Assembly: GCA_011620605.1 (NCBI GenBank)
Contig: WOYW01000011.1
Location: forward strand, 62,001 to 126,000
Length of the DNA: 64,000 nucleotides
Source: Bacteroidales bacterium
GTDB taxonomy: Bacteria > Bacteroidota > Bacteroidia > Bacteroidales > UBA932
Direction of reading: 5' to 3'
In this document: piece after piece, positions 1-64,000 of the stretch
How positions within the stretch are numbered: position 1 is the stretch's first letter
Layout of the letters: each line of letters starts with the position of its first letter
The notes under the pieces: generated by a model
What the model saw: only the letters and a program-made list of their open reading frames with translations
Databases searched by the model: none
Told to the model about the DNA's origin: nothing
Program-made: the position numbers and the translations under genes

Positions 1-740
1 CTTTGAATCACGAAGTTACAAATGTGCCTCATGGAAGCGTCGATTATACTTATTATTATTCTGAAACGCTCGAAATGTATGCTCCTGTTGTGGTTTATAC
101 GCCTCCGGGTTACGACCTGTCAAAAAAGAAATATCCGGTTTTTTACCTGATCAGCGGTACAACGGATACAGAGGAGACATTCTTTAAGGTGGGACGTGTC
201 AATTTTATCATGGACAACCTTATTGCACAGGGTAAAGCTGTGGATATGATCATTGTCATGCCCTACGGCAATCCCGGCTATTATCTGAGCGAACCAAAAT
301 TTATGGACTATTTCTCCAAGGATCTCTTCGGAGACCTTATGCCCTTTATTGAAAGTAGCTACCGTACTGTTAACGATCGCGACCATCGCGCCATCGCAGG
401 ATTTTCCCGGGGAGGTGGACAGGCGCTTCGCTGCGGCCTCGGCAATTTCGATAAATTTTCACATATCATTTCTTACAGCTCATATATCGGAACCGAAGAG
501 TTTGAAAAGAATTACAAGTCCATTTATGAAAATCCCGCCAAAACCAATAAGATGATGAATTTATTCTGGCTGGGAGTTGACAAGGCCGATTTCCTGTACG
601 GAGGCGCCACACAGTTCATGGAACTTATGGATAAATATGGCCTGGAAACCGTCAAACTGGAAACAGAAGGCTTTCGCGGACACACTTGGATGGCCGTTAA
701 AGGCTTTCTCAACCAGACGCTTCCCCTGCTGTTTAAATAA
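1..740 (+). CDS. CE1-like esterase, C-terminal part (cut by window edge)
   Basis: This is the C-terminal part of a secreted alpha/beta-hydrolase esterase; the frame is open to the window edge. It begins at a conserved 'NVPHG' segment that in the three downstream paralogs marks the start of the catalytic domain, so the missing part should be a signal peptide and an Ig-like CBM48/E-set domain. The nucleophile elbow is GFSRGG and the catalytic His lies in GHTW near the C-terminus. The family (CE1, esterase D/feruloyl esterase fold) removes feruloyl or acetyl groups from hemicellulose or pectin side chains. The ATG of the next frame overlaps its stop codon. The exact ester cleaved cannot be told from sequence. 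Confidence 0.85.
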   Translation, partial: LNHEVTNVPHGSVDYTYYYSETLEMYAPVVVYTPPGYDLSKKKYPVFYLISGTTDTEETFFKVGRVNFIMDNLIAQGKAVDMIIVMPYGNPGYYLSEPKFMDYFSKDLFGDLMPFIESSYRTVNDRDHRAIAGFSRGGGQALRCGLGNFDKFSHIISYSSYIGTEEFEKNYKSIYENPAKTNKMMNLFWLGVDKADFLYGGATQFMELMDKYGLETVKLETEGFRGHTWMAVKGFLNQTLPLLFK

Positions 741-766
741 TGAACAATATACTAAATGATAAAATT

Positions 767-1933
767 ATGAAAAAGATATTCCTGATTATTGCTGTTGCAG
801 CTTGTGTATTGTTCAACAATCAATCTTATGCCCAGAATCCTCCCCGGGCACTCACGGGCAGGCAACTGGCAGCTATGTTCCCTCCCGGAGTAAAGTCTCC
901 GGAGTGTAATCCGGACGGGACCGTTACTTTTCGCTTCCAGGCCCAAAATGCCACGAAAGTTGAACTCAACTGTCAGATGTTTGAGGGAAACAAAGCTATG
1001 ACAAAGGATGAAAAAGGGGTATGGAGCATAACAGTCACTCCCCCCGCTCCCGATATTTATCCGTATTGCTTTGTGGTAGACGGGATCCAGGTGACAGACC
1101 CGAATAATGTCAGCATATTCCCGAACGAAAATTTCAAGAATAGTCTTGTGGATGTCCGTGGAGCGGTCCCTGACTTTCAGGATATGCAGGATGTTCCTCA
1201 CGGCAAAATATCCTACAGATATTATCATTCTGAAAATGTGGGTTTTGACAGACCTGTTTGCGTCTATACCCCTGAGGGATACGATCCCAAAGGCAAAGAG
1301 AAGTATCCCGTTCTTTACCTGGTACACGGAATGACAGATACTTATGAAACATGGTTCAAAGTGGGAAGGATCAATATGATCCTGGATAATCTCATTGCTC
1401 AGGGCCTGGCAAAGAAAATGATCGTAGTAATGCCTTATGCCAACCCGTATCCCGAGATGATGCGGCGTGGATTGGCCACCAGAATGGATATGATGGGAAC
1501 GGATCTTTTCACAAAAGAGATCCTCAACGAGGTGATCCCGTTTATCGAGACAAATTACCGCATCCGTCCGGAAGCCGGTAGCAGGGCAATTGCCGGTTTC
1601 TCTCTGGGTGGAAGACAAATCCTTGCCTGCGGTCTGGGCAACCCGGATAAATTCCACTATGTATGTGCATTCTCGCCGGCAATTTTCGGCAACGAAGTGT
1701 CCACAAATTTTGATGACGGGACTTACGCTAAGCCAGAAGTGATCAGCTCCAGCCTGAAACTCATGTGGTTGAGTTGCGGGACTTCTGATTTTCTTTACCA
1801 GACTTCACTGGCCCTTCATAAATCACTCAACGAACGTGGCATTGAGCACAAGACAATGTTCCCGGAAGGGGGCCATACCTGGATGAATTGCCGGGATTTT
1901 ATTACCGAAGTAGTAAAACTTCTGTTTAAATAA
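767..1933 (+). CDS. CE1-like feruloyl/acetyl esterase with N-terminal CBM48-like domain
   Basis: This is a secreted esterase of 388 aa. I chose the ATG at 767 because it opens a clean signal peptide (MKKIFLIIAVAA...YAQ); an in-frame ATG at 740 overlaps the previous stop but adds nine polar residues. Residues about 55 to 140 form an Ig-like CBM48/E-set domain and the rest a CE1 alpha/beta-hydrolase. The nucleophile is Ser279 in GFSLGG and the catalytic His is His370 in GHTW. It is closely related to the preceding partial gene, which suggests a tandem duplication. The context (GH51, GH43, CE15) points to feruloyl or acetyl esters on arabinose-containing side chains. The family call is firm and the substrate is inferred. 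Confidence 0.88.
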   Translation: MKKIFLIIAVAACVLFNNQSYAQNPPRALTGRQLAAMFPPGVKSPECNPDGTVTFRFQAQNATKVELNCQMFEGNKAMTKDEKGVWSITVTPPAPDIYPYCFVVDGIQVTDPNNVSIFPNENFKNSLVDVRGAVPDFQDMQDVPHGKISYRYYHSENVGFDRPVCVYTPEGYDPKGKEKYPVLYLVHGMTDTYETWFKVGRINMILDNLIAQGLAKKMIVVMPYANPYPEMMRRGLATRMDMMGTDLFTKEILNEVIPFIETNYRIRPEAGSRAIAGFSLGGRQILACGLGNPDKFHYVCAFSPAIFGNEVSTNFDDGTYAKPEVISSSLKLMWLSCGTSDFLYQTSLALHKSLNERGIEHKTMFPEGGHTWMNCRDFITEVVKLLFK

Positions 1934-1939
1934 TTAAAT

Positions 1940-3499
1940 ATGAATAAAATAGTTATCATAACGTGTTTATTGTCTTTTTTTATCTCTCAGGAAATTCAAG
2001 CCCAGGAGGCAAGGATCAAAATTGACACGGACCGGAAGATAGGCCGGATAGACAAGAACATCTACGGCAACTTTGTGGAACATCTTGGCCGGTGCGTTTA
2101 CGGCGGTATTTATGATCCGTCTTCCTCCAAAGCAGATCAGGACGGTTTGCGTACCGATGTGCTTGATGCCATCAGGGGCCTGAATGTTTCACTTACACGT
2201 TATCCAGGAGGCAACTTTGTTTCCAATTACCATTGGCTGGACGGAGTGGGTCCGGAACGTGTACCCCGTATGGAACTTGCCTGGGCGCGTCTTGAAACGA
2301 ATGAATTCGGCACAGATGAATTCGTTGATTTTGCAAGAAAAGTCGGGACCGAGCCTTATTTTGCCGTTAACCTGGGCACCGGATCCATAGTTGAAGCCCA
2401 ATCATGGGTGGAATATTGTAATGTCAAAGAAGGACCCTACTATGCCGAGCTTCGCAGAAAGTATGGTCATGAAGAACCACACAATATCAAGTACTGGGGC
2501 CTGGGCAATGAGATGGACGGAGATTGGCAAATGGGCCAGCTCAGTGCAGAAGACTACGTCAAAAAGGCCCGTGAAGCAGCAAAACTTATGAGGAGTACAT
2601 CTCCCGAAATTAAGATTATTGCATCGGGTTCATCCAATTATGCTGCAGGAGCCGATCCCTATCACTGGAATGCCACCATTCTTGCCGGGCTTAAAACGTA
2701 CATTGATTACATTGCTCTACATATGTACGTTGGCAATTATTGAGACAACTATTACGATTTTCTGGCAACTCCGTTGGAAATGGATGAGCGTACCCAGGTG
2801 GTCAGGGGTATGATCCTAAGAGAAAAGTCCCGTCGTCCCGTCTATATTGCATGGGATGAGTACAACGTCTGGTATCGGGCACGCAGTGGGGATGATGTAG
2901 TCGGGAACCGCGCCCTTGAAGAGAAATACAATCTGGAAGACGCTCTGGTTATTGCAGGCTTCTTAAATTGCTTTGTAAGGAACGCCGATATTGTCAAGAT
3001 GGCAAATATGGCCCAGTTGGTGAATGTGATCGCTCCGATTTTTACAGAGGGAGATGAACTGTTTCTTCAGACCATATATTACCCTTTGCAGATGTATGCT
3101 AACAACATGAAGGGAGAATCACTTGATGTGTTCGTGGATAGTCCGACTTACAATACTGCTCCCCGTTTTTCTCTGGGTGACAACGAAGCAAGCACTCATC
3201 TCCAAGACGTTCCCTATCTTGATGTGACCGCTGCATTGGACGGTGATCAGTTGGTGATATGTGTTCTTAACAGGCATAAGGACAACGCTATTTCCACTGA
3301 AATTATTTGCCAACAGGGTGAATTTACAGGTCCGGTGGAAGTGTATGAGATCAACGGTCCCGATATTAAATCGGAAAATGATTTTGACAAAATAAATGTG
3401 CAAACGGTAAGAAAAGATGATCTTAAGAAGCCCGGTGCTTCCTTTGAGTTTTCTTTCCCGGCACATTCGGTCACCATGTTCAAAGGAAAGATCAAATGA
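1940..3499 (+). pseudogene. GH51 alpha-L-arabinofuranosidase interrupted by in-frame TGA
   Basis: This is a GH51 exo-arabinofuranosidase reading frame of about 519 residues with a signal peptide (MNKIVIITCLLSFF...QAQ). The N-terminal half carries YGNFVEHLGRCVYGGIYDP and the acid/base Glu191 in GLGNEMDG. At codon 268 (2741-2743) a TGA follows HMYVGNY; the same frame then continues without a shift as DNYYDFLATPLEMDER. The predicted nucleophile, Glu307 in WDEYN, lies after the stop, so a terminated product of 267 aa cannot be catalytic. The downstream half is open to a second TGA at 3497-3499. Related enzymes often have a charged residue near the stop, so CGA to TGA (Arg to stop) is one likely lesion. 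A true nonsense mutation and a sequencing error are both possible. Confidence 0.85.
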
Positions 3500-3506
3500 C
3501 ATTTAA

Positions 3507-5819
<2,313 letters not shown>

Positions 5820-5825
5820 TCGTTT

Positions 5826-6758
5826 ATGAAAAAACAGTTATTGACAGTGGTGTTTTCTCTGTGTGCCATTGTCCTTACGGCACAAGGATTCCAAATGCCT
5901 GAAGGACCGGGTGAAGGTACTTATTCCAGAAGTTGGAAGGACGTAAATTACGCCTCAGACGACCAGGAAAGCCACAATTTGGATATATACTTGCCCAAAG
6001 AGCAAAAACCCACGTATCAGGCGGTTATTGTGATCTACGGCAGCGCATGGTTTGCCAACAACGCCAAGGCAATGGCTTCCGCATCCATAGGTACTCCTCT
6101 TCTGAAGGCGGGTTTTGCTGTCATCTCTATCAACCACCGTTCCAGCACCGAGGCTATCTGGCCCGCACAGATTCAGGACGTGAAAGCGGCCATACGCTAC
6201 GTTCGCGCGAATGCTGCCGGTTATGACATTGATCCGTTGTTCATTGGCATCACCGGATTCTCATCCGGTGGACACCTTGCCACTTTCGCAGGTGTGACAA
6301 ACGGAGTCAAGACACTTACTTCAGGTGATGTTACCGTTGATATTGAAGGCACTGTGGGCAATTATCTATCTACCAGCAGCCGTGTTCATGCGGTGGTAGA
6401 CTGGTTTGGCCCAGTAGATATGGCCCATATGTCAAACTGCGAGGCTCCTAATGATGAAACCTCACCCGAAGCCGTTCTGATAGGAAAGAAAGACCCTCGC
6501 CAGGAACCTGATTGGGTCAAACTCATCAGTCCGATCAACTTTATTGACAAGAATGATCCGGAGATCCTTATCATTCACGGAGATGCAGACAATGTGGTGC
6601 CTCATTGCCAAAGCGTCCGCCTGAAAAACGCTTATGACAATGCCGGAGGGATAGCTACCTTCATCTCTGTTCCCGGTGGAGGACATGGTCCCGGCTGCTT
6701 TGACACGCAGTACTTTAAGAATATGACCGACTTCTTCACTGTACAGAGCAGCAAATAA
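5826..6758 (+). CDS. BD-FAE-like alpha/beta-hydrolase esterase
   Basis: This is a secreted single-domain alpha/beta-hydrolase of 310 aa with signal peptide MKKQLLTVVFSLCAIVLTAQ. The N-terminal NLDIYLPKEQKPTYQAVIVIYGSAW segment is the oxyanion-hole region of the BD-FAE/LIP-like esterases; the usual HGGGW is replaced by YGSAW. The nucleophile is Ser146 in GFSSGG, the acid lies in IHGDADNVVP, and the His in GGGHGPG. BD-FAE relatives act on feruloylated xylans, which fits this locus. It is a different fold branch from the CE1-like esterases upstream, so the operon attacks esters with at least two esterase types. Confidence 0.82.
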   Translation: MKKQLLTVVFSLCAIVLTAQGFQMPEGPGEGTYSRSWKDVNYASDDQESHNLDIYLPKEQKPTYQAVIVIYGSAWFANNAKAMASASIGTPLLKAGFAVISINHRSSTEAIWPAQIQDVKAAIRYVRANAAGYDIDPLFIGITGFSSGGHLATFAGVTNGVKTLTSGDVTVDIEGTVGNYLSTSSRVHAVVDWFGPVDMAHMSNCEAPNDETSPEAVLIGKKDPRQEPDWVKLISPINFIDKNDPEILIIHGDADNVVPHCQSVRLKNAYDNAGGIATFISVPGGGHGPGCFDTQYFKNMTDFFTVQSSK

Positions 6759-6786
6759 TGCAAACAACTTTTTTAAAGAAATATTT

Positions 6787-8124
6787 ATGTTCAGAAAAAT
6801 TACATTATCAGTGACATTACTGCTGCTTGGAGCGGCAGCCGTTGCCCAGAACCCTATTATCCGCGATCAGTTCTCGGCTGATCCTTCCGCACTTGTGGTA
6901 GGGGATAAGATCTATGTTTTCCCTTCTCATGACATTCCTGCGCCTGATGACTTTCCCCGCAAGGACTGGTTCTGCATGCAGGACTATCACGTTTTCTCAT
7001 CGGAGAATTTGACCGACTGGACAGACCACGGAGTGATCCTGGACCAGAAAGACGTTCCATGGGGGAACCCGAAAGGATATTCCATGTGGGCTCCGGACTG
7101 TGCCGAAAATAACGGGAAATATTATTTTTTCTTCCCTGATTTTATGAAAAGTGACGGCCAGGAAGGGCATTTTAGTCCTTTCCGGGTAGGGGTGGCTGTA
7201 GCAGACAGGCCCGAGGGTCCTTATACCCCGCGGGAAAAACCCATTGAAGGGGTCTTCGGGATTGACCCCTGCATTTTTGTAGAGGATGACGGACAGGGAT
7301 ACCTGATATGGCCCGCCAGAGGGATCAATATTGCAAAACTCAACGATGACTGGTCCCAGCTGGCCGAAGAGCCTACGCCGGTAGAAAACCTTCCTTCTCC
7401 GGGTCTGATCGAAGGCCCGTACCTGTTCAAGGCTAATGGAACATACTATATGACCTTCCCCTGGGCCCGTGAAGATACTGAGGTGCTGGCGTATTCCACG
7501 GCAGATAACATATACGGTCCCTACGAGTTCCGGGGTGTCTTTTTTGAAGAATGGCCAAACAAGTGCTGGACCAACCACCATTCGATCGTCAATTTCAGGG
7601 ATCAGTGGTACATCTTCTACCACCATAATGACTATTCGCCACATTTCGACAAAAACCGTTCGGTATGTGCCGACAGCCTCTTCTTTGAACCCGACGGAAG
7701 TATCCGGATGGTGAAGCCAACCTTGCGCGGAATCGGCATTTCCAAAGCTACATCCGATATCCAGATGGACCGTTATTCCGAGATAAGTGAAACCGGTGCT
7801 GCCATTGCGTACTTGGATACTACCAACTATTTTGCCGGATGGAAAACTGTTTTCAGCAGTTCCGACGCATGGATACGCTATAACACCATTCAATTTGACG
7901 GCGGTTGCCGCGGAGCCGTACTACGGGTTAAGGCTCCCGAAGGAGGAACACTTATTCTGCAGAACGGACGGAAGATCGTTGCTAAGGTCAAGGTGCCTCC
8001 GACAGAAGAGTGGAAAGACATCCCGGTCCGTGTAAAAGGTATTAAAAAAGGCATACATCATCTGACAGTCAGATCCACTAGTGACAATGAAACCTACCTG
8101 GACTGGCTACGGTTTACAAAATAG
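6787..8124 (+). CDS. GH43 glycosidase with C-terminal CBM6/35-like domain
   Basis: This is a secreted five-bladed beta-propeller glycosidase of 445 aa with a signal peptide ending near AVAQ. The catalytic base is Asp32 in SADPSAL, the pKa-tuning Asp is Asp160 in GIDPC, and the general acid is Glu209 in LIEGPYLF. All three GH43 residues are present. Residues about 335 to 445 form a beta-sandwich resembling CBM6/CBM35. GH43 members of this type are arabinofuranosidases or xylosidases; I cannot separate these here. It sits between two esterases, consistent with trimming arabinose or xylose once acyl groups have been removed. Confidence 0.88.
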   Translation: MFRKITLSVTLLLLGAAAVAQNPIIRDQFSADPSALVVGDKIYVFPSHDIPAPDDFPRKDWFCMQDYHVFSSENLTDWTDHGVILDQKDVPWGNPKGYSMWAPDCAENNGKYYFFFPDFMKSDGQEGHFSPFRVGVAVADRPEGPYTPREKPIEGVFGIDPCIFVEDDGQGYLIWPARGINIAKLNDDWSQLAEEPTPVENLPSPGLIEGPYLFKANGTYYMTFPWAREDTEVLAYSTADNIYGPYEFRGVFFEEWPNKCWTNHHSIVNFRDQWYIFYHHNDYSPHFDKNRSVCADSLFFEPDGSIRMVKPTLRGIGISKATSDIQMDRYSEISETGAAIAYLDTTNYFAGWKTVFSSSDAWIRYNTIQFDGGCRGAVLRVKAPEGGTLILQNGRKIVAKVKVPPTEEWKDIPVRVKGIKKGIHHLTVRSTSDNETYLDWLRFTK

Positions 8125-8132
8125 ATAAAACA

Positions 8133-9596
8133 ATGAAAAAGCTTTTATTCTTGTTTTTTGCCCTGTTCCTTTTCAGCTGCGAACAGCCAAATCCTGTACT
8201 GACCATAGAAGGCGGAAAAGTTCAGGGCGTCAAAGCCGGGTCAAAGGGAGTGTATGTTTACCGGGGTATTCCTTATGCTGCCCCGCCTATCAAAGAGCTC
8301 CGGTGGAAAGCACCTCAGCCTGTTATTCCGTGGGAGGGGATCAGGATCGCCGATACGTTCGGGCATCCGTGTTTCCAGGCTGCACATTATCCCGGCGGTT
8401 ATACCACCGAGTGGGGCTATGGAGACGAGTCCGCCTACAGTGAGGACTGCCTGTACCTGAATGTATGGACTAAGGCTCCCGGACAAACCGGGAAAAAACT
8501 TCCGGTTGCATTGTGGATCTTTGGCGGCGGATTAAGGGAAGGATGGGGTTCCGAACCCGAGTTTGACGGGGAAGCCTGGGCCGGCAAAGATGTGGTACTT
8601 GTCACGTTCAATTACCGTCTGGGAGTTTTCGGCTTTTTGACTCATCCCGAACTTGCGTCGGAAAGTCCTGAACATGTATCGGGAAATTACGGGATACTTG
8701 ACCAGGTAGAAGCCCTCAAATGGGTGAAGAAAAACATAGCACAGTTTGGAGGCGACCCCGACAATGTCACCATTTTCGGACAAAGTGCGGGTGGACGCAG
8801 TGTAAAGACTCTGTGTGCATCTCCTCTCACCAAGGGTTTATTCAACAAAGCCATTATCATGAGTGCCAGCGGTTTAACATTGCCCGAGCCTGCTACTACT
8901 ACGGCCCCATCTGCCATGTCGTCCTATATGCGTGCTTTTGCCCCTCTGACACTGGAAGAGTCATCACGGCAGACTAAAGATGTCATGGACTGGGCGGGTC
9001 TGACCGATCTTGAAAAAATGCGGGCCGCTTCTACCGAGGTTGTTTTTGCTTTGGGAAGTATTTATCAGTCAGTTACGGGAAACCGTCCCTGGATGTCCTC
9101 CGGACTGATCTCACCCGTTGTAGACGGGTATGTTTTGAAAGAAAGTTTTGATCAGGCCGCCGTCAGCAACAACCTGGCGAACGTTCCCTATATGATCGGG
9201 TTCACCCTGAATGACATGGGAAACATGGTCCCGGGCATTGCAGATTTCTGCCTGAATCGTGAAGAGGCAGGTAACAAGGCCTATGCGTATCAATTTGCAC
9301 GTCCTCTCCCGACCGATGGCAGGGAAAATGTGCTGAAAGGGGCATTCCACTCTTCGGACCTGTGGTATGTATTCCAGTCGTTTAAGAATAGCTGGAGGCC
9401 CTGGACAGAAGGTGATTGGGATCTTTCAGAAGTGATGCTGACTGCCTGGACAAATTTTGCCAAATTTGGTGATCCAAATGGTCAGAATGATGTGTCGTGG
9501 ACTCCTTACACTAAGGACAATCCCAATTTCATGATCTTCAAACTGGATGCAAACGATGTGGAAAATTCAGGAATGGGTGAGTCCTTAAAACCATGA
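8133..9596 (+). CDS. Type B carboxylesterase lipoprotein
   Basis: This is a carboxylesterase family (COesterase) protein of 487 aa. The N-terminus has a lipobox (FLFSC), so it is probably a lipoprotein. Family marks are YRGIPYAAPP, SEDCLYLNVW, the glycine-rich oxyanion loop GGG, NYRLGVFGFL and the nucleophile elbow FGQSAGG; the C-terminal His is probably in GAFHSSDLW. These enzymes cleave carboxylic esters of widely varying substrates. The position between GH43 and CE15 suggests acetyl or phenolic esters of hemicellulose. It overlaps the next gene by 4 bp (ATGA), implying translational coupling. Confidence 0.87.
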   Translation: MKKLLFLFFALFLFSCEQPNPVLTIEGGKVQGVKAGSKGVYVYRGIPYAAPPIKELRWKAPQPVIPWEGIRIADTFGHPCFQAAHYPGGYTTEWGYGDESAYSEDCLYLNVWTKAPGQTGKKLPVALWIFGGGLREGWGSEPEFDGEAWAGKDVVLVTFNYRLGVFGFLTHPELASESPEHVSGNYGILDQVEALKWVKKNIAQFGGDPDNVTIFGQSAGGRSVKTLCASPLTKGLFNKAIIMSASGLTLPEPATTTAPSAMSSYMRAFAPLTLEESSRQTKDVMDWAGLTDLEKMRAASTEVVFALGSIYQSVTGNRPWMSSGLISPVVDGYVLKESFDQAAVSNNLANVPYMIGFTLNDMGNMVPGIADFCLNREEAGNKAYAYQFARPLPTDGRENVLKGAFHSSDLWYVFQSFKNSWRPWTEGDWDLSEVMLTAWTNFAKFGDPNGQNDVSWTPYTKDNPNFMIFKLDANDVENSGMGESLKP

Positions 9597-10972
9597 AGAA
9601 TAAAATTCAATTATTAGCCATTTTGCTATCTTTTTTAGTGATGGTCCCGACAGAATGTCTGGGACAATTCTTCGGTGACAGGAACATTAACAGGGACAGC
9701 CTTCTGAGGGTCAGAGACAGTCTGAACAAAATCACGGTGGCCGACCATGCCAATATGATGGATCAGCTGGGCATAAAGGCAGTACGTCCCGGACGTGACC
9801 CCAATTCCTCAGATCCGTCCAGGCAGCCGAACTACGATGAGTTGAAGGCCAACCCGTATTGTTTCTATCCCGATGCACTAACTACATTCGACGGAAAGAA
9901 AGTGAAGAATGCCGGGATGTGGAACAAGATCAGACGTCCTGAACTTGTCAAGGTTTTTGAAGATGAGGTTTACGGGCGTATTCCGGATAACGTTCCCGCC
10001 GTTCACTGGAAGACAATAAAGGAAGAGAAAGCCCATCTGGGAGGCATTCCCGTAGTGATACGCCAGCTGCTTGGCGTGGTTGATAATTCCACTTGCCCAC
10101 AGATCTCCGTCGAAATTCAGGCACAAATAGTCTGGCCGGACAACGGCCGGAAAAACATGCCTGTCGTACTGGAGTTTTCCTGGATGATGACCGATCCCCG
10201 CCATCCGTTCGGGCAGGGGAAACCCTGGCAGCAACTGGTTGTGGAAAGGGGCTGGGCTGCCGCACAGATCGTCCCGACATCTGTTCAGGCCGATGGCGGT
10301 TATGGTCTGAGGGAAGGTATTATTGGCTTATGCAATCAAGGGGAATACCGCAAGCCTGACGACTGGGGATCGCTCCGGGCCTGGGGATGGGGTGCTTCCG
10401 AAATGATCGATTATTTCCGCACCGATGACCGGTTTGATGCAACAAAGGTGGCTGTTGAAGGGGTATCCAGATACGGCAAGGCAGCGCTGGTGGCCATGGC
10501 TTTCGATCAAAGAATTGCGGCCGGCTTTATCTGCTCCTCGGGAAAGGGGGGAGCTGCCGGGTGGCGAAGGGATTGCGGCGAGAGCATTGGCAATCTGACC
10601 TCTGACGGCGAATATCACTGGATGGCCGGTAATTTTATAAAATACGGGGCAGATCCGCTTTCCGAGGATGACCTTCCCATAGACCAGCATGAGTTGATCG
10701 CCTTATGTGCTCCGCGGCCGTGCTTTATTTCTGCCGGGAGTTTCGAAGCCGACAAATGGGTAGATATTGCCGGCATGTTCATAGCCGCTTCCAAAGCATC
10801 GCCTGTATATGAGCTTTTGGACAAGAAAGGGCTGGCTACAGATGTGCTTCCGGTGATGGACTTTGGATTGCTTGACGGAGAACTGGCTTACAGGCAGCAT
10901 CACGGAGGTCATGAAGCCGGTCCCAACTGGCCGTTCTTTTTAGATTTTTTTGCGCGTTACATTAAACAGTAG
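9593..10972 (+). CDS. CE15 glucuronoyl esterase
   Basis: This is a secreted CE15-type esterase of 459 aa. The nucleophile is Ser292 in the typical GVSRYGK elbow, followed by SSGKGGAAGWRR and CGES (acidic residue region). The C-terminal catalytic His lies in HHGGHEAGPNW. CE15 enzymes cleave the ester between 4-O-methyl-glucuronic acid of xylan and lignin alcohols. Its presence is the best hint that the target is a glucuronoarabinoxylan rather than a plain arabinan. The 3' end overlaps the convergent araB by 11 bp and I see no terminator between them. Confidence 0.88.
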   Translation: MKNKIQLLAILLSFLVMVPTECLGQFFGDRNINRDSLLRVRDSLNKITVADHANMMDQLGIKAVRPGRDPNSSDPSRQPNYDELKANPYCFYPDALTTFDGKKVKNAGMWNKIRRPELVKVFEDEVYGRIPDNVPAVHWKTIKEEKAHLGGIPVVIRQLLGVVDNSTCPQISVEIQAQIVWPDNGRKNMPVVLEFSWMMTDPRHPFGQGKPWQQLVVERGWAAAQIVPTSVQADGGYGLREGIIGLCNQGEYRKPDDWGSLRAWGWGASEMIDYFRTDDRFDATKVAVEGVSRYGKAALVAMAFDQRIAAGFICSSGKGGAAGWRRDCGESIGNLTSDGEYHWMAGNFIKYGADPLSEDDLPIDQHELIALCAPRPCFISAGSFEADKWVDIAGMFIAASKASPVYELLDKKGLATDVLPVMDFGLLDGELAYRQHHGGHEAGPNWPFFLDFFARYIKQ

Positions 10973-12599
10973 ATTCGCAGTAACGTCCCAGCTCAAGATA
11001 CCGCTTGTAAGCCTTGTCGTATGACTGGACCATTTCCTTGCGGGGACTGTATGTTTTGGCAAAGCCCGAGGTCATGGCATGTTGTGCTTGCTCCACCTTT
11101 GTGTAAATACCTGCAGCAGTAGCTGCGAACATGGCGGCACCCAGCGCGCAGGCCTGATCCGTACGGCAAACCTCAATGGGCATATTCAGCACATCACTAA
11201 GGGTTTGCATCACGAACGGGGACTTCAGGGCAATCCCTCCGATCCCGATCACGTTGTCGATCCGGACTCCCTGACTCCTGAAACGTTCCACAATCGCCCT
11301 GGAACCGAAAGCGGTTGCTTCCACCAAAGCCTTAAAAATGTGTGGAGCAGAAGTGCCGAGAGTGATACCGGCAATGGCGCCTTTGAGCAGTTGATTGGCA
11401 TCGGGTGTGCGGCGGCCGTTCATCCAGTCGGTGGCAATGAGAGCACTTTCTTCCACGGGAATCTTCTCTGCCAGGGCAGTCAGCGCCGGGATGATCTTTT
11501 CCGAAAGCTCATCAGCCAGGTTGGCATCCGGCAGCAGTTGTTTGAGCGGGAACTCAAGTACCCTTCTGAACCAGGCGTAAATGTCTCCGAAACCCGATTG
11601 TCCGGCCTCAAGGCCTATCATTCCCGGAATAACGGAACCGTCAACCTGCCCGCAGATCCCGCGGATAAGGTTAGATCCGATCTCCTCGTGCGAAGCGACC
11701 ATGATGTCACAGGTGGATGTGCCGATAACCCTTACAAACGTATGTGGCGTAATACCTGCACCTACGGCACCCATATGGCAGTCAAAAGCGCCTCCCGCAA
11801 CGACCACGTTGGTAGTAAGACCCAGGCGATCGGCCCATTCGGGAGACAGGGTACCTACGGGTTTGTCGGCCGTCAAGGTGTCTTCAAAAAGCCTGCTCCT
11901 GAAACCTGCCAGCAGCGGATCAAGCGCTACCAGGAAATCCTCTTCGGGCAATCCTCCCCAACCGGCATGCCACAGGGCTTTGTGCCCCTGTGCACAGCGG
12001 CTTCTGATTATCCCCGAAGAACTTTTTACCCCGGTGAGCAAGGCCGGCATCCATTCACAATGCTCTACAATGGAGTAGGCCTTTTCCCTTAAGGCCTTGT
12101 CTTCACGGAGAATGTGCAACGCCTTGGCCCAGAACCACTCGGAAGAATAAATACCTCCTTCATAGGCAGTGTAATTGATCTTCCACGTACTGCACAACTT
12201 GTTGATCTCATCCGCCTCGGCAATTGCCGTGTGGTCTTTCCACAGCACGAACATGGCGTTGGGATTTTCTGCAAACTCGGGCAGGAGGGCCAACGGCGTA
12301 CCCGTTTCATCGGTAAAAGCAGGCGTGCTTCCTGTAGTATCAAAAGCGATCCCAACCACATTGGCAGCCGTGCCGGCGGGAGCCAGAGAAAGGGCTTCTT
12401 TTACCGAGTCTTCAAGCACTTCAATATAATCCAGGGGATGCTGACGGTACCTGTTTGCTGCGGGCAGGCAATATTTTTCCTCCATCCAGCGGGGATAGTA
12501 TTTTACAGAAGTAGCTACCGTTTCACCCGTGCGGGCATTTACAACTACAGCACGGGCGGAATCGGTCCCGTAATCCAGTCCTATTACAAATTTATCCAT
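10962..12599 (-). CDS. araB: L-ribulokinase AraB
   Basis: This is a FGGY-family carbohydrate kinase of 545 aa, close to the usual AraB length of about 560. It has the N-terminal phosphate-binding motif DYGTDSARAVVV, the ribulokinase segment GIAFDTTGSTPAF, ATDWMNGRRTP, and the C-terminal nucleotide site IGGIALKSPFVMQ. It phosphorylates L-ribulose to L-ribulose 5-phosphate in the cytoplasm. It starts 1 bp after the araA stop, so it is the second gene of an araA-araB operon. Confidence 0.95.
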   Translation of the reverse strand: MDKFVIGLDYGTDSARAVVVNARTGETVATSVKYYPRWMEEKYCLPAANRYRQHPLDYIEVLEDSVKEALSLAPAGTAANVVGIAFDTTGSTPAFTDETGTPLALLPEFAENPNAMFVLWKDHTAIAEADEINKLCSTWKINYTAYEGGIYSSEWFWAKALHILREDKALREKAYSIVEHCEWMPALLTGVKSSSGIIRSRCAQGHKALWHAGWGGLPEEDFLVALDPLLAGFRSRLFEDTLTADKPVGTLSPEWADRLGLTTNVVVAGGAFDCHMGAVGAGITPHTFVRVIGTSTCDIMVASHEEIGSNLIRGICGQVDGSVIPGMIGLEAGQSGFGDIYAWFRRVLEFPLKQLLPDANLADELSEKIIPALTALAEKIPVEESALIATDWMNGRRTPDANQLLKGAIAGITLGTSAPHIFKALVEATAFGSRAIVERFRSQGVRIDNVIGIGGIALKSPFVMQTLSDVLNMPIEVCRTDQACALGAAMFAATAAGIYTKVEQAQHAMTSGFAKTYSPRKEMVQSYDKAYKRYLELGRYCESTV

Positions 12600-12600
12600 A

Positions 12601-14103
12601 CTAAGAAAGCGATTTGTTCAACATGTAGTAGATCTCGTTCAGTTGCAGATCTTTCTTAAATGTATTGACGGTGGTGTTTTCATCAATAACAACCAGTTCT
12701 ATCCCTGCCATTTCTGCGTAATCCTGCATGTATTCAACGGTCAGGTCGTAGGAAAAGGCGGTGTGGTGGGTACCTCCGGCAAGGATCCAGCAATTGGTCC
12801 CCACTTCAAAATCGGGCCGGGGTATCCAAAGGCTGGATGCCACCGGAAGTTTGGGAAGCGCTTTGGATTTGATACAGTCCACTTTGTTCACGATCAGGCG
12901 GAAACGATTCCCCATATCAATAATGGTAGAAGCGATCCCTTCTCCGTCTTTGGATGTGAATACCAGCCGGGCAGGGTCGTTCTTGCCCCCGATCCCAAGG
13001 GGATGCACTTCCAGACGCGGCTTTTTGTCTGTCAGCAATGGAGAAACCTCCAGCATGTGAGCCTGTAAGATTGCACTTTTTTTACCGTCAAAATGTATGG
13101 TATAGTCTTCCATAAAAGAACAGCCCTTTGGCATTCCTTGGCTCATGAACCACACTGTCCGTGTGAGAGCGGCCGTTTTCCAGTCACCTTCGGCACCAAA
13201 ACCGTATCCTTCTGCCATCAGGCGCTGGCAGGCAAGTCCGGGAAGCTGGTCCAGACCGGCCAGATCATCAAAATTGGTAGTAAAAGCCTTGGCCCCTTTT
13301 TCTTCCAGGAACCGGCGCAGTGCAATTTCCTCGCGGGCGGCTCTGAGTACCTGGGCACGGTCTTTTCCGCTTTTTTTACAATTATCGGCAAAAAGGTATT
13401 GATCTTCGTATTCGGCCACCAGTGCAGCTACTTCTGCATCGGTAACCTGTGCCTGCACGGCAACCAGCTCGGCAATGGGACAATAATCCACATGATAGCC
13501 CAGGCGCATCTCGGCTTCCACTTTATCTCCGTCTGTTACGGCTACATTATTCATTTGGTCTCCAAAGCGAATGATCCTCATATCGTGAGCATCGGCCCAG
13601 GCGGCTGCAACACGCATCCATACGGCGATCTGTGCCTGTGCTTTTTCATCCTGCCAGTGGCCTGCAACCACTTTTCTGTTTTTGCGCATTCGGGTGACCA
13701 TATGTCCGAATTCCCGGTCCCCGTGGGCACTCTGGTTGAGGTTCATAAAGTCCATATCCATGGTATCCCAGGGGATCTCTTTGTTGAATTGGGTATGGAA
13801 ATGGAGCAAAGGTTTTGTCAGTGCCTGCAATCCGTGGATCCACATTTTTGCCGGGGAAAAAGTGTGCATCCAGGTGATCACCCCAATGCATTTTTCACAA
13901 TTATTGGCTTCTTTGAAAGTGGCCGTTACCTCTTTCTCTGAATTTACCGTTCCTTTATAAACGACTTTCACGGGAAGGTTTCCTGATTCGTTCAGTCCCT
14001 TTACCATTTGGTTGGAATGAGCATCCACGGCTACGACCGCATCTCCTCCGTACAGGAGCTGTGCTCCTGTTACAAACCATACTTCATAATTTTCGAATGC
14101 CAT
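12601..14103 (-). CDS. araA: L-arabinose isomerase AraA
   Basis: This enzyme converts L-arabinose to L-ribulose in the cytoplasm. The start MAFENYEVWFVTGAQ at 14103 matches the family N-terminus; an in-frame ATG ten codons upstream would add residues not found in relatives. The protein is 500 aa, the normal length. Metal and active-site segments are GYGFGAEGDWKTAAL, LEVHPLGIGG and GGTHHTAFSYDL. It is first in the araA-araB operon, transcribed away from the GH127 operon. Its upstream region shares sequences with the GH127/SusC promoter region, suggesting joint control. Confidence 0.96.
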   Translation of the reverse strand: MAFENYEVWFVTGAQLLYGGDAVVAVDAHSNQMVKGLNESGNLPVKVVYKGTVNSEKEVTATFKEANNCEKCIGVITWMHTFSPAKMWIHGLQALTKPLLHFHTQFNKEIPWDTMDMDFMNLNQSAHGDREFGHMVTRMRKNRKVVAGHWQDEKAQAQIAVWMRVAAAWADAHDMRIIRFGDQMNNVAVTDGDKVEAEMRLGYHVDYCPIAELVAVQAQVTDAEVAALVAEYEDQYLFADNCKKSGKDRAQVLRAAREEIALRRFLEEKGAKAFTTNFDDLAGLDQLPGLACQRLMAEGYGFGAEGDWKTAALTRTVWFMSQGMPKGCSFMEDYTIHFDGKKSAILQAHMLEVSPLLTDKKPRLEVHPLGIGGKNDPARLVFTSKDGEGIASTIIDMGNRFRLIVNKVDCIKSKALPKLPVASSLWIPRPDFEVGTNCWILAGGTHHTAFSYDLTVEYMQDYAEMAGIELVVIDENTTVNTFKKDLQLNEIYYMLNKSLS

Positions 14104-14122
14104 AATTGAATTATTTGATTTA

Positions 14123-14172
14123 GATTTATACAAAGTAAAGAAAAATGGCTATGTACAGAATGTAATAAGAAT
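14123..14172 (-). promoter_or_regulatory. araA promoter region with candidate operator
   Basis: Reading the minus strand, TTACTTTG (one mismatch to TAnnTTTG) ends 27 bp before the araA ATG. It continues into a 13-mer CTTTGTATAAATC (14123-14135) that is identical at 26230-26242 in front of GH127/SusC. Further upstream ATTCTTAT-N7-TGTA (14154-14172) also recurs, with the same internal spacing, at 26184-26202. This makes a shared regulator plausible; the hybrid two-component regulator is the obvious candidate. The sharing is seen directly; the binding is inferred. Confidence 0.5.
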
Positions 14173-14264
14173 TCAATTTTATGCAAAAATAGTCCATTAG
14201 GAAACTAAAAAAAAATATTTTATCCATATTTGAATTTCAAAAAACAATTAAAAATACAACATAT

Positions 14265-16220
14265 ATGATAAAATTGTTAGCTGTCACCTTGTTGTCTTTA
14301 TTGATCCACGGTTATCCCATTGATCCCGTACCTTTTACCTCGGTAAAAGTCACTGATGCTTTCTGGGGACAACGTCTGAAAGCCAGTCGGGAGGTCACCG
14401 TACCCCTTGCTTTCAGCAAATGTGAAGAAACAGGTCGTTATGATAATTTTGTAATGGCTGCCAATCCCGGTGAACAGAACAAAGTAAAAGGATATTCCTT
14501 TGACGATACCGATGTATACAAAACCATAGAAGGAGCCAGTTATTTGTTACAGACTTATCCCGACAAGGAACTGGAAGCATACATAGATAGCGTGCTTGTA
14601 CTGGTGGCTGCCGCACAGGAACCCGACGGGTACCTGTATACGGCACGGACAATGAATCCTGACAATCCCCACGATTGGGCCGGAAATAAAAGATGGGAAA
14701 AAGTGGAAGAGCTGAGCCATGAATTTTACAATCTGGGTCACATGGTAGAAGGGGCCATAGCCCATTACCAGGCTACCAGTAAAAGATCGTTTTTGGACAT
14801 AGCCATCCGCTATGCAGATTGTGTCTGTCGTGAGATAGGAGACGAGCCCGGACAGGTCGTAGCCGTTCCCGGACACCAGATTGCGGAAATGGCACTTGCC
14901 AAACTCTACCTGGTTACAGGAGATGAGAAATACCTTAAACAGGCCAGGTTTTTTCTGGATAAACGAGGTTACACCTCACGTAAAGACATATACAGCCAGG
15001 CACACAAACCTGTTGTAGAGCAGGATGAGGCGGTGGGTCACGCAGTACGCGCTACCTATATGTATTCCGGGATGGCAGATGTGGCAGCCCTTACCGGAGA
15101 TAAATCCTATATAGATGCCATAGACCGGATCTGGGAAAACATTGTCACAAAAAAATATTATGTCACCGGTGGCATAGGGGCGACCAGCCATGGTGAAGCT
15201 TTCGGGGCTGATTATGAACTGCCAAATATGACTGCTTATTGCGAAACCTGTGCAGCCATTGGGAATGTATATATGAATTATCGCCTGTTCCTGCTGCACG
15301 GCGAATCGAAATATTACGACGTTTTAGAACGAACATTATACAACGGGCTTATTTCCGGTGTTTCGCTTGACGGAGGAACTTTCTTTTATCCAAACCCTTT
15401 GGAATCCACAGGTCAGCAAGAACGCCAACCCTGGTTCGGTTGTGCCTGCTGTCCGTCCAATATTTGCCGGTTCATACCCTCTCTTCCCGGGTACATTTAT
15501 GCCGTAAAAGACAACAGCCTGTTTGTGAACCTTTTCATGTCCAATACGGCAACCATCAAGATCCAAGGTAAAGATATTATCCTGAGCCAACACACAAATT
15601 ACCCCTGGGACGGCGATATTAAAATCACTGTTGACAAAACTTCCGGTAAAAACGTAACCCTCAGGATCCGAATTCCTGGATGGGTACAGAACCGACCGGT
15701 TCCCGGAGATCTTTATTCATATGCAGATGATATAAAACCCGCTTACCGTATTAAATTGAACGGATCTGAAATACCCGGAACGCTTAGTGACGGATATTTT
15801 TGTATTGACAGAAAATGGGAAAAAGGCGATTGTGTTGATGTGCATTTTGATATGGAAGTCCGGATCGTTACAGCCAACAAAAAAGTTGTTGCCGACAGAG
15901 ATCGTGTGGCCGTTGAAAAAGGTCCTCTGGTATACTGTGCCGAATGGCCTGATAATAATTTTGAATTACATAGTTTACTTGTGAACCGTACGCCGGAATT
16001 CAGGGCAGTCCCCGCCCCAGAAAAGCTTTATGGTATTAATCTGCTGAAAACATATGCCCAGGTACTGAACTACGATAATGACGGTCGACTTGTAACCAAA
16101 GACGTTACCCTTACACTCATCCCTTATTATGCGTGGGCACACAGGGGGCCGGGATCCATGATGGTGTGGTTGCCTTGGGATGTCAGTGTCGCGAAACCCG
16201 TCATACCTTCCTTGCCGTAA
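14265..16220 (+). CDS. GH127 beta-L-arabinofuranosidase
   Basis: This is a GH127 (DUF1680) enzyme of 651 aa that removes beta-L-arabinofuranosyl residues. The zinc/thiolate active site is complete: Glu327 and Cys329 in YCETCA, and Cys395-Cys396 in GCACCPSN, with Cys395 the expected nucleophile. The N-terminus is a weak signal sequence (MIKLLAVTLLSLLIHG). The (alpha/alpha)6 barrel is followed by the usual beta domains. It is divergent from araA, 161 bp away, and heads a run of closely spaced genes ending with the regulator. Known GH127 substrates include beta-arabino-oligosaccharides on hydroxyproline. Confidence 0.92.
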   Translation: MIKLLAVTLLSLLIHGYPIDPVPFTSVKVTDAFWGQRLKASREVTVPLAFSKCEETGRYDNFVMAANPGEQNKVKGYSFDDTDVYKTIEGASYLLQTYPDKELEAYIDSVLVLVAAAQEPDGYLYTARTMNPDNPHDWAGNKRWEKVEELSHEFYNLGHMVEGAIAHYQATSKRSFLDIAIRYADCVCREIGDEPGQVVAVPGHQIAEMALAKLYLVTGDEKYLKQARFFLDKRGYTSRKDIYSQAHKPVVEQDEAVGHAVRATYMYSGMADVAALTGDKSYIDAIDRIWENIVTKKYYVTGGIGATSHGEAFGADYELPNMTAYCETCAAIGNVYMNYRLFLLHGESKYYDVLERTLYNGLISGVSLDGGTFFYPNPLESTGQQERQPWFGCACCPSNICRFIPSLPGYIYAVKDNSLFVNLFMSNTATIKIQGKDIILSQHTNYPWDGDIKITVDKTSGKNVTLRIRIPGWVQNRPVPGDLYSYADDIKPAYRIKLNGSEIPGTLSDGYFCIDRKWEKGDCVDVHFDMEVRIVTANKKVVADRDRVAVEKGPLVYCAEWPDNNFELHSLLVNRTPEFRAVPAPEKLYGINLLKTYAQVLNYDNDGRLVTKDVTLTLIPYYAWAHRGPGSMMVWLPWDVSVAKPVIPSLP

Positions 16221-16236
16221 TATTTGAGATATCATT

Positions 16237-18480
16237 ATGATGAAGAAACTATTTATTATCAGCACCGTTTTGCTCCTGAACGTTGCCGTTTCTAATGCCC
16301 AGGGAACGGTGGAAGATTATAAAAGAGCCTACTCACTTGCCAAAACATTCAGTCGTGAAAACGTATACTATTCTGATGTCAGACCTGTCTGGATTAAAAA
16401 CTCAAATTCTTTTTGGTACGTCCGGAATACACCACAAGGGCGTGTCTATGTGGTGACAGACGCAAATAAAAAAACAAAAGTTCCGTTGTTTGATCACAAA
16501 GATCTGGCAGCCTCTCTTTCCAAAACATCCGGGAAAGAAGTCACCGCTGACAAACTGATGTTGGAAAGGCTGCAGGTCAACCGGACCATGGATACCCTGA
16601 AATTCATTTTTGAACGTCAGAACTGGACTTATTTTGTTAAGAAGAACATTCTGAAAAATGAGGGAGAGATTTCTGTGCCACCTCCTGGTCCCCATTGGAC
16701 AGTGGTTGACGAAGAAAAAAACGGAGACCCCGTTATTTCACCTGACGGGAAGTTTTCTGCCTTTATTAAAGATAACAACATTTATATTAAGGGAATCGTT
16801 ACCGGTAAAGAAAAACAGGTGAGTATAGATGGAACAGACGGTAATTATTATTCGTCATACATCACCTGGTCACCCGATTCCAAAAAGCTGGCAGTTAATA
16901 AAATCCGTCCGGCAAAAAAAAGATACATTTATTATGTGGAATCTTCTCCCGAAAGCCAGTTACAACCCGTTTTGCACCAGTTGGAATACGCCAAGCCGGG
17001 AGACGAACTGAGATTTAAACTTCCGTGCGTCTTCAACATAGAGAACGGAAATTCGTATGCGGCTCCTGCCCAATCTATTTCACCTCAATATGAAGTGGGG
17101 AACCTTGAATGGAACAAAGCGGGGACGGCCGTGATGTTCGACTTTAACCAACGGGGACACCAACTTTACTGTATATATGAATTATCTGCAGAAACAGGAC
17201 AGCTTCGTAAAATTATTGAAGAAACAAGTAAGACTTTTGTTAATTATACACGTTATTTCAGAAAAAACCTAGCAAAAGGGAATGAAGTCATCTGGATGAG
17301 CGAAAGAGACAACTGGAACCATCTGTACCTTTACGATGTGCAAACGGCATCGGTCAAAAACCAGATCACCAAAGGCCAATGGTATGTAAGAAATGTTATT
17401 CATGTGGATGAAGAGTCCCGTACTATCTGGTTCACTGCCAACGGGATGGTCCCGAATGAAGATCCGTATCTTGTCAGGTATTACAGAATAGGATTTGACG
17501 GAGAAGGGTTAACCTGCCTCACTCCCGAAGAAGGGACTCACCAGGCCTGGTTCTCTGACGATATGAATTACCTGGTAGACGTGTATTCCATGGTAGACAA
17601 AGCTCCTGTTGCCGTGTTGAGGAATGCCGCCGATGGAAGTATTATTATGGAGCTCGAGAAAGCCGATATCTCCGGATTACTTGAAAACGGATGGAAGGCC
17701 CCCGAAGTATTTACTGCAAAAGGACGTGACGGCGAAACCGATATCTGGGGCATAATCATTCGCCCCGTAAATTTTGATCCTTCCCGCAAATACCCGGTTA
17801 TTGAATATATTTATTCCGGACCCGGTAGCCACTATGTACCCAAGAGTTTTATTTCCTACAACCGCAATATGACATCGCTGGCCGAACTGGGATTTATTGT
17901 AGTGCAGATTGACGGGATGGGAACTTCGTTCCGTTCTAAAGCTTTTGAAGAAGTATGTTTCAGGAACCTGGCCGACTCGGGATTTCCGGACAGAAAATTA
18001 TGGATCAAAGCTGTTGCAAAAAAGTACCCCTATATGGATATTGACCGGGTAGGAATATTCGGTGCTTCTGCCGGAGGTCAGGAATCCCTTACTGCCGTGC
18101 TGCTTCATCCTGAATTCTATAAAGCGGCTTATTCTTCCTGCGGATGCCACGACAACCGCATGGATAAAATATGGTGGAATGAACAATGGCTGGGATATCC
18201 CGTTGGAGATCAATATATTAAAGGATCGAATGTTGAAAATGCCCATTTGCTGGAGTGTCCTTTAATGCTTGTGGTGGGAGAAATGGACAATAATGTAGAT
18301 CCGGCATCCACCATGCAGGTGGTAGATGCCCTTATAAAAGCCAATAAAGACTTTGAACTGGTTGTATTGCCCGGGGTTCGTCATACGATGGGCGAATCGT
18401 ACGGAGAGCATAAAAGATATGATTTTTTTGTGCGTCATCTTTTAAATGTAAATCCCCCCAAATGGCAGGAACTGGAATGA
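16237..18480 (+). CDS. S9 family prolyl oligopeptidase / DPP4-like peptidase
   Basis: This is a serine peptidase of 747 aa with signal peptide and an N-terminal beta-propeller (DPPIV_N-like, roughly residues 60 to 480) followed by an alpha/beta-hydrolase domain. The nucleophile is Ser611 in GASAGGQ, the acid lies in GEMDNNVDP, and the catalytic His is His716 in GVRHTMG. S9 enzymes cleave peptides after proline or act as dipeptidyl peptidases in the periplasm. A peptidase placed between GH127 and galM in an arabinose operon is unusual and may mean the substrate is a Pro/Hyp-rich glycoprotein; that is inference. Confidence 0.88.
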   Translation: MMKKLFIISTVLLLNVAVSNAQGTVEDYKRAYSLAKTFSRENVYYSDVRPVWIKNSNSFWYVRNTPQGRVYVVTDANKKTKVPLFDHKDLAASLSKTSGKEVTADKLMLERLQVNRTMDTLKFIFERQNWTYFVKKNILKNEGEISVPPPGPHWTVVDEEKNGDPVISPDGKFSAFIKDNNIYIKGIVTGKEKQVSIDGTDGNYYSSYITWSPDSKKLAVNKIRPAKKRYIYYVESSPESQLQPVLHQLEYAKPGDELRFKLPCVFNIENGNSYAAPAQSISPQYEVGNLEWNKAGTAVMFDFNQRGHQLYCIYELSAETGQLRKIIEETSKTFVNYTRYFRKNLAKGNEVIWMSERDNWNHLYLYDVQTASVKNQITKGQWYVRNVIHVDEESRTIWFTANGMVPNEDPYLVRYYRIGFDGEGLTCLTPEEGTHQAWFSDDMNYLVDVYSMVDKAPVAVLRNAADGSIIMELEKADISGLLENGWKAPEVFTAKGRDGETDIWGIIIRPVNFDPSRKYPVIEYIYSGPGSHYVPKSFISYNRNMTSLAELGFIVVQIDGMGTSFRSKAFEEVCFRNLADSGFPDRKLWIKAVAKKYPYMDIDRVGIFGASAGGQESLTAVLLHPEFYKAAYSSCGCHDNRMDKIWWNEQWLGYPVGDQYIKGSNVENAHLLECPLMLVVGEMDNNVDPASTMQVVDALIKANKDFELVVLPGVRHTMGESYGEHKRYDFFVRHLLNVNPPKWQELE

Positions 18481-18499
18481 TCATATAACAATATATCCA

Positions 18500-19645
18500 A
18501 TGAACAAAAAACTATTGACCGGATGCGTGACTCTTGTGTGCATTTTTCTTTTCTGCGCTTGCACACGAACCCCATCGTTATCGGTTTCGGGCTTGTATTC
18601 CGATAATTTCGAAGCAGAAAAAAACGGACAAAAAACAGGTCTGTATATTTTAAAGAATGATAAAGGCATGGAAGTGTGTGTTACAAACTTTGGGGGACGT
18701 GTTGTTTCCATAATGGTCCCGGATAAAGGAGGCACACTGCTCGATGTTGTTCTGGGATTCGACAATGTGACCGATTATATGGAAATCCCCTCCGATTTTG
18801 GTGCTTCCATAGGAAGGTTTGCAAACAGGATTGCCCAGGGACGCTTTACCCTGGACGGGATAGTCTATGAATTGCCAAAGAATAACTTTGGACATTGCCT
18901 GCACGGAGGTCCCAACGGCTGGCAATATAAAATTTATGAAGTGGAAAAGGTTTCTGACAATTCCATTACACTTGTGATGAATTCCCCGGACGGAGACGAA
19001 TCGTTCCCCGGCAATCTGACAGCTAAGGTTACTTACACCGTGACTCCGGACAATGCACTGGAAATAGACTACCAGGCTACGACCGATCAACCCACGGTCA
19101 TTAATATGACAAACCATTCCTATTTTAATCTGAGCGGGAACCCACTAAACAACATTCTTGATCATATTCTGTACGTAAATGCTTCATGTTTTACGCCGGT
19201 TGGCCGAACTCTCATTCCTACCGGTGAAATAGTATCTGTTGCAGGAACGCCAATGGATTTCACCGTACCAAAAGCGATTGGAACGGATATAGACAATACG
19301 GAATACGAACAGATCAGGTTCGGGAACGGTTACGATCATAACTGGGTACTGGAAACGAAGGGAGATATGAGTGTTGTGGCTGCTACTTTGTATTCGCCCG
19401 TAAGCGGTATAAAGATGGATGTCTATACAGATGAGCCCGGAATCCAGATATATTCAGGCAATTTTCTGAACGGGACTGTAAAAGGAAAACACGGCATTAC
19501 CTACCAGAGACGTGCTGCCGTGTGTCTTGAAACACAACATTATCCCGATTCGCCAAACCGTCCTGAATGGCCAACCGTTGTCCTGCGGCCCGGGGAAACA
19601 TATAAAAGCCAGTGCACTTATAAATTTAGTACATTAACATTGTAA
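18500..19645 (+). CDS. galM: Aldose 1-epimerase (mutarotase), lipoprotein form
   Basis: This is a galactose-mutarotase-fold enzyme of 381 aa that interconverts alpha and beta anomers of aldoses. A lipobox (FLFCAC) indicates a lipoprotein outside the cytoplasm. Family motifs are GASIGRFANRI, LHGGPNGWQYK (active-site His), NMTNHSYFNLSG and TDEPGIQIYSG (the Glu just upstream of the product loop). In this operon it would equilibrate released arabinose anomers before uptake by the adjacent symporter, which starts 11 bp downstream. Confidence 0.93.
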   Translation: MNKKLLTGCVTLVCIFLFCACTRTPSLSVSGLYSDNFEAEKNGQKTGLYILKNDKGMEVCVTNFGGRVVSIMVPDKGGTLLDVVLGFDNVTDYMEIPSDFGASIGRFANRIAQGRFTLDGIVYELPKNNFGHCLHGGPNGWQYKIYEVEKVSDNSITLVMNSPDGDESFPGNLTAKVTYTVTPDNALEIDYQATTDQPTVINMTNHSYFNLSGNPLNNILDHILYVNASCFTPVGRTLIPTGEIVSVAGTPMDFTVPKAIGTDIDNTEYEQIRFGNGYDHNWVLETKGDMSVVAATLYSPVSGIKMDVYTDEPGIQIYSGNFLNGTVKGKHGITYQRRAAVCLETQHYPDSPNRPEWPTVVLRPGETYKSQCTYKFSTLTL

Positions 19646-19656
19646 TAATCAATTAT

Positions 19657-21336
19657 ATGCAACTACTAGATTGGATCGTAATTTTTATTTTTGCACTGGT
19701 GTTGGTGGGAATCGTTGTGTGGGTGGTGAAAAAGAAAGCAAAAGATTCTAAAGATTATTTTCTGGGTGGCCGCGATATTACCTGGCTTGCCATAGGGGCG
19801 TCAATTTTTGCATCCAATATTGGATCTGAACACCTGATAGGCCTGGCCGGAGCCGGGGCATCAAGTGGTATGGCCATGGCCCATTGGGAGATCCAGGGTT
19901 GGATAATCTTGTTGCTAGGATGGGTATTTGTACCATTTTATTCACGAAGCATGGTCCTGACTATGCCGGAGTTCCTGGAACGCCGTTACAATAAAGAATC
20001 ACGTACAATATTATCTGTTATTTCGCTTGTAAGTTATGTACTTACTAAAGTAGCAGTGACCGTATATGCAGGAGGACTGGTCTTCCAACAAGTATTTGGA
20101 ATAGACGAACTGTGGGGTATAGATTTCTTCTGGATCTCCGCTATCGGACTGGTACTGATCACAGCTCTGTATACTGTACTGGGAGGTATGAGGTCTGTTT
20201 TATACACATCGGTTCTTCAGACCCCGATCTTACTTATTGGTTCACTGGTCATTGTGGTACTAGGCCTGAAGACAGTCGGAGGTTGGGATGAAGTGTTGGC
20301 TGTCTGCGGCGCTACACCTGTAAATGAATACGGAGATACCATGGTCAATCTTATGAGGAATAACAACGATCCTGATTTTCCCTGGCTGGGAGCCCTGGTG
20401 GGGTCTGCCATAATAGGGTTCTGGTACTGGTGTACCGATCAATACATAGTACAGCGTGTCCTGTCCGGGCGTAATCAGAAAGAATCTCGCAGGGGAGCCA
20501 TTTTCGGGGCCTATCTAAAACTGTTGCCCGTGTTTCTGTTCCTGATTCCCGGGATGATAGCATTTGCCATGTCACAAAAAGGTGTAACAATAAACGGTCA
20601 ACTTTTTGTTCTCAACACGGCAGATACCGCTTTCCCGCAATTGGTAGCCACTTTGCTGCCTGCAGGTATAAAGGGTATGGTGGTTTGCGGTATCCTGGCG
20701 GCACTAATGAGTTCTCTGGCATCACTGTTCAATTCCTCGGCAATGCTGTTTACAATAGACTTCTATAAACGTTTCAAACCCGATACTCCCGAAAAAAAAC
20801 TGGTCCGTATTGGTCAGATAGCTACCGTTGTTATCGTGATCCTGGGAATTTTATGGATCCCGGTCATGAGGAGTATTGGAGATGTTCTATACACTTATCT
20901 GCAGGATGTTCAATCGGTTCTGGCTCCGGGTATAGCTGCCGCATTCCTAATGGGGATCGTGTGGAAACGTACCAGTGCCAAAGGCGGTATGTGGGGCTTG
21001 ATCACGGGTTTTGTGATAGGACTTACGCGTCTGGGGGCAAAAGTGTTTTATACCAGTGTAGAAACAGCAAATCAATCAGGTCTTTTCTATAATGTTTTCT
21101 ACGAAACTAACTGGCTGTTTTTCTGTGGCTGGATGTTCCTTTTCTGTATTCTTGTGATCGTACTGGTGAGCCTCTTTACCAGAGCCCCCGAACCTGCCCT
21201 TATTCAGGGGTTGGTATTTGGGACTGCCACAGATAAAGAGAAAGCCGAGACAAGAGCCAGCTGGAATGCATGGGATATCATTAACACATTGATCATTCTG
21301 GGAATAACAGCTGCTTTCTATTGGTATTTTTGGTAA
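19657..21336 (+). CDS. Sodium:sugar symporter (SSS/SGLT family), probable arabinose uptake
   Basis: This is an inner-membrane sodium/solute symporter of 559 aa with about 14 predicted hydrophobic segments and no signal peptide. Family marks are DYFLGGRDITWLAIGASIFASNIGSEHLIGLAGAG in pieces, WYWCTDQYIVQRVLSGRN and the C-terminal transmembrane segments. The neighbours galM, araD, araA and araB make L-arabinose the likely substrate. The last codons overlap a promoter-like 21-bp element for araD. Specificity is inferred from context only. Confidence 0.9.
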   Translation: MQLLDWIVIFIFALVLVGIVVWVVKKKAKDSKDYFLGGRDITWLAIGASIFASNIGSEHLIGLAGAGASSGMAMAHWEIQGWIILLLGWVFVPFYSRSMVLTMPEFLERRYNKESRTILSVISLVSYVLTKVAVTVYAGGLVFQQVFGIDELWGIDFFWISAIGLVLITALYTVLGGMRSVLYTSVLQTPILLIGSLVIVVLGLKTVGGWDEVLAVCGATPVNEYGDTMVNLMRNNNDPDFPWLGALVGSAIIGFWYWCTDQYIVQRVLSGRNQKESRRGAIFGAYLKLLPVFLFLIPGMIAFAMSQKGVTINGQLFVLNTADTAFPQLVATLLPAGIKGMVVCGILAALMSSLASLFNSSAMLFTIDFYKRFKPDTPEKKLVRIGQIATVVIVILGILWIPVMRSIGDVLYTYLQDVQSVLAPGIAAAFLMGIVWKRTSAKGGMWGLITGFVIGLTRLGAKVFYTSVETANQSGLFYNVFYETNWLFFCGWMFLFCILVIVLVSLFTRAPEPALIQGLVFGTATDKEKAETRASWNAWDIINTLIILGITAAFYWYFW

Positions 21337-21344
21337 TTTAGCAC
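21324..21344 (+). promoter_or_regulatory. 21-bp element at araD start, identical to 34381-34401
   Basis: The last codons of the symporter gene and the gap before araD hold TATTTTTG (perfect TAnnTTTG) followed by TAATTTAG, ending 2 bp before the araD ATG. The complete 21 bp recurs at 34381-34401 in front of the GH43-GH95 genes. A related arrangement (TTTTTTG then TATCTTAG, 4 bp before the ATG) precedes the gene at 40418. I read it as an internal promoter giving a very short araD leader. Confidence 0.5.
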
Positions 21345-21345
21345 C

Positions 21346-22032
21346 ATGTTAGAAGCACTAAAAGAACAAGTATTCAAAGCCAATCTCATGTTGGTGGAAT
21401 ATGGTCTGGTAATCTTTACCTGGGGAAATGTTTCAGCTATTGACCGGCAATCGGGACTTGTTGTTATCAAACCCTCAGGAATAAGTTACCGGAACATGGC
21501 TACTGCTCAAATGGTAGTTGTAAATATGGAAGGAGAGGTAGTGGAGGGGAATCTGAGGCCATCCTCGGATACCCCTACCCACCTTGCCCTGTACCGTGCT
21601 TTCGATGGTATAGGAGGCATTGTCCATACCCATTCGTTGTATGCGACTTCCTGGGCGCAGGCCGGTGTTGACCTTCCCAATATTGGTACCACACACTCGG
21701 ATTATTTTCACAGTGCCATCCCCTGTACCGCGGATATGACATCTGAACAGATCAAAGGAAATTACGAGTGGGAGACCGGGAACGTGATAATAGAACGTTT
21801 CAGGGATATGGACCCAATGCATACTCCTGCTGTACTTGTAAAAAATCACGGACCGTTTACCTGGGGAAAAGATCCTTTCAAAGCAGTGGAAAATGCCGTG
21901 GTTCTTGAACAAGTGGCTAAAATGGCCGCTGTAGCGTACGCTATTAATCCGTCCCTGGAAATGAATCTACAGCTTATTGAAAAGCATTTTGGACGCAAAC
22001 ACGGTTTGGGGGCTTATTACGGACAAAAATAA
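21346..22032 (+). CDS. araD: L-ribulose-5-phosphate 4-epimerase AraD
   Basis: This is a class II aldolase-family epimerase of 228 aa, the normal length, that converts L-ribulose 5-phosphate to D-xylulose 5-phosphate. Motifs are [28 protein letters not shown] and the zinc-binding HTHS segment, with a third His region at NHGPFTWG. With araA and araB it completes arabinose catabolism up to the pentose phosphate pathway. It lies on the opposite strand from araA-araB, in the operon with the symporter and regulator. Confidence 0.95.
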
Positions 22033-22038
22033 CGTTGA

Positions 22039-25000
22039 ATGAAGAAAATCTCTTTTGTTGCACCTGGTTTATTACTTTTCTTCTGCTTCATTTCGATAAA
22101 TATCATAAAGGCGGAATCTGTATCGTACCGATTTCGCCATTTCAATGTTGAACACGGCCTTGCATCAAACATTGTAAGGAGTCTGTACCAGGATTCCCGG
22201 GGAATGATCTGGTTTGGCACCGATGAAGGTCTTAATTCTTTTGACGGGCGGGATATAACCAGGCACAAAATTGTGTGTCAGAATGCAAATGAATATGAGA
22301 CCGATTATGTTGGGGCGTTGTATGAAGATCCTAAGGGCAAGTTATGGGTTGGAACTGAAATAGGAGTATGTATTTACGATATCAGGAAAAATTATTCCAT
22401 AAAATTTGAAGTCAAAACAAAAGATGGATCTTTTATCAATTCAATGGTAAATAACATAGTCGAAGATAAAGACGGAAATCTGTGGATCTCATCCCAGAAT
22501 CAGGGTGTCTTCAGATACAATCCCGACACAGAATCACTTACAATGTTTTCTATAGATGAATTCCAGAACTACATTTATACCATTCTAATTGATTCTGAGA
22601 ATAATATTTGGCTTTCAGGCGGTTACGAACACAAGCTTGCAAAACTCGATAAGAAAAACGATTCCTTTGTGATCTTCCAACTGAAAAGCGAGGATCCGAA
22701 GTATGCTTCGCGTATCCTGGACATTTATCAGGACGCTTCAGGAAAATTCTGGTGCGGAACATGGGATGCCGGTCTGCAGATCCTGGATACTTATTCAGGA
22801 GAAGTAAAACCGGTCCGGATCAATCCCGACGGAAGGCCTATAATGCATATTCACAGTATCATGGAAATTGCACCCGCCCAGTTTTTTATTGGTTCTGACG
22901 ATGGCCTGACCTGGTACAATTCGTCTACAGGAGAGCATTCTCATCATATTCCCAGTGAAAGAGATCCTTCATCTATATCCAATAAATTTGTTTATCCCAT
23001 TCTACCGGACAAGGAAGGTGGCATCTGGATAGGGACCTACTACGGGGGAGTGAATTATATCTCTCCAAATAACGGGCAGTTTGAAGGTACTTCATGTGCA
23101 GAATACACCCAGTCCGGAAGTGGTAATATTATAAGCAGGTTCTGTGAAGACTCCCGTGGAAATCTATGGATCGCTTCTGACGATGGAGGGCTTGTGTATT
23201 ATTCCCCCCACAACGGACAAGCCAGGCACTATATGCCTCAACCCGGGAAAAACAGTCTTTCTTACCACAATGTTCATGCGTTATGCTTCGATGACGATGA
23301 TCATTTATGGATAGGGACGTATTCAAGAGGTCTCAATATACTGAATTTACGTACCGGACATTTTAAGCATTATATGCGAAGCAATTCGGAACATTCTCTG
23401 AATGACAACGGGATCTATTCCATTTTCAAGGACAAAGACAACAATATGTGGGTGGGTACCATGACTGGCTTGAATGTGTATGATCGAAGGACAGACGGAT
23501 TCAGGCTTGTCCGTGACCTGGATGTAACAACTATAGACATAAAACAGGACAAAGAGGGTTTTATCTGGTTCGCTACGTTTGGAAAAGGACTTATTCGATA
23601 CAACCCGGATAACGAAGAATGGAAAACATACGTGGTCAGATCTCCCAATACAAAACTAATGAGCAATCACGTAAATACTATCTGTATAGATTCCGATAAT
23701 CAAATGTGGGTGGGTACGGAAAGCGGTTTATGCAGGTACGATAAAGAAGACGATTCACTAATATTACATTCTCTGGATATTCCAAGTAATAACATTCATT
23801 GTATCATCAGTGATAACCAATTTCTCTGGCTTACCACTTCTAACGGAATGGTCTGTTATTCACCCGATACGGGAAATTTCAAATTATTCACAACCACAGA
23901 CGGACTCCAAAGCAATTCGTTTATTGTCAATTCCGGTGTGAAAACCTCATCTGGGAAGATCTATTTCGGATCCATTAACGGATTCAATGCATTCTTTCCA
24001 CACAGGATTAAATTAAATTTTTATGTGCCGCCCGTGATGATCACACGTCTTGACATATCCAATAAAGAAGTGAACGTTTCTGAAGACGGACCGTTGAATG
24101 AAACGGTGAGCTATTGTCCCGACATTGATCTCACTCATAAAGACGACGTGGTAACCATTCACTATGCTGCTTTAAGTTACTGTTCACCTGAGCAAAATAT
24201 GTACGCTTATAAATTGGAAGGTTTTGATAAAGATTGGAACTACGTAGGGAAACAGAACCGTGTGACATATACAAGTTTACCTGCCGGTAATTATGTCTTT
24301 CATGTGAAGGGTTCGAATAATGACGGCCTGTGGAATGAAACCGGTGCATCACTGAATATCACCATTCATCCTCCCTTATACCTTACTCTTCCCTTTAAGG
24401 TATTTTATTACTTATTGGCATTGTTTACGATTCTGGGAACTATCCGCATTTTTGTAAAAAACACAGAAAAACGTCACAAAGAGAAGATTCAGATGCTCAA
24501 CCAGGAAAAGGAAGTAGAGCTTCACAATGCTAAGATACAATTTTTCACCACTATAGCACACGAAATACGGACCCCGGTTTCACTCATTCTGGCCCCACTT
24601 GAAAAAATATTGTTTTCAGGTGATACATTGCCGGAATCCATAAGAGAAAACATAAATATAATTAACCGGAACAGCCAGCGTCTTTTATTCCTGGTAAACC
24701 ATCTACTGGATTTCAGAAAGGTTGAACAAAACGGGGAAGAAAGCATGTGCTTTACTTCTCACAATATATACGAATTGTTAAACGATATCAAGGAACGTTT
24801 CAATCCAACCATGGTACAGTCCGGGATTGATTTTGTTTTCAAATGCTCTGCTACAAACTTTATGGCCATGGTTCATTACGAATCCATCATCAAACTGGTA
24901 AGTAACCTGTTGTCAAATGCCGGCAAGTTTGCAAAAAGCCGGGTGGAACTTTCCTGTACTTTATTATCCGGAAATCATGATTTCCGAATTAGCGTGTCTG

Positions 25001-26055
25001 ACGACGGGTGTGGCATAAAAGAAGAAGAAAAAGATTTAATATTCAAACCTTTTTATCAGGCTCAAGAACATATCGGAGGAACAGGAATCGGATTGAGCAT
25101 TGTGCATAAGATAGTTCAATCTCACAACGGGACAATAGAGGTTGTCTCTGAACCGGAAAAAGGAAGCACGTTTATTGTCACCCTTCCTGTTGTCCAGAAA
25201 GAAAATGAGACAAAGATATCCTATGGAGAACAACAGGAACAGGATGATTTACCAAAGGATATTCTCTCCGAGATATCAGCACAGCATACCGGGACAAACA
25301 AGCCCGTGATGCTAATTGTTGAAGATAACGATCAGATGCTTAATTTCCTGGCAGACAGCTTTTCAGATGAATACAGTATCCTGACGGCAAGGGATGGTCT
25401 TGAAGCCAGGGAAATTTTAAAAGAAAACCAAGTGTCTATTATAATAAGCGATTGGATGATGCCCAATATGGATGGAGCAGCATTGTGCAGGGCGGTAAGG
25501 GAAAATACACATACCAGCCATATTCCCTTTATACTCTTGACGGCCAAAACAGGTGATGAAGCCCGTGTAGAAAGTATGAATTGCAGAGCCGATGCACATA
25601 TTGAAAAGCCTTTTTCCATGCGTTATCTGAAAGCCTGTATCAGGAACCTGAGAGAGCTCAGGAACATGCTCATGCATAAATATTCCAAAATGCCGCTTGT
25701 TCCCCTGAGCTCCATAGCAAATAACTCCGTTGAAGAGCAATTCCTTATCCGTATGAACGAGGTTATTGAACAAAATTTCTCCAATCCGGAACTTTCTGTT
25801 GATTTTTTGGCAAAGGAACTTTGTGTAAGCCGTTCCGGATTATTTGCCAAGATCAAGAGTCTTACGGAAGTTACTCCCAATGAGCTTATCCAGATCGTTA
25901 GACTGAAAAAAGCGGCGATTTTATTATTGGAGAATAAATACATTGTGAGTGAGATCAGTTATATGGTGGGATTTAACAATCCCTCGTATTTTGCCAAATG
26001 TTTTCAGAAGCAATTTGGTGTCAATCCCGGTGAATTTGCTCGCTCACAGAAATAA
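22039..26055 (+). CDS. Hybrid two-component system regulator (HTCS)
   Basis: This is a one-protein sensor and transcription factor of 1338 aa. After a signal sequence, about 14 two-component propeller repeats (variants of NLWIxxxxxGL) and a Y_Y_Y domain form the periplasmic sensor (to about residue 780). One transmembrane segment follows at about 783 to 805. Then come HisKA with the phospho-His in AHEIRTP (about 841), HATPase (DDGCGIKEEE, GGTGIGLSI), a receiver domain with phospho-Asp near 1138 in SDWMMPNMDG, and a C-terminal AraC-type HTH. HTCS proteins bind oligosaccharide fragments and activate their locus; arabino-oligosaccharides are the likely signal. It ends just before the promoter region of GH127/SusC. 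Confidence 0.96.
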   Translation: MKKISFVAPGLLLFFCFISINIIKAESVSYRFRHFNVEHGLASNIVRSLYQDSRGMIWFGTDEGLNSFDGRDITRHKIVCQNANEYETDYVGALYEDPKGKLWVGTEIGVCIYDIRKNYSIKFEVKTKDGSFINSMVNNIVEDKDGNLWISSQNQGVFRYNPDTESLTMFSIDEFQNYIYTILIDSENNIWLSGGYEHKLAKLDKKNDSFVIFQLKSEDPKYASRILDIYQDASGKFWCGTWDAGLQILDTYSGEVKPVRINPDGRPIMHIHSIMEIAPAQFFIGSDDGLTWYNSSTGEHSHHIPSERDPSSISNKFVYPILPDKEGGIWIGTYYGGVNYISPNNGQFEGTSCAEYTQSGSGNIISRFCEDSRGNLWIASDDGGLVYYSPHNGQARHYMPQPGKNSLSYHNVHALCFDDDDHLWIGTYSRGLNILNLRTGHFKHYMRSNSEHSLNDNGIYSIFKDKDNNMWVGTMTGLNVYDRRTDGFRLVRDLDVTTIDIKQDKEGFIWFATFGKGLIRYNPDNEEWKTYVVRSPNTKLMSNHVNTICIDSDNQMWVGTESGLCRYDKEDDSLILHSLDIPSNNIHCIISDNQFLWLTTSNGMVCYSPDTGNFKLFTTTDGLQSNSFIVNSGVKTSSGKIYFGSINGFNAFFPHRIKLNFYVPPVMITRLDISNKEVNVSEDGPLNETVSYCPDIDLTHKDDVVTIHYAALSYCSPEQNMYAYKLEGFDKDWNYVGKQNRVTYTSLPAGNYVFHVKGSNNDGLWNETGASLNITIHPPLYLTLPFKVFYYLLALFTILGTIRIFVKNTEKRHKEKIQMLNQEKEVELHNAKIQFFTTIAHEIRTPVSLILAPLEKILFSGDTLPESIRENINIINRNSQRLLFLVNHLLDFRKVEQNGEESMCFTSHNIYELLNDIKERFNPTMVQSGIDFVFKCSATNFMAMVHYESIIKLVSNLLSNAGKFAKSRVELSCTLLSGNHDFRISVSDDGCGIKEEEKDLIFKPFYQAQEHIGGTGIGLSIVHKIVQSHNGTIEVVSEPEKGSTFIVTLPVVQKENETKISYGEQQEQDDLPKDILSEISAQHTGTNKPVMLIVEDNDQMLNFLADSFSDEYSILTARDGLEAREILKENQVSIIISDWMMPNMDGAALCRAVRENTHTSHIPFILLTAKTGDEARVESMNCRADAHIEKPFSMRYLKACIRNLRELRNMLMHKYSKMPLVPLSSIANNSVEEQFLIRMNEVIEQNFSNPELSVDFLAKELCVSRSGLFAKIKSLTEVTPNELIQIVRLKKAAILLLENKYIVSEISYMVGFNNPSYFAKCFQKQFGVNPGEFARSQK

Positions 26056-26133
26056 TTTCTTTATTGAACTCTTTGCATGTAGCACTCTCTGTTTTCCACG
26101 TTTAGCTGTTATAACGGTTCCGAGACCATTGTA

Positions 26134-26201
26134 ACAATAATCCAGAAGAATAATAAAATAGTCTAGTTGTGTACTATCTTTTTATTCTTATGGATTATTG
26201 T
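26134..26201. repeat. Long imperfect inverted repeat (29-bp arms) plus T-tract
   Basis: The arms 26134-26162 and 26173-26201 are reverse complements with 26 of 29 positions paired around a 10-bp loop. A run of about ten T follows at 26211-26220. It could act as a terminator for the regulator operon; the T-run lies about 10 bp past the stem, farther than usual. It could also be a dimeric operator about 75 bp upstream of the GH127/SusC start point. The right arm contains the ATTCTTAT box that is also found upstream of araA. Confidence 0.6.
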
Positions 26202-26242
26202 ATGGTAGTGTTTTTTTTTTAACTGTAACCTTTGTATAAATC
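26184..26242 (+). promoter_or_regulatory. GH127/SusCD promoter region with candidate operator
   Basis: A TAACCTTTG box (26226-26234; the -7 consensus with one extra base) sits 30 bp before the GH127 ATG. It runs into the 13-mer CTTTGTATAAATC shared with the araA promoter. ATTCTTAT-N7-TGTA at 26184-26202 is also shared. The distance between the two shared parts differs by 9 bp between the sites, about one helical turn. Regulation by the neighbouring HTCS is inferred. Confidence 0.5.
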
Positions 26243-26264
26243 ATTATAAATATATCCCGAAACG

Positions 26265-28736
26265 ATGAAAAAACTATCATTCCGAAAGACAATCATGTTG
26301 ATAGCAGGAGGAATTATAATTATGTGCGCAGGTTGCAGCACATCAGATTCTTCCGATAACAAGATCCGGGAGGTCCCTTTTACAGAAATTCATTTTGAGG
26401 ACATCTTCTGGGCTCCCAGAATTGAAGTAAACAGGACTGTCTCCATTCCGTCTGCCTTCCATCAGTGTGAAATAAACGGACGTTTTGATAACTTCGCCAT
26501 TGCCGGTGGATTAATTGAAGGGGAACATCGCGGTGATTTTTCTTTTGACGATACAGATCCATATAAGGTTATTGAAGGGGCATCCTATTCTCTTGCCTCC
26601 AAATACGATCCCGAGTTAGATCATTATCTTGACAGTGTGATCAATATTATTGCCGCTGCTCAGGAGCCCGACGGTTACCTTACTACCTGCGTGACGAACA
26701 AAGTAGAAAGATTATCGGGGTGGTGGGGCTCTTCGCGCTGGGAGAAGATCAACAGTCATGAATTGTATAACAGCGGACATATGTACGAATCTGCTGTAGC
26801 TCATTACCTGGCAACAGGAAAAAGAACTTTTCTGGATGTAGCAATCAAAAACGCAGACCTTATCTGTGAAGTTTTCGGTTCCAACGAAGGACAGAAACAC
26901 GTTCCCTCAGGGCACCCTATTGTAGAAATGGCACTCGCCAAATTATATAAAGTAACGGAAGAGGAAAAATACCTGGATCTGGCCAAATACTTTATTGAAG
27001 AAACCGGCCGCGGAACCGATGGACATAAACTCAACGCATACAGCCAGGATCATATGCCCATTCTTGAGCAGGAAGAGATAGTAGGACATGCTGTTCGTGC
27101 AGGATACCTGTATTCTGGAGTGGCTGACGTGGCATCGCTTAGAAATGACCAGGAATATTTCAAAGCTTTGTGCCGTATCTGGGATAATATGGCAGGAAAG
27201 AAGCTTTATATCACAGGAGGAATAGGATCCCGTTCACAGGGAGAAGGGTTCGGTCCCAATTATGAATTGCACAATCACAACGCTTATTGCGAAACATGCG
27301 CTTCCATTGCCAATGTGTACTGGAATTACCGTATGTTCCTGGCAACCGGGAATGCCAAATATATGGATGTACTGGAACGGGCTTTATACAACGGGGTAAT
27401 TTCAGGGGTTTCTCTTAAAGGAGATGAATTTTTCTACGACAACCCGCTTGAATCCATGGGACAGCACCTGCGTCAGCCCTGGTTTGGTTGTGCCTGCTGC
27501 CCGGGAAATGTCACCCGCTTTATGGCTTCTGTACCTGGTTATGTGTATGCCGTCCAGGGGAAAGATATATATGTGAATCTTTACGTTCAGGGTACTGCAC
27601 AGGTCGAGACTTCAGCCGGAGAAATTACATTGGAACAAGTAACAAAACATCCATGGGAGGGCAATGTAAAACTGAAAGTTAATCCTGCCGAAGAGACAAA
27701 ATTTGCATTAAAACTACGTATTCCGGGCTGGGCTCAGGATGCGCCTGTTCCCACCGACCTCTATTCGTTTGTAAACGGAAAAGGAAAATATACCATTAAC
27801 GTGAATGGAAAGAAGATTACACGGAAACCCCAAAAAGGTTATGTAACTGTAGAGAGGTCCTGGTCTGAAGGCGATCTGGTTGAAATTGAGTTTCCTATGG
27901 AAGTACGTCAGATAAAAGCCCATGAAGCAGTAGTGGATGACAGGGGAAAACGGGCTATCCAACGCGGTCCCATTGTGTATTGCATTGAAGGTAAAGATCA
28001 GAACGATAGCACGGTTTTCAACAAATATATACCTGAAAACGCTTCATTTACAACTCATTACGACAGAGAACTTCTCAACGGTGTTACTGTACTTACCGGA
28101 ACTGCAATACAGGTAGAAAGAGACGGTCGGGAAGAAAAAGTCCCTCTTATCGCTATTCCATATTCAACATGGAACAACAGGGGTGCCGACGAAATGGCCG
28201 TTTGGATACCTCTGGCTGCTGAATATGCCCGCCCAGTACCGGAACCGACAATAGCATCCAGGGCCCGTCCGGCAGCCGTCAGAAACAGGCGTCATCAAGA
28301 CACCCCTGCCGACCAGAAAGGAGCTCTGGAAGAACTCAGAGGATGGGCCTTCGGATTTAACGATCAATGGGATCCCATAAATTCGGCAGACCGTTCCAAA
28401 CCATATCTATACTGGTGGTTACGCTACGGAAGTGAAGAAACGGTAGGGTATGTGTTTGAAAAGCCTGAATATGTGGGAAGTGTGGAGGTTTATTGGCTGG
28501 ATTTTGATCATTACGACGGCAGTTTCCGTGTACCGGAAAGCTGGAAATTATACTACGAAAAAAATAACAAGTGGTATCCGGTGGATGCCACAACTGAATA
28601 TACAGTGCTTAAAGACTGTTATAACAATCTTGAATTCAAACCGGTGACCACCCGTGCTTTAAAACTGACTGCAAAATTGCAGAAAGGTGAATCCGGAGGG
28701 ATTATAGAATGGAAAGTCAACGAACCCAACCTATAA
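26265..28736 (+). CDS. GH127 beta-L-arabinofuranosidase with C-terminal discoidin-like domain
   Basis: This is a second GH127 enzyme, 823 aa. The N-terminus has a lipobox (MCAGC), so it is a predicted lipoprotein, unlike the first copy. Active-site residues are Glu343 and Cys345 in YCETCA and Cys411-Cys412 in GCACCPGN, Cys411 being the expected nucleophile. From about residue 660 a Pro/Arg-rich linker leads to a beta-sandwich resembling an F5/8-type C carbohydrate-binding domain (to residue 823), absent from the first copy. Being next to SusC, it may act on incoming oligosaccharides at the membrane. Confidence 0.92.
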   Translation: MKKLSFRKTIMLIAGGIIIMCAGCSTSDSSDNKIREVPFTEIHFEDIFWAPRIEVNRTVSIPSAFHQCEINGRFDNFAIAGGLIEGEHRGDFSFDDTDPYKVIEGASYSLASKYDPELDHYLDSVINIIAAAQEPDGYLTTCVTNKVERLSGWWGSSRWEKINSHELYNSGHMYESAVAHYLATGKRTFLDVAIKNADLICEVFGSNEGQKHVPSGHPIVEMALAKLYKVTEEEKYLDLAKYFIEETGRGTDGHKLNAYSQDHMPILEQEEIVGHAVRAGYLYSGVADVASLRNDQEYFKALCRIWDNMAGKKLYITGGIGSRSQGEGFGPNYELHNHNAYCETCASIANVYWNYRMFLATGNAKYMDVLERALYNGVISGVSLKGDEFFYDNPLESMGQHLRQPWFGCACCPGNVTRFMASVPGYVYAVQGKDIYVNLYVQGTAQVETSAGEITLEQVTKHPWEGNVKLKVNPAEETKFALKLRIPGWAQDAPVPTDLYSFVNGKGKYTINVNGKKITRKPQKGYVTVERSWSEGDLVEIEFPMEVRQIKAHEAVVDDRGKRAIQRGPIVYCIEGKDQNDSTVFNKYIPENASFTTHYDRELLNGVTVLTGTAIQVERDGREEKVPLIAIPYSTWNNRGADEMAVWIPLAAEYARPVPEPTIASRARPAAVRNRRHQDTPADQKGALEELRGWAFGFNDQWDPINSADRSKPYLYWWLRYGSEETVGYVFEKPEYVGSVEVYWLDFDHYDGSFRVPESWKLYYEKNNKWYPVDATTEYTVLKDCYNNLEFKPVTTRALKLTAKLQKGESGGIIEWKVNEPNL

Positions 28737-28762
28737 ATAATTAATCTAATAAAAACCAGAAA

Positions 28763-31700
28763 ATGATTGTAAAAACTATTCTCAATCAGATGGCTATAAA
28801 TAAAGTCATACTGAGAGCGGTTGTATCAGTTCTTCTGATTTCCTGGATTGGCGTTTCATCTGCTGAAGCTTATGCTGCTGATGCCCCGCAATCCTTTAAA
28901 GTTTCCGGTCTTGTTACAGACACAAACGGAGAACCGATCATTGCTGCTAACGTTTTTGAACCAGGCACGCACAATGCTACCGTTACTGATGCAGACGGGA
29001 AATATGCCATTACTGTTTCAGGTCCCCAGGCTACGATCTCAATTTCTTACATTGGTTACTCAACACAAATGGTAAATGTATCGGGCAGAGGCTATATTGA
29101 AACAGTTCTTCTGGAAGACCAGCAGTACTTGGATGAATTGGTTGTCATCGGTTACGGTTCTCAGAAAAAGAGCGACGTAACCAGCTCGGTTGCCAGTGTA
29201 AAATCTGAATCGTTCAACAAAGGTGCCATCCTGGATGCCGGTCAGTTGGTACAGGGAAAGGTTGCCGGTCTGCAGATTTCGTTACCCAGTGGAGATCCGA
29301 CGGCAAGCACCGCTGTAATGCTTCGCGGTACTTCGTCCCTTAAAGGATCCACTACTCCTCTTATACTTGTGGATGGAGTTCCGGGATCGTTTTCCACAGT
29401 TGCTCCGGAAGACATTGAAAGCATCGATGTACTTAAAGACGGTTCTGCGACTGCTATTTACGGTACCCGGGGTACTAACGGTGTAATCATTATTACCACT
29501 AAAACCAGCCGCCGTGATATGCCTACTACCATTGAATACAACGGATACGTTTCCATTTCCCACCAACTTAAAAAAGCCGATTTCATGAGTGCAGAAAATC
29601 TTCGTTCACGCTGGGCGGAAGGGTGGTCATTCTCCGGTGCAAACGACCAGGATTACGGTGCAACCGTCAATTGGCTTGACGAAGTAAGCAGGACTGGAAT
29701 TGCAAACGTTCATAACGTTACCCTGAGAGGCGGGTCAAGTCAGACCAGCGTATTGGCAAACGTTGCCTATGAAGACCGTGAAGGAACGCTCAAGGCTTCA
29801 GGAACCACTAACTTACGCGGCCGTATGGAAATCTCTCATAGAATGTTTGACAACAAGCTCATCACCAATGTGTCTTTTATTGCCAACGAAAGGACTACAA
29901 CACCTTCTTTCAATACGAATGTGTACCGTTATGCTTGTATCCAAAACCCGACACAACCTGTATACAACGAAGACGGAACCTATGTAGAACGCCCGGTATA
30001 TTTCTACGACAATCCTGTTTCACTGATCAACGAAACCATAGGCGAAGGCCGTTCACGCAATCTGCGTTTTACGGGAAGGGTGGAATTCCGTCCGGTAGAA
30101 AGCTTTGCAATAAAAGCCATGTACACACGTAAGGGCCAAAGCTACCTGAGCGGTTATTACAATACCAAGAAACATCCGAACACTACAGAATACGGGTACA
30201 ACGGTTATGCTTCCCGTTATACCTCGGATTATGTCAACAACCTGGCCGAGATCACGGCCGAATGGAATGAAAATTTAGGGAAACATTATGTAACAGCTAT
30301 TGTGGGATACAACTACGAAGACAATACCTCTCAGAACTACGGCGTGTCTAACAGGAATTTCCCGACAGATGCCTACACTTACAACAACCTGGAAACCGGA
30401 ATGGGCCTGACAGATGGAAATGCAACTATGTATTCCTATAAGGCTTCCGATAAACTTATTGGGTTATTCGCGCGGGCAACTTACAACTACGACGACCGCT
30501 ACCTGTTAATGGTTTCCGCACGTTGTGAAGGTTCTTCAAAATTCGGTGCCAATCATAAATGGGGGACTTTTCCCGGCGTGTCTCTCGGATGGAGGCTCAA
30601 CAACGAATCATTCATGAAAGATTTTACCTGGCTGGATAACCTGAAATTACGTGCAGGTTACGGTGTAACCGGGATCAACGTGGGTGATCCGTACCTTTCT
30701 CTTTCTTCGCTTTCCTATTCAGGTTATTTCCTGTACAACAATGAATGGATCAGCACCCTTACTCCGGTACGTAACCCCAATCCCGATTTGCGCTGGGAAA
30801 AGAAACTGGAGTACAACCTTGGTCTTGATTTTGACATGTTTGGCGGACGTTTGGGTGGTGCCATTGACGTATACCGCAGAGACACCAAGGACGGTCTTTG
30901 GGATTACTCGGTACCCGTTCCTCCATATCTGTACGGATCAATTACTGCTAATGTAGCCCAGATCCGTAATACCGGTGTTGAAATAATGATCAACGCAGTA
31001 CCCGTCAGAAACGACAATATGGAATGGAGCTCTAACCTTTCCTATTCGACCAATAAGAACGAAGTAGTATCTATCTCTAATGATCAGTTTTCCATGTCAA
31101 CCGACTGGTTTACCTCCGGACATACCGGTGAACCCATCCAGACCACTACACACAGGGTAAAAGTGGGTGATCCCGTAGGTAATTTCTACGGATTGAAATC
31201 TGTTGGTCTTAATGCAGACGGTAAATGGGTGGTAGAGCGTCTGGAGAAGGATGATGAAGGCAATATAACCAATGTTTACTACGACCTGGCCGAAGATGCA
31301 GGAGACGAAGACTGGCAGGTTTTGGGCAACGGGGTTCCCAAACATTATCTGAACTGGAATAACTATTTCAGATACAAAAACCTGGACGTATCAGTCACTA
31401 TGAGAGGTGCGTTTGGGTTCCAGATACTGAACTACCAGGAGATGTACTATGCTAATCCCACCATTCAGTACAATGTCTTGAACAGTGCTTTTGACAAACA
31501 TCCCGTAGTGGATATGACTACCGGGCAGCCAACGGGCCAGGAAGTGGTTATTAACGATTCACAACGTTATGTAAGCAAGTATATAGAAAATGGCGATTAT
31601 TGGAAGATAGACAACCTGACGATCGGGTATACCTTCAATACATCTAAGATAAAACACATCCGCAATATACGTGCATACGGTTCCTGTTCCAATCTGTTTA

Positions 31701-31825
31701 CATTTACCAAGTATACCGGCCTGGATCCTGAAGTCAGAATGACAGGTCTGGATGCCGGTACGGACAGCAGGGACAAGTATCCGACTATACGTTCCTATAC
31801 TTTCGGGCTAAATATTACATTCTAA
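28763..31825 (+). CDS. susC: SusC-like TonB-dependent receptor
   Basis: This is an outer-membrane beta-barrel importer of 1020 aa. After a signal peptide ending near AEAYA it has a carboxypeptidase-regulatory-like domain (about residues 45 to 120, FKVSGLVTDTNGEPI), a TonB-box region around ELVVIGYGSQKKSDVTSSV, a plug domain (RGTSSLKGSTTPLILVDGVPG; YGTRGTNGVIIITTK) and a 22-strand barrel ending in a terminal Phe. It imports oligosaccharides delivered by the SusD partner 14 bp downstream. The flanking genes make arabinose-containing oligomers the expected cargo. Confidence 0.96.
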   Translation: MIVKTILNQMAINKVILRAVVSVLLISWIGVSSAEAYAADAPQSFKVSGLVTDTNGEPIIAANVFEPGTHNATVTDADGKYAITVSGPQATISISYIGYSTQMVNVSGRGYIETVLLEDQQYLDELVVIGYGSQKKSDVTSSVASVKSESFNKGAILDAGQLVQGKVAGLQISLPSGDPTASTAVMLRGTSSLKGSTTPLILVDGVPGSFSTVAPEDIESIDVLKDGSATAIYGTRGTNGVIIITTKTSRRDMPTTIEYNGYVSISHQLKKADFMSAENLRSRWAEGWSFSGANDQDYGATVNWLDEVSRTGIANVHNVTLRGGSSQTSVLANVAYEDREGTLKASGTTNLRGRMEISHRMFDNKLITNVSFIANERTTTPSFNTNVYRYACIQNPTQPVYNEDGTYVERPVYFYDNPVSLINETIGEGRSRNLRFTGRVEFRPVESFAIKAMYTRKGQSYLSGYYNTKKHPNTTEYGYNGYASRYTSDYVNNLAEITAEWNENLGKHYVTAIVGYNYEDNTSQNYGVSNRNFPTDAYTYNNLETGMGLTDGNATMYSYKASDKLIGLFARATYNYDDRYLLMVSARCEGSSKFGANHKWGTFPGVSLGWRLNNESFMKDFTWLDNLKLRAGYGVTGINVGDPYLSLSSLSYSGYFLYNNEWISTLTPVRNPNPDLRWEKKLEYNLGLDFDMFGGRLGGAIDVYRRDTKDGLWDYSVPVPPYLYGSITANVAQIRNTGVEIMINAVPVRNDNMEWSSNLSYSTNKNEVVSISNDQFSMSTDWFTSGHTGEPIQTTTHRVKVGDPVGNFYGLKSVGLNADGKWVVERLEKDDEGNITNVYYDLAEDAGDEDWQVLGNGVPKHYLNWNNYFRYKNLDVSVTMRGAFGFQILNYQEMYYANPTIQYNVLNSAFDKHPVVDMTTGQPTGQEVVINDSQRYVSKYIENGDYWKIDNLTIGYTFNTSKIKHIRNIRAYGSCSNLFTFTKYTGLDPEVRMTGLDAGTDSRDKYPTIRSYTFGLNITF

Positions 31826-31839
31826 CAAGCGTAAAGAAT

Positions 31840-33441
31840 ATGAAAAAATTTAAAATAGGAATCCTTGCCATTATCCTGGCAGGAACCACACTAACTATTC
31901 AAAGCTGCTTTAATTTGGATGAAGAAGTGTTCTCCGAAGTCACGGAAGCCTCTTTCATTCCTACGGATAAAGACGTAGCTGCTCTTATGGCCAGTGCTTA
32001 CTCACCACTTACTTATATTCTCAATTGGCAGGGTTATTTTGATATACAGGAAGAGCCGGCTGATAATATTATTACTCCTACACGGCCTAACGGTTGGGAC
32101 GATGGAGGTACTTACCGCAGAATGCATCAACACCAGTGGACTAATCAACAATGGCAGCCATGGAATGCTTATCTTACTGCATACGAGGGGATTAATAATG
32201 CAAACCGTGTGTTGGACCAGGTTAAAGACGGGTCTCTGCCCGTGGGCGATCTTTACGATGCAACAGTGGCTGAACTGCGTGCCATACGCGCTTTCTGGTA
32301 CGCCATGCTCTTAGACACACACGGTAATGTTCCTATCGTAACTGCTTTTACGGACGAAATACCTACCCAGTCAACCCGTAAGCAGGTTTACGACTTTGTG
32401 GTCGCTGAATTGGAAGAAGTTGTTAGTGGTCTGAGTGAGCTGACAGATGCCACCACCTATGGTCGCATTAACAAATGGGCTGCCTATATGACCCTGGCAC
32501 GTGTTTATCTGAATGCCGAGGTATACACAGGTACTGCTCAATGGGAAAAGGCCCTTAATTGTTGCAACGCTATCATTAACTCGGGCAATTTCTCGCTTTC
32601 TGCCGATTTTTCAGACAATTTTAAAAAAGACCTGGATTATACCAACAGCGAAATAATTTTTGCCGTTCCTTTCGACAATATACTGGCCGGAAGTTCTCAA
32701 CACATGAAATGGTATCCTCCCGTTTCCAGGTTTGTTTTCCAGTCCAAATTCCAATGCTGGGGCGGTTCCTGTGCCAATCCTCAATTTATCAATTCCTACC
32801 AGCCCGGTGACAAGCGCCTTGAAAGAACCTGGCTCATGGGACCCCAATACGATCCTGCCGGGAATCTCATCTGGACATGCAGAAACTACCTGCCTTCACT
32901 TACCTGTAATAAGGACGGTGTCAATTATGCCAGCATTGATTATGGATACCGTGTATTCAAATGGGAATTCGACAACGTGACATCATACTATTGGGGCAAC
33001 GACTTTGCATTTTATCGTTATGCAGAAACGCTGCTTACCAAGGCAGAATGCCTGCTTCGTCTGAACCGTGACGGAGCCGAAGCTGCTAAGCTCGTTTCTC
33101 AGGTACGTGCCCGCGTATTCGACAATCCGGCAGAAGCCACTGTTACCGAGACCGACCTTAGAGCTAACTCCAGGATGAACTACGGTACACTGGATTGGGA
33201 TAACAATATAGCCGATCCCGGAGATCAAACACCTGTGGAACTCGGCGGTCTGTATGATGAACTCGGTTGGGAATTTGCCTGTGAAGCACAACGGCGCACC
33301 CAAATGATCCGTTTTGGAACGTTCAGCACAAAGAACTGGTTTAACCATTCGGCTATCACGGATGGTCATACACAGATATTCCCCATTCCTCTGGAAGAGA
33401 TTCAGGCTAATGCCAACCTTAAGCAGAATCCTGGTTACTAG
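31840..33441 (+). CDS. susD: SusD-like surface glycan-binding lipoprotein
   Basis: This is a SusD/RagB-family lipoprotein of 533 aa with the lipobox at IQSC (Cys23 region) and the typical N-terminal helix segment TEASFIPTDKDVAALMASAYSPL in pieces. Family marks are ELRAIRAFWYAMLLDTHGNVPIV, the tetratricopeptide-like helices, RYAETLLTKAECLLR and the C-terminal IFPIPLEEIQANANLKQNPGY ending. It caps the SusC barrel and captures oligosaccharides at the cell surface. A strong terminator follows 26 bp after the stop. Confidence 0.96.
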   Translation: MKKFKIGILAIILAGTTLTIQSCFNLDEEVFSEVTEASFIPTDKDVAALMASAYSPLTYILNWQGYFDIQEEPADNIITPTRPNGWDDGGTYRRMHQHQWTNQQWQPWNAYLTAYEGINNANRVLDQVKDGSLPVGDLYDATVAELRAIRAFWYAMLLDTHGNVPIVTAFTDEIPTQSTRKQVYDFVVAELEEVVSGLSELTDATTYGRINKWAAYMTLARVYLNAEVYTGTAQWEKALNCCNAIINSGNFSLSADFSDNFKKDLDYTNSEIIFAVPFDNILAGSSQHMKWYPPVSRFVFQSKFQCWGGSCANPQFINSYQPGDKRLERTWLMGPQYDPAGNLIWTCRNYLPSLTCNKDGVNYASIDYGYRVFKWEFDNVTSYYWGNDFAFYRYAETLLTKAECLLRLNRDGAEAAKLVSQVRARVFDNPAEATVTETDLRANSRMNYGTLDWDNNIADPGDQTPVELGGLYDELGWEFACEAQRRTQMIRFGTFSTKNWFNHSAITDGHTQIFPIPLEEIQANANLKQNPGY

Positions 33442-33466
33442 ATAAGTTAGGTTAGTTAAATGAGGT

Positions 33467-33500
33467 GAAATTGCCCCGTGAAAATGGGGCAATTTCTTCT
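33467..33500 (+). terminator. Rho-independent terminator after SusD
   Basis: A perfect 11-bp stem (GAAATTGCCCC at 33467-33477 with GGGGCAATTTC at 33486-33496) encloses an 8-bp loop and is followed by TTCT. It closes the GH127-SusC-SusD operon. Confidence 0.85.
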
Positions 33501-33517
33501 ATAAAACACGATTTAAA

Positions 33518-34333
33518 ATGACAAAACAGACATTAATTTTATTACTTATCACCGTAACATGCGCATTTTCTTTTGTGAACAATGCCACGGCTCAAACCAT
33601 TACAACGCCACCCACAGAATTGAACCTCCATCCGTTCTACAAGAAATACATAAATGTAAACGGAATACACCTTGTTTCTTCTCACCGGGTTCCCGACTCG
33701 GCTCTTGTTGCCGCTTATAAAACACTCGATGCACTTACGGGATTTCTCCCGAAAGAAGTGCTCAAGGCCATGACCGATCTCAATACACGGGTAGGTGTTA
33801 TGGCCCGTTACGAAGGCACAACCGATATTCCCGAGCATGCTTACCTGGAAAACGACACCACTTTGAACTGGGATGTTCGTGCCAGAGGCCTGGGCGGAGA
33901 CCGCGATTTGCCTATGTCAACTTGTGCCGAGGAAAATATTCTGGCTTACCAGATAGATAAGTATCATGAAGAGGACATTATGATACATGAATTTGCGCAT
34001 TCCATCCATCTGATCGCCCTTATTCACGTATACCCCGATTTCAACAAACGTCTCCAAAAATCTTTGGATGAGGCAATTAAGGAAGGAAAATGGAAAAACA
34101 CCTATGCCGCCACAAATGTGGCTGAATATTGGGCAGAAGGCGTTCAGGCATGGTTCAATGTGAATGCAGAAGTACCGGTTCCCGACGGCAAACACAACCA
34201 GATCAACACACGGGAGGAACTGCTAACATACGACAAAGAATTGTATGACATTTTAAGTGAATTTTTTCCGGAAACGAAAGAAAGCATTTCCCGTCATAAA
34301 TACGTAAACAATTATACGGTGACACCAAGATAA
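33518..34333 (+). CDS. Secreted putative zinc metallopeptidase (HEFAH)
   Basis: This is a protein of 271 aa with a signal peptide ending near NATAQ. It carries the zinc motif HEFAH (His157, Glu158, His161), and a second acidic motif NVAEYWAEGVQAWF offers Glu203 or Glu207 as third ligand, as in gluzincin peptidases. I do not recognise the specific family. The gene lies after the SusD terminator, so it needs its own promoter or read-through. In context it could cleave a protein backbone, together with the S9 peptidase. A non-proteolytic role for the fold cannot be excluded. Confidence 0.75.
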   Translation: MTKQTLILLLITVTCAFSFVNNATAQTITTPPTELNLHPFYKKYINVNGIHLVSSHRVPDSALVAAYKTLDALTGFLPKEVLKAMTDLNTRVGVMARYEGTTDIPEHAYLENDTTLNWDVRARGLGGDRDLPMSTCAEENILAYQIDKYHEEDIMIHEFAHSIHLIALIHVYPDFNKRLQKSLDEAIKEGKWKNTYAATNVAEYWAEGVQAWFNVNAEVPVPDGKHNQINTREELLTYDKELYDILSEFFPETKESISRHKYVNNYTVTPR

Positions 34334-34380
34334 TCATTGAAAACATAGGGTATTACGGTAGATACTGTAGATGTCTTAAA

Positions 34381-34401
34381 GTATTTTTGGTAATTTAGCA
34401 C
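34381..34401 (+). promoter_or_regulatory. Promoter-like 21-bp element before GH43-GH95
   Basis: This is the second exact copy of the element at 21324-21344, with TATTTTTG at 34382-34389. The first downstream ATG (34437) is 36 bp away. It probably drives the GH43-GH95 pair; together with the copy at araD it suggests common expression. Confidence 0.5.
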
Positions 34402-34468
34402 TGTAGAATAATCTATTAAAGATAATTGCGGTGCTTATGAAAGTTCCAATTTTTTTTTCTTTTTTCTG

Positions 34469-35980
34469 TTGATCCTGAACCCGGTGGACGGATTACGAGC
34501 GCAAGCTTTCCATAGTGACAATGGTGACGGCACATATACCAATCCGTTGATCCCGGCTGATTTTCCGGATCCCGATGTCATATTGGTAGGTGACACTTAT
34601 TACATGGTTTCAACCACTATGTTCGTGTTTCCCGGAGTCACCGTGTTAAAATCTTACGATCTTGTTAACTGGGAATATTGCAGCAATGCAGTGCCTAGGT
34701 TCGATTTTAGCCCCTGTTATGATATGGACGGATGCAACCGTTACGGACACGGACAATGGGCAACCAGTTTCAGGTATCATGACGGGATCTTTTATTTACT
34801 CTTTATAACACTTGACGAAGGGGGATTTCTTTGTTCGGCAACGAATGCCGAAGGCCCCTGGGAGATTAGAAGATTGCCGAAGGGGTTTTACGATCCCGGC
34901 CTGTTTTTCGATGATAACGGAGAAATTTATGTAGCTCATGGTTATGGTGAAATAAGCATCACCCCACTGGATGAGCATTTTGCTCCTGCATGGTCTGATT
35001 CCCTGGTTTACATCGGCACCATCCGCGACGGACTTGAAGGAACTCACGTATATAAGATAGACGGGTATTATTACCTGTATTGTACTTACGGAGGCAGGGA
35101 CGGCATCCAGGTGGCATTACGCTCCAGGAACATTTACGGACCATACGAAGAGAAAATTGTGTTACATGACACCGTTCCCGGAGTAACTTTTGGAATTCAC
35201 CAGGGAGCGCTCATTCAAACGCAAACCGGAGAATGGTGGACCGTACTTTTTGTTGACAGCGGTCCGTTGGGGCGTTTTCCCTCTTTACAACCGGTCAGCT
35301 GGGTGGACGGATGGCCGGAGGCCGGTATTGACGGTAGGGGAGTGATCACTTACAAAAAGCCCGATGTGGGGAAAGTATACCCTGTAAAGCAACTTCCAAC
35401 ATCAGATACTTTTAATGAAACTGCATTAGGTATGCAATGGGGGTGGAACCACAATCCCGACCCGGAAAAATGGTCATTGACACAACGTCCCGGCTACCTA
35501 CGCCTTATAACCGGGAAAGTGGTAAAAATTCTCACAGAGGCTTCCAATATGCTTACTCAAAGGCCTTTTGCACATTACGACAAAGCCATTCCGACCATTG
35601 GAACGACCAAAATGGAAGTGGCTTGCATGAAAGATGGTGATATTGCAGGACTGGCAGTATTCCAGGATCCTTACGCATATATAGCCGTGAAGCAGGAAAA
35701 AGGGGTCAGAAGTCTTATTATGGTCAATAACGGGGAATTGATCGCTTCTGTTCCGGCAGGATCAGCTGCGACCATATACCTGAGGGCGATCCTGTCAAAC
35801 GCAACGGAAGAAGCAAGTTTCGAGTATAGTAATGACAATAAGGAGTATAAGCGGATAGGTGATAACCTGAACATGCAGTTTAACTTGACAGTGTTCACCG
35901 GCAATAAGTTCGGACTGTTTACCTATGCGACTGCAGATCCGGGCGGTTATGTTGATTTTGATTGGTTTACAATGGATTAA
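34469..35980 (+). CDS. GH43 with C-terminal GH43_C2-like domain; 5' end probably frameshifted
   Basis: This is a GH43 enzyme with base Asp in ADFPDPDV, pKa Asp in YDPGLFFDD and acid Glu in GLEGTHVYK, followed by a beta-sandwich (GH43_C2/DUF1349-like) from about residue 310. It is similar to GH43 arabinofuranosidases/xylosidases of the PDPD type. The open frame begins only at a TTG (34469) inside what looks like a signal peptide. An ATG at 34437 is out of phase by one base; one extra T in the T-rich tract at about 34450-34465 would give a normal signal peptide (MK, a run of Phe, [14 protein letters not shown]). The gene as read may therefore be off, phase variable, or carry a sequencing error. 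Confidence 0.8.
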
Positions 35981-35982
35981 CT

Positions 35983-38460
35983 ATGGAAATGAAAAAAAAA
36001 CCCTCCATTGTTTTATTTCTCATCCTTTTTTGTCTGAACAATTCCCCGGCCAACGCCCGGGAAGAATCTTCTCTGAAACTCTGGTATGACAAGCCGGCAA
36101 CCCAATGGGTGGAAGCATTGCCCGTAGGGAACGGTCGTATGGGAGCCATGGTGTATGGCGATCCTTCCCGCGAAACATGGCAGTTAAATGAAAATACGGT
36201 CTGGGCCGGGCAGCCGAACCGCAATGACAATCCCGACGCCAGAGAAGCTTTGCCTGAGGTCAGAAGGCTGATCTTCAGTCAACAATTCAGCGAAGCACAG
36301 GCTTTAATAGATCAAAAATTCATCACCAAAACGTCTCACGGGATGCCTTATCAGACAGTGGGCAACCTGCGTCTCTTTTTTCCGGGCCATGAAAATTACC
36401 TGGATTATTACCGTGAACTTGACCTGGAAAATGCCACCGTGTCATCGCGTTACAAGGTGGATGACGTTACCTATCAAACCCGTGTATTTTCTTCTTTCCC
36501 GGATCAGGTGATCGTTGGCCGGATCACCGCAGATAAAACAGCTGCTTTGCATTTTTCCGTCACTTTGGACTCTTTTCCCGGGGCAGAGCTGTCCACAGAG
36601 GGAAAAGACCAACTTGTTTTATACGGAACAACAAGTGATTTTGAAGGAGTTAAAGGAGCTGTGAAGTATTGTGCAAGGATAAAGATCTTAACAAAAGGCG
36701 GCTCAGTAACTGCCGGTGACACCGTTTTGACAGTGACAGGTGCCGATACGGCAACCATTTATGTTTCAATGGCCACTAATTTTGTCAAATACAATGATCT
36801 TGGAGGGAATTCCTATGAAAAGTCGGCCGCATACCTGGATCAGGCTTTACAAAAGAGTTATGATCATATCCTAAAAGATCATAGTAAGGACTATCAGAAA
36901 TATTTCAACCGGGTACACCTGGATCTTGGAACGACCCAGGCTGCAAACAGACCAACGGATGAGCGGATTGAAAGGTTTTCCACGGAAGACGATCCGCAGT
37001 TGGTCGCATTGTATTTCCAGTTTGGACGTTATTTATTGATCTCTTCTTCCAGGCCCGGAGGTCAGCCGGCCAATTTGCAGGGGATCTGGAACAACCGGCT
37101 TTTTCCTCCGTGGGACAGTAAGTATACTGTAAACATAAACACGGAAATGAATTACTGGCCCTCCCAGATCACAAACCTTGCCGAGTTGGATGAGCCGCTG
37201 ATCCGTATGACTGCCGAACTCTCACATACAGGAAAACAAACGGCCCGGGATATGTACGGAGCCAAAGGCTGGGTGCTTCATCATAACACCGACATATGGA
37301 GGATCAACGGTCCGGTTGACGGCGCATTCTGGGGCATGTGGCCCATGGGTGGAGCCTGGCTTTCCCAGTACCTGTTTGATAAATACCTGTATAACGGGGA
37401 CACAGAATACCTGGAAGATGTATATCCTGTGATCAAAGAAGCTTCCCGTTTTTTTCTGGATTTTCTGATTGAAGAACCTCAGCACAACTGGCTGGTAGTA
37501 ACACCTTCGGTTTCTCCGGAAAATGCACCCCGTGTTCATCCGGAGTATTCGGTTACTGCAGGGGCAACCATGGACAACCAGCTGATATTCGATCTGTTTA
37601 CAAAAACCATAGAAGCCGCCCGTATCCTGAAAAAGGACAAATCACTGGTGGATAGCATTTTCAATAGTCTTGACCGTCTGCCTCCCATGCAGATAGGTTC
37701 ATGGGGACAATTGCAGGAATGGATGTATGACTTGGACAGTCCCGGTGACAGGCACAGGCATGTTTCCCATTTGTACGGACTGTATCCTTCCAACCAGATC
37801 TCGCCGTTCAGAACGCCCGCATTGTTTTGGGCCGCTAAGACCTCTTTAGAGGCCAGAGGCGATGAATCCACGGGTTGGTCCATGGGGTGGAAGGTAAACC
37901 TGTGGGCCAGGTTACTGGACGGAGATCATGCGTATAAACTAATCACAGATCAGCTGTCGCCTGCTGTACAACCCGGCGGAAGACCCCGCGGAGGCACCTA
38001 TCCGAACCTTTTTGATGCGCATCCGCCGTTTCAGATCGACGGCAACTTTGGCTGTACGGCCGGTATAGCTGAAATGCTGCTTCAAAGCCATGACGGAGCC
38101 ATTCATTTGTTGCCGGCACTTCCCAAAGCATGGAAAAGAGGCACGGTAAGGGGATTGAAGGCCCGCGGGGGATTTGAGATAGGCCTTTCATGGGAAAACG
38201 GGATCCTCAACTCGGCAATCATAAGATCCTCTCTGGGAGGGGTTTGTCGTCTGCGGTCCTATGTTCCCCTGTCAGGAAAAGGCTTGAAAAAGGCACGCGG
38301 TGTGAATCCCAATCCGAACTTTTTTGTAGCTGGTGTAAAAGCGCCTCTTGTACACTCAACAAATAACGCTGTTGAATCCGGACATACGAAAGTTTATGAG
38401 TACGATATCCGTACAAAAAAAGGAGATATTATTCAGATAACAGCCCCGGGAATCAATTAA
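35983..38460 (+). CDS. GH95 alpha-L-fucosidase / alpha-L-galactosidase
   Basis: This is a GH95 enzyme of 825 aa. I take the ATG at 35983, 2 bp after the GH43 stop, since it opens the signal peptide ([17 protein letters not shown]); an in-frame upstream start would overlap GH43. Marks are [37 protein letters not shown] (catalytic-site Asn residues), [22 protein letters not shown] and [13 protein letters not shown] (catalytic Asp region). Family members remove alpha-L-fucose, or alpha-L-galactose from complex glucuronoarabinoxylans. The xylan-type esterases here favour the second option, but sequence alone does not decide. Confidence 0.9.
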
Positions 38461-38475
38461 TTGCCGCTCTTTTCT

Positions 38476-38483
38476 TACTTTTG
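38476..38483 (+). promoter_or_regulatory. Candidate -7 box of EamA gene
   Basis: TACTTTTG matches TAnnTTTG exactly and ends 7 bp before the ATG at 38491. The leader would be nearly absent. It separates transcription of the following genes from GH95. Confidence 0.45.
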
Positions 38484-38490
38484 TGCCCGC

Positions 38491-39414
38491 ATGAGAGGAG
38501 AAACCATAGCTATTGGAGTGGCAGTTCTTTGGTCATTGAACGCCCTCTTTTTTGAACACGCCAGCAAAAGGATCGGGTCTTTAAATCTGAACCTGATCCG
38601 TCTTGTTTATGCATTTTTATTCATCGGATTGACTCTATGGGCTACCAGCGGCAGTTTTCTGCCCAGGAATGCCGACAGGGCCACCTGGGGCTGGATGTCT
38701 TTATCCGGTTTCGTGGGCTTTGTATTAGGCGACTATTTCCTGTTTGCTTCCTATACCATGATCATGGCCAGGTATTCCCAATTGATGATGACACTGGCGC
38801 CCCTTTTTGCCGCGGTTTTCGGATTCATACTCCTTGGAGAACAGATGTCCTGGCTTTCACTGATAGGTATGTGCCTTACATTGACCGGCATTTCCATATC
38901 CGTATTAAAGAAGCAGAACGGGATCGGGAATAACAGGGTTCGTATGGAACTTCCCCTAAAAGGAATATTGTTCGCTTTGATAGGAGCACTGGGACAAGGG
39001 GTGGGGATCGTGCTGAGCAAACAGGGGATGATCGCCTACGAACAGGTGTATTCTCCGGAAAGCTCGCTTTACATTCCTTTGGCAGCCACCCAAATACGTA
39101 CGATTATAGGCGCATTATCCTTTGCGGCGATCATCCTTATAAGAGGCGTCACCGGAAACTTTATCCATTCCATTAAAGATAAAAAAGCTTGTGGAAGTGC
39201 TTTTGCAGGTTCCGTACTGGGACCTTACCTGGGAGTCACCTTATCCCTGATGGCGGTACAACACGCCAACACGGCCGTAGCTTCTACTATTATGGCTACG
39301 GTGCCTATAATGATACTGGTTCCCGAATACTTTATCCTCAAACGCAAGGTAACCTGGCAGCAGGTAGCCGGAGCGGTTTTAAGCGTTGGAGGAGTTACAT
39401 TGTTCTTTATCTGA
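38491..39414 (+). CDS. EamA/DMT-family transporter
   Basis: This is an inner-membrane protein of 307 aa with ten hydrophobic segments in two EamA halves (about residues 1 to 140 and 155 to 300). The second half contains GQGVGIVLSKQG and VQHANTAVASTIMATVPI. I place the start at ATG 38491 (MRGETIAIGVAVLWS), just after a -7 box, rather than at the in-frame TTG at 38461. Members export or import small metabolites; the substrate is unknown. It is probably not part of the polysaccharide system proper. Confidence 0.88.
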   Translation: MRGETIAIGVAVLWSLNALFFEHASKRIGSLNLNLIRLVYAFLFIGLTLWATSGSFLPRNADRATWGWMSLSGFVGFVLGDYFLFASYTMIMARYSQLMMTLAPLFAAVFGFILLGEQMSWLSLIGMCLTLTGISISVLKKQNGIGNNRVRMELPLKGILFALIGALGQGVGIVLSKQGMIAYEQVYSPESSLYIPLAATQIRTIIGALSFAAIILIRGVTGNFIHSIKDKKACGSAFAGSVLGPYLGVTLSLMAVQHANTAVASTIMATVPIMILVPEYFILKRKVTWQQVAGAVLSVGGVTLFFI

Positions 39415-39428
39415 TAATCTGATACATC

Positions 39429-40358
39429 ATGAAAAAGCTTATCATTCCTGTAATCTTGATCTTTATGGCATTGCCTTTACGATCTCAGCAAAAAGAAAGA
39501 AATTACCGGCTCATGGTGCTTGATATAACCACCAATGAACTGATACCGGTAAAAACTTTCCCCTACCAGGTGGAAGCACCCAACTGGACACCGGACGGGA
39601 AATGGCTGGTCTACAACTCGGCAGGAAAACTCTTCCGCATCTCGCCCGACGGCAAGGACGGTCCGTTCCAGATCCCCACCGACTCGATCACTCATTGCAA
39701 CAACGACCACGTCATCTCCTCCGATGGAAAAGAGATCGCCCTGAGCAGCGGCACGGCAGAAGACTGGCGCTCCCGCATTTACATCGTTCCTTTTGAAGGA
39801 GGAGAGCCGAGGCTGGTAACCCCCCTCGGGCCAAGTTACCTGCACGGCTGGAGCCCCAATCAGAGTACGTTGGCGTATTGTGCCGAGAGGGACGGGGAGT
39901 ACGACGTATATACCATTCCGGCCGGCGGTGGAACTGAAACCCGCCTGACAGATACTCCCGGCCTGGACGACGGCCCCGAGTACACTCCCAGCGGAGAGTA
40001 CATCTGGTTCAACTCGGTCCGTTCCGGCCTGATGCAGCTCTGGCGCATGCGCGCCGACGGCTCGGCACAGGAACAAATGACCTTCCATACGAAGATCAAC
40101 TCCTGGTTTCCGCACGTTTCCCCCAACGGAGAGCATGTGGTTTATATTGCCTATTACGTGGGCGATCTGAAACCCGACGAACACTTGCCGGACAAGAACG
40201 TGGAACTGCGCCTGATGCCCGTTGCGGGTGGTCCTTCCCGCCTGCTGGTCAAGCTCTTTGGCGGTCAGGGCACCATAAACGTCAACTCCTGGGCACCCGA
40301 CAGCCGCCAGATCGCATTTGTGTGCGTTGCACCATTGATTCTTTCAGCTGATTCTTAG
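39429..40358 (+). CDS. TolB-like beta-propeller protein
   Basis: This is a secreted protein of 309 aa with signal peptide MKKLIIPVILIFMALPLRSQ and WD40-like/PD40 propeller repeats (APNWTPDGKWLVYNSAGKL, GPEYTPSGEYIWFNS, SWFPHVSPNGEHVVYIAY). Similar proteins occur near glycosidase genes and their role is unknown. The last eleven residues (CVAPLILSADS) follow SWAPDSRQIAFV, where relatives normally end in a short hydrophobic tail. That tail is encoded by one arm of an inverted repeat, so the 3' end may have been altered. Base composition is visibly more GC-rich than in the SusCD region. Confidence 0.75.
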   Translation: MKKLIIPVILIFMALPLRSQQKERNYRLMVLDITTNELIPVKTFPYQVEAPNWTPDGKWLVYNSAGKLFRISPDGKDGPFQIPTDSITHCNNDHVISSDGKEIALSSGTAEDWRSRIYIVPFEGGEPRLVTPLGPSYLHGWSPNQSTLAYCAERDGEYDVYTIPAGGGTETRLTDTPGLDDGPEYTPSGEYIWFNSVRSGLMQLWRMRADGSAQEQMTFHTKINSWFPHVSPNGEHVVYIAYYVGDLKPDEHLPDKNVELRLMPVAGGPSRLLVKLFGGQGTINVNSWAPDSRQIAFVCVAPLILSADS

Positions 40359-40403
40359 CGTTTTACGAAATTGGTGCCCCCAGGGTAAGACGCACACTTT
40401 TTT
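40320..40403 (+). terminator. Possible terminator with paired arms and T-run
   Basis: GTGTGCGT (40320-40327) pairs with ACGCACAC (40390-40397) and, inside, GCACCA (40329-40334) pairs with TGGTGC (40372-40377). Six T follow at 40398-40403. The loop is long (about 37 bp), so confidence is moderate. It overlaps the end of the TolB-like gene and stops just before a -7-like TATCTTAG (40406-40413) of the next gene. Confidence 0.4.
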
Positions 40404-40417
40404 GCTATCTTAGTAGC

Positions 40418-42331
40418 ATGAAAAAATTGCAATTTCTATTATTGGCGTTATTACTTACCGCACCGGGCCTGGCCGGGGAATCGACCGTGCAAAGCATTGT
40501 GAAACAACGTATTCGGGTGATCATTGTCAACGATTTCGGGGGAGACCCGGATGGGCTGGTGCAGCTGGCACATCATTTATTATGCGGTTCTACTGAGATT
40601 CGCGCGGTTATCGGATCGCATCTTACGGAAACCACGTCTTTTGACCGTGAAGCGGACCAGGTGGAGCTGGCCTGCCGCAAGGCCGGGGAGGTTGTGTCAT
40701 TGCTGGGAATGGAAAGCCGTGTGCCTGTCTTGCGGGGTGCGGCAAAGGGGATGACAGACCCGGGAGTACCGGTGGATTCTCCGGGTGCCCGAAAGATCAT
40801 AGAAGAGGCGTTGCGTACCGATACCGACATGCCTTTATATGTGGTTTGCGGATCGGGACTGACCGATGTGGCCAGTGCCTGGTTGATGGAACCCTCCATT
40901 GCCGGTCGTTTTACCCTGGTGTGGATAGGCGGACCTGAGTACGAAGGAATAGCCTTTCCGCCACCCGGATATTCAGAGGCGGAATACAATACGAGCATCT
41001 GCATCCCGTCCGTGCAAACGGTCTTCAATCATTCGGATATTCCTATTTGGCAGGTGCCCCGCAACGCCTACAGGCAATGCCTCTATTCATATTATGAAAT
41101 TCAATCGAAGATCAAGACAGCCGGCCCGGTAGGAGCTTATCTGGCTCAGTCACTGGAAGAGGTAATAAGCAATATGAACCGGTGGGGCAACCCCATGGGC
41201 GAAACGTACATCCTGGGGGATTCTCCGCTGGTGCTGCTCACCTCGCTGCAAAGCAACTGGGAACCGGATCCTTCATCCAGCTTTTACCGCCTTGTCCCGG
41301 CTCCGCAGGTAGATAAGCGGGGACAATTTCTGGAAAACCCCGGAGGCCGCCCCATCCGCGTTTACGACCGCCTGGACGTGCGATTGATGTTTGCCGATAT
41401 GGAGGCAAAACTGGAGGCTTTGGGCCGAGACGCATCCGCGCAGGAACGCCGTAACCCGTTTATCACACATATGTATACGGCCGATCCCTCGGCACGGGTT
41501 TTTAACGATACGTTGTTCGTATATCCTTCGCATGACCGGGATGATGCCGTGAACTTCAGCATGAAGGACTGGCATGTGTTTTCCACAACCGATATGAAGC
41601 ACTGGACGGATCACGGGGTGGCTTTTTCCCTGGACGGTATCAGCTGGGCTTCTTCCCGGGCATGGGCTCCGGACTGCATGGAACGCAACGGCCGGTATTA
41701 TTTCTATTACCCGGTGGAAGCCAGCAAGATCGGGGTGGCGGTGGCCGACACCCCGTACGGTCTCTTCAGGGATCCGTTGGACTCGGCATTGATCCACATT
41801 CAAAGCAAAGGGGTGGTGTGCGACCGGGATTTCATAGATCCGGCGGTTTTCATTGACGATGACGGCCAAGCCTACCTCTATATGGGACAGCTGGTTGTCA
41901 ATGCCATCAAGCTGAACCAGGACATGATATCCTACGACGGGCAGGTGCACCTGCTGGAGGGTACCGATGATTTTTTTGAAGCTATATGGATGCACAAATA
42001 CAACGGGACGTATTACCTGTCCTATGCGGCCGGGAGCGGGGAAATCAAATATTGCACGAGCGACAATCCCCTGGGACCGTTTACGTACCGGGGAGTGATC
42101 CTGCAGTCCATGAACAGCGGGACCAACCACCATTCCATCGTGGAGTATAAAGGGCAGTGGTATTTGTTTTACCACAACTCGGACCTATATTACAGGAACC
42201 ACCCGGATTCGGTTGAGAAGTTCGGTTGGGGTCACCGGGGCAGCCCGCATCCTTTCCGCCGGTCTGTCTGTTTTGACAAATTGTACTATAATGAAGACGG
42301 GACCATACAGAAAGTGATTCCTACAAAATAA
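40418..42331 (+). CDS. Nucleoside-hydrolase-like domain fused to GH43
   Basis: This is a secreted two-domain protein of 637 aa with signal peptide MKKLQFLLLALLLTAPGLAG. Residues about 28 to 335 resemble inosine-uridine nucleoside hydrolases: the Ca-binding region reads VNDFGGDPDGLVQL and later LYVVCGSGLTDVASAW. Residues about 345 to 637 are GH43, with base Asp in YTADPSARV, pKa Asp in DFIDPAVFIDDDGQ and acid Glu in FFEAIWMHKYNG. The GH43 part begins where a mature GH43 normally begins (RRNPFITHMY). I know of no described enzyme with this pairing. Both domains hydrolyse pentofuranosides (ribofuranosyl or arabinofuranosyl), so a joint role is conceivable. Codon use is GC-rich like the preceding gene. 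Confidence 0.85.
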   Translation: MKKLQFLLLALLLTAPGLAGESTVQSIVKQRIRVIIVNDFGGDPDGLVQLAHHLLCGSTEIRAVIGSHLTETTSFDREADQVELACRKAGEVVSLLGMESRVPVLRGAAKGMTDPGVPVDSPGARKIIEEALRTDTDMPLYVVCGSGLTDVASAWLMEPSIAGRFTLVWIGGPEYEGIAFPPPGYSEAEYNTSICIPSVQTVFNHSDIPIWQVPRNAYRQCLYSYYEIQSKIKTAGPVGAYLAQSLEEVISNMNRWGNPMGETYILGDSPLVLLTSLQSNWEPDPSSSFYRLVPAPQVDKRGQFLENPGGRPIRVYDRLDVRLMFADMEAKLEALGRDASAQERRNPFITHMYTADPSARVFNDTLFVYPSHDRDDAVNFSMKDWHVFSTTDMKHWTDHGVAFSLDGISWASSRAWAPDCMERNGRYYFYYPVEASKIGVAVADTPYGLFRDPLDSALIHIQSKGVVCDRDFIDPAVFIDDDGQAYLYMGQLVVNAIKLNQDMISYDGQVHLLEGTDDFFEAIWMHKYNGTYYLSYAAGSGEIKYCTSDNPLGPFTYRGVILQSMNSGTNHHSIVEYKGQWYLFYHNSDLYYRNHPDSVEKFGWGHRGSPHPFRRSVCFDKLYYNEDGTIQKVIPTK

Positions 42332-42353
42332 ATGTGACCAAAACGTTTTAGCT

Positions 42354-43067
42354 ATGGGAACTGTTCATTTGATCGCGGGTTTGTTTTTCATAGGTCTGGG
42401 TTTACTGGTAAAGGCTTATCCGGGGCTGATCGCAGGGTACAACACATTATCTCCGGAGAAGAAAAAGAACGTGGACATAGACGGGCTTTCAAGATATGTT
42501 CGTAATGGCTTGATCATTATGGGTGTTGCGATCATGGTAGGTTACCTGCTGTTTCGGTGGGCCGGATGGACCATACTGGCCAATATGGTGATACTGATTG
42601 TTACGCTGGTAGGATCGGTCATTCTCATGATGAGTGCAAATAGGTTCAACTTTAACAAGGAGAAGTATGGCATAAGCCACTATTTGATACTGGGGATCAT
42701 CCTGTTTCTTTTGGCAGGTATCTTTCTGTTCGGGATCATGACTACAAAAACGCATTTTGACGGAGGCACAATTCATTTTACGGGTATGTATGCCACGGAA
42801 ATGAAGGTCTCGGAAATTGAGAAAGTAGAACTTACGGATACCATTCCGGCCATTATAATGAGGACTAACGGGTTCAGTCTTGGGCCTGTGCATAAGGGGA
42901 AATATCAGCTGGAAGAATTCGGAAAATGCCGGTTGTACATCAATGCCGGCAAAGGTCAGTACCTGATCATTACGGATATTGAGGGATTCAGGACCATTTT
43001 GAGATACAAAAGAGACCGGGACAGCCGGAATATTTATGAGCAGATAGGGAAGATGCTCTCCGACTGA
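42354..43067 (+). CDS. Membrane protein, DUF3784-like with C-terminal PH-like domain
   Basis: This protein of 237 aa has four transmembrane segments (about residues 5 to 25, 50 to 68, 72 to 92, 105 to 128); the first half resembles the DUF3784 type (GLIAGYNTLSPEKKKNVD). The C-terminal 110 residues look like a small beta-rich bacterial PH-type domain (HFTGMYATEMKVSEIEKVEL). Function is unknown. It lies between the fusion glycosidase and a group of small membrane proteins. Confidence 0.78.
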   Translation: MGTVHLIAGLFFIGLGLLVKAYPGLIAGYNTLSPEKKKNVDIDGLSRYVRNGLIIMGVAIMVGYLLFRWAGWTILANMVILIVTLVGSVILMMSANRFNFNKEKYGISHYLILGIILFLLAGIFLFGIMTTKTHFDGGTIHFTGMYATEMKVSEIEKVELTDTIPAIIMRTNGFSLGPVHKGKYQLEEFGKCRLYINAGKGQYLIITDIEGFRTILRYKRDRDSRNIYEQIGKMLSD

Positions 43068-43192
43068 TCCTTCCTGAAAGGCAGCGTTTATTGATCAGGG
43101 CGGTGCATACTGTGAATATCAGGACAAATGGCTTTAATCCTGAATACGTTGAAAATTGTTCCGTACGAGGCATTCTTTGGAGTTGCCGGGCT

Positions 43193-43387
43193 TCATGGTT
43201 TCTTTGGGGCTCTTTCGCGTTTCAGTTGAAGGTACCAGAGAATAATGACCAACCCGATTGAAAGACAGACAGTATAAATTATATCTCTCCATCCAACTGA
43301 TTCTTGACTGAGTATCCGGCTAGTAATAAAACATGAATAAAACCAAAAGAATCCCAGTAGATGCCTCAGGTGTTTTTTTAAATCCAT
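43193..43387 (-). CDS. Small two-TM protein, paralog of 43785-43976
   Basis: This is a protein of 64 aa with two hydrophobic segments and a basic tail (KRERAPKKP). It aligns with the 63-aa protein at 43785-43976: both have FF-FYS-F-TS in the first segment, an Arg before the second, and a charged RER tail. A perfect -7 box TATCTTTG lies at 43408-43415. Its leader holds a 15-bp sequence also found upstream of the zinc-ribbon gene. Function unknown. Confidence 0.65.
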   Translation of the reverse strand: MDLKKHLRHLLGFFWFYSCFITSRILSQESVGWRDIIYTVCLSIGLVIILWYLQLKRERAPKKP

Positions 43388-43407
43388 GGTTGTCAGATTG
43401 TTCGAAA

Positions 43408-43432
43408 CAAAGATATAAAAAAATTATATTTG
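43408..43432. promoter_or_regulatory. Divergent -7 boxes for two small membrane genes
   Basis: On the minus strand TATCTTTG (43408-43415) precedes the gene starting at 43387. On the + strand TATATTTG (43425-43432) precedes the gene starting at 43459. Both are perfect TAnnTTTG matches with leaders of about 20 bp. Confidence 0.5.
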
Positions 43433-43458
43433 TGTAAAATTCTGTATACAAGAACGAT

Positions 43459-43722
43459 ATGAAAACAAGAATAATAGTGGCAAATGCGGTTATTGTCATT
43501 TGTGTTTTCCTGGTATCGTACTTCTGGCTATTCCATCATATCTGGTGGGAAGCCCTGATATTTACACTTGTTATCTCCGGATTCTCAATACGGACCAGCA
43601 ATACTGCAATAAAGAGATTGGAGAGAGAAATAAGGGTAATCGTGATCAAAAGTAAAATTTTCGACCATGAACCTCGTGAGTTTTCTTATCTATTCCAGCT
43701 TGTCGCTTATGGCATGAACTGA
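43459..43722 (+). CDS. Small membrane protein of unknown function
   Basis: This is a protein of 87 aa with two hydrophobic segments (IIVANAVIVICVFLVSYFWLF and WEALIFTLVISGFSI) followed by a basic soluble tail. The start is supported by a -7 box and a 26-bp leader. I do not recognise a family. It is divergent from the 64-aa protein. Confidence 0.6.
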   Translation: MKTRIIVANAVIVICVFLVSYFWLFHHIWWEALIFTLVISGFSIRTSNTAIKRLEREIRVIVIKSKIFDHEPREFSYLFQLVAYGMN

Positions 43723-43784
43723 AAAGTCTCAAGAAAAAATGGAATGTCGCAGAAGAATATGATTTTACCTCACATTAGAATGCA

Positions 43785-43976
43785 TTACTCAACCTTATCC
43801 TTCTCTTTTCTTTCTCTATAACGATCAAATAAGTAAAATACTAAGACCATAAGAAGCGAAACTATGGCCGCAGAAATCACACTACGTAAGGCAGGTCTAT
43901 CGAATAGGAATAAACTGGATGTAAGAAAACCAGAATAAAAGATAAAAAATATCAGGTTATATTTAATTATTTTCAT
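43785..43976 (-). CDS. Small two-TM protein
   Basis: This is a protein of 63 aa with two hydrophobic segments and a charged C-terminal tail (DRYRERKEKDKVE). It overlaps the end of the upstream zinc-ribbon gene by 14 bp, implying co-expression. It is the paralog of the 64-aa protein at 43193-43387. Function unknown. Confidence 0.62.
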   Translation of the reverse strand: MKIIKYNLIFFIFYSGFLTSSLFLFDRPALRSVISAAIVSLLMVLVFYLFDRYRERKEKDKVE

Positions 43977-44262
43977 TACGTAATAATTTAATTTTAACAG
44001 TCTTATAAAAAAGGATCAGTGCAAGAGCAATATAAACAACACCAAATAAACAACCGATCCAAAAAGGAGGATCAAACCGATGAAGGATCAACATAAGTCC
44101 AAGAACAATGGCTATAGAAGTAGGAATACTGATTGAAGTATCATATTTTATTCTACTTCCGCAATTTGGGCATTCCCATGATGTAAAGGACGCTTCAGTA
44201 ATTACATGATAAAATTTTTGTTTGTGGCTGCATTTGGGGCAGATAAATGTTTTTGTTTTCAT
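43963..44262 (-). CDS. Zinc-ribbon membrane protein
   Basis: This is a protein of about 99 aa. The N-terminus is a zinc ribbon with two Cys pairs (CPKC and CPNC), followed by two transmembrane segments. The start is MKTKTFICPKC at 44262; an in-frame ATG two codons upstream is an alternative. The upstream region (44309-44334) holds the conserved 15-mer leader and a TAACTTTA box, one mismatch from consensus. Function unknown. Confidence 0.65.
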   Translation of the reverse strand: MKTKTFICPKCSHKQKFYHVITEASFTSWECPNCGSRIKYDTSISIPTSIAIVLGLMLILHRFDPPFWIGCLFGVVYIALALILFYKTVKIKLLRNENN

Positions 44263-44308
44263 AGGCATCTGGTTTTATATGATTAATCAAGCCACTTTTT
44301 ATCCCTAA

Positions 44309-44323
44309 TTGTCAGATTGTTCG
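44309..44323 (-). repeat. Leader motif shared with 43390-43404
   Basis: The minus-strand 15-mer CGAACAATCTGACAA occurs here and at 43390-43404, in both cases just downstream of a -7 box and upstream of the paralogous small membrane genes. Similarity continues into the promoter boxes. It points to duplication of a promoter-plus-gene unit. Confidence 0.6.
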
Positions 44324-44628
44324 CAATAAAGTTATAATTTTTTTAATGTATACTGCTGAATGGAAGAATGGATATACAGCTTTGTCCTCAAAACTGGCTT
44401 CCGTCCACAAAAAGGGGCCTAAATGTGGATGGATTGCGAAAAAACACCGGTGTGTAGTTTCTTGATTTTTGTTGACTACCTGGATGTCTTATCTCTGAGA
44501 AGAGTTGACTCGGTTTATAAATTATAACTGATATTTGTTGGTTTCAGAGTGTTATACCTAAGGTACGTTTACTTACCAAGTCTAATCCCTGTCAGGGGTT
44601 GACTGAGGGCAAAAGTAAACAGTTTTCA
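44324..44628. other. Intergenic stretch without a supported gene
   Basis: Apart from the promoter box of the zinc-ribbon gene at its left edge I see no convincing gene. A 39-codon frame on the + strand (44346-44465) lacks a recognisable family. The right edge leads into the palindrome cluster. Confidence 0.5.
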
Positions 44629-44768
44629 GGGATTTCGTCGCTGCGCTCCGACATCCCGGCCCCTGCGGGGGGCCATCCAACAAGAAGCCTGCGCAGCATG
44701 CTGCTTCGCTGCCTTTTCTGTAGCCGGAGGGGCATGAGCGAGCTCCTGCCCCTCCGGCTACAGAAAAG
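44629..44768. repeat. Cluster of palindromes including a perfect 22-bp inverted repeat
   Basis: Four structures lie side by side: an imperfect palindrome from GGGAT to ATCCC (44629-44657), GGCCCC/GGGGCC (44658-44663 and 44669-44674), the perfect palindrome GCAGCATGCTGC (44693-44704), and a perfect 22-bp inverted repeat (44713-44734 with 44747-44768, 12-bp loop). The stretch is GC-rich against an AT-rich surrounding. It resembles REP-like intergenic elements of Bacteroidetes; no transposase is nearby. Confidence 0.7.
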
Positions 44769-44795
44769 CCCTGCAAATTTTCATTCGCAGGGCTT
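44766..44795 (-). terminator. Terminator of tRNA-Arg
   Basis: On the minus strand AAGCCCTGC (44795-44787) pairs with GCAGGGCTT (44774-44766) around a 12-bp loop and is followed by TTTC. It begins 4 bp after the tRNA 3' end. Its last bases overlap the 22-bp inverted repeat. Confidence 0.65.
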
Positions 44796-44799
44796 CTTG

Positions 44800-44873
44800 T
44801 GATCCGGGCGGGATTCGAACCCACGACCCACAGCTTAGAAGGCTGTTGCTCTATCCAACTGAGCTACCGGACC
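44800..44873 (-). tRNA. tRNA-Arg (anticodon UCU)
   Basis: The acceptor stem GGTCCGG pairs with CCGGATC, with one G-U pair. The anticodon stem ACAGC/GCTGT encloses CTTCTAA, giving anticodon TCT for AGA codons. The T arm reads GTGGGTTCGAATCCCGC. The 3' CCA is not encoded. A TATTTTTG box on the minus strand (45055-45062), about 180 bp upstream, is a possible promoter. Confidence 0.95.
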
Positions 44874-45073
44874 CTATATTTGGTCGAACGGACCCCTCAT
44901 TCGTTGTCCTGACCCTTCATCCAATCGCACTAAAATTCTCATACGGCCTTTGGGATCATTGGCCTTTCGATCACTTAGCCCCCCCTTCATTCAATCGCTC
45001 TGACCTCTCATAAGTAGTAAGGACTGCAAAGTTCCCCTTTTTTTGGGCAGGTTGCAAAAATACGGCAATTTTT
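44874..45073. other. Gap between tRNA and P-type ATPase
   Basis: No gene is evident. Two degenerate copies of a TTCATNCAATCGC segment occur at about 44915 and 44987. A minus-strand TATTTTTG at 45055-45062 may start tRNA transcription. Confidence 0.4.
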
Positions 45074-47770
45074 TTAAAACTCGTCTTTTGAATGATTAAT
45101 CTTCATCCATTTCATCAACTCAACCACTACAATTGGCACCAGGGACAGCCCGCCGGTAATGAGCCAGTGTGTCGTATCCATGTATACCGTACCGAATACT
45201 TTCATCATGCCCGGAATGACAAGTACTGCCAACAGCAATACGGCGGAAACCAGGATGGCCCCCAAAAGGGATTTGTTGCTCAGCAATCCTGTACGGAAAG
45301 AGGAGTGGATATTCGAATGGAGGTTGCGCACATGGAACAATTGGGAAAATCCCAGGACGGCAAATGCCATGGTTTGTCCCAGCGCATTCCCGCCGTCACG
45401 GTAGCCAACCAGGTAAGCGGCCAGCGAGATCAAACCTATGGTTACCCCCTGGTAAGATATGCGACGGATCATTCCACGGGTAAAAATACCTTGTTTGGGA
45501 TCCCTGGGCTTGCGGGTCATGATATCGCTTTCCGCAGGGTCCATACTCAGCGCCAAAGCCGGCAGGCTGTCGGTCACCAGGTTGATCCACAGGATCAGGA
45601 GCGGAGATAACGGATTGCCCAAATTGAACACCGAGGCGATGAATATCAGTAATACTTCGCCCACATTCGCAGATAGCAGGAACTGGATGGCTTTCAGTAT
45701 ATTATCGTAGATCCGGCGGCCTTCCTGCACGGCTCCCACTATAGTAGCAAAATTATCATCGGTCAGGATGATATCGGATGCCTCCTTGGCCACTTCCGTT
45801 CCCACGATCCCCATGGAAACTCCAATATCGGCCTGTTTAAGCGCCGGGGCATCGTTCACTCCGTCCCCGGTCATGGCCACGATTTCTCCGTGAGACCGCC
45901 ATGCCTGCACAATACGTACTTTATGTTCGGGTGCCACACGGGCGTAAACCGAATAATTCCTGACATCACGGTACAATACCTCATCCGGAATACCTTCAAG
46001 TTCAGATCCCGTTATGGACTTGTCTCCTTCATGATAAATACCAATTTCCCGGGCAATGGCAACTGCCGTAACTTTGTGATCCCCGGTGATCATAACGGGC
46101 CGAATACCTGCTGTTTTGCACTTTTTAACGGCATCCACCACTTCCGGTCGGGCAGGATCAATCATCCCAAGTAATCCTACAAAAACAAGGTCTTTTTCCA
46201 CAGAACCGACATTCACCGTTTCAGGTACTTTTTCAATGTCTTTGTAAGCCACCGAAAGTACACGAAGAGCAGCTCTGGCCATACGGTTGTTCTCCTCTTC
46301 AATGGCCCGGATGTCTTCCGGTGTGATGGGACGTACTTTCCCTTGCATGAGAATATGGGTACACACACTCAACACCTCGTCCAGACCGCCTTTTACGTTC
46401 ACCCGGAAAGTGCCGGAACCCTGACGGTTGATCACAGCCATTCTTTTCCTTTCCGAGTCAAACGGAACTTCTTCCACGCGCGGGAACTGCTCTTCCATCC
46501 GGCTTTTGTTCATGTTCAGGCCGAGTGCGACATCTACGATAGCGGTTTCGGTAGGATCGCTCAAGGTCTGGTGCGTGCCGTCATCCAGCATTTTCAGGTG
46601 CGCATCGGTGCATAGCAGGGAAGACCGGAGCAATGTGTTCAGGTCCGGATTCGTCTTTGTTGTCGGTTCAGAATCCGGCAAAACGGATAACGTGCGGAAA
46701 TCGATCCGGTTGCCTCCGGTCCAGCCTTCGGTAATACTCATTTTGTTCTGGGTGAGCGTTCCGGTTTTGTCGGAGCAAATGACCGTAGTGCTGCCCAATG
46801 TTTCCACCGAAGGAAGCGTACGTACAATGGCGTTGAACTTAACCAGCCGCTGTACCCCAATGGCCAGCACAATAGTGGAGACGATCTGCAATCCTTCCGG
46901 AATGGCCGCTACGGCAAGGCTTACAGCCATCATGAACATTTCAAACCAGTTGTTTCCGTATAAAAGGCCTACCAGGAAGATTACCCCGCAGATCCCAAGG
47001 GCTATGTACCCCAGGACTTTTCCCAGTTGCCGGAGCCGTTTTCCCATAGGGGTTTCCGTATCTTCCGTGTTTTGCAGCATGTGGGCGATCTTTCCCACCT
47101 GGGTTTGCATGCCGGTTCCTGTCACCACTCCTTTGCCCCGGCCATAGGTTACCACTCCGGTGGAAAATGCCATATTATCCCGGTCTCCCAAAGGAATATC
47201 CGACCCTTCCAGGATGGTGTCAATTTTTTCTGCCGGGACGGATTCCCCGGTCAGCGCGGATTCCTGAATTTTTAAATTCACCGCTTCAATCAGCCGTACG
47301 TCGGCGGGCACTATATCGCCCGTATCCAGGATCACGATGTCACCGGGTACGATATCCGTGGAATTAACCTGGAAAACCTGTCCTTCACGCAGCACTTTTG
47401 TTTGCGGGGAGCTCATCTTTTTGAGGGCTTCCATAGATGCCTGGGCTTTTTTCTCCTGCACGGTCCCAATGATTGCGTTGATCACCAGTATACCCAGGAT
47501 CACGAAGGTTTCCATGAGTCCTTCTCCTTCTACAACCCCGATAACACCCGATACAATAGCAGCAATAAGCAAAATGATCACCATACTGCTCTTGAACTGT
47601 TCCAGAAACATGGACAGGAGCGATTTTTGCTTTTTTGTTTCCAGCCGGTTGTACCCGTGTTCCGAAAGACGTTTTTTTACTTCTTCTTCTGAAAGACCGG
47701 TTTCGGCCTTGACCCCAAACTGTTCCAGCAGGTTTTCAACGGATTGATTGAAAAATTGATCTGTTTTCAT
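45074..47770 (-). CDS. P-type Ca2+-transporting ATPase
   Basis: This is a PMCA/SERCA-type (P2) cation ATPase of 898 aa in the inner membrane. It has the N-terminal cation-ATPase domain, the TGES actuator motif (ALTGESVPAEK), the PEGL helix (AAIPEGLQIV), the phosphorylation site CSDKTGTLT, MITGDHKVTA, TGDGVNDAPALKQADIG and a C-terminal six-helix domain. It couples ATP to calcium, possibly manganese, export. Its start overlaps the upstream membrane-protein gene by 4 bp, so it is the last gene of a four-gene operon. Confidence 0.93.
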   Translation of the reverse strand: MKTDQFFNQSVENLLEQFGVKAETGLSEEEVKKRLSEHGYNRLETKKQKSLLSMFLEQFKSSMVIILLIAAIVSGVIGVVEGEGLMETFVILGILVINAIIGTVQEKKAQASMEALKKMSSPQTKVLREGQVFQVNSTDIVPGDIVILDTGDIVPADVRLIEAVNLKIQESALTGESVPAEKIDTILEGSDIPLGDRDNMAFSTGVVTYGRGKGVVTGTGMQTQVGKIAHMLQNTEDTETPMGKRLRQLGKVLGYIALGICGVIFLVGLLYGNNWFEMFMMAVSLAVAAIPEGLQIVSTIVLAIGVQRLVKFNAIVRTLPSVETLGSTTVICSDKTGTLTQNKMSITEGWTGGNRIDFRTLSVLPDSEPTTKTNPDLNTLLRSSLLCTDAHLKMLDDGTHQTLSDPTETAIVDVALGLNMNKSRMEEQFPRVEEVPFDSERKRMAVINRQGSGTFRVNVKGGLDEVLSVCTHILMQGKVRPITPEDIRAIEEENNRMARAALRVLSVAYKDIEKVPETVNVGSVEKDLVFVGLLGMIDPARPEVVDAVKKCKTAGIRPVMITGDHKVTAVAIAREIGIYHEGDKSITGSELEGIPDEVLYRDVRNYSVYARVAPEHKVRIVQAWRSHGEIVAMTGDGVNDAPALKQADIGVSMGIVGTEVAKEASDIILTDDNFATIVGAVQEGRRIYDNILKAIQFLLSANVGEVLLIFIASVFNLGNPLSPLLILWINLVTDSLPALALSMDPAESDIMTRKPRDPKQGIFTRGMIRRISYQGVTIGLISLAAYLVGYRDGGNALGQTMAFAVLGFSQLFHVRNLHSNIHSSFRTGLLSNKSLLGAILVSAVLLLAVLVIPGMMKVFGTVYMDTTHWLITGGLSLVPIVVVELMKWMKINHSKDEF

Positions 47771-48648
47771 AATGCCTCCCGGTTTCCGGTCACAACAGTG
47801 CTGGACTGGTAATCGTATTCAGATCCTGCGGTACTGTGGGGAATGGAATAGACGGCCATGGTAATCAGTGCTGCGGCAAGATACAGGTAACGCCTCCAAC
47901 GGCAAAAGCCTGCCGCAGAACAGGGGATACGGTTCATGACATAAGCAACTACCCACGTAATGAAAGCCACCAGTGTTTTGGTATCGGTCATGTCTCCGCC
48001 CAGGGGCCATCCGGACCACCATACTCCAAAGGCATATTTCTGGACCAAAGGTCCCAGGATGAATCCGCCTGCAAATAAGATAAATATGGTCGCCAGGGCG
48101 TACGGATTAATGCGTACGTTCCCCGCAAACGTGTAAAGTCCGGTAAAATTGGAAAACAGGAGGGTAAAGAACATTAACATAATATGCAGTATCAGGATCA
48201 CTGAAGGAACATGGTCCCGGAACCGGAGTATGTTGTGTTCAGAATTTACCACAACCCCTTGGTGCCCTATGAGCTGCAAATAATAGGAAATCTTCCCGGC
48301 AGCAGGTTGCACGGGAATTTCCGCATTTACCAGCAATTTGTCGTCATCTGTTGAAAAAGTGGGCACCACCGGAGCATAATCATACGTGCCGGGATACCGT
48401 TTGTAATAAAGCACGGCCCCAATAAGCTTCTCCTGATCTTCAGGCGTACAACGGATCTCTATTGTAAGCGGGGTAGTAGAAGATTCATTCTTTGGTCGTA
48501 CCAGGCTGCGGGGAAAAACCGCTTTAAAAGACCCCTCGCTGACCTCCATAAGCTCTTTGGAAGGATGGCTCGGCCCGGTGCTTCTCTGAAAAAATACGGC
48601 GACCAGGGTGATGACAATCGCTATGGCCCAGCTGATGACTCCTCTCAT
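47767..48648 (-). CDS. Membrane protein of unknown function
   Basis: This is a protein of 293 aa: an N-terminal membrane anchor, a soluble beta-rich domain (about residues 30 to 145; IEIRCTPEDQEKLIGAVLYYKRYPG) and about four transmembrane segments in the C-terminal half with VWWSGWPLGGDMTDTKTL in a loop. I do not recognise a named family. It overlaps by 4 bp with genes on both sides, an M28 peptidase and a calcium ATPase, so the three are translationally coupled. Confidence 0.75.
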   Translation of the reverse strand: MRGVISWAIAIVITLVAVFFQRSTGPSHPSKELMEVSEGSFKAVFPRSLVRPKNESSTTPLTIEIRCTPEDQEKLIGAVLYYKRYPGTYDYAPVVPTFSTDDDKLLVNAEIPVQPAAGKISYYLQLIGHQGVVVNSEHNILRFRDHVPSVILILHIMLMFFTLLFSNFTGLYTFAGNVRINPYALATIFILFAGGFILGPLVQKYAFGVWWSGWPLGGDMTDTKTLVAFITWVVAYVMNRIPCSAAGFCRWRRYLYLAAALITMAVYSIPHSTAGSEYDYQSSTVVTGNREAL

Positions 48649-49877
48649 AATTGAACTACCAAATGGTGTAATGCATCATTCCTGCGGACAATGATACGGA
48701 TCCGTTGTCCTTTTTCAAGTTCCCCCAGGATGTCCATATATTCGTTAATATCTTTAACCGGCCGGTCATTGATCTGTATTACTACATCGCCGTCCTGCAT
48801 ACCTGCTTTGTCCGATGGTCTTCCCTTAATAATGGTACCCGCGCAGAATCCTTCTCCTTCGTATGTGAAGTCAGGTATAACCCCAAGGCTTACCTTAAAG
48901 GCGGCCCGTTCCATGGAGGATTCGGGCTGCGCGGTTTCCCGGTATACAGGATCAAAACCTTCCCGGGCAACAGCCCCGGCGACCGACACAGCATAAGAAA
49001 CAATGTGTTCCAAACCCTGGAAATTGATCTTATCAGGAGTGTCAAATGGCGTATGGTAATCGGTATGCGCATCGGTACTGAAAAAAAGCACCGGGACCCT
49101 GTGGCGGTAAAAGACGCTGTGGTCCGATGGGCCGTAACCGCCCGGAGACGTTTTTAGCACCAATGGCATTGATCCGTCCAGGCAGGCTGTAAGCAGGGAA
49201 TCAGCCTGCTCAAAAGTGCCTGTCCCGCTGACCTGCAGAACGCTGTCGCGCAGCCTTCCCACCATGTCCAGATTGATCATCAAAGAGGGCAGCAGTTCCA
49301 ACTTTGCCAGGGTGTCTGCCAGTTTGGCCGAGCCCAGGGTGCCTTTTTCCTCCGCCCCGAATGCAGCAAAAATAATGTCTTTGCCCATTTTTCCGCGGCC
49401 GGCCCGCCCGGCGAGCAATCGTGCCGTTTCCATGGCTGCAGCGACTCCCGAGGCGTTGTCGTCGGCTCCCGGGTGAATGGCCAGGGTATCGGGCCTGAGA
49501 CTTCCCGAACCTTGTCCTCCCATACCCAGGTGATCGTAATGGGCACCAATCATCACGGACCCGGCATTCTCTGCTCCCCGGAGTATCATGACCACGTTAT
49601 AAGATTCCATATCCCGCACCCGGAAACGGTGCAGCGGTCCTTCCTCAAATATGGGTTCAAATCCGTATTCCTCCATGCGGCGTGCAATGGACAGGGCTAA
49701 AATCGAATCCTGCCGGCTGCCGGCTTCACGACCTTCAAAACCGGGTTGGCAAAGATGCATAAGTGTTTCTTCCAGCAGACGGATGTCCGGCTGACGGCTT
49801 TTCTGGCCTCTGCAAGAAAGAAACAGCACGGTGATGGTAGCCATCACCGCGCCGGTTATGAGAGATCTGAATTTCAT
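48645..49877 (-). CDS. M28 family zinc aminopeptidase with C-terminal PDZ domain
   Basis: This is a lipoprotein (lipobox VLFLSC) of 410 aa. M28 metal ligands appear in order: GAHYDHLG, GADDNASGV, FGAEEKGTLGS (EE), INLDMVG and the late His in DAHTDYHTPFDTPDKI. A PDZ domain (residues about 335 to 410, GTIIKGRPSDKAGMQDGDVVIQIN in pieces) follows and may bind substrate C-termini. The role is periplasmic peptide hydrolysis. It begins 2 bp after the preceding gene's stop. Confidence 0.92.
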   Translation of the reverse strand: MKFRSLITGAVMATITVLFLSCRGQKSRQPDIRLLEETLMHLCQPGFEGREAGSRQDSILALSIARRMEEYGFEPIFEEGPLHRFRVRDMESYNVVMILRGAENAGSVMIGAHYDHLGMGGQGSGSLRPDTLAIHPGADDNASGVAAAMETARLLAGRAGRGKMGKDIIFAAFGAEEKGTLGSAKLADTLAKLELLPSLMINLDMVGRLRDSVLQVSGTGTFEQADSLLTACLDGSMPLVLKTSPGGYGPSDHSVFYRHRVPVLFFSTDAHTDYHTPFDTPDKINFQGLEHIVSYAVSVAGAVAREGFDPVYRETAQPESSMERAAFKVSLGVIPDFTYEGEGFCAGTIIKGRPSDKAGMQDGDVVIQINDRPVKDINEYMDILGELEKGQRIRIIVRRNDALHHLVVQL

Positions 49878-49879
49878 TA

Positions 49880-50926
49880 TTAATCCAGTAATTCAGCTAT
49901 TTTAGCTTTCATGGCTTCTCCACGCAGACCCCTGGCAACAATGGTTCCGTCGGGTCCGAAGAGAATGATATGGGGAATGCCGTTAATGCCGTAAATATCG
50001 GTGGGAATGCTTTGTGCATTGATGATAGAAGGCCATATAACACCCAGATCTTCAATAGCTTTTTTGGTGGCTTCCGGTTCTTCCCATACGGCTACGCCCA
50101 AAACGGTAAATTTTTCCCCGTTGTATTTTTCATAGATCTCGCGGATATGAGGGATCTCGCGTTTGCAGGGTCCGCACCAACCTGCCCAGAAATCTACCAA
50201 AACGTATTTTCCTTTTCCAATATAGTCAGAGAAGGAAACACTTTGTCCGTCAGAGTCTTCAATGGTGAAATCGGTAAACATCATGCCTTCGGAAGTCTGT
50301 TTGAGGGCCTGACGCTGCTTGATGATCTTTTGAATGGTGTCCCTGGATGTGACCGTTTCCCCGGCTTTTTCAAAATATCCGTCCAGGGCATTTGAATCAC
50401 CGTAATTGGAAAGGTACATCAACGCCATGGTTCCCACGTCATTGTTAGAATTGGCCAGGAATATGTTACCAATCTCTTCCGTGAATTTTGGGGTCCAGAC
50501 CGTATTGAAATACGCTTCTTCATCTTCGCCCTGGTAACCCATAATATCGTCCATCAGGTTGTTGTATGTGGTAACAAGTGTTCCCAGTTCTTTGTTCAAA
50601 GGAGTTCCTTCTCCCAGTGCAACTTGTCCGGGCTGTCCCAGATCAATAGTGATATCTCCGCCTTCCAGGATTATTTGGCCGCGGGAACGTTCCCCGGTTA
50701 CAAGGCATAATACAGGTTCTTCTGTTTGTCCTGAGAATACGGCTGTTTTGTCTGAGATCACAACGCTGTCCAAAACGCTGCCGTCGTGGGAAGCTACGAT
50801 CCTGGCGATTTTCCCGTTGTAAGAATCGTCCGGGAAAAGGGCCGTGACATTATAAGATTGCGTACTGCAGGAACTCAACAGGATGATACCCAGCAGGGGG
50901 ATCAAAGTGTAAAGTGATTTTTTCAT
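49880..50926 (-). CDS. TlpA-like thioredoxin-fold lipoprotein with DUF4369-like N-domain
   Basis: This is a lipoprotein of 348 aa (Cys20 in ILLSSC). Residues about 23 to 200 form the DUF4369-type domain common in Bacteroidetes. Residues about 210 to 348 form a TlpA/AhpC-type thioredoxin domain with the redox pair Cys251-Cys254 in WAGWCGPCKRE. It is likely a periplasmic thiol-disulfide reductase or resolvase. It is first in the operon with M28, the membrane protein and the calcium ATPase; a perfect -7 box lies upstream. Confidence 0.92.
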   Translation of the reverse strand: MKKSLYTLIPLLGIILLSSCSTQSYNVTALFPDDSYNGKIARIVASHDGSVLDSVVISDKTAVFSGQTEEPVLCLVTGERSRGQIILEGGDITIDLGQPGQVALGEGTPLNKELGTLVTTYNNLMDDIMGYQGEDEEAYFNTVWTPKFTEEIGNIFLANSNNDVGTMALMYLSNYGDSNALDGYFEKAGETVTSRDTIQKIIKQRQALKQTSEGMMFTDFTIEDSDGQSVSFSDYIGKGKYVLVDFWAGWCGPCKREIPHIREIYEKYNGEKFTVLGVAVWEEPEATKKAIEDLGVIWPSIINAQSIPTDIYGINGIPHIILFGPDGTIVARGLRGEAMKAKIAELLD

Positions 50927-50951
50927 AAAAAGTAATATTAGTTAATTCAAA

Positions 50952-50959
50952 CAAAGATA
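50952..50959 (-). promoter_or_regulatory. -7 box of the TlpA-M28-ATPase operon
   Basis: TATCTTTG on the minus strand matches TAnnTTTG exactly and ends 25 bp before the ATG at 50926. It lies in the 40-bp gap after the MOSC/MogA gene. Confidence 0.55.
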
Positions 50960-50966
50960 GTGTATT

Positions 50967-51905
50967 TTAGTGTATATCCAGTCCCATGCGCATATAAACC
51001 ATATGTTTCAGCGTACGGGCGATCTCTGTGAAATACTCTTTCACTGCTTTTACGCTCCCGGGTAAGGCAAAGATCAGGGAGTTCCCACCCACACCGGCCA
51101 GGGAAGCGCTCAGCAATGCGTTGGGATTATCGCTCCCGTATTTCATGCGTACATATTCCATGATCCCGGGGATCTCTTTACTCAACACTTTCCGGACTTC
51201 GGCAATGGTAATATCCGAAGGACCTAAACCCGTTCCTCCTGTGGTAAAGATCATATCATATCCGGCACGGATGTGTCTTTCCAGTTCCGAACGAAGCATT
51301 TCCGCATTATCGGGGAGCAGGACAGATGTCAATGTTAAGTGCCAGTTGTTGTCCCTGCAAAAACCGGAGATCATTTGTTCCAGTTCCATGCCGCTACGGT
51401 CCTCGTAAATTCCTTTGTACGCCCGGGTGCTAAGGGTTATGACAGCTATACGGTATTCTTTCGGAACATAAACGAGTTCATCCCCGGGCTTCAGGATGCC
51501 TCCTGAAAGGACGCGGGTAAATATGCCTTCCTTTGGCATGACGCAATTTCCCGTTTTTTCCTGGACGGGACATCCAGGGCCGTGGCATTTTTTTCCTATC
51601 TGTGTGACTTCCAGCAAAATATCTCTGCAACGGAACCTGTCTCCGGGTTTGCAATGTTTCAGGTCCGGGGTATTCAAATCTGGATTTCCCGTGGTGGTGA
51701 TATTTTCGGCAAACGATCCAAAAGGGAATTCTGTCGGATCAAGCTCCATCATGCGGTAGGCCTCTTCCCCAAGCAGGCTTACCTGTCGGTGCCAGTAACC
51801 GGCGTGGGCATCGCCTTTGATACCCCAAGCATCCAGTTCTATGAACGGTTGTGATTTTTTGACAGTCCCAGTTTTTTCAGAGACGTTAACAGAACGTATT
51901 ATCAT
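50967..51905 (-). CDS. MOSC domain fused to MogA/MoaB-type domain
   Basis: This is a fusion of 312 aa. Residues about 1 to 150 are a MOSC (sulfurase C-terminal-like) domain with the conserved Cys in KKCHGPGCPV. Residues about 155 to 312 are a MogA/MoaB domain with TTGGTGLGPSDITIAEV and PGSVKAVKEYF. MogA adenylates molybdopterin before metal insertion by MoeA; the MOSC part probably handles sulfur or metal-sulfur transfer. It is the last gene of the moeA-moaA-moaC operon and overlaps moaC by 4 bp. Confidence 0.9.
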   Translation of the reverse strand: MIIRSVNVSEKTGTVKKSQPFIELDAWGIKGDAHAGYWHRQVSLLGEEAYRMMELDPTEFPFGSFAENITTTGNPDLNTPDLKHCKPGDRFRCRDILLEVTQIGKKCHGPGCPVQEKTGNCVMPKEGIFTRVLSGGILKPGDELVYVPKEYRIAVITLSTRAYKGIYEDRSGMELEQMISGFCRDNNWHLTLTSVLLPDNAEMLRSELERHIRAGYDMIFTTGGTGLGPSDITIAEVRKVLSKEIPGIMEYVRMKYGSDNPNALLSASLAGVGGNSLIFALPGSVKAVKEYFTEIARTLKHMVYMRMGLDIH

Positions 51906-52366
51906 AACGTTATTATTTTTTCCTTTGATTTTTCCAGGAGCCTGATCTCCGTGATCTCCATATCTTTATCAACCGCCTTGCACATATCGTAGATAGTCAG
52001 CAGTGCCACGCTTACAGCAGTAAGGGCTTCCATTTCCACGCCCGTGGGACCTGTACAGCGGGCTTCTCCAAAGGCTTCTATCCCGTTGCTGCGCATTTCA
52101 AACGTTACATCGGCCTTTGACAGCGGTATGTTATGGCAAAGCGGGATCAGGTACCCGCATTGTTTGGCGGCCGAAATGCCTGCCAGGGCAGCCGTTGTCA
52201 GCACAGATCCTTTTTTCATTTTGTCTTCCCGGATCAGGTCCAGGGTTTGGGCCGACAAACGTATGAACCCGCAGGCTTTTGCCTTACGAAGGCTGTTTTC
52301 TTTGGACGAAACGTCTACCATATTCAATTGTCCGTCCTCGAGCGTGTGAGAAAATTGTTTTTTCAT
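51902..52366 (-). CDS. moaC: Cyclic pyranopterin monophosphate synthase MoaC
   Basis: This is a protein of about 154 aa, the normal length. It contains MVDVSSKENSLRKAKA, LIPLCHNIPLS and the family-typical EALTAVSVALLTIYDMCKAVDKDM segments. It makes cyclic pyranopterin monophosphate from the MoaA product. I place the start at MKKQFSHTLEDGQL (52366); an ATG two codons earlier is possible. It lies directly after moaA. Confidence 0.95.
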   Translation of the reverse strand: MKKQFSHTLEDGQLNMVDVSSKENSLRKAKACGFIRLSAQTLDLIREDKMKKGSVLTTAALAGISAAKQCGYLIPLCHNIPLSKADVTFEMRSNGIEAFGEARCTGPTGVEMEALTAVSVALLTIYDMCKAVDKDMEITEIRLLEKSKEKIITL

Positions 52367-52381
52367 GACCATTGTTTTTTT

Positions 52382-53197
52382 TTATCCGCCCAGGTAATTG
52401 AATGAATCGCATGTGTTGGAGCTTCCTGAAGCCGGTTTATTTTGAAGTGTGGCATCCAGGGCTTTTTCAGCACCCAACACCCTTATGTCGTATCCGATGT
52501 TGTTGAACAGGCAGGGTTTAAGCATACCCGTGGAAGTCAACCGGATCCGGTTGCAATGAGGGCAGTCCCCGCCTTCCCCGCCTTCCACCTTGGTAAAGAA
52601 TCCCTTTTTCAGGTCCATACAGTGTATCAGACGAAGTTCAAGATTCTCCTTTCGTGCGAATGCACGGAGTTTTTCCAGTTCTTCCTGCCCGGTTTCGGGC
52701 ATCAAAACGCAATTGATCTTAATGGGGGAACCCGGTCCTCCGAATCCTGCTTTTTTTGCATCCCGTATGCCTTCCAGTACCTTGCCGAGTTCTCCGCCGC
52801 GCGTCAGGGCTTTATACCGCTCCGGGTCCAGTGTGTCCAGGCTTATGTTGAGCCGGTGCAGACCTGCTTGCCTCAGATCCCCAGCTATTTTCGGCAACAG
52901 GATCCCGTTGGTGGTCATGCTCAGGTCCCGGATACCGGGGATAGAAGCCAGGGAGCGGATCAGGGTTTCAATTCCTTTCCGGACCAAAGGTTCACCGCCT
53001 GTCAGGCGGACTTTGCTGATGCCCCGGTTCACCGCATAGCGTGTAAAATCCAGGATCTCTTCATAGGTAAGCATCTGGGAATGCAGAACCAGCGGGATGC
53101 CTTCTTCCGGCATACAATAGACACACCTGAGGTTGCAGCGGTCAGTGACTGAAATACGCAGGTAATTGATCTTTCTGCCAAATTGATCCTTCATCAC
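52382..53197 (-). CDS. moaA: GTP 3',8-cyclase MoaA (short form)
   Basis: This radical-SAM enzyme catalyses the first step of molybdopterin synthesis. The N-terminal cluster is in CNLRCVYC, the SAM region in LTGGEPLV, the C-terminal cluster in CPHCNRIRL...KPC (CxxC then Cys 14 residues on), and the protein ends in the functional Gly-Gly. At 271 aa it is some 50 residues shorter than usual. The missing part is between LRLIHCMDL and the second cluster, so the C-terminal region is compact, but no essential motif is lost. Confidence 0.93.
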   Translation of the reverse strand: MMKDQFGRKINYLRISVTDRCNLRCVYCMPEEGIPLVLHSQMLTYEEILDFTRYAVNRGISKVRLTGGEPLVRKGIETLIRSLASIPGIRDLSMTTNGILLPKIAGDLRQAGLHRLNISLDTLDPERYKALTRGGELGKVLEGIRDAKKAGFGGPGSPIKINCVLMPETGQEELEKLRAFARKENLELRLIHCMDLKKGFFTKVEGGEGGDCPHCNRIRLTSTGMLKPCLFNNIGYDIRVLGAEKALDATLQNKPASGSSNTCDSFNYLGG

Positions 53198-53199
53198 GG

Positions 53200-54378
53200 T
53201 TAATAGAATAAGAGTATTTCCATGGTCTCTCCTTCTTTAATGCGGTCAACACCAACCGGGATCCTGCCCAGTGCATGGGCTTTGGCCAGTGAGGCCTGGT
53301 GAGCCGAACCGTTGTAGGGAAGGGGAGAGACCGTCCCGTCCGGGTTGATCTGTACGGGAATGTGTGTCATCCGGCTGCTGTTTTTTCTTTGGAAATCCCC
53401 TTTCAAAGGCAGGTTTGTGGAGAGGGGCTCCCAACGGGCTCCCTGCATAGCCGACAAAAAAGGTCTTACTATGAGCAGGCATTGTACGAAGGAAGAAACC
53501 GGGTTACCGGGCAGTCCGAATATATATTTTCCGCTTTCAGGTGAAACGGCAAAAGTGGTAGGTTTCCCTGGTTTTATGCGAACCCGGTCAAAAAGGATAT
53601 CAAATCCCAATTGTCGCATGACAACAGGAACATAATCAAAGTCTCCTTTGGATACACCTCCCGATATGATGATTACACGATTTTCCTGAATTGCCCGACT
53701 CAGCAAGCGGTGTGTATCTTCAGGAGTATCTGCTGCGATCCCGTAATAAGTGGAAATGCCGTTGATCCGGTTTACCATGGACATCAATTGCCATGAATTG
53801 CTGTTATAGATCTTACCGGGTTCGGTGGCCTTTCCGGGCTCGGTCAATTCGTTCCCTGTAGAAATGATACCCACAGGGATGCACTGGCTGACCGTAATGC
53901 GGTCAATGCCGCAGGAGGCCAGTAAAGCCAGGTGCTGAGGCCTTAGAATGGTCCCTTTTTCAAGTACACGGTCCCCTTTTTTAAGGTCTTCGCCCTGTAC
54001 CATGATATTGGACAAAGAGGGCGGTGGGCCGTAAATCAGTCCGTCACGTGTTGTGGCATTTTCCACTATCAGGATGGTATCTGCTCCTTTCGGGACCATC
54101 GCCCCGGTCATGATCTTACTGCACGTTCCGGGAGTGATCCGGTGTTTGGGCCGGTACCCGGCAGGGATCACCTCCAGGACTTTCATACCTTTTGATATGT
54201 CCTCTTTCCGGCAAGCATAACCATCCATGGCCGATTTGGAAAAGGAGGGGATGTCCTCAGGTGTGAACACGTCAAGAGCCAGCACACGGTTACAGGCATC
54301 GGTCAGCGCAATTTCTTCAGAACCGGTCGGAACGGCACTGTCCAGTACTATTTTCAAAGCCTCATTGAAATCTATCAT
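53200..54378 (-). CDS. moeA: Molybdopterin molybdenumtransferase MoeA
   Basis: This is a protein of 392 aa with the four-domain MoeA layout. Motifs are PSFSKSAMDGYA, MTGAMVPKGADTILIVEN, ISTGNELTEPG, ISGGVSKGDFDYVP and GLPGNPVSSFV. It inserts molybdate or tungstate into adenylated pterin. It is first in the operon moeA-moaA-moaC-MOSC/MogA, with a perfect -7 box 5 bp before the ATG, giving an almost leaderless message. Confidence 0.94.
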   Translation of the reverse strand: MIDFNEALKIVLDSAVPTGSEEIALTDACNRVLALDVFTPEDIPSFSKSAMDGYACRKEDISKGMKVLEVIPAGYRPKHRITPGTCSKIMTGAMVPKGADTILIVENATTRDGLIYGPPPSLSNIMVQGEDLKKGDRVLEKGTILRPQHLALLASCGIDRITVSQCIPVGIISTGNELTEPGKATEPGKIYNSNSWQLMSMVNRINGISTYYGIAADTPEDTHRLLSRAIQENRVIIISGGVSKGDFDYVPVVMRQLGFDILFDRVRIKPGKPTTFAVSPESGKYIFGLPGNPVSSFVQCLLIVRPFLSAMQGARWEPLSTNLPLKGDFQRKNSSRMTHIPVQINPDGTVSPLPYNGSAHQASLAKAHALGRIPVGVDRIKEGETMEILLFY

Positions 54379-54383
54379 AACTG

Positions 54384-54412
54384 CAAAGATACAATGCTTT
54401 TTCTTATATTTG
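54384..54412. promoter_or_regulatory. Divergent promoters of moeA and modB
   Basis: TATCTTTG on the minus strand (54384-54391) faces moeA. TATATTTG on the + strand (54405-54412) faces the permease gene. Both match TAnnTTTG exactly and lie within a 52-bp gap, so one regulator could control both. Confidence 0.55.
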
Positions 54413-54430
54413 CCCTGAAAGGAATAGCCA

Positions 54431-55222
54431 ATGCACTACGGGAAGAACTATACATCCATACGCCTGATCTTTTTGTTTTTATCCGGTGTTATGTTACTTT
54501 TCATAGTGGCACCTCTGCTGGGACTCTTCTTTTCAACATCCGTTCCCGGTCTTTTTGAAACGTTTAAAGACCGTGAGGTTACTTCCAGTATCGGTCTGTC
54601 GTTGGGTGTATCGGCTTTGTTTACCATTCTGGCCGGTGTATTTGCACTCCCGCTGGCTTATATAATGGCCCGGAAAGAGTTCCGGGGTAAAGCTATCGTT
54701 CAGGGTTTGATTGACATTCCTATAGTATTACCTCATTCAGCCGCCGGGATCGCCGTACTTGGCTTCATTTCCAGGGATTCCGCCCTGGGAAAATTTGCAG
54801 ACATCCTGGGATTCAACCTGGTGGGGAGTCCTTTTGCCATTGGGGTGGCTATGGCTTTTGTAAGCGTTCCATTCCTTATCAACGCGGCCCGTGACGGATT
54901 CCAGGCCGTTCCCGAGCGGCTGGAACAGGCGGCCCGTTCCCTGGGAGCATCTCCTTTCAGGGTTTTCCGTCAAATTTCACTGCCCCTGGCCAAGCCTTCT
55001 GTCATTACCGGATTGGTAATGATGTTCGCCCGGGGGATGAGTGAATTCGGGGCCGTTGTCATTGTGGCATATCACCCCATGACTACGCCCGTATTGATCT
55101 TTGACCGCTTCAATTCCTACGGCCTGGATTACGCCAGGCCGGTGGCCGTGTTATTTATTATAATATGTATCCTGGTCTTTATTGCGTTGCGACTGCTGGG
55201 CCGAAAAAGAAAAGAAACCTGA
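54431..55222 (+). CDS. modB: Molybdate/tungstate ABC transporter permease
   Basis: This is an inner-membrane permease of 263 aa with about six transmembrane segments. The EAA loop reads EQAARSLGASPFRVFRQISLPLAKP and is followed by GMSEFGAVVIVAYHP, typical of ModB/WtpB. It forms the channel for oxyanion import with the ATPase starting 1 bp downstream. The WtpA-like binding protein nearby suggests tungstate as well as molybdate. The metal is inferred. Confidence 0.9.
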   Translation: MHYGKNYTSIRLIFLFLSGVMLLFIVAPLLGLFFSTSVPGLFETFKDREVTSSIGLSLGVSALFTILAGVFALPLAYIMARKEFRGKAIVQGLIDIPIVLPHSAAGIAVLGFISRDSALGKFADILGFNLVGSPFAIGVAMAFVSVPFLINAARDGFQAVPERLEQAARSLGASPFRVFRQISLPLAKPSVITGLVMMFARGMSEFGAVVIVAYHPMTTPVLIFDRFNSYGLDYARPVAVLFIIICILVFIALRLLGRKRKET

Positions 55223-55223
55223 T

Positions 55224-55841
55224 ATGCTTTCCTGCAGAAATATGGAGTATTCGGTTGGGGATTTTACTCTCAGGGACTTTTCACTGGAACTGGAAAGGGG
55301 AGATTATTGCGCCCTGCTGGGGCCTTCGGGTTCCGGGAAAACGGTTATACTGGAACTTATTGCCGGGCTCAGACCGTTGAAAAAAGGATCTGTTTTTATT
55401 GAAGGGAAAGACCATACGCTCACACCGCCCCAACACAGACCGGTAGGTCTTTTGTTCCAGGATTATGCGCTTTTCCCGCATATGTCTGTTTATGAAAATA
55501 TTGCTTATCCTTTAAATATAAGGGGAATAAACAAGATAGAAGTCTGGGAGACGGTACGTACTTTTGCTGCTGAGCTTGATATCTCCAAACATTTAAACCG
55601 GATGCCCGGCACATTATCCGGGGGAGAAAAACAACGCGTTGCCCTGGCCAGGACGTTGGTCATTCACCCGTTGGTATTGTTACTGGACGAGCCGATGTCC
55701 GCTCTGGATGCCCCGCTCAGGGAAAACTCCGTTGCTTTGTTGAATAATGTATCGGCAAAAGGGATTACCATTTTGCACGTTACACATGATCCCTCGGAAG
55801 TCTGTACTCTGGCTAACCGCCGGATATCTATTGTCCCATAA
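55224..55841 (+). CDS. modC: Molybdate/tungstate ABC transporter ATP-binding protein (no TOBE domain)
   Basis: This is an ABC ATPase of about 205 aa from the ATG at 55224. It has Walker A GPSGSGKT, Q-loop FQDYALFPHM, signature LSGGEKQRVALAR, Walker B LLLDEPMSALD and the switch His in VTHD. It ends right after the nucleotide domain and so lacks the C-terminal TOBE (oxyanion-binding) domain of classic ModC. It follows the permease gene by 1 bp. Its 3' end overlaps the convergent binding-protein gene by 14 bp. Confidence 0.9.
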   Translation: MLSCRNMEYSVGDFTLRDFSLELERGDYCALLGPSGSGKTVILELIAGLRPLKKGSVFIEGKDHTLTPPQHRPVGLLFQDYALFPHMSVYENIAYPLNIRGINKIEVWETVRTFAAELDISKHLNRMPGTLSGGEKQRVALARTLVIHPLVLLLDEPMSALDAPLRENSVALLNNVSAKGITILHVTHDPSEVCTLANRRISIVP

Positions 55842-56721
55842 CCCGCAGGATCTTCTGTCCCCCTTCGGGATCCATCAGGAAATGGGCAAATTTCTTGGCC
55901 AGTTCGGGATTCTCGGCATTGAGAGGTATGGTATAACTGTATACGATAGGCGTTCCGTTTACGGTAACGGAATCAGTAGGACTGCCGCCCCGGATCTTCA
56001 GGGTTGCCTGTGAATAATGTGAGGCCAGGGATCTATCTCCCAGGTTGATCCGGGCAGGCAATTCCACATAAAAGAGGTTGTGTTGCAGGGCTATGGATTT
56101 GTAAATAAATATATAGTCAATGGAGTGGTTGCCCAGTAAAGCCAGCAGATCCACTTCCTTGGGCCTGATAAAACGCCGGTCTTTTTTGGTGAAATCCGCT
56201 ACCGTAAAAGAGCGTATGCCGGGCTTTCCCCTGTAATAGTCTTCAGCCAGTTGCAACATAAGTAGAGTGCGGTACCCGCAGGGATCCGCATTGGGGTCTG
56301 AACGACCGAAAAACACATCGGGTGATAGCAATATGTCCGGCCAGTTCCCGCTATTGATCTCACCGGCCCGGCGTGACTCACCGGTAAAGGCAATGACCAT
56401 GCAGTTAGAGGCAAAAGTCTGGTTTATATAAGCATATTCGGGTATGAGTAATTTTTCAATAACCTGATAATCGGCAGATGCCAGGATATCGCAGGAACGT
56501 CCCAGTTCCGTGATCTTGCGTGCGCAATCCACACTGCCAGCCGCTTCCATACGGAATTGCGTTTTGGGATGCATCACGGTAAAACTGTCTGCCAGGGCTT
56601 TCATGGGCAGGGAAAGGCTGCCGGCATGAAATACCACCAACCGGTTCTCTTTGCCAGAATTTTGACAGGAAACGAAAGAAAACACCAGGAGGATCAGGAT
56701 AAAGGGAATGATCTTTTTCAT
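55828..56721 (-). CDS. wtpA: WtpA-like tungstate/molybdate-binding lipoprotein
   Basis: This is a lipoprotein (lipobox SFVSC) of 297 aa resembling WtpA of archaeal tungstate transporters: LVVFHAGSLSLPM, AAGSVDCARKITELGR, DILASADYQVIEKLLIP and the FASNCMVIAFT region. It would capture tungstate or molybdate in the periplasm for the permease/ATPase pair. Unusually it is encoded on the strand opposite to those partners, in the operon with the two-domain lipoprotein, ThiS-like and ThiF-like genes. Confidence 0.88.
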   Translation of the reverse strand: MKKIIPFILILLVFSFVSCQNSGKENRLVVFHAGSLSLPMKALADSFTVMHPKTQFRMEAAGSVDCARKITELGRSCDILASADYQVIEKLLIPEYAYINQTFASNCMVIAFTGESRRAGEINSGNWPDILLSPDVFFGRSDPNADPCGYRTLLMLQLAEDYYRGKPGIRSFTVADFTKKDRRFIRPKEVDLLALLGNHSIDYIFIYKSIALQHNLFYVELPARINLGDRSLASHYSQATLKIRGGSPTDSVTVNGTPIVYSYTIPLNAENPELAKKFAHFLMDPEGGQKILRVMGQ

Positions 56722-56725
56722 AACG

Positions 56726-57805
56726 TTACTGTGGATTTACAAGTCTTATCTCACCAAGACCTTTGATGCACCGGTCGGCAAAAGCATCGCCGGCGGCATA
56801 AAGTGTAAATGAATTTCCTTCTTTGACAAGCAGCGGTTCCCTGTGGTCGTTGCGGTTAATCAACTCGGCAAGGGAAAAGGCAGCCCGGTATCCGTCCACA
56901 CCGGCTATGCTCATCATTCCGGAGCGTATGGCACGGTAATTATTCGAAGGAAACCAGGGGGCAAGCACCCGGTTGATCTGCCGGCCTTCGAATTCCCTGA
57001 CTCGTTTGTATCCGGTGCTGTTTCCGTAAAACAGGGTGGTGTGGCTGATCAGGGGCAGATCAAGGGGCATGTCTGTAATCACAGCCAGGGTATCCTGCAG
57101 CAAAGACATGACAGCAAGCTTGCCCGGATCGTTCTCCAAAACTACGGGGTCTCTGTCTACTATATAATTGCCCTTCAGCGACCTGATGGTAATCCGCGAG
57201 GGGGATTTGATGTTTCTTTCAGAGATCAGATCCGATTCCACTACCAGCTGCGTTTGGTCGGGTAATTCCCATAATTCTCCCGTTTTGCCTGGAATGACTC
57301 GGGTTACCCGTTTGGCAATAACTATTCCATAGGGATTGGCCGAGTAAAAGATCTCTCCCCAGGAAAAGACGGTCATATCACCCTGTTCGTTCCGCACTTC
57401 TATGTAAATATCCACCGGGGGCCAAAAATCTTCTTTGCTGTCCTTATCAACTTTCAGTGTGCTTAGAATATCGCATAAGGCATATCCGTCGTAGCGGAAA
57501 GCCCCCCTGAAGGCGATGGAATCTCCTTCAGGACAGTAAATGGCTTCTTTAACGGTAACGGTCCTTAACGGAAACCGGGAAAGCTTGATCTCTGTTTCTT
57601 CTTCAACTTCCCCGTTAATCAGGAGTCTTTTAGGGCCGGGAAGGGTCGTGTATGCCTCCCTGTTGAAATAATTATTGGAGCCTGAGTTCCACACCAGGGT
57701 GGATCCGCTTATGGCATCCAGGTCCAGGGAAATGCATGAACTTAGGAGGCTGCAGGATAATAAGACAGCCGACAGGGTAAGGAATGGGTAGTATTTTATT
57801 TTCAT
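56726..57805 (-). CDS. Lipoprotein with two sulfite-oxidase-fold-like repeats
   Basis: This is a lipoprotein of 359 aa (Cys24 in LLSSC) starting at ATG 57805; an upstream in-frame TTG overlaps the ThiS-like gene. Residues about 55 to 215 resemble the oxidoreductase molybdopterin-binding (SUOX) fold: a KRLLINGEVEEE start, IYCPEG (Cys91, near the position of the metal-ligand Cys), FRGAFRYDGYALCDIL and FSWGEIFYSANPYGIVIAKRV. A second, more degenerate repeat covers about 255 to 355 (DGYRAAFSLAELINR, FADRCIKGLGEIRLV). Cofactor binding is doubtful because the export signal is Sec-type. It sits in a metal-uptake and cofactor operon; the function is unknown. Confidence 0.65.
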   Translation of the reverse strand: MKIKYYPFLTLSAVLLSCSLLSSCISLDLDAISGSTLVWNSGSNNYFNREAYTTLPGPKRLLINGEVEEETEIKLSRFPLRTVTVKEAIYCPEGDSIAFRGAFRYDGYALCDILSTLKVDKDSKEDFWPPVDIYIEVRNEQGDMTVFSWGEIFYSANPYGIVIAKRVTRVIPGKTGELWELPDQTQLVVESDLISERNIKSPSRITIRSLKGNYIVDRDPVVLENDPGKLAVMSLLQDTLAVITDMPLDLPLISHTTLFYGNSTGYKRVREFEGRQINRVLAPWFPSNNYRAIRSGMMSIAGVDGYRAAFSLAELINRNDHREPLLVKEGNSFTLYAAGDAFADRCIKGLGEIRLVNPQ

Positions 57806-57825
57806 AATTGTTGTATTGATCCGGT

Positions 57826-58029
57826 TCAACCTCCGCTTACAAGATGTATGATGTCCAGGCGATCTCCATCCCGCACAACGGTCAGGGGCCAGGACTCCCT
57901 GGGGATGAGCGTCCCGTTGAGCTTCACTATGAGCATTTTAAAATGAAACGATTTTTCGTCCATGATTTGGGTAATGCTCATTTCTTGCGGGGAAAAGGTT
58001 TCTATGCGGTTATTCAGTGTGATGGTCAT
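57826..58029 (-). CDS. ThiS/MoaD-like sulfur carrier
   Basis: This is a beta-grasp protein of 67 aa ending in Gly-Gly (HLVSGG), the form that is adenylated and thiocarboxylated. The sequence near VKLNGTLIPRESW...VRDGDRLDIIHLVSGG is ThiS-like. No thiazole genes (thiG, thiH) are nearby, so it may serve as sulfur donor for pterin cofactor or for the AOR system. It lies 5 bp after the ThiF-like gene. Confidence 0.82.
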   Translation of the reverse strand: MTITLNNRIETFSPQEMSITQIMDEKSFHFKMLIVKLNGTLIPRESWPLTVVRDGDRLDIIHLVSGG

Positions 58030-58034
58030 AAGTT

Positions 58035-58628
58035 TTATAACGGTTTTTCCTGTAATAAAAGTTCCAGGGCCAGGTCGGCCTGCATCATGGCGACCATGAT
58101 CACCCGCGGGGCCAGCAAAGGTACAAGTTTTTCATTGGTTTCCCTTTGGTCACCGCAAATGTACAGATTGCCGGATCTTTGCACGCGCAGGGTTTCCGGG
58201 CTGCCGTACCCGGCAATTCCGGAACCCATGATCAGTGGTTTGGCAGGATAATGTGCGATCATCCACTCGGCAAACCATTTTTTTTCATCGGCGCAGTCAA
58301 AAGCTTCAATGACCACGTCGCATGAGCCGAACAGGGATCCGGCGTTAAGGGCCGTTATTTTGCAGAAATGTGCTTCCACATCTGCCTTGGGATTGATGTG
58401 CAATAAATTCTCCCTGAGTGCATCCACTTTACTTTGACCTTCCTGGTCGGCAAAAAAGAATTGCCGGTTGAGGTTTGGTTTGGTCACAATATCGTAGTCG
58501 GCAATAACCAGGTGACCTACACCGCTTCTGACCAGTGCAGCGGCCACGTTGGAGCCCAGTCCCCCGGCACCGGCAATGCCCGCTTTTTTTACACTAAGGT
58601 GCGATGTAATATTTTGTATAATGGTCAT
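58035..58628 (-). CDS. ThiF/MoeB-like E1 adenylyltransferase
   Basis: This is a protein of about 197 aa from the ATG at 58628 (an in-frame TTG lies further upstream). It has the E1 Rossmann motif GIAGAGGLGSNVAAALVRSGVG, DYDIVTKPNLNRQF and the conserved DCADEK segment. This short form lacks the C-terminal rhodanese domain of MoeB relatives. It should adenylate the Gly-Gly end of the adjacent ThiS-like carrier. First gene of the minus-strand operon ending in wtpA. Confidence 0.85.
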   Translation of the reverse strand: MTIIQNITSHLSVKKAGIAGAGGLGSNVAAALVRSGVGHLVIADYDIVTKPNLNRQFFFADQEGQSKVDALRENLLHINPKADVEAHFCKITALNAGSLFGSCDVVIEAFDCADEKKWFAEWMIAHYPAKPLIMGSGIAGYGSPETLRVQRSGNLYICGDQRETNEKLVPLLAPRVIMVAMMQADLALELLLQEKPL

Positions 58629-58634
58629 TTTCCC

Positions 58635-58655
58635 TATTTTTGCAATACAAATATA
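58635..58655. promoter_or_regulatory. Overlapping divergent promoters of AOR and ThiF operon
   Basis: TATTTTTG on the + strand (58635-58642) faces AOR and TATATTTG on the minus strand (58648-58655) faces the ThiF-like gene. Both are perfect -7 matches, 5 bp apart, so polymerases would compete. The gap between the two ATGs is 44 bp. Confidence 0.55.
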
Positions 58656-58672
58656 CAACTAAAACACCGTTT

Positions 58673-60823
58673 ATGAATGCAATAATTGGTAACCGTAAAG
58701 TTCTGGTCAAAATCCCTTATACCTGGAAGCCACTGGACAAGGGATATTCAGACCAAAGCCTTTATGTAAATCTGGATACATTCAATGCAGAAGTGCATCC
58801 CGTAGATCCTCAGGTGAAGGAAAAGTTTGTAGGAGGAAAGGGGTACGGGCTGAGGATGCTTTGGGATGCCGTAACTCCAAAGACCAAATGGAGTGACCCT
58901 GAAAACGAGATCGTCATTTCAGGAGGACCAGTATGCGGGGTCACACAATACGCGGGATCGGGGAAAAGCATCTGTGTGGGTTTGTCCCCGCTTACGGAAA
59001 GGGTTGTGGATTCTAATGTGGGAGGTCATTTTGGCCCTCATTTGAAATTTGCAGGCTTCGATGCGCTGGAAGTACAGGGGATCGCTCCTCGGGAAGTGAT
59101 CGTGTATATTAACGGTGTGGACCATGAGGTGGAATTTTTTGCTCCCCCGGAAAGCATGCACATAGACTCACACCTGCTGGCAGAAGAATTGCACGAAATG
59201 TTTGCCGACAACGAAAGCGACAAACTGAACGTTTCTGTTGTATCTACAGGTCAGGCAGCTGACCACTCGCTGGTGGGAATGCTAAATTTTTCTTTTTACG
59301 ATGTCAAGCGGAAGAAGATCCGCCTTAAACAGGCAGGCCGTGGCGGTCTGGGAACACTGATGCGTCATAAAAACGTTCGTGCTATAGTGGCGAAGGTCCC
59401 TAAAGTATCGGGTAAACTGAACAACGTGGTGGATATGCCGGCCATACTGGAAAGAGGAAAACGTTTCAATAAGGAAATGAACGAGATGGATGACATCCAG
59501 TGCCAGATGCGTAAAGCAGGAACGGCTCACCTAATGGGCGTCATGGAAAAATACGACCTGCTACCGGTGATGAATTTCAAATACGGGGATCATGAGGATT
59601 GCCACAAGATTGACATGGAAGTGTGGAAAAAACACTTTTCCCAGGGAATTCCGGACGGATGCTGGCTGGGATGTACTATGATGTGTTCCAAAGGAATAGA
59701 CGATTTTGAACTTAGAACAGGTCCTTACAAAGGTTCAAAGGTTCTTGTAGACGGTCCCGAATACGAAACCGCCGCTGCGCTGGGGTCCAACCTGGCTATT
59801 TTTGATCCTTTGTACGTGGCAGAACAGAATTTTTACTGTGACACTTACGGGATATGTACCATATCCTGGGGCAATATCATGGCATTTATCATGGAATGCT
59901 GGGAAAACGGCATCCTGAACAAAGAACGCACGGGAGGTCTGGAATTGAGTTGGGGAAACGCTCCGGCTGCCCTGGAATGTATGCACCAGCTGGCCCGCGG
60001 GGAAGGGTTTGGCCTGGTTGCCGGAATGGGCGTAAAAAAGATGAAAGAAATGTTCATCGAAAAAGGATGGGGCGATCCTGAATTCCTCACTGACATTGCC
60101 ATGGAAAACAAAGGCATGGAATATTCCATGTACGTTTCCAAGGAATCGCTGGCCCAGCAGGGCGGGTATGCCATGACCAACAAAGGACCGCAACACGATG
60201 AAGCCTGGCTGATCTTCATGGATATGATTAATAACCAGATACCCACATTTGAGGATAAGGCCGAGGCCCTCCATTATTTTCCCATGTTCCGTACCTGGTT
60301 CGGATTGGCCGGATTCTGTAAATTGTGCTGGAACGACATAGAACCAGCCGATAACGCCCAAACCGATGAGCCGGCAAAGGTTCCCGAACACGTGGATAAC
60401 TACGTGACCGTGTTCAAAGCCGTAACGGGAAGGGATTTTGACAAGGAAGAATTGATCCGTATGTCGGAAAGGGTCTACAATTTCCAGCGGATCTTCAATA
60501 TCCGCATGGGCTACGGCCTTCGGAAGGACGATGCACAACCTTACCGTGCCTGCGGACCCGTGACCCTGGAGGAATATCTTTCAAGACAGGAGCGGTACGA
60601 CAGACAACTGAAAGAAGACATTGGCCTGGATCCCGCATCCATGTCACTTGACCAAAAACGCCAGGCGTTGCGCAAGTACAGGGAAGATCGTTACGAACGC
60701 CTGCTGGATGCCGTATACAAACGCAGGGGGTGGAATTCCAACGGGGTTCCGCGGATTGAATTCCTGCAGAAAATTGGGATGGACCTTCCGGAACTTATGG
60801 AAGTTGTAAAACCTTTACAGTAA
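58673..60823 (+). CDS. aor: Aldehyde:ferredoxin oxidoreductase family protein (tungsten enzyme)
   Basis: This is an AOR-family protein of 716 aa starting at MNAIIGNRKVL (58673), which has a 31-bp spacing from the -7 box. N-terminal marks are VGGKGYGLRMLWD, SGGPVCGVTQYAGSGKS and NVGGHFGPHLKFAGFDALEVQG. Iron-sulfur cluster ligands are probably Cys330, Cys334 and Cys338 in GCWLGCTMMC, plus Cys549 or Cys552 in FCKLCWND. Family members bind a bis-pterin tungsten cofactor and oxidise aldehydes or reduce acids. The oxyanion uptake and pterin genes next to it support a tungsten enzyme; the substrate is unknown. The 3' end overlaps convergent htpG by 9 bp. Confidence 0.9.
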   Translation: MNAIIGNRKVLVKIPYTWKPLDKGYSDQSLYVNLDTFNAEVHPVDPQVKEKFVGGKGYGLRMLWDAVTPKTKWSDPENEIVISGGPVCGVTQYAGSGKSICVGLSPLTERVVDSNVGGHFGPHLKFAGFDALEVQGIAPREVIVYINGVDHEVEFFAPPESMHIDSHLLAEELHEMFADNESDKLNVSVVSTGQAADHSLVGMLNFSFYDVKRKKIRLKQAGRGGLGTLMRHKNVRAIVAKVPKVSGKLNNVVDMPAILERGKRFNKEMNEMDDIQCQMRKAGTAHLMGVMEKYDLLPVMNFKYGDHEDCHKIDMEVWKKHFSQGIPDGCWLGCTMMCSKGIDDFELRTGPYKGSKVLVDGPEYETAAALGSNLAIFDPLYVAEQNFYCDTYGICTISWGNIMAFIMECWENGILNKERTGGLELSWGNAPAALECMHQLARGEGFGLVAGMGVKKMKEMFIEKGWGDPEFLTDIAMENKGMEYSMYVSKESLAQQGGYAMTNKGPQHDEAWLIFMDMINNQIPTFEDKAEALHYFPMFRTWFGLAGFCKLCWNDIEPADNAQTDEPAKVPEHVDNYVTVFKAVTGRDFDKEELIRMSERVYNFQRIFNIRMGYGLRKDDAQPYRACGPVTLEEYLSRQERYDRQLKEDIGLDPASMSLDQKRQALRKYREDRYERLLDAVYKRRGWNSNGVPRIEFLQKIGMDLPELMEVVKPLQ

Positions 60824-62659
60824 GTCTACACTCCTTTTTAAGAATGCATTGAGGGACTCGCCCTTGAGCAGGTTGTTGGCCAGCAGGGCAAGATCACAGA
60901 CCTGGCTTATGAGGTTCTTATCTTTTGTTTCCCGGATCTTTTGTATCAGGGGATGTTCAAAATTCACCACCAGCGAATAGGATTCGGGCATGGAACCCAT
61001 AAAATTCATACCTCCGCCCAGTGCTGACATTTCACGGTAACGGCGCATCCATTCACCCTGGGTTATGATCACAGGATTCTGTTTTACTCCCATATTCTCA
61101 AAATTGACAGTAAAGGTGACGTCTTTGGGTAATACTTCCTGGAACGCTTCCCGCAGTTCTTTTTCTTCATTTTCAGTCATATCCGGTTTGGAAAGTTCTT
61201 CCTTTTGGATCAGCTTTTCGGGGGTATCCGAATCTACTCGCACAAAACGTACATCCTTCATTTTGGATTCCAGCAGGTTGACAAAATGAGCACACAGGGG
61301 AGAATCCAGAAGCAGAACATCGTATCCTTTTTCTTTAGCGGCACTGATATAGGCATACTGATCTTCCATGTTGGTAGCATAGAGATAGACCAGTTTGTTG
61401 TCTTTATCCTTCTGTTTGGGTTCAATTAGAGTCTGGTATTCTTCAAAACTCAGGTATTTTCCGTCTGTGTTTTTAAACAGGGAAAATTTCAGGGCCCTGT
61501 CATAAAATTTTTCTTCCGTCAGCATCCCGTATTCTATGAAGAGTTTCAGGTTATCCCATTTTTCTTCCAGGGAAGACCGGTCGGTTTTGAAGATCTCTTC
61601 CAGGCGGTCGGCCACCTTTCTTGAAATGTGGTTTGAGATCTTTTTAACGTTGGAATCACTTTGCAGGTAGCTCCTGGATACGTTCAAAGGGATGTCCGGA
61701 GAGTCAATAACCCCATGCAGCAGGGTCAGAAAATCAGGGACGATGTGTTCCACGTTGTCGGTCACAAATACCTGATTGCAATACAGTTGTATCTTATTTC
61801 GGGTTACTTCCAGCTTGTCCTTGATCTTGGGGAAATACAACACGCCTGTAAGTTTGAAGGGATAATCCACGTTCAGATGGATCCAGAAAAGCGGATCTTC
61901 GGCCATAGGGTACAATTTGCCGTAGAAAGCTTTGTAATCCTCTTCTTTCAGATCTGTAGGTTTACGTGTCCAGAGGGGATTCACGTCATTAATGATATTG
62001 TCCTTGTCCAGAACGACCTCTTTTCCGTCTTTCCATTCTTTTTCCTTTCCGAAAGCGATCTCTACCGGGAGGAAGCTGCAGTATTTGTGGAGCAACATTT
62101 CTATCTGGCTTTCCTGGGCGTAGGATTCATGCTCGGCATAGAGGTGCAGCACAATATCGGTACCCCTGTCTTCTTTTTCTACCGGTTCCAGGATATATTC
62201 GGGTGTGCCTTTACAGGTCCATTTGACAGCCTGTGCTCCTTCATGCCATGACTTTGTGATGATCTCCACCTTTTTTGCCACCATGAAACTGGAATAGAAC
62301 CCCAATCCAAAATGGCCTATGATGTTGTTTGCCTGGTCTTTATATTTTTCAAGAAATTCGCCAGCACTTGAAAAAGCGATCTGGTTGATGTATTTGTCCA
62401 CTTCTTCGTCAGTCATGCCAATACCTCTGTCAGAGACGGTTATGGTCTTTTTTGACGGGTCGGAGCTGACCCTTATGGTCAGGTCGCCCAATTCACCTTT
62501 GATATCCCCTTTGGTCGCCAGCGCCTTGACTTTTTGTGTTGCATCTACTGCATTGGATATCAATTCCCTGAGAAAAATCTCATGATCTGAATACAAAAAT
62601 TTCTTAATGATGGGAAAAATGTCCTGGGTGGTTACCCCTATAGTACCTTTGTTTTTCAT
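60815..62659 (-). CDS. htpG: Molecular chaperone HtpG (Hsp90)
   Basis: This is a cytosolic Hsp90 homolog of about 614 aa. I place the start at MKNKGTIGVTTQDIF (62659); a longer in-frame start would add residues not matching the family. Motifs are LRELISNAVDAT, DRGIGMTDEEVD, GHFGLGFYSSFMVA and the middle-domain SRSYLQSD. It assists folding of client proteins under stress. It is unlikely to be functionally tied to AOR, which it meets tail to tail. Confidence 0.95.
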   Translation of the reverse strand: MKNKGTIGVTTQDIFPIIKKFLYSDHEIFLRELISNAVDATQKVKALATKGDIKGELGDLTIRVSSDPSKKTITVSDRGIGMTDEEVDKYINQIAFSSAGEFLEKYKDQANNIIGHFGLGFYSSFMVAKKVEIITKSWHEGAQAVKWTCKGTPEYILEPVEKEDRGTDIVLHLYAEHESYAQESQIEMLLHKYCSFLPVEIAFGKEKEWKDGKEVVLDKDNIINDVNPLWTRKPTDLKEEDYKAFYGKLYPMAEDPLFWIHLNVDYPFKLTGVLYFPKIKDKLEVTRNKIQLYCNQVFVTDNVEHIVPDFLTLLHGVIDSPDIPLNVSRSYLQSDSNVKKISNHISRKVADRLEEIFKTDRSSLEEKWDNLKLFIEYGMLTEEKFYDRALKFSLFKNTDGKYLSFEEYQTLIEPKQKDKDNKLVYLYATNMEDQYAYISAAKEKGYDVLLLDSPLCAHFVNLLESKMKDVRFVRVDSDTPEKLIQKEELSKPDMTENEEKELREAFQEVLPKDVTFTVNFENMGVKQNPVIITQGEWMRRYREMSALGGGMNFMGSMPESYSLVVNFEHPLIQKIRETKDKNLISQVCDLALLANNLLKGESLNAFLKRSVDLL

Positions 62660-62725
62660 AATAAATCCTTGTGGTTTTTGAACACTACCTGGTCTCAAAA
62701 ACCATTCCAGACAGGGGTGATATGA

Positions 62726-64000
62726 CTAATTGTCAGTATCGAAAAAATCCAGGCATTGTTTTACAAGATGTTCTTGTTGTGATTCCGTTTTGAGTGTTTC
62801 AATAGGGAATCCAAGGATTACTATGCTGTAATCTCCCGTATAGGCCACTCCGGCACTCATCCTGTTGTCCCGGTACCGGAATATGGTATAGGCCTCTTCA
62901 CAGGCCGGTTCCAGGGCATTGGGGGATTCTACCGGGTAGATAACCTGATTCAGGTCTGTGCGGAAGGAATAGACAGGGTCACCTGAAAGTTCTTCGTTGT
63001 AGAAAGCTTTGAAAGGCGAGGGGGCTGCCATAACTTCCCCGGTACGTGAAGCATGGTTACTGCGGTGCCGGACCCTTAGAATTTCCTGTGCAAAGATCCG
63101 TCCCAGGCTGTCTTTTTGATAGCTCCCCCAGATATCACTTGTTATATAGGCACCGGAGATCAGCATGTTGCCGCCATCTTGTGCATACTGTGTGAGTTTT
63201 GCCTGCAAGGATGGCGGAAAAGCCCTGAAGTTTATTCGGCCGGTAAAGGTGCCACCCTGGGTGACCTGTTTCTGCTTTCCCAGGATCAGGTCCAGGACCT
63301 GGAAATCATCAGCGATGTAACTGTTGGAATGTGTAAATGCATCCAGGCTCAAGGAAACATAACTGTATCCAGCACGGGCAAAAGCTTTCCCGTGAATAAT
63401 TGGGTAATCGAACGTATTGCCCGGCACAACTTTGTCTTCCCAGTCGGCATAGCTGGCACCGAACCCGGGGGCATCATCATCTGCCCATCCGTTGCTGCGA
63501 CGGTATTCAAACTGGGAGCCCACGTAAGAGATGTCGCTGATATACGGAACACCATGGTCGGAAAAATCCTGGAATCCGGCAAACAGCGTATCTTCGGAAG
63601 CAAAACTGTCAGGGGCCGACACCCGTGTAAAACCGTTTACTATAAGAATCTTGCCTTTCTCTTCCCCTGCAGGGGCCTTATACAGGCTGACCGTTTCCGA
63701 GGGGAAACTCTCCCCGCCCCGGTTAACAGCCGTAACCCGGAAGCTGTAGTGTTTCCCAGGTTCGATGTCAATTTCATAACGATTGTCTGCCGAGTAAAAG
63801 CCGCTGTCAAAAGCGGCGTTTTCATCCCCGGTGCGTGTGTAAACCACGTATCCCTCTGCACCGGCCGCCGGCTCCAGGACATCTTCTGTGGGTTGCCAGC
63901 TTAAGGTGGCTTTTCCGGTTTCCCTAAAATCAACGGCTATGCTGTTTACGGGGAGTGGTTGCACCACGTATTCAAAACCCTGAGTGCTGCTCAGATACCG
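62726..64000 (-). CDS. Secreted Fn3-containing protein, C-terminal part (cut by window edge)
   Basis: The frame stays open to the window edge, so the N-terminus is missing. The visible part has a fibronectin type III domain (ATLSWQPTED...YSFRVTAVNRGGESFPS) and then a Rossmann-like/amidotransferase-like domain (KGKILIVNGFTRVSAP; GGNMLISGAYITSD) ending near FDTDN. Similar Bacteroidetes proteins are annotated as xanthan-lyase-like or attached to N-acetylmuramoyl-L-alanine amidase domains; which applies here lies outside the window. Confidence 0.75.
   Translation of the reverse strand, partial: RYLSSTQGFEYVVQPLPVNSIAVDFRETGKATLSWQPTEDVLEPAAGAEGYVVYTRTGDENAAFDSGFYSADNRYEIDIEPGKHYSFRVTAVNRGGESFPSETVSLYKAPAGEEKGKILIVNGFTRVSAPDSFASEDTLFAGFQDFSDHGVPYISDISYVGSQFEYRRSNGWADDDAPGFGASYADWEDKVVPGNTFDYPIIHGKAFARAGYSYVSLSLDAFTHSNSYIADDFQVLDLILGKQKQVTQGGTFTGRINFRAFPPSLQAKLTQYAQDGGNMLISGAYITSDIWGSYQKDSLGRIFAQEILRVRHRSNHASRTGEVMAAPSPFKAFYNEELSGDPVYSFRTDLNQVIYPVESPNALEPACEEAYTIFRYRDNRMSAGVAYTGDYSIVILGFPIETLKTESQQEHLVKQCLDFFDTDN

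Follow-up and report, generated by a model that had tools for sequence, protein, structure and literature searches.

The window, a 64,000-nucleotide stretch of contig WOYW01000011.1 from a Bacteroidales bacterium, contains a gene encoding an N-terminal domain of the nucleoside hydrolase (NH) fold fused to a C-terminal GH43 glycosidase domain. Related loci are present in two further species of the genus, namely Rikenellaceae bacterium DTU002 and a third species represented by L017, which is the same as L028. The gene and its surroundings comprise the following features.

35962..38460, + strand: GH95 gene of the same gene run (Pfam); also upstream in L017/L028
38461..39414, + strand: EamA-type transporter gene (named from its appearance); also upstream in L017/L028
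39429..40358, + strand: PD40/TolB-like propeller protein, directly upstream (Pfam); also upstream in both related species
40418..42331, + strand: whole gene, NH-fold + GH43 fusion, 637 aa (open ORF, Pfam)
40418..40477, + strand: signal-peptide-like N-terminus, about residues 1–20 (by eye)
40502..41422, + strand: NH-fold domain, about residues 29–335 (Pfam, family profile, predicted fold)
40526..40558, + strand: family motif V37-N-D-F-G-G-D-P-D-G-L47 (alignments; CfNH numbering and roles partly presumed)
41432..41452, + strand: linker A339–R345 (ASAQERR), resembling a retained GH43 signal-peptide end (GH43 start listing)
41450..42307, + strand: GH43 domain, residues 345–630, GH43_1-like (Pfam, PDB sequence search)
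41483..41485, + strand: D356, predicted general base (alignment to 5a8c and 3qed; family knowledge; excerpts of PMC7809346)
41837..41839, + strand: D474, predicted pKa modulator (alignment to solved GH43 chains; excerpts of PMC7809346)
41978..41980, + strand: E521, predicted general acid (alignment to solved GH43 chains; excerpts of PMC7809346)
42354..43067, + strand: DUF3784 protein, directly downstream (Pfam); also downstream in DTU002

The fused gene begins 59 bp after the PD40/TolB-like gene and ends 22 bp before the DUF3784 gene, in a run with the GH95 gene. The window proteins scanned, which represent part of the ORFs, include two GH127 proteins, three GH43 domains in all, three PF00756 esterases, a BD-FAE, a carboxylesterase, a glucuronyl-esterase-like protein, an L-arabinose isomerase and an FGGY kinase. 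This content points to an arabinoxylan/arabinan-type locus, and the GH127, GH43, GH95, esterase and L-arabinose isomerase genes around the fusion suit the pentofuranoside chemistry envisaged in the original prediction.

The GH43 half is matched by Pfam family PF04616 over residues 345–630 (131.6 bits against a cut-off of 32.2), which covers positions 2–288 of the 288 in the profile. Its best match among PDB chains is 5a8c (231.5 bits), and the others include 3qed (213.8 bits), 5glk (206.6 bits), which is identical in sequence to 5gln, and 6xn0 (164.5 bits), which we take to be XacGH43_1. D356, D474 and E521 align with the Asp/Asp/Glu catalytic triad of the solved GH43 chains. According to excerpts of PMC7809346, 5gln is CoXyl43, a GH43_1 β-xylosidase/α-L-arabinofuranosidase, and XacGH43_1 is an exo-acting, Ca-activated GH43_1 enzyme with an Asp, Asp, Glu triad; GH43_1 activities are also given in excerpts of PMC8631079. 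The GH43 half resembles these GH43_1 xylosidase/arabinofuranosidases, structures of which are among the top PDB matches and share its triad residues; unlike them, the window protein carries an NH-fold domain, and its best PDB match is 5a8c. The GH43 domain would be an inverting, exo-acting β-xylosidase/α-L-arabinofuranosidase with D356 as base, D474 as modulator and E521 as acid. In the AF2 model, which was built from a shallow alignment, the GH43 part is mostly below pLDDT 50.

Judged from one sequence, the NH call is weak, since the Pfam scores fall under their cut-offs and the NH half, run as a single query sequence against the PDB, gave no match at E 0.1. IU_nuc_hydro (PF01156) matches residues 82–251 of the full protein with 29.8 bits and the NH domain alone with 31.8 bits, both under the gathering score of 34.2; Sde182_NH-like (PF07632) scores 16.4 bits (cut-off 26.8), and Sde0182_C (PF21027) has no match in the protein at E 0.01. 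The assignment becomes firm by profile and predicted fold. A 79-row family profile matches the CfNH structure 1mas at 1.6e-10, and a profile comparison of the family with E. coli RihA/B/C gives E 1.3e-12. The NH part of the AF2 model of the fused protein is mostly above pLDDT 90 and superimposes on 1mas_A with Z 30.0 (rmsd 2.6, 271 residues aligned); the model of a stand-alone relative, L038, has a mean pLDDT of 92.5 and is nearly as close to 1mas_A (Z 29.9, rmsd 2.8, 272 aligned). The Sde_0182 structure 2yhg and XopQ are not among the best 50 structural matches listed, an absence that excludes nothing. The predicted fold bears out the NH fold of the first domain, whose absence had been named originally as a second ground for refutation, and the earlier description of a secreted-type protein with an NH-like domain and a complete GH43 domain agrees with the single open frame and both domain matches; the protein is apparently secreted, its signal peptide being judged by eye.

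A genome scan yielded 102 relatives of the NH domain, and the results rest on 80 of them. They come mostly from Bacteroidota, and also from Verrucomicrobiota, Planctomycetota, Spirochaetota, Ignavibacteriota, Sumerlaeota and Actinomycetota MAGs. Searched with the window's GH43 domain (blastp, E 1e-8), 78 of the 80 loci have no GH43 in the NH frame, one has it (DTU002) and one is cut off. Relatives outside the genus are 45–54% identical to the window protein and mostly single-domain; the frames of L029–L106 have 316–404 aa, except for four judged over-extended and the split L044. Those four (L089, L091, L101 and L104; 496–564 aa) were considered as other N-terminal fusions and rejected, the extra part reading by eye as non-coding; in L089, L091 and L101 a signal-peptide-like stretch stands just ahead of the NH domain. 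The family consensus starts with MK and reaches AQ about 20 residues on, as in secreted Bacteroidota proteins; in the Spirochaetota members L084 and L096 the match already begins at residue 3, so that they seemingly lack a signal peptide.

The alignment (A1) contains 78 of the 91 loci L016–L106 plus the window protein, 79 rows in all. The loci dropped were L024–L026 (distant), L027/L028 (same contigs as L016/L017), L077 (same as L020), L044 (NH frame split in two) and L055, L060, L068, L072, L081 and L082 (assumed near copies). PF01156 matches all 79 rows at E 0.01 or better, with a best value of 1.2e-21, and PF07632 matches 53 of them at E 0.01. The split frame of L044 (8001–9032) belongs to Chryseobacterium sp. 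FP211-J200. The Actinomycetales MAG locus L104 contains, at 2332–4683 and near the family member, a second, distant NH-like paralogue (33%) with the motif DTDAKNEADDQ.

Residue numbers and roles in CfNH (Ca ligands, ribose contacts) are partly those that we presume, and H241 is taken to be the leaving-group acid of group I NHs. Sequence alignment pairs V37 with D8, D39 with D10, D45 with D14 and G46 with D15, with two inserted residues in the Asp motif, and further places G145 at the T126 carbonyl, E189 at E166 and N191 at N168. The structural alignment starts at residue 31 against residue 2, which puts D39 on D10 if it is gap-free. D268 and G267 were paired with D242 and H241 by motif; MAFFT left D268 off D242. 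D39, D45, G145, E189, N191 and D268 are each present in 79/79 rows, and the residue preceding D268 is Gly in all of them. Three of the four Ca ligands and most ribose contacts thus seem to be kept, and one ligand (D15) and, apparently, the base-activating acid H241 are gone. As a guess, D43 in the insertion could replace D15 as a Ca ligand, and E174, also present in 79/79 rows, could act as an acid. The CfNH roles are partly backed by excerpts of PMC3608555.

The window protein shares with NHs (PF01156; CfNH 1mas, E. coli RihA/B/C) the fold, D10, D14, the GxLT region, E166/N168 and, by motif, D242. It differs from them in the two-residue insertion, the replacement of D15 by Gly and apparently of H241 by Gly, the signal-peptide-like start and the score under the Pfam cut-off. 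In place of the defining NH motif DxDPGxDD it has VNDFGGDPDG, with Gly for D15 and Val for D8, and was therefore not filed as an NH proper. A true nucleosidase, scavenging nucleosides and joined to GH43 by chance, would account for the fold and for ribose-binding residues that are the same; with the base-activating acid not evident, D15 lost and plant-fibre genes all around (GH127, GH43, GH95, esterases, L-arabinose isomerase), it is very improbable.

The original prediction had regarded the metal motif NDFGGDPDG (residues 38–46) as altered. The motif is present; its reading as a change specific to this protein, or as local decay, is ruled out, the motif being standard throughout a large family. 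N38, D39, G42, D43, P44 and D45 are found in 79/79 rows, F40 in 78/79 and G41 in 66/79; as NDFGGDPD was one of the six scan patterns, columns 38–45 carry some bias towards it. The pattern does not extend to columns 37 and 46: residue 46 is Gly in 77/79 rows and Asp in 2/79, and residue 37 is Asp in 73, Val in the three genus rows (two shown fused, one cut by a contig end), Cys in two and Ile in one. NDFGGDPDG marks a widespread, mostly stand-alone family between the classical NHs and the NH-like domain of Sde_0182.

The likeness to the Sde_0182 domain (PF07632, 2yhg) lies in the GD(S/T)P motif and the polysaccharide setting. Proteins of the Sde182 type found as neighbours of the family have a DxxxDPD motif in register with that of the window protein; against their DxxxDPDD, the window's DFGGDPDG keeps the first three Asp and has Gly for the last. 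These partners have Leu at the D8 position, where the window genus, with V37, has likewise lost the Asp, and a gap at the window protein's EYN stretch. The window protein in turn shows no Sde0182_C domain and scores under the Sde182_NH-like cut-off. The effectors HopQ1 and XopQ, known here by description, have the published motif DXXXDXDD with the same spacing (excerpts of PMC3608555); they are type III effectors, and the window motif ends in Gly instead of their last Asp. Excerpts of PMC8910321 describe the Sde_0182 domain as retaining a Ca ion, as having no activity on purine or pyrimidine nucleosides and as a proposed furanose-interacting module, and state that XopQ was reported inactive on nucleosides; for HopQ1, no NH activity was detected according to excerpts of PMC3608555. 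Sde_0182 (Cbm2C) is among the supernatant proteins of xylan-grown S. degradans, as far as the reading order of a flattened table in PMC2386152 indicates.

Taken as precedent, Sde_0182 suggests a non-catalytic furanose-binding module that targets GH43, which is quite possible for the NH-fold domain. D15 is absent, H241 has apparently gone and the fused genus lacks D8; together with the reported nucleoside inactivity of Sde_0182 and XopQ, these features favour binding, and fusion to an active GH43 is how such a module would be expected to look. On the other side, the inactivity of Sde_0182 is stated in excerpts of PMC8910321 for nucleosides only, and most relatives stand alone, with 78 of 80 loci lacking GH43 in the NH frame. 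The strongly conserved, stand-alone form of the relatives favours an enzyme: 35 invariant columns in a mostly single-domain family with 45–54% identity to the window protein outside the genus would suit an enzyme better than a binding module.

The NH–GH43 fusion is genuine. An assembly join between the domains, raised originally as grounds for refutation were the architecture found only here, is ruled out by DTU002, a separate MAG of the same genus in which both halves lie in one frame, with 83% (NH) and 87% (GH43) identity to the window protein over aligned codons. An ambiguous base at residue 558 of 597, within GH43, disrupts the DTU002 frame, and the remaining GH43 continues in another frame. 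In the third species (L017/L028) the contig ends inside the NH half, and the upstream GH95, EamA and PD40 genes are 83, 92 and 88% identical to those of the window. The NH half occurs once in the window's source genome, where a search for a second copy gave no match at E 1. With the source genome included each time, the gene was found in 3/13 genomes of the genus sample (1e-10), and matches were found in 4/199 of the family sample (E 1e-5), 3/393 of the order sample (1e-30) and 12/395 of the phylum sample (E 1e-5), with values below 1e-80 for six of these twelve. Viral contigs gave no DNA match to whole-protein patterns; searched with the GH43 half, they yielded one distant GH43 (36%). A literature search, covering mostly titles and the beginnings of abstracts, found no paper on the NH + GH43 architecture.

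In a 79-row tree, midpoint-rooted and with the direction of clades assumed, the three rows of the genus group together in a single starred clade (100/100), nested in a starred set of 12 whose other nine members are unfused Bacteroidales records or members of the window's own family. The linker ahead of the GH43 half reads ASAQ-ERRNPF. Of the GH43 starts that contain NP plus F, I, L or V, 17 unfused ones were listed, and 13 of these have a signal peptide ending in AQ directly ahead of NP; adding the two fused rows, which share ancestry, makes it 15 of 19. The GH43 half accordingly starts like a mature free-standing enzyme, as had been noticed, and the short motif modestly suggests that a GH43 signal-peptide end was retained as the linker. 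From the tree and the linker we infer a single fusion event, in which a stand-alone NH-like gene would have joined a GH43 gene within the latter's signal-peptide end.

Both halves are under constraint. A simple Nei–Gojobori script gives dN/dS values of 0.142, 0.076 and 0.191 for the NH half in three genus pairs and 0.136 for the GH43 half in the single available pair (215 codons). Among the 76 unfused rows, 69 columns are at least 95% conserved, and the genus rows keep 65 of these; the four changes, D37V, F48V (two of three rows), S56C and A276S, could be expected of an inert scaffold kept only for the folding or secretion of GH43. Such a role is improbable: dN/dS stays at 0.076–0.191, all 35 columns invariant in the alignment are retained in the genus rows, and solved GH43 relatives exist without an NH domain.

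The neighbourhoods of the relatives were surveyed at 85 of the 91 loci (L016, L017, L020 and L024–L026 were left out), with neighbour genes defined as the longest non-overlapping open frames. A same-strand partner lies within 150 bp at 57 of these loci and none at 28. From the 147 partners found, 87 were picked by hand for scanning so as to thin out recurring Chryseobacterium-type loci, short frames and members of the fused genus. The scanned partners, given as raw counts, include six Sde182_NH-like proteins, six GH3, five PF00756 esterases, five BD-FAE, four GH43, four FGGY kinases, three carboxylesterases, three GH2 and two GH30. Some relatives are part of operon-like runs that include GH3, GH43, esterases, FGGY kinases or Sde182 proteins: GH3, an esterase-like protein, NH and GH3 in L034; NH, GH30, BD-FAE and GH3 in L032; ABC transport genes, FGGY kinase, esterase, NH and Sde182 in L080; NH with GH2 and two GH43 in L023; and GH78, GH43, NH and GH3 in L106. 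Others do not; the Spirochaetota gene in L084 adjoins leuS-, bacA- and ftsK-like genes. At L054, L073, L077, L080 and L087 the stand-alone NH-like gene adjoins a Sde182-type gene with the motif DIEADPDD, so that two NH-fold proteins of different subfamilies stand side by side.

The best reading is that the NH domain recognises, and perhaps cleaves, pentofuranosides, with catalysis narrowly favoured over binding. The protein would act on pentosides as a secreted enzyme of two domains, encoded in an arabinoxylan/arabinan-type locus. Its N-terminal pocket, mostly kept for a Ca2+-mediated grip on the furanose and apparently without the acid for a leaving nucleobase, would belong to a Ca-dependent furanosidase that takes a pentofuranosyl decoration off hemicellulose oligosaccharides, and the fusion would couple this removal to the release of xylose or arabinose by GH43. 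We hold this whole reading tentatively, at somewhat less than an even chance. It is favoured by the DTU002 fusion and the upstream genes shared with the third species, the genus clade, the Z of 30.0, the pocket residues found in 79/79 rows, the 65/69 columns kept, the low dN/dS, the glycosidase and esterase partners and the occurrence of Sde_0182 in xylan supernatant. Against it stand Gly for D15 in 77/79 rows and at the H241 position in 79/79, V37 and three further changes in the genus, the reported nucleoside inactivity of Sde_0182 and XopQ, the two nearest NH-like proteins studied, the 28/85 loci lacking partners, housekeeping partners (bacA, ftsK) and the presence of the gene in only 3/13 genus genomes.

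Possibly the stand-alone relatives are metal-dependent O-furanosidases built on the NH fold, a family so far unrecognised, in which E174 may serve as acid and to which the window protein would belong as a bifunctional member fused to GH43. In a mixed case, the stand-alone relatives may be enzymes and the fused domain a binding module. If they are O-furanosidases, the relatives are candidates for a new glycoside hydrolase family. Whether the NH-like domains of polysaccharide degraders are enzymes or sugar-binding modules has been a question since Sde_0182. The present family is widespread and, where Pfam detects it, falls under the general nucleoside-hydrolase model; its natural fusion to GH43 points to a pentose-glycan substrate and makes the question addressable with one expressed domain.

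Several other genes deserve mention. At 1940–3499 (+) the window contains an α-L-arabinofuranosidase gene, presumably of the GH51 type, split by an in-frame TGA at 2741–2743; the N-terminal frame has no Pfam match at 1e-3 and the C-terminal frame matches Alpha-L-AF_C. The split may be due to decay, sequencing error or readthrough. In the taxonomic family to which the window's genus belongs, the closest extra-genus GH43 domains of the family sample (55%) occur in genome G080 (L111 and L135), in lipoprotein-like proteins that by eye have a second, different C-terminal half. Genome G126 of that family (L112) encodes a GH43 domain 54% identical to that of the window in a 1144-residue open frame, and the part after GH43 looks by eye like GH95, a near neighbour of the NH–GH43 gene in the window.
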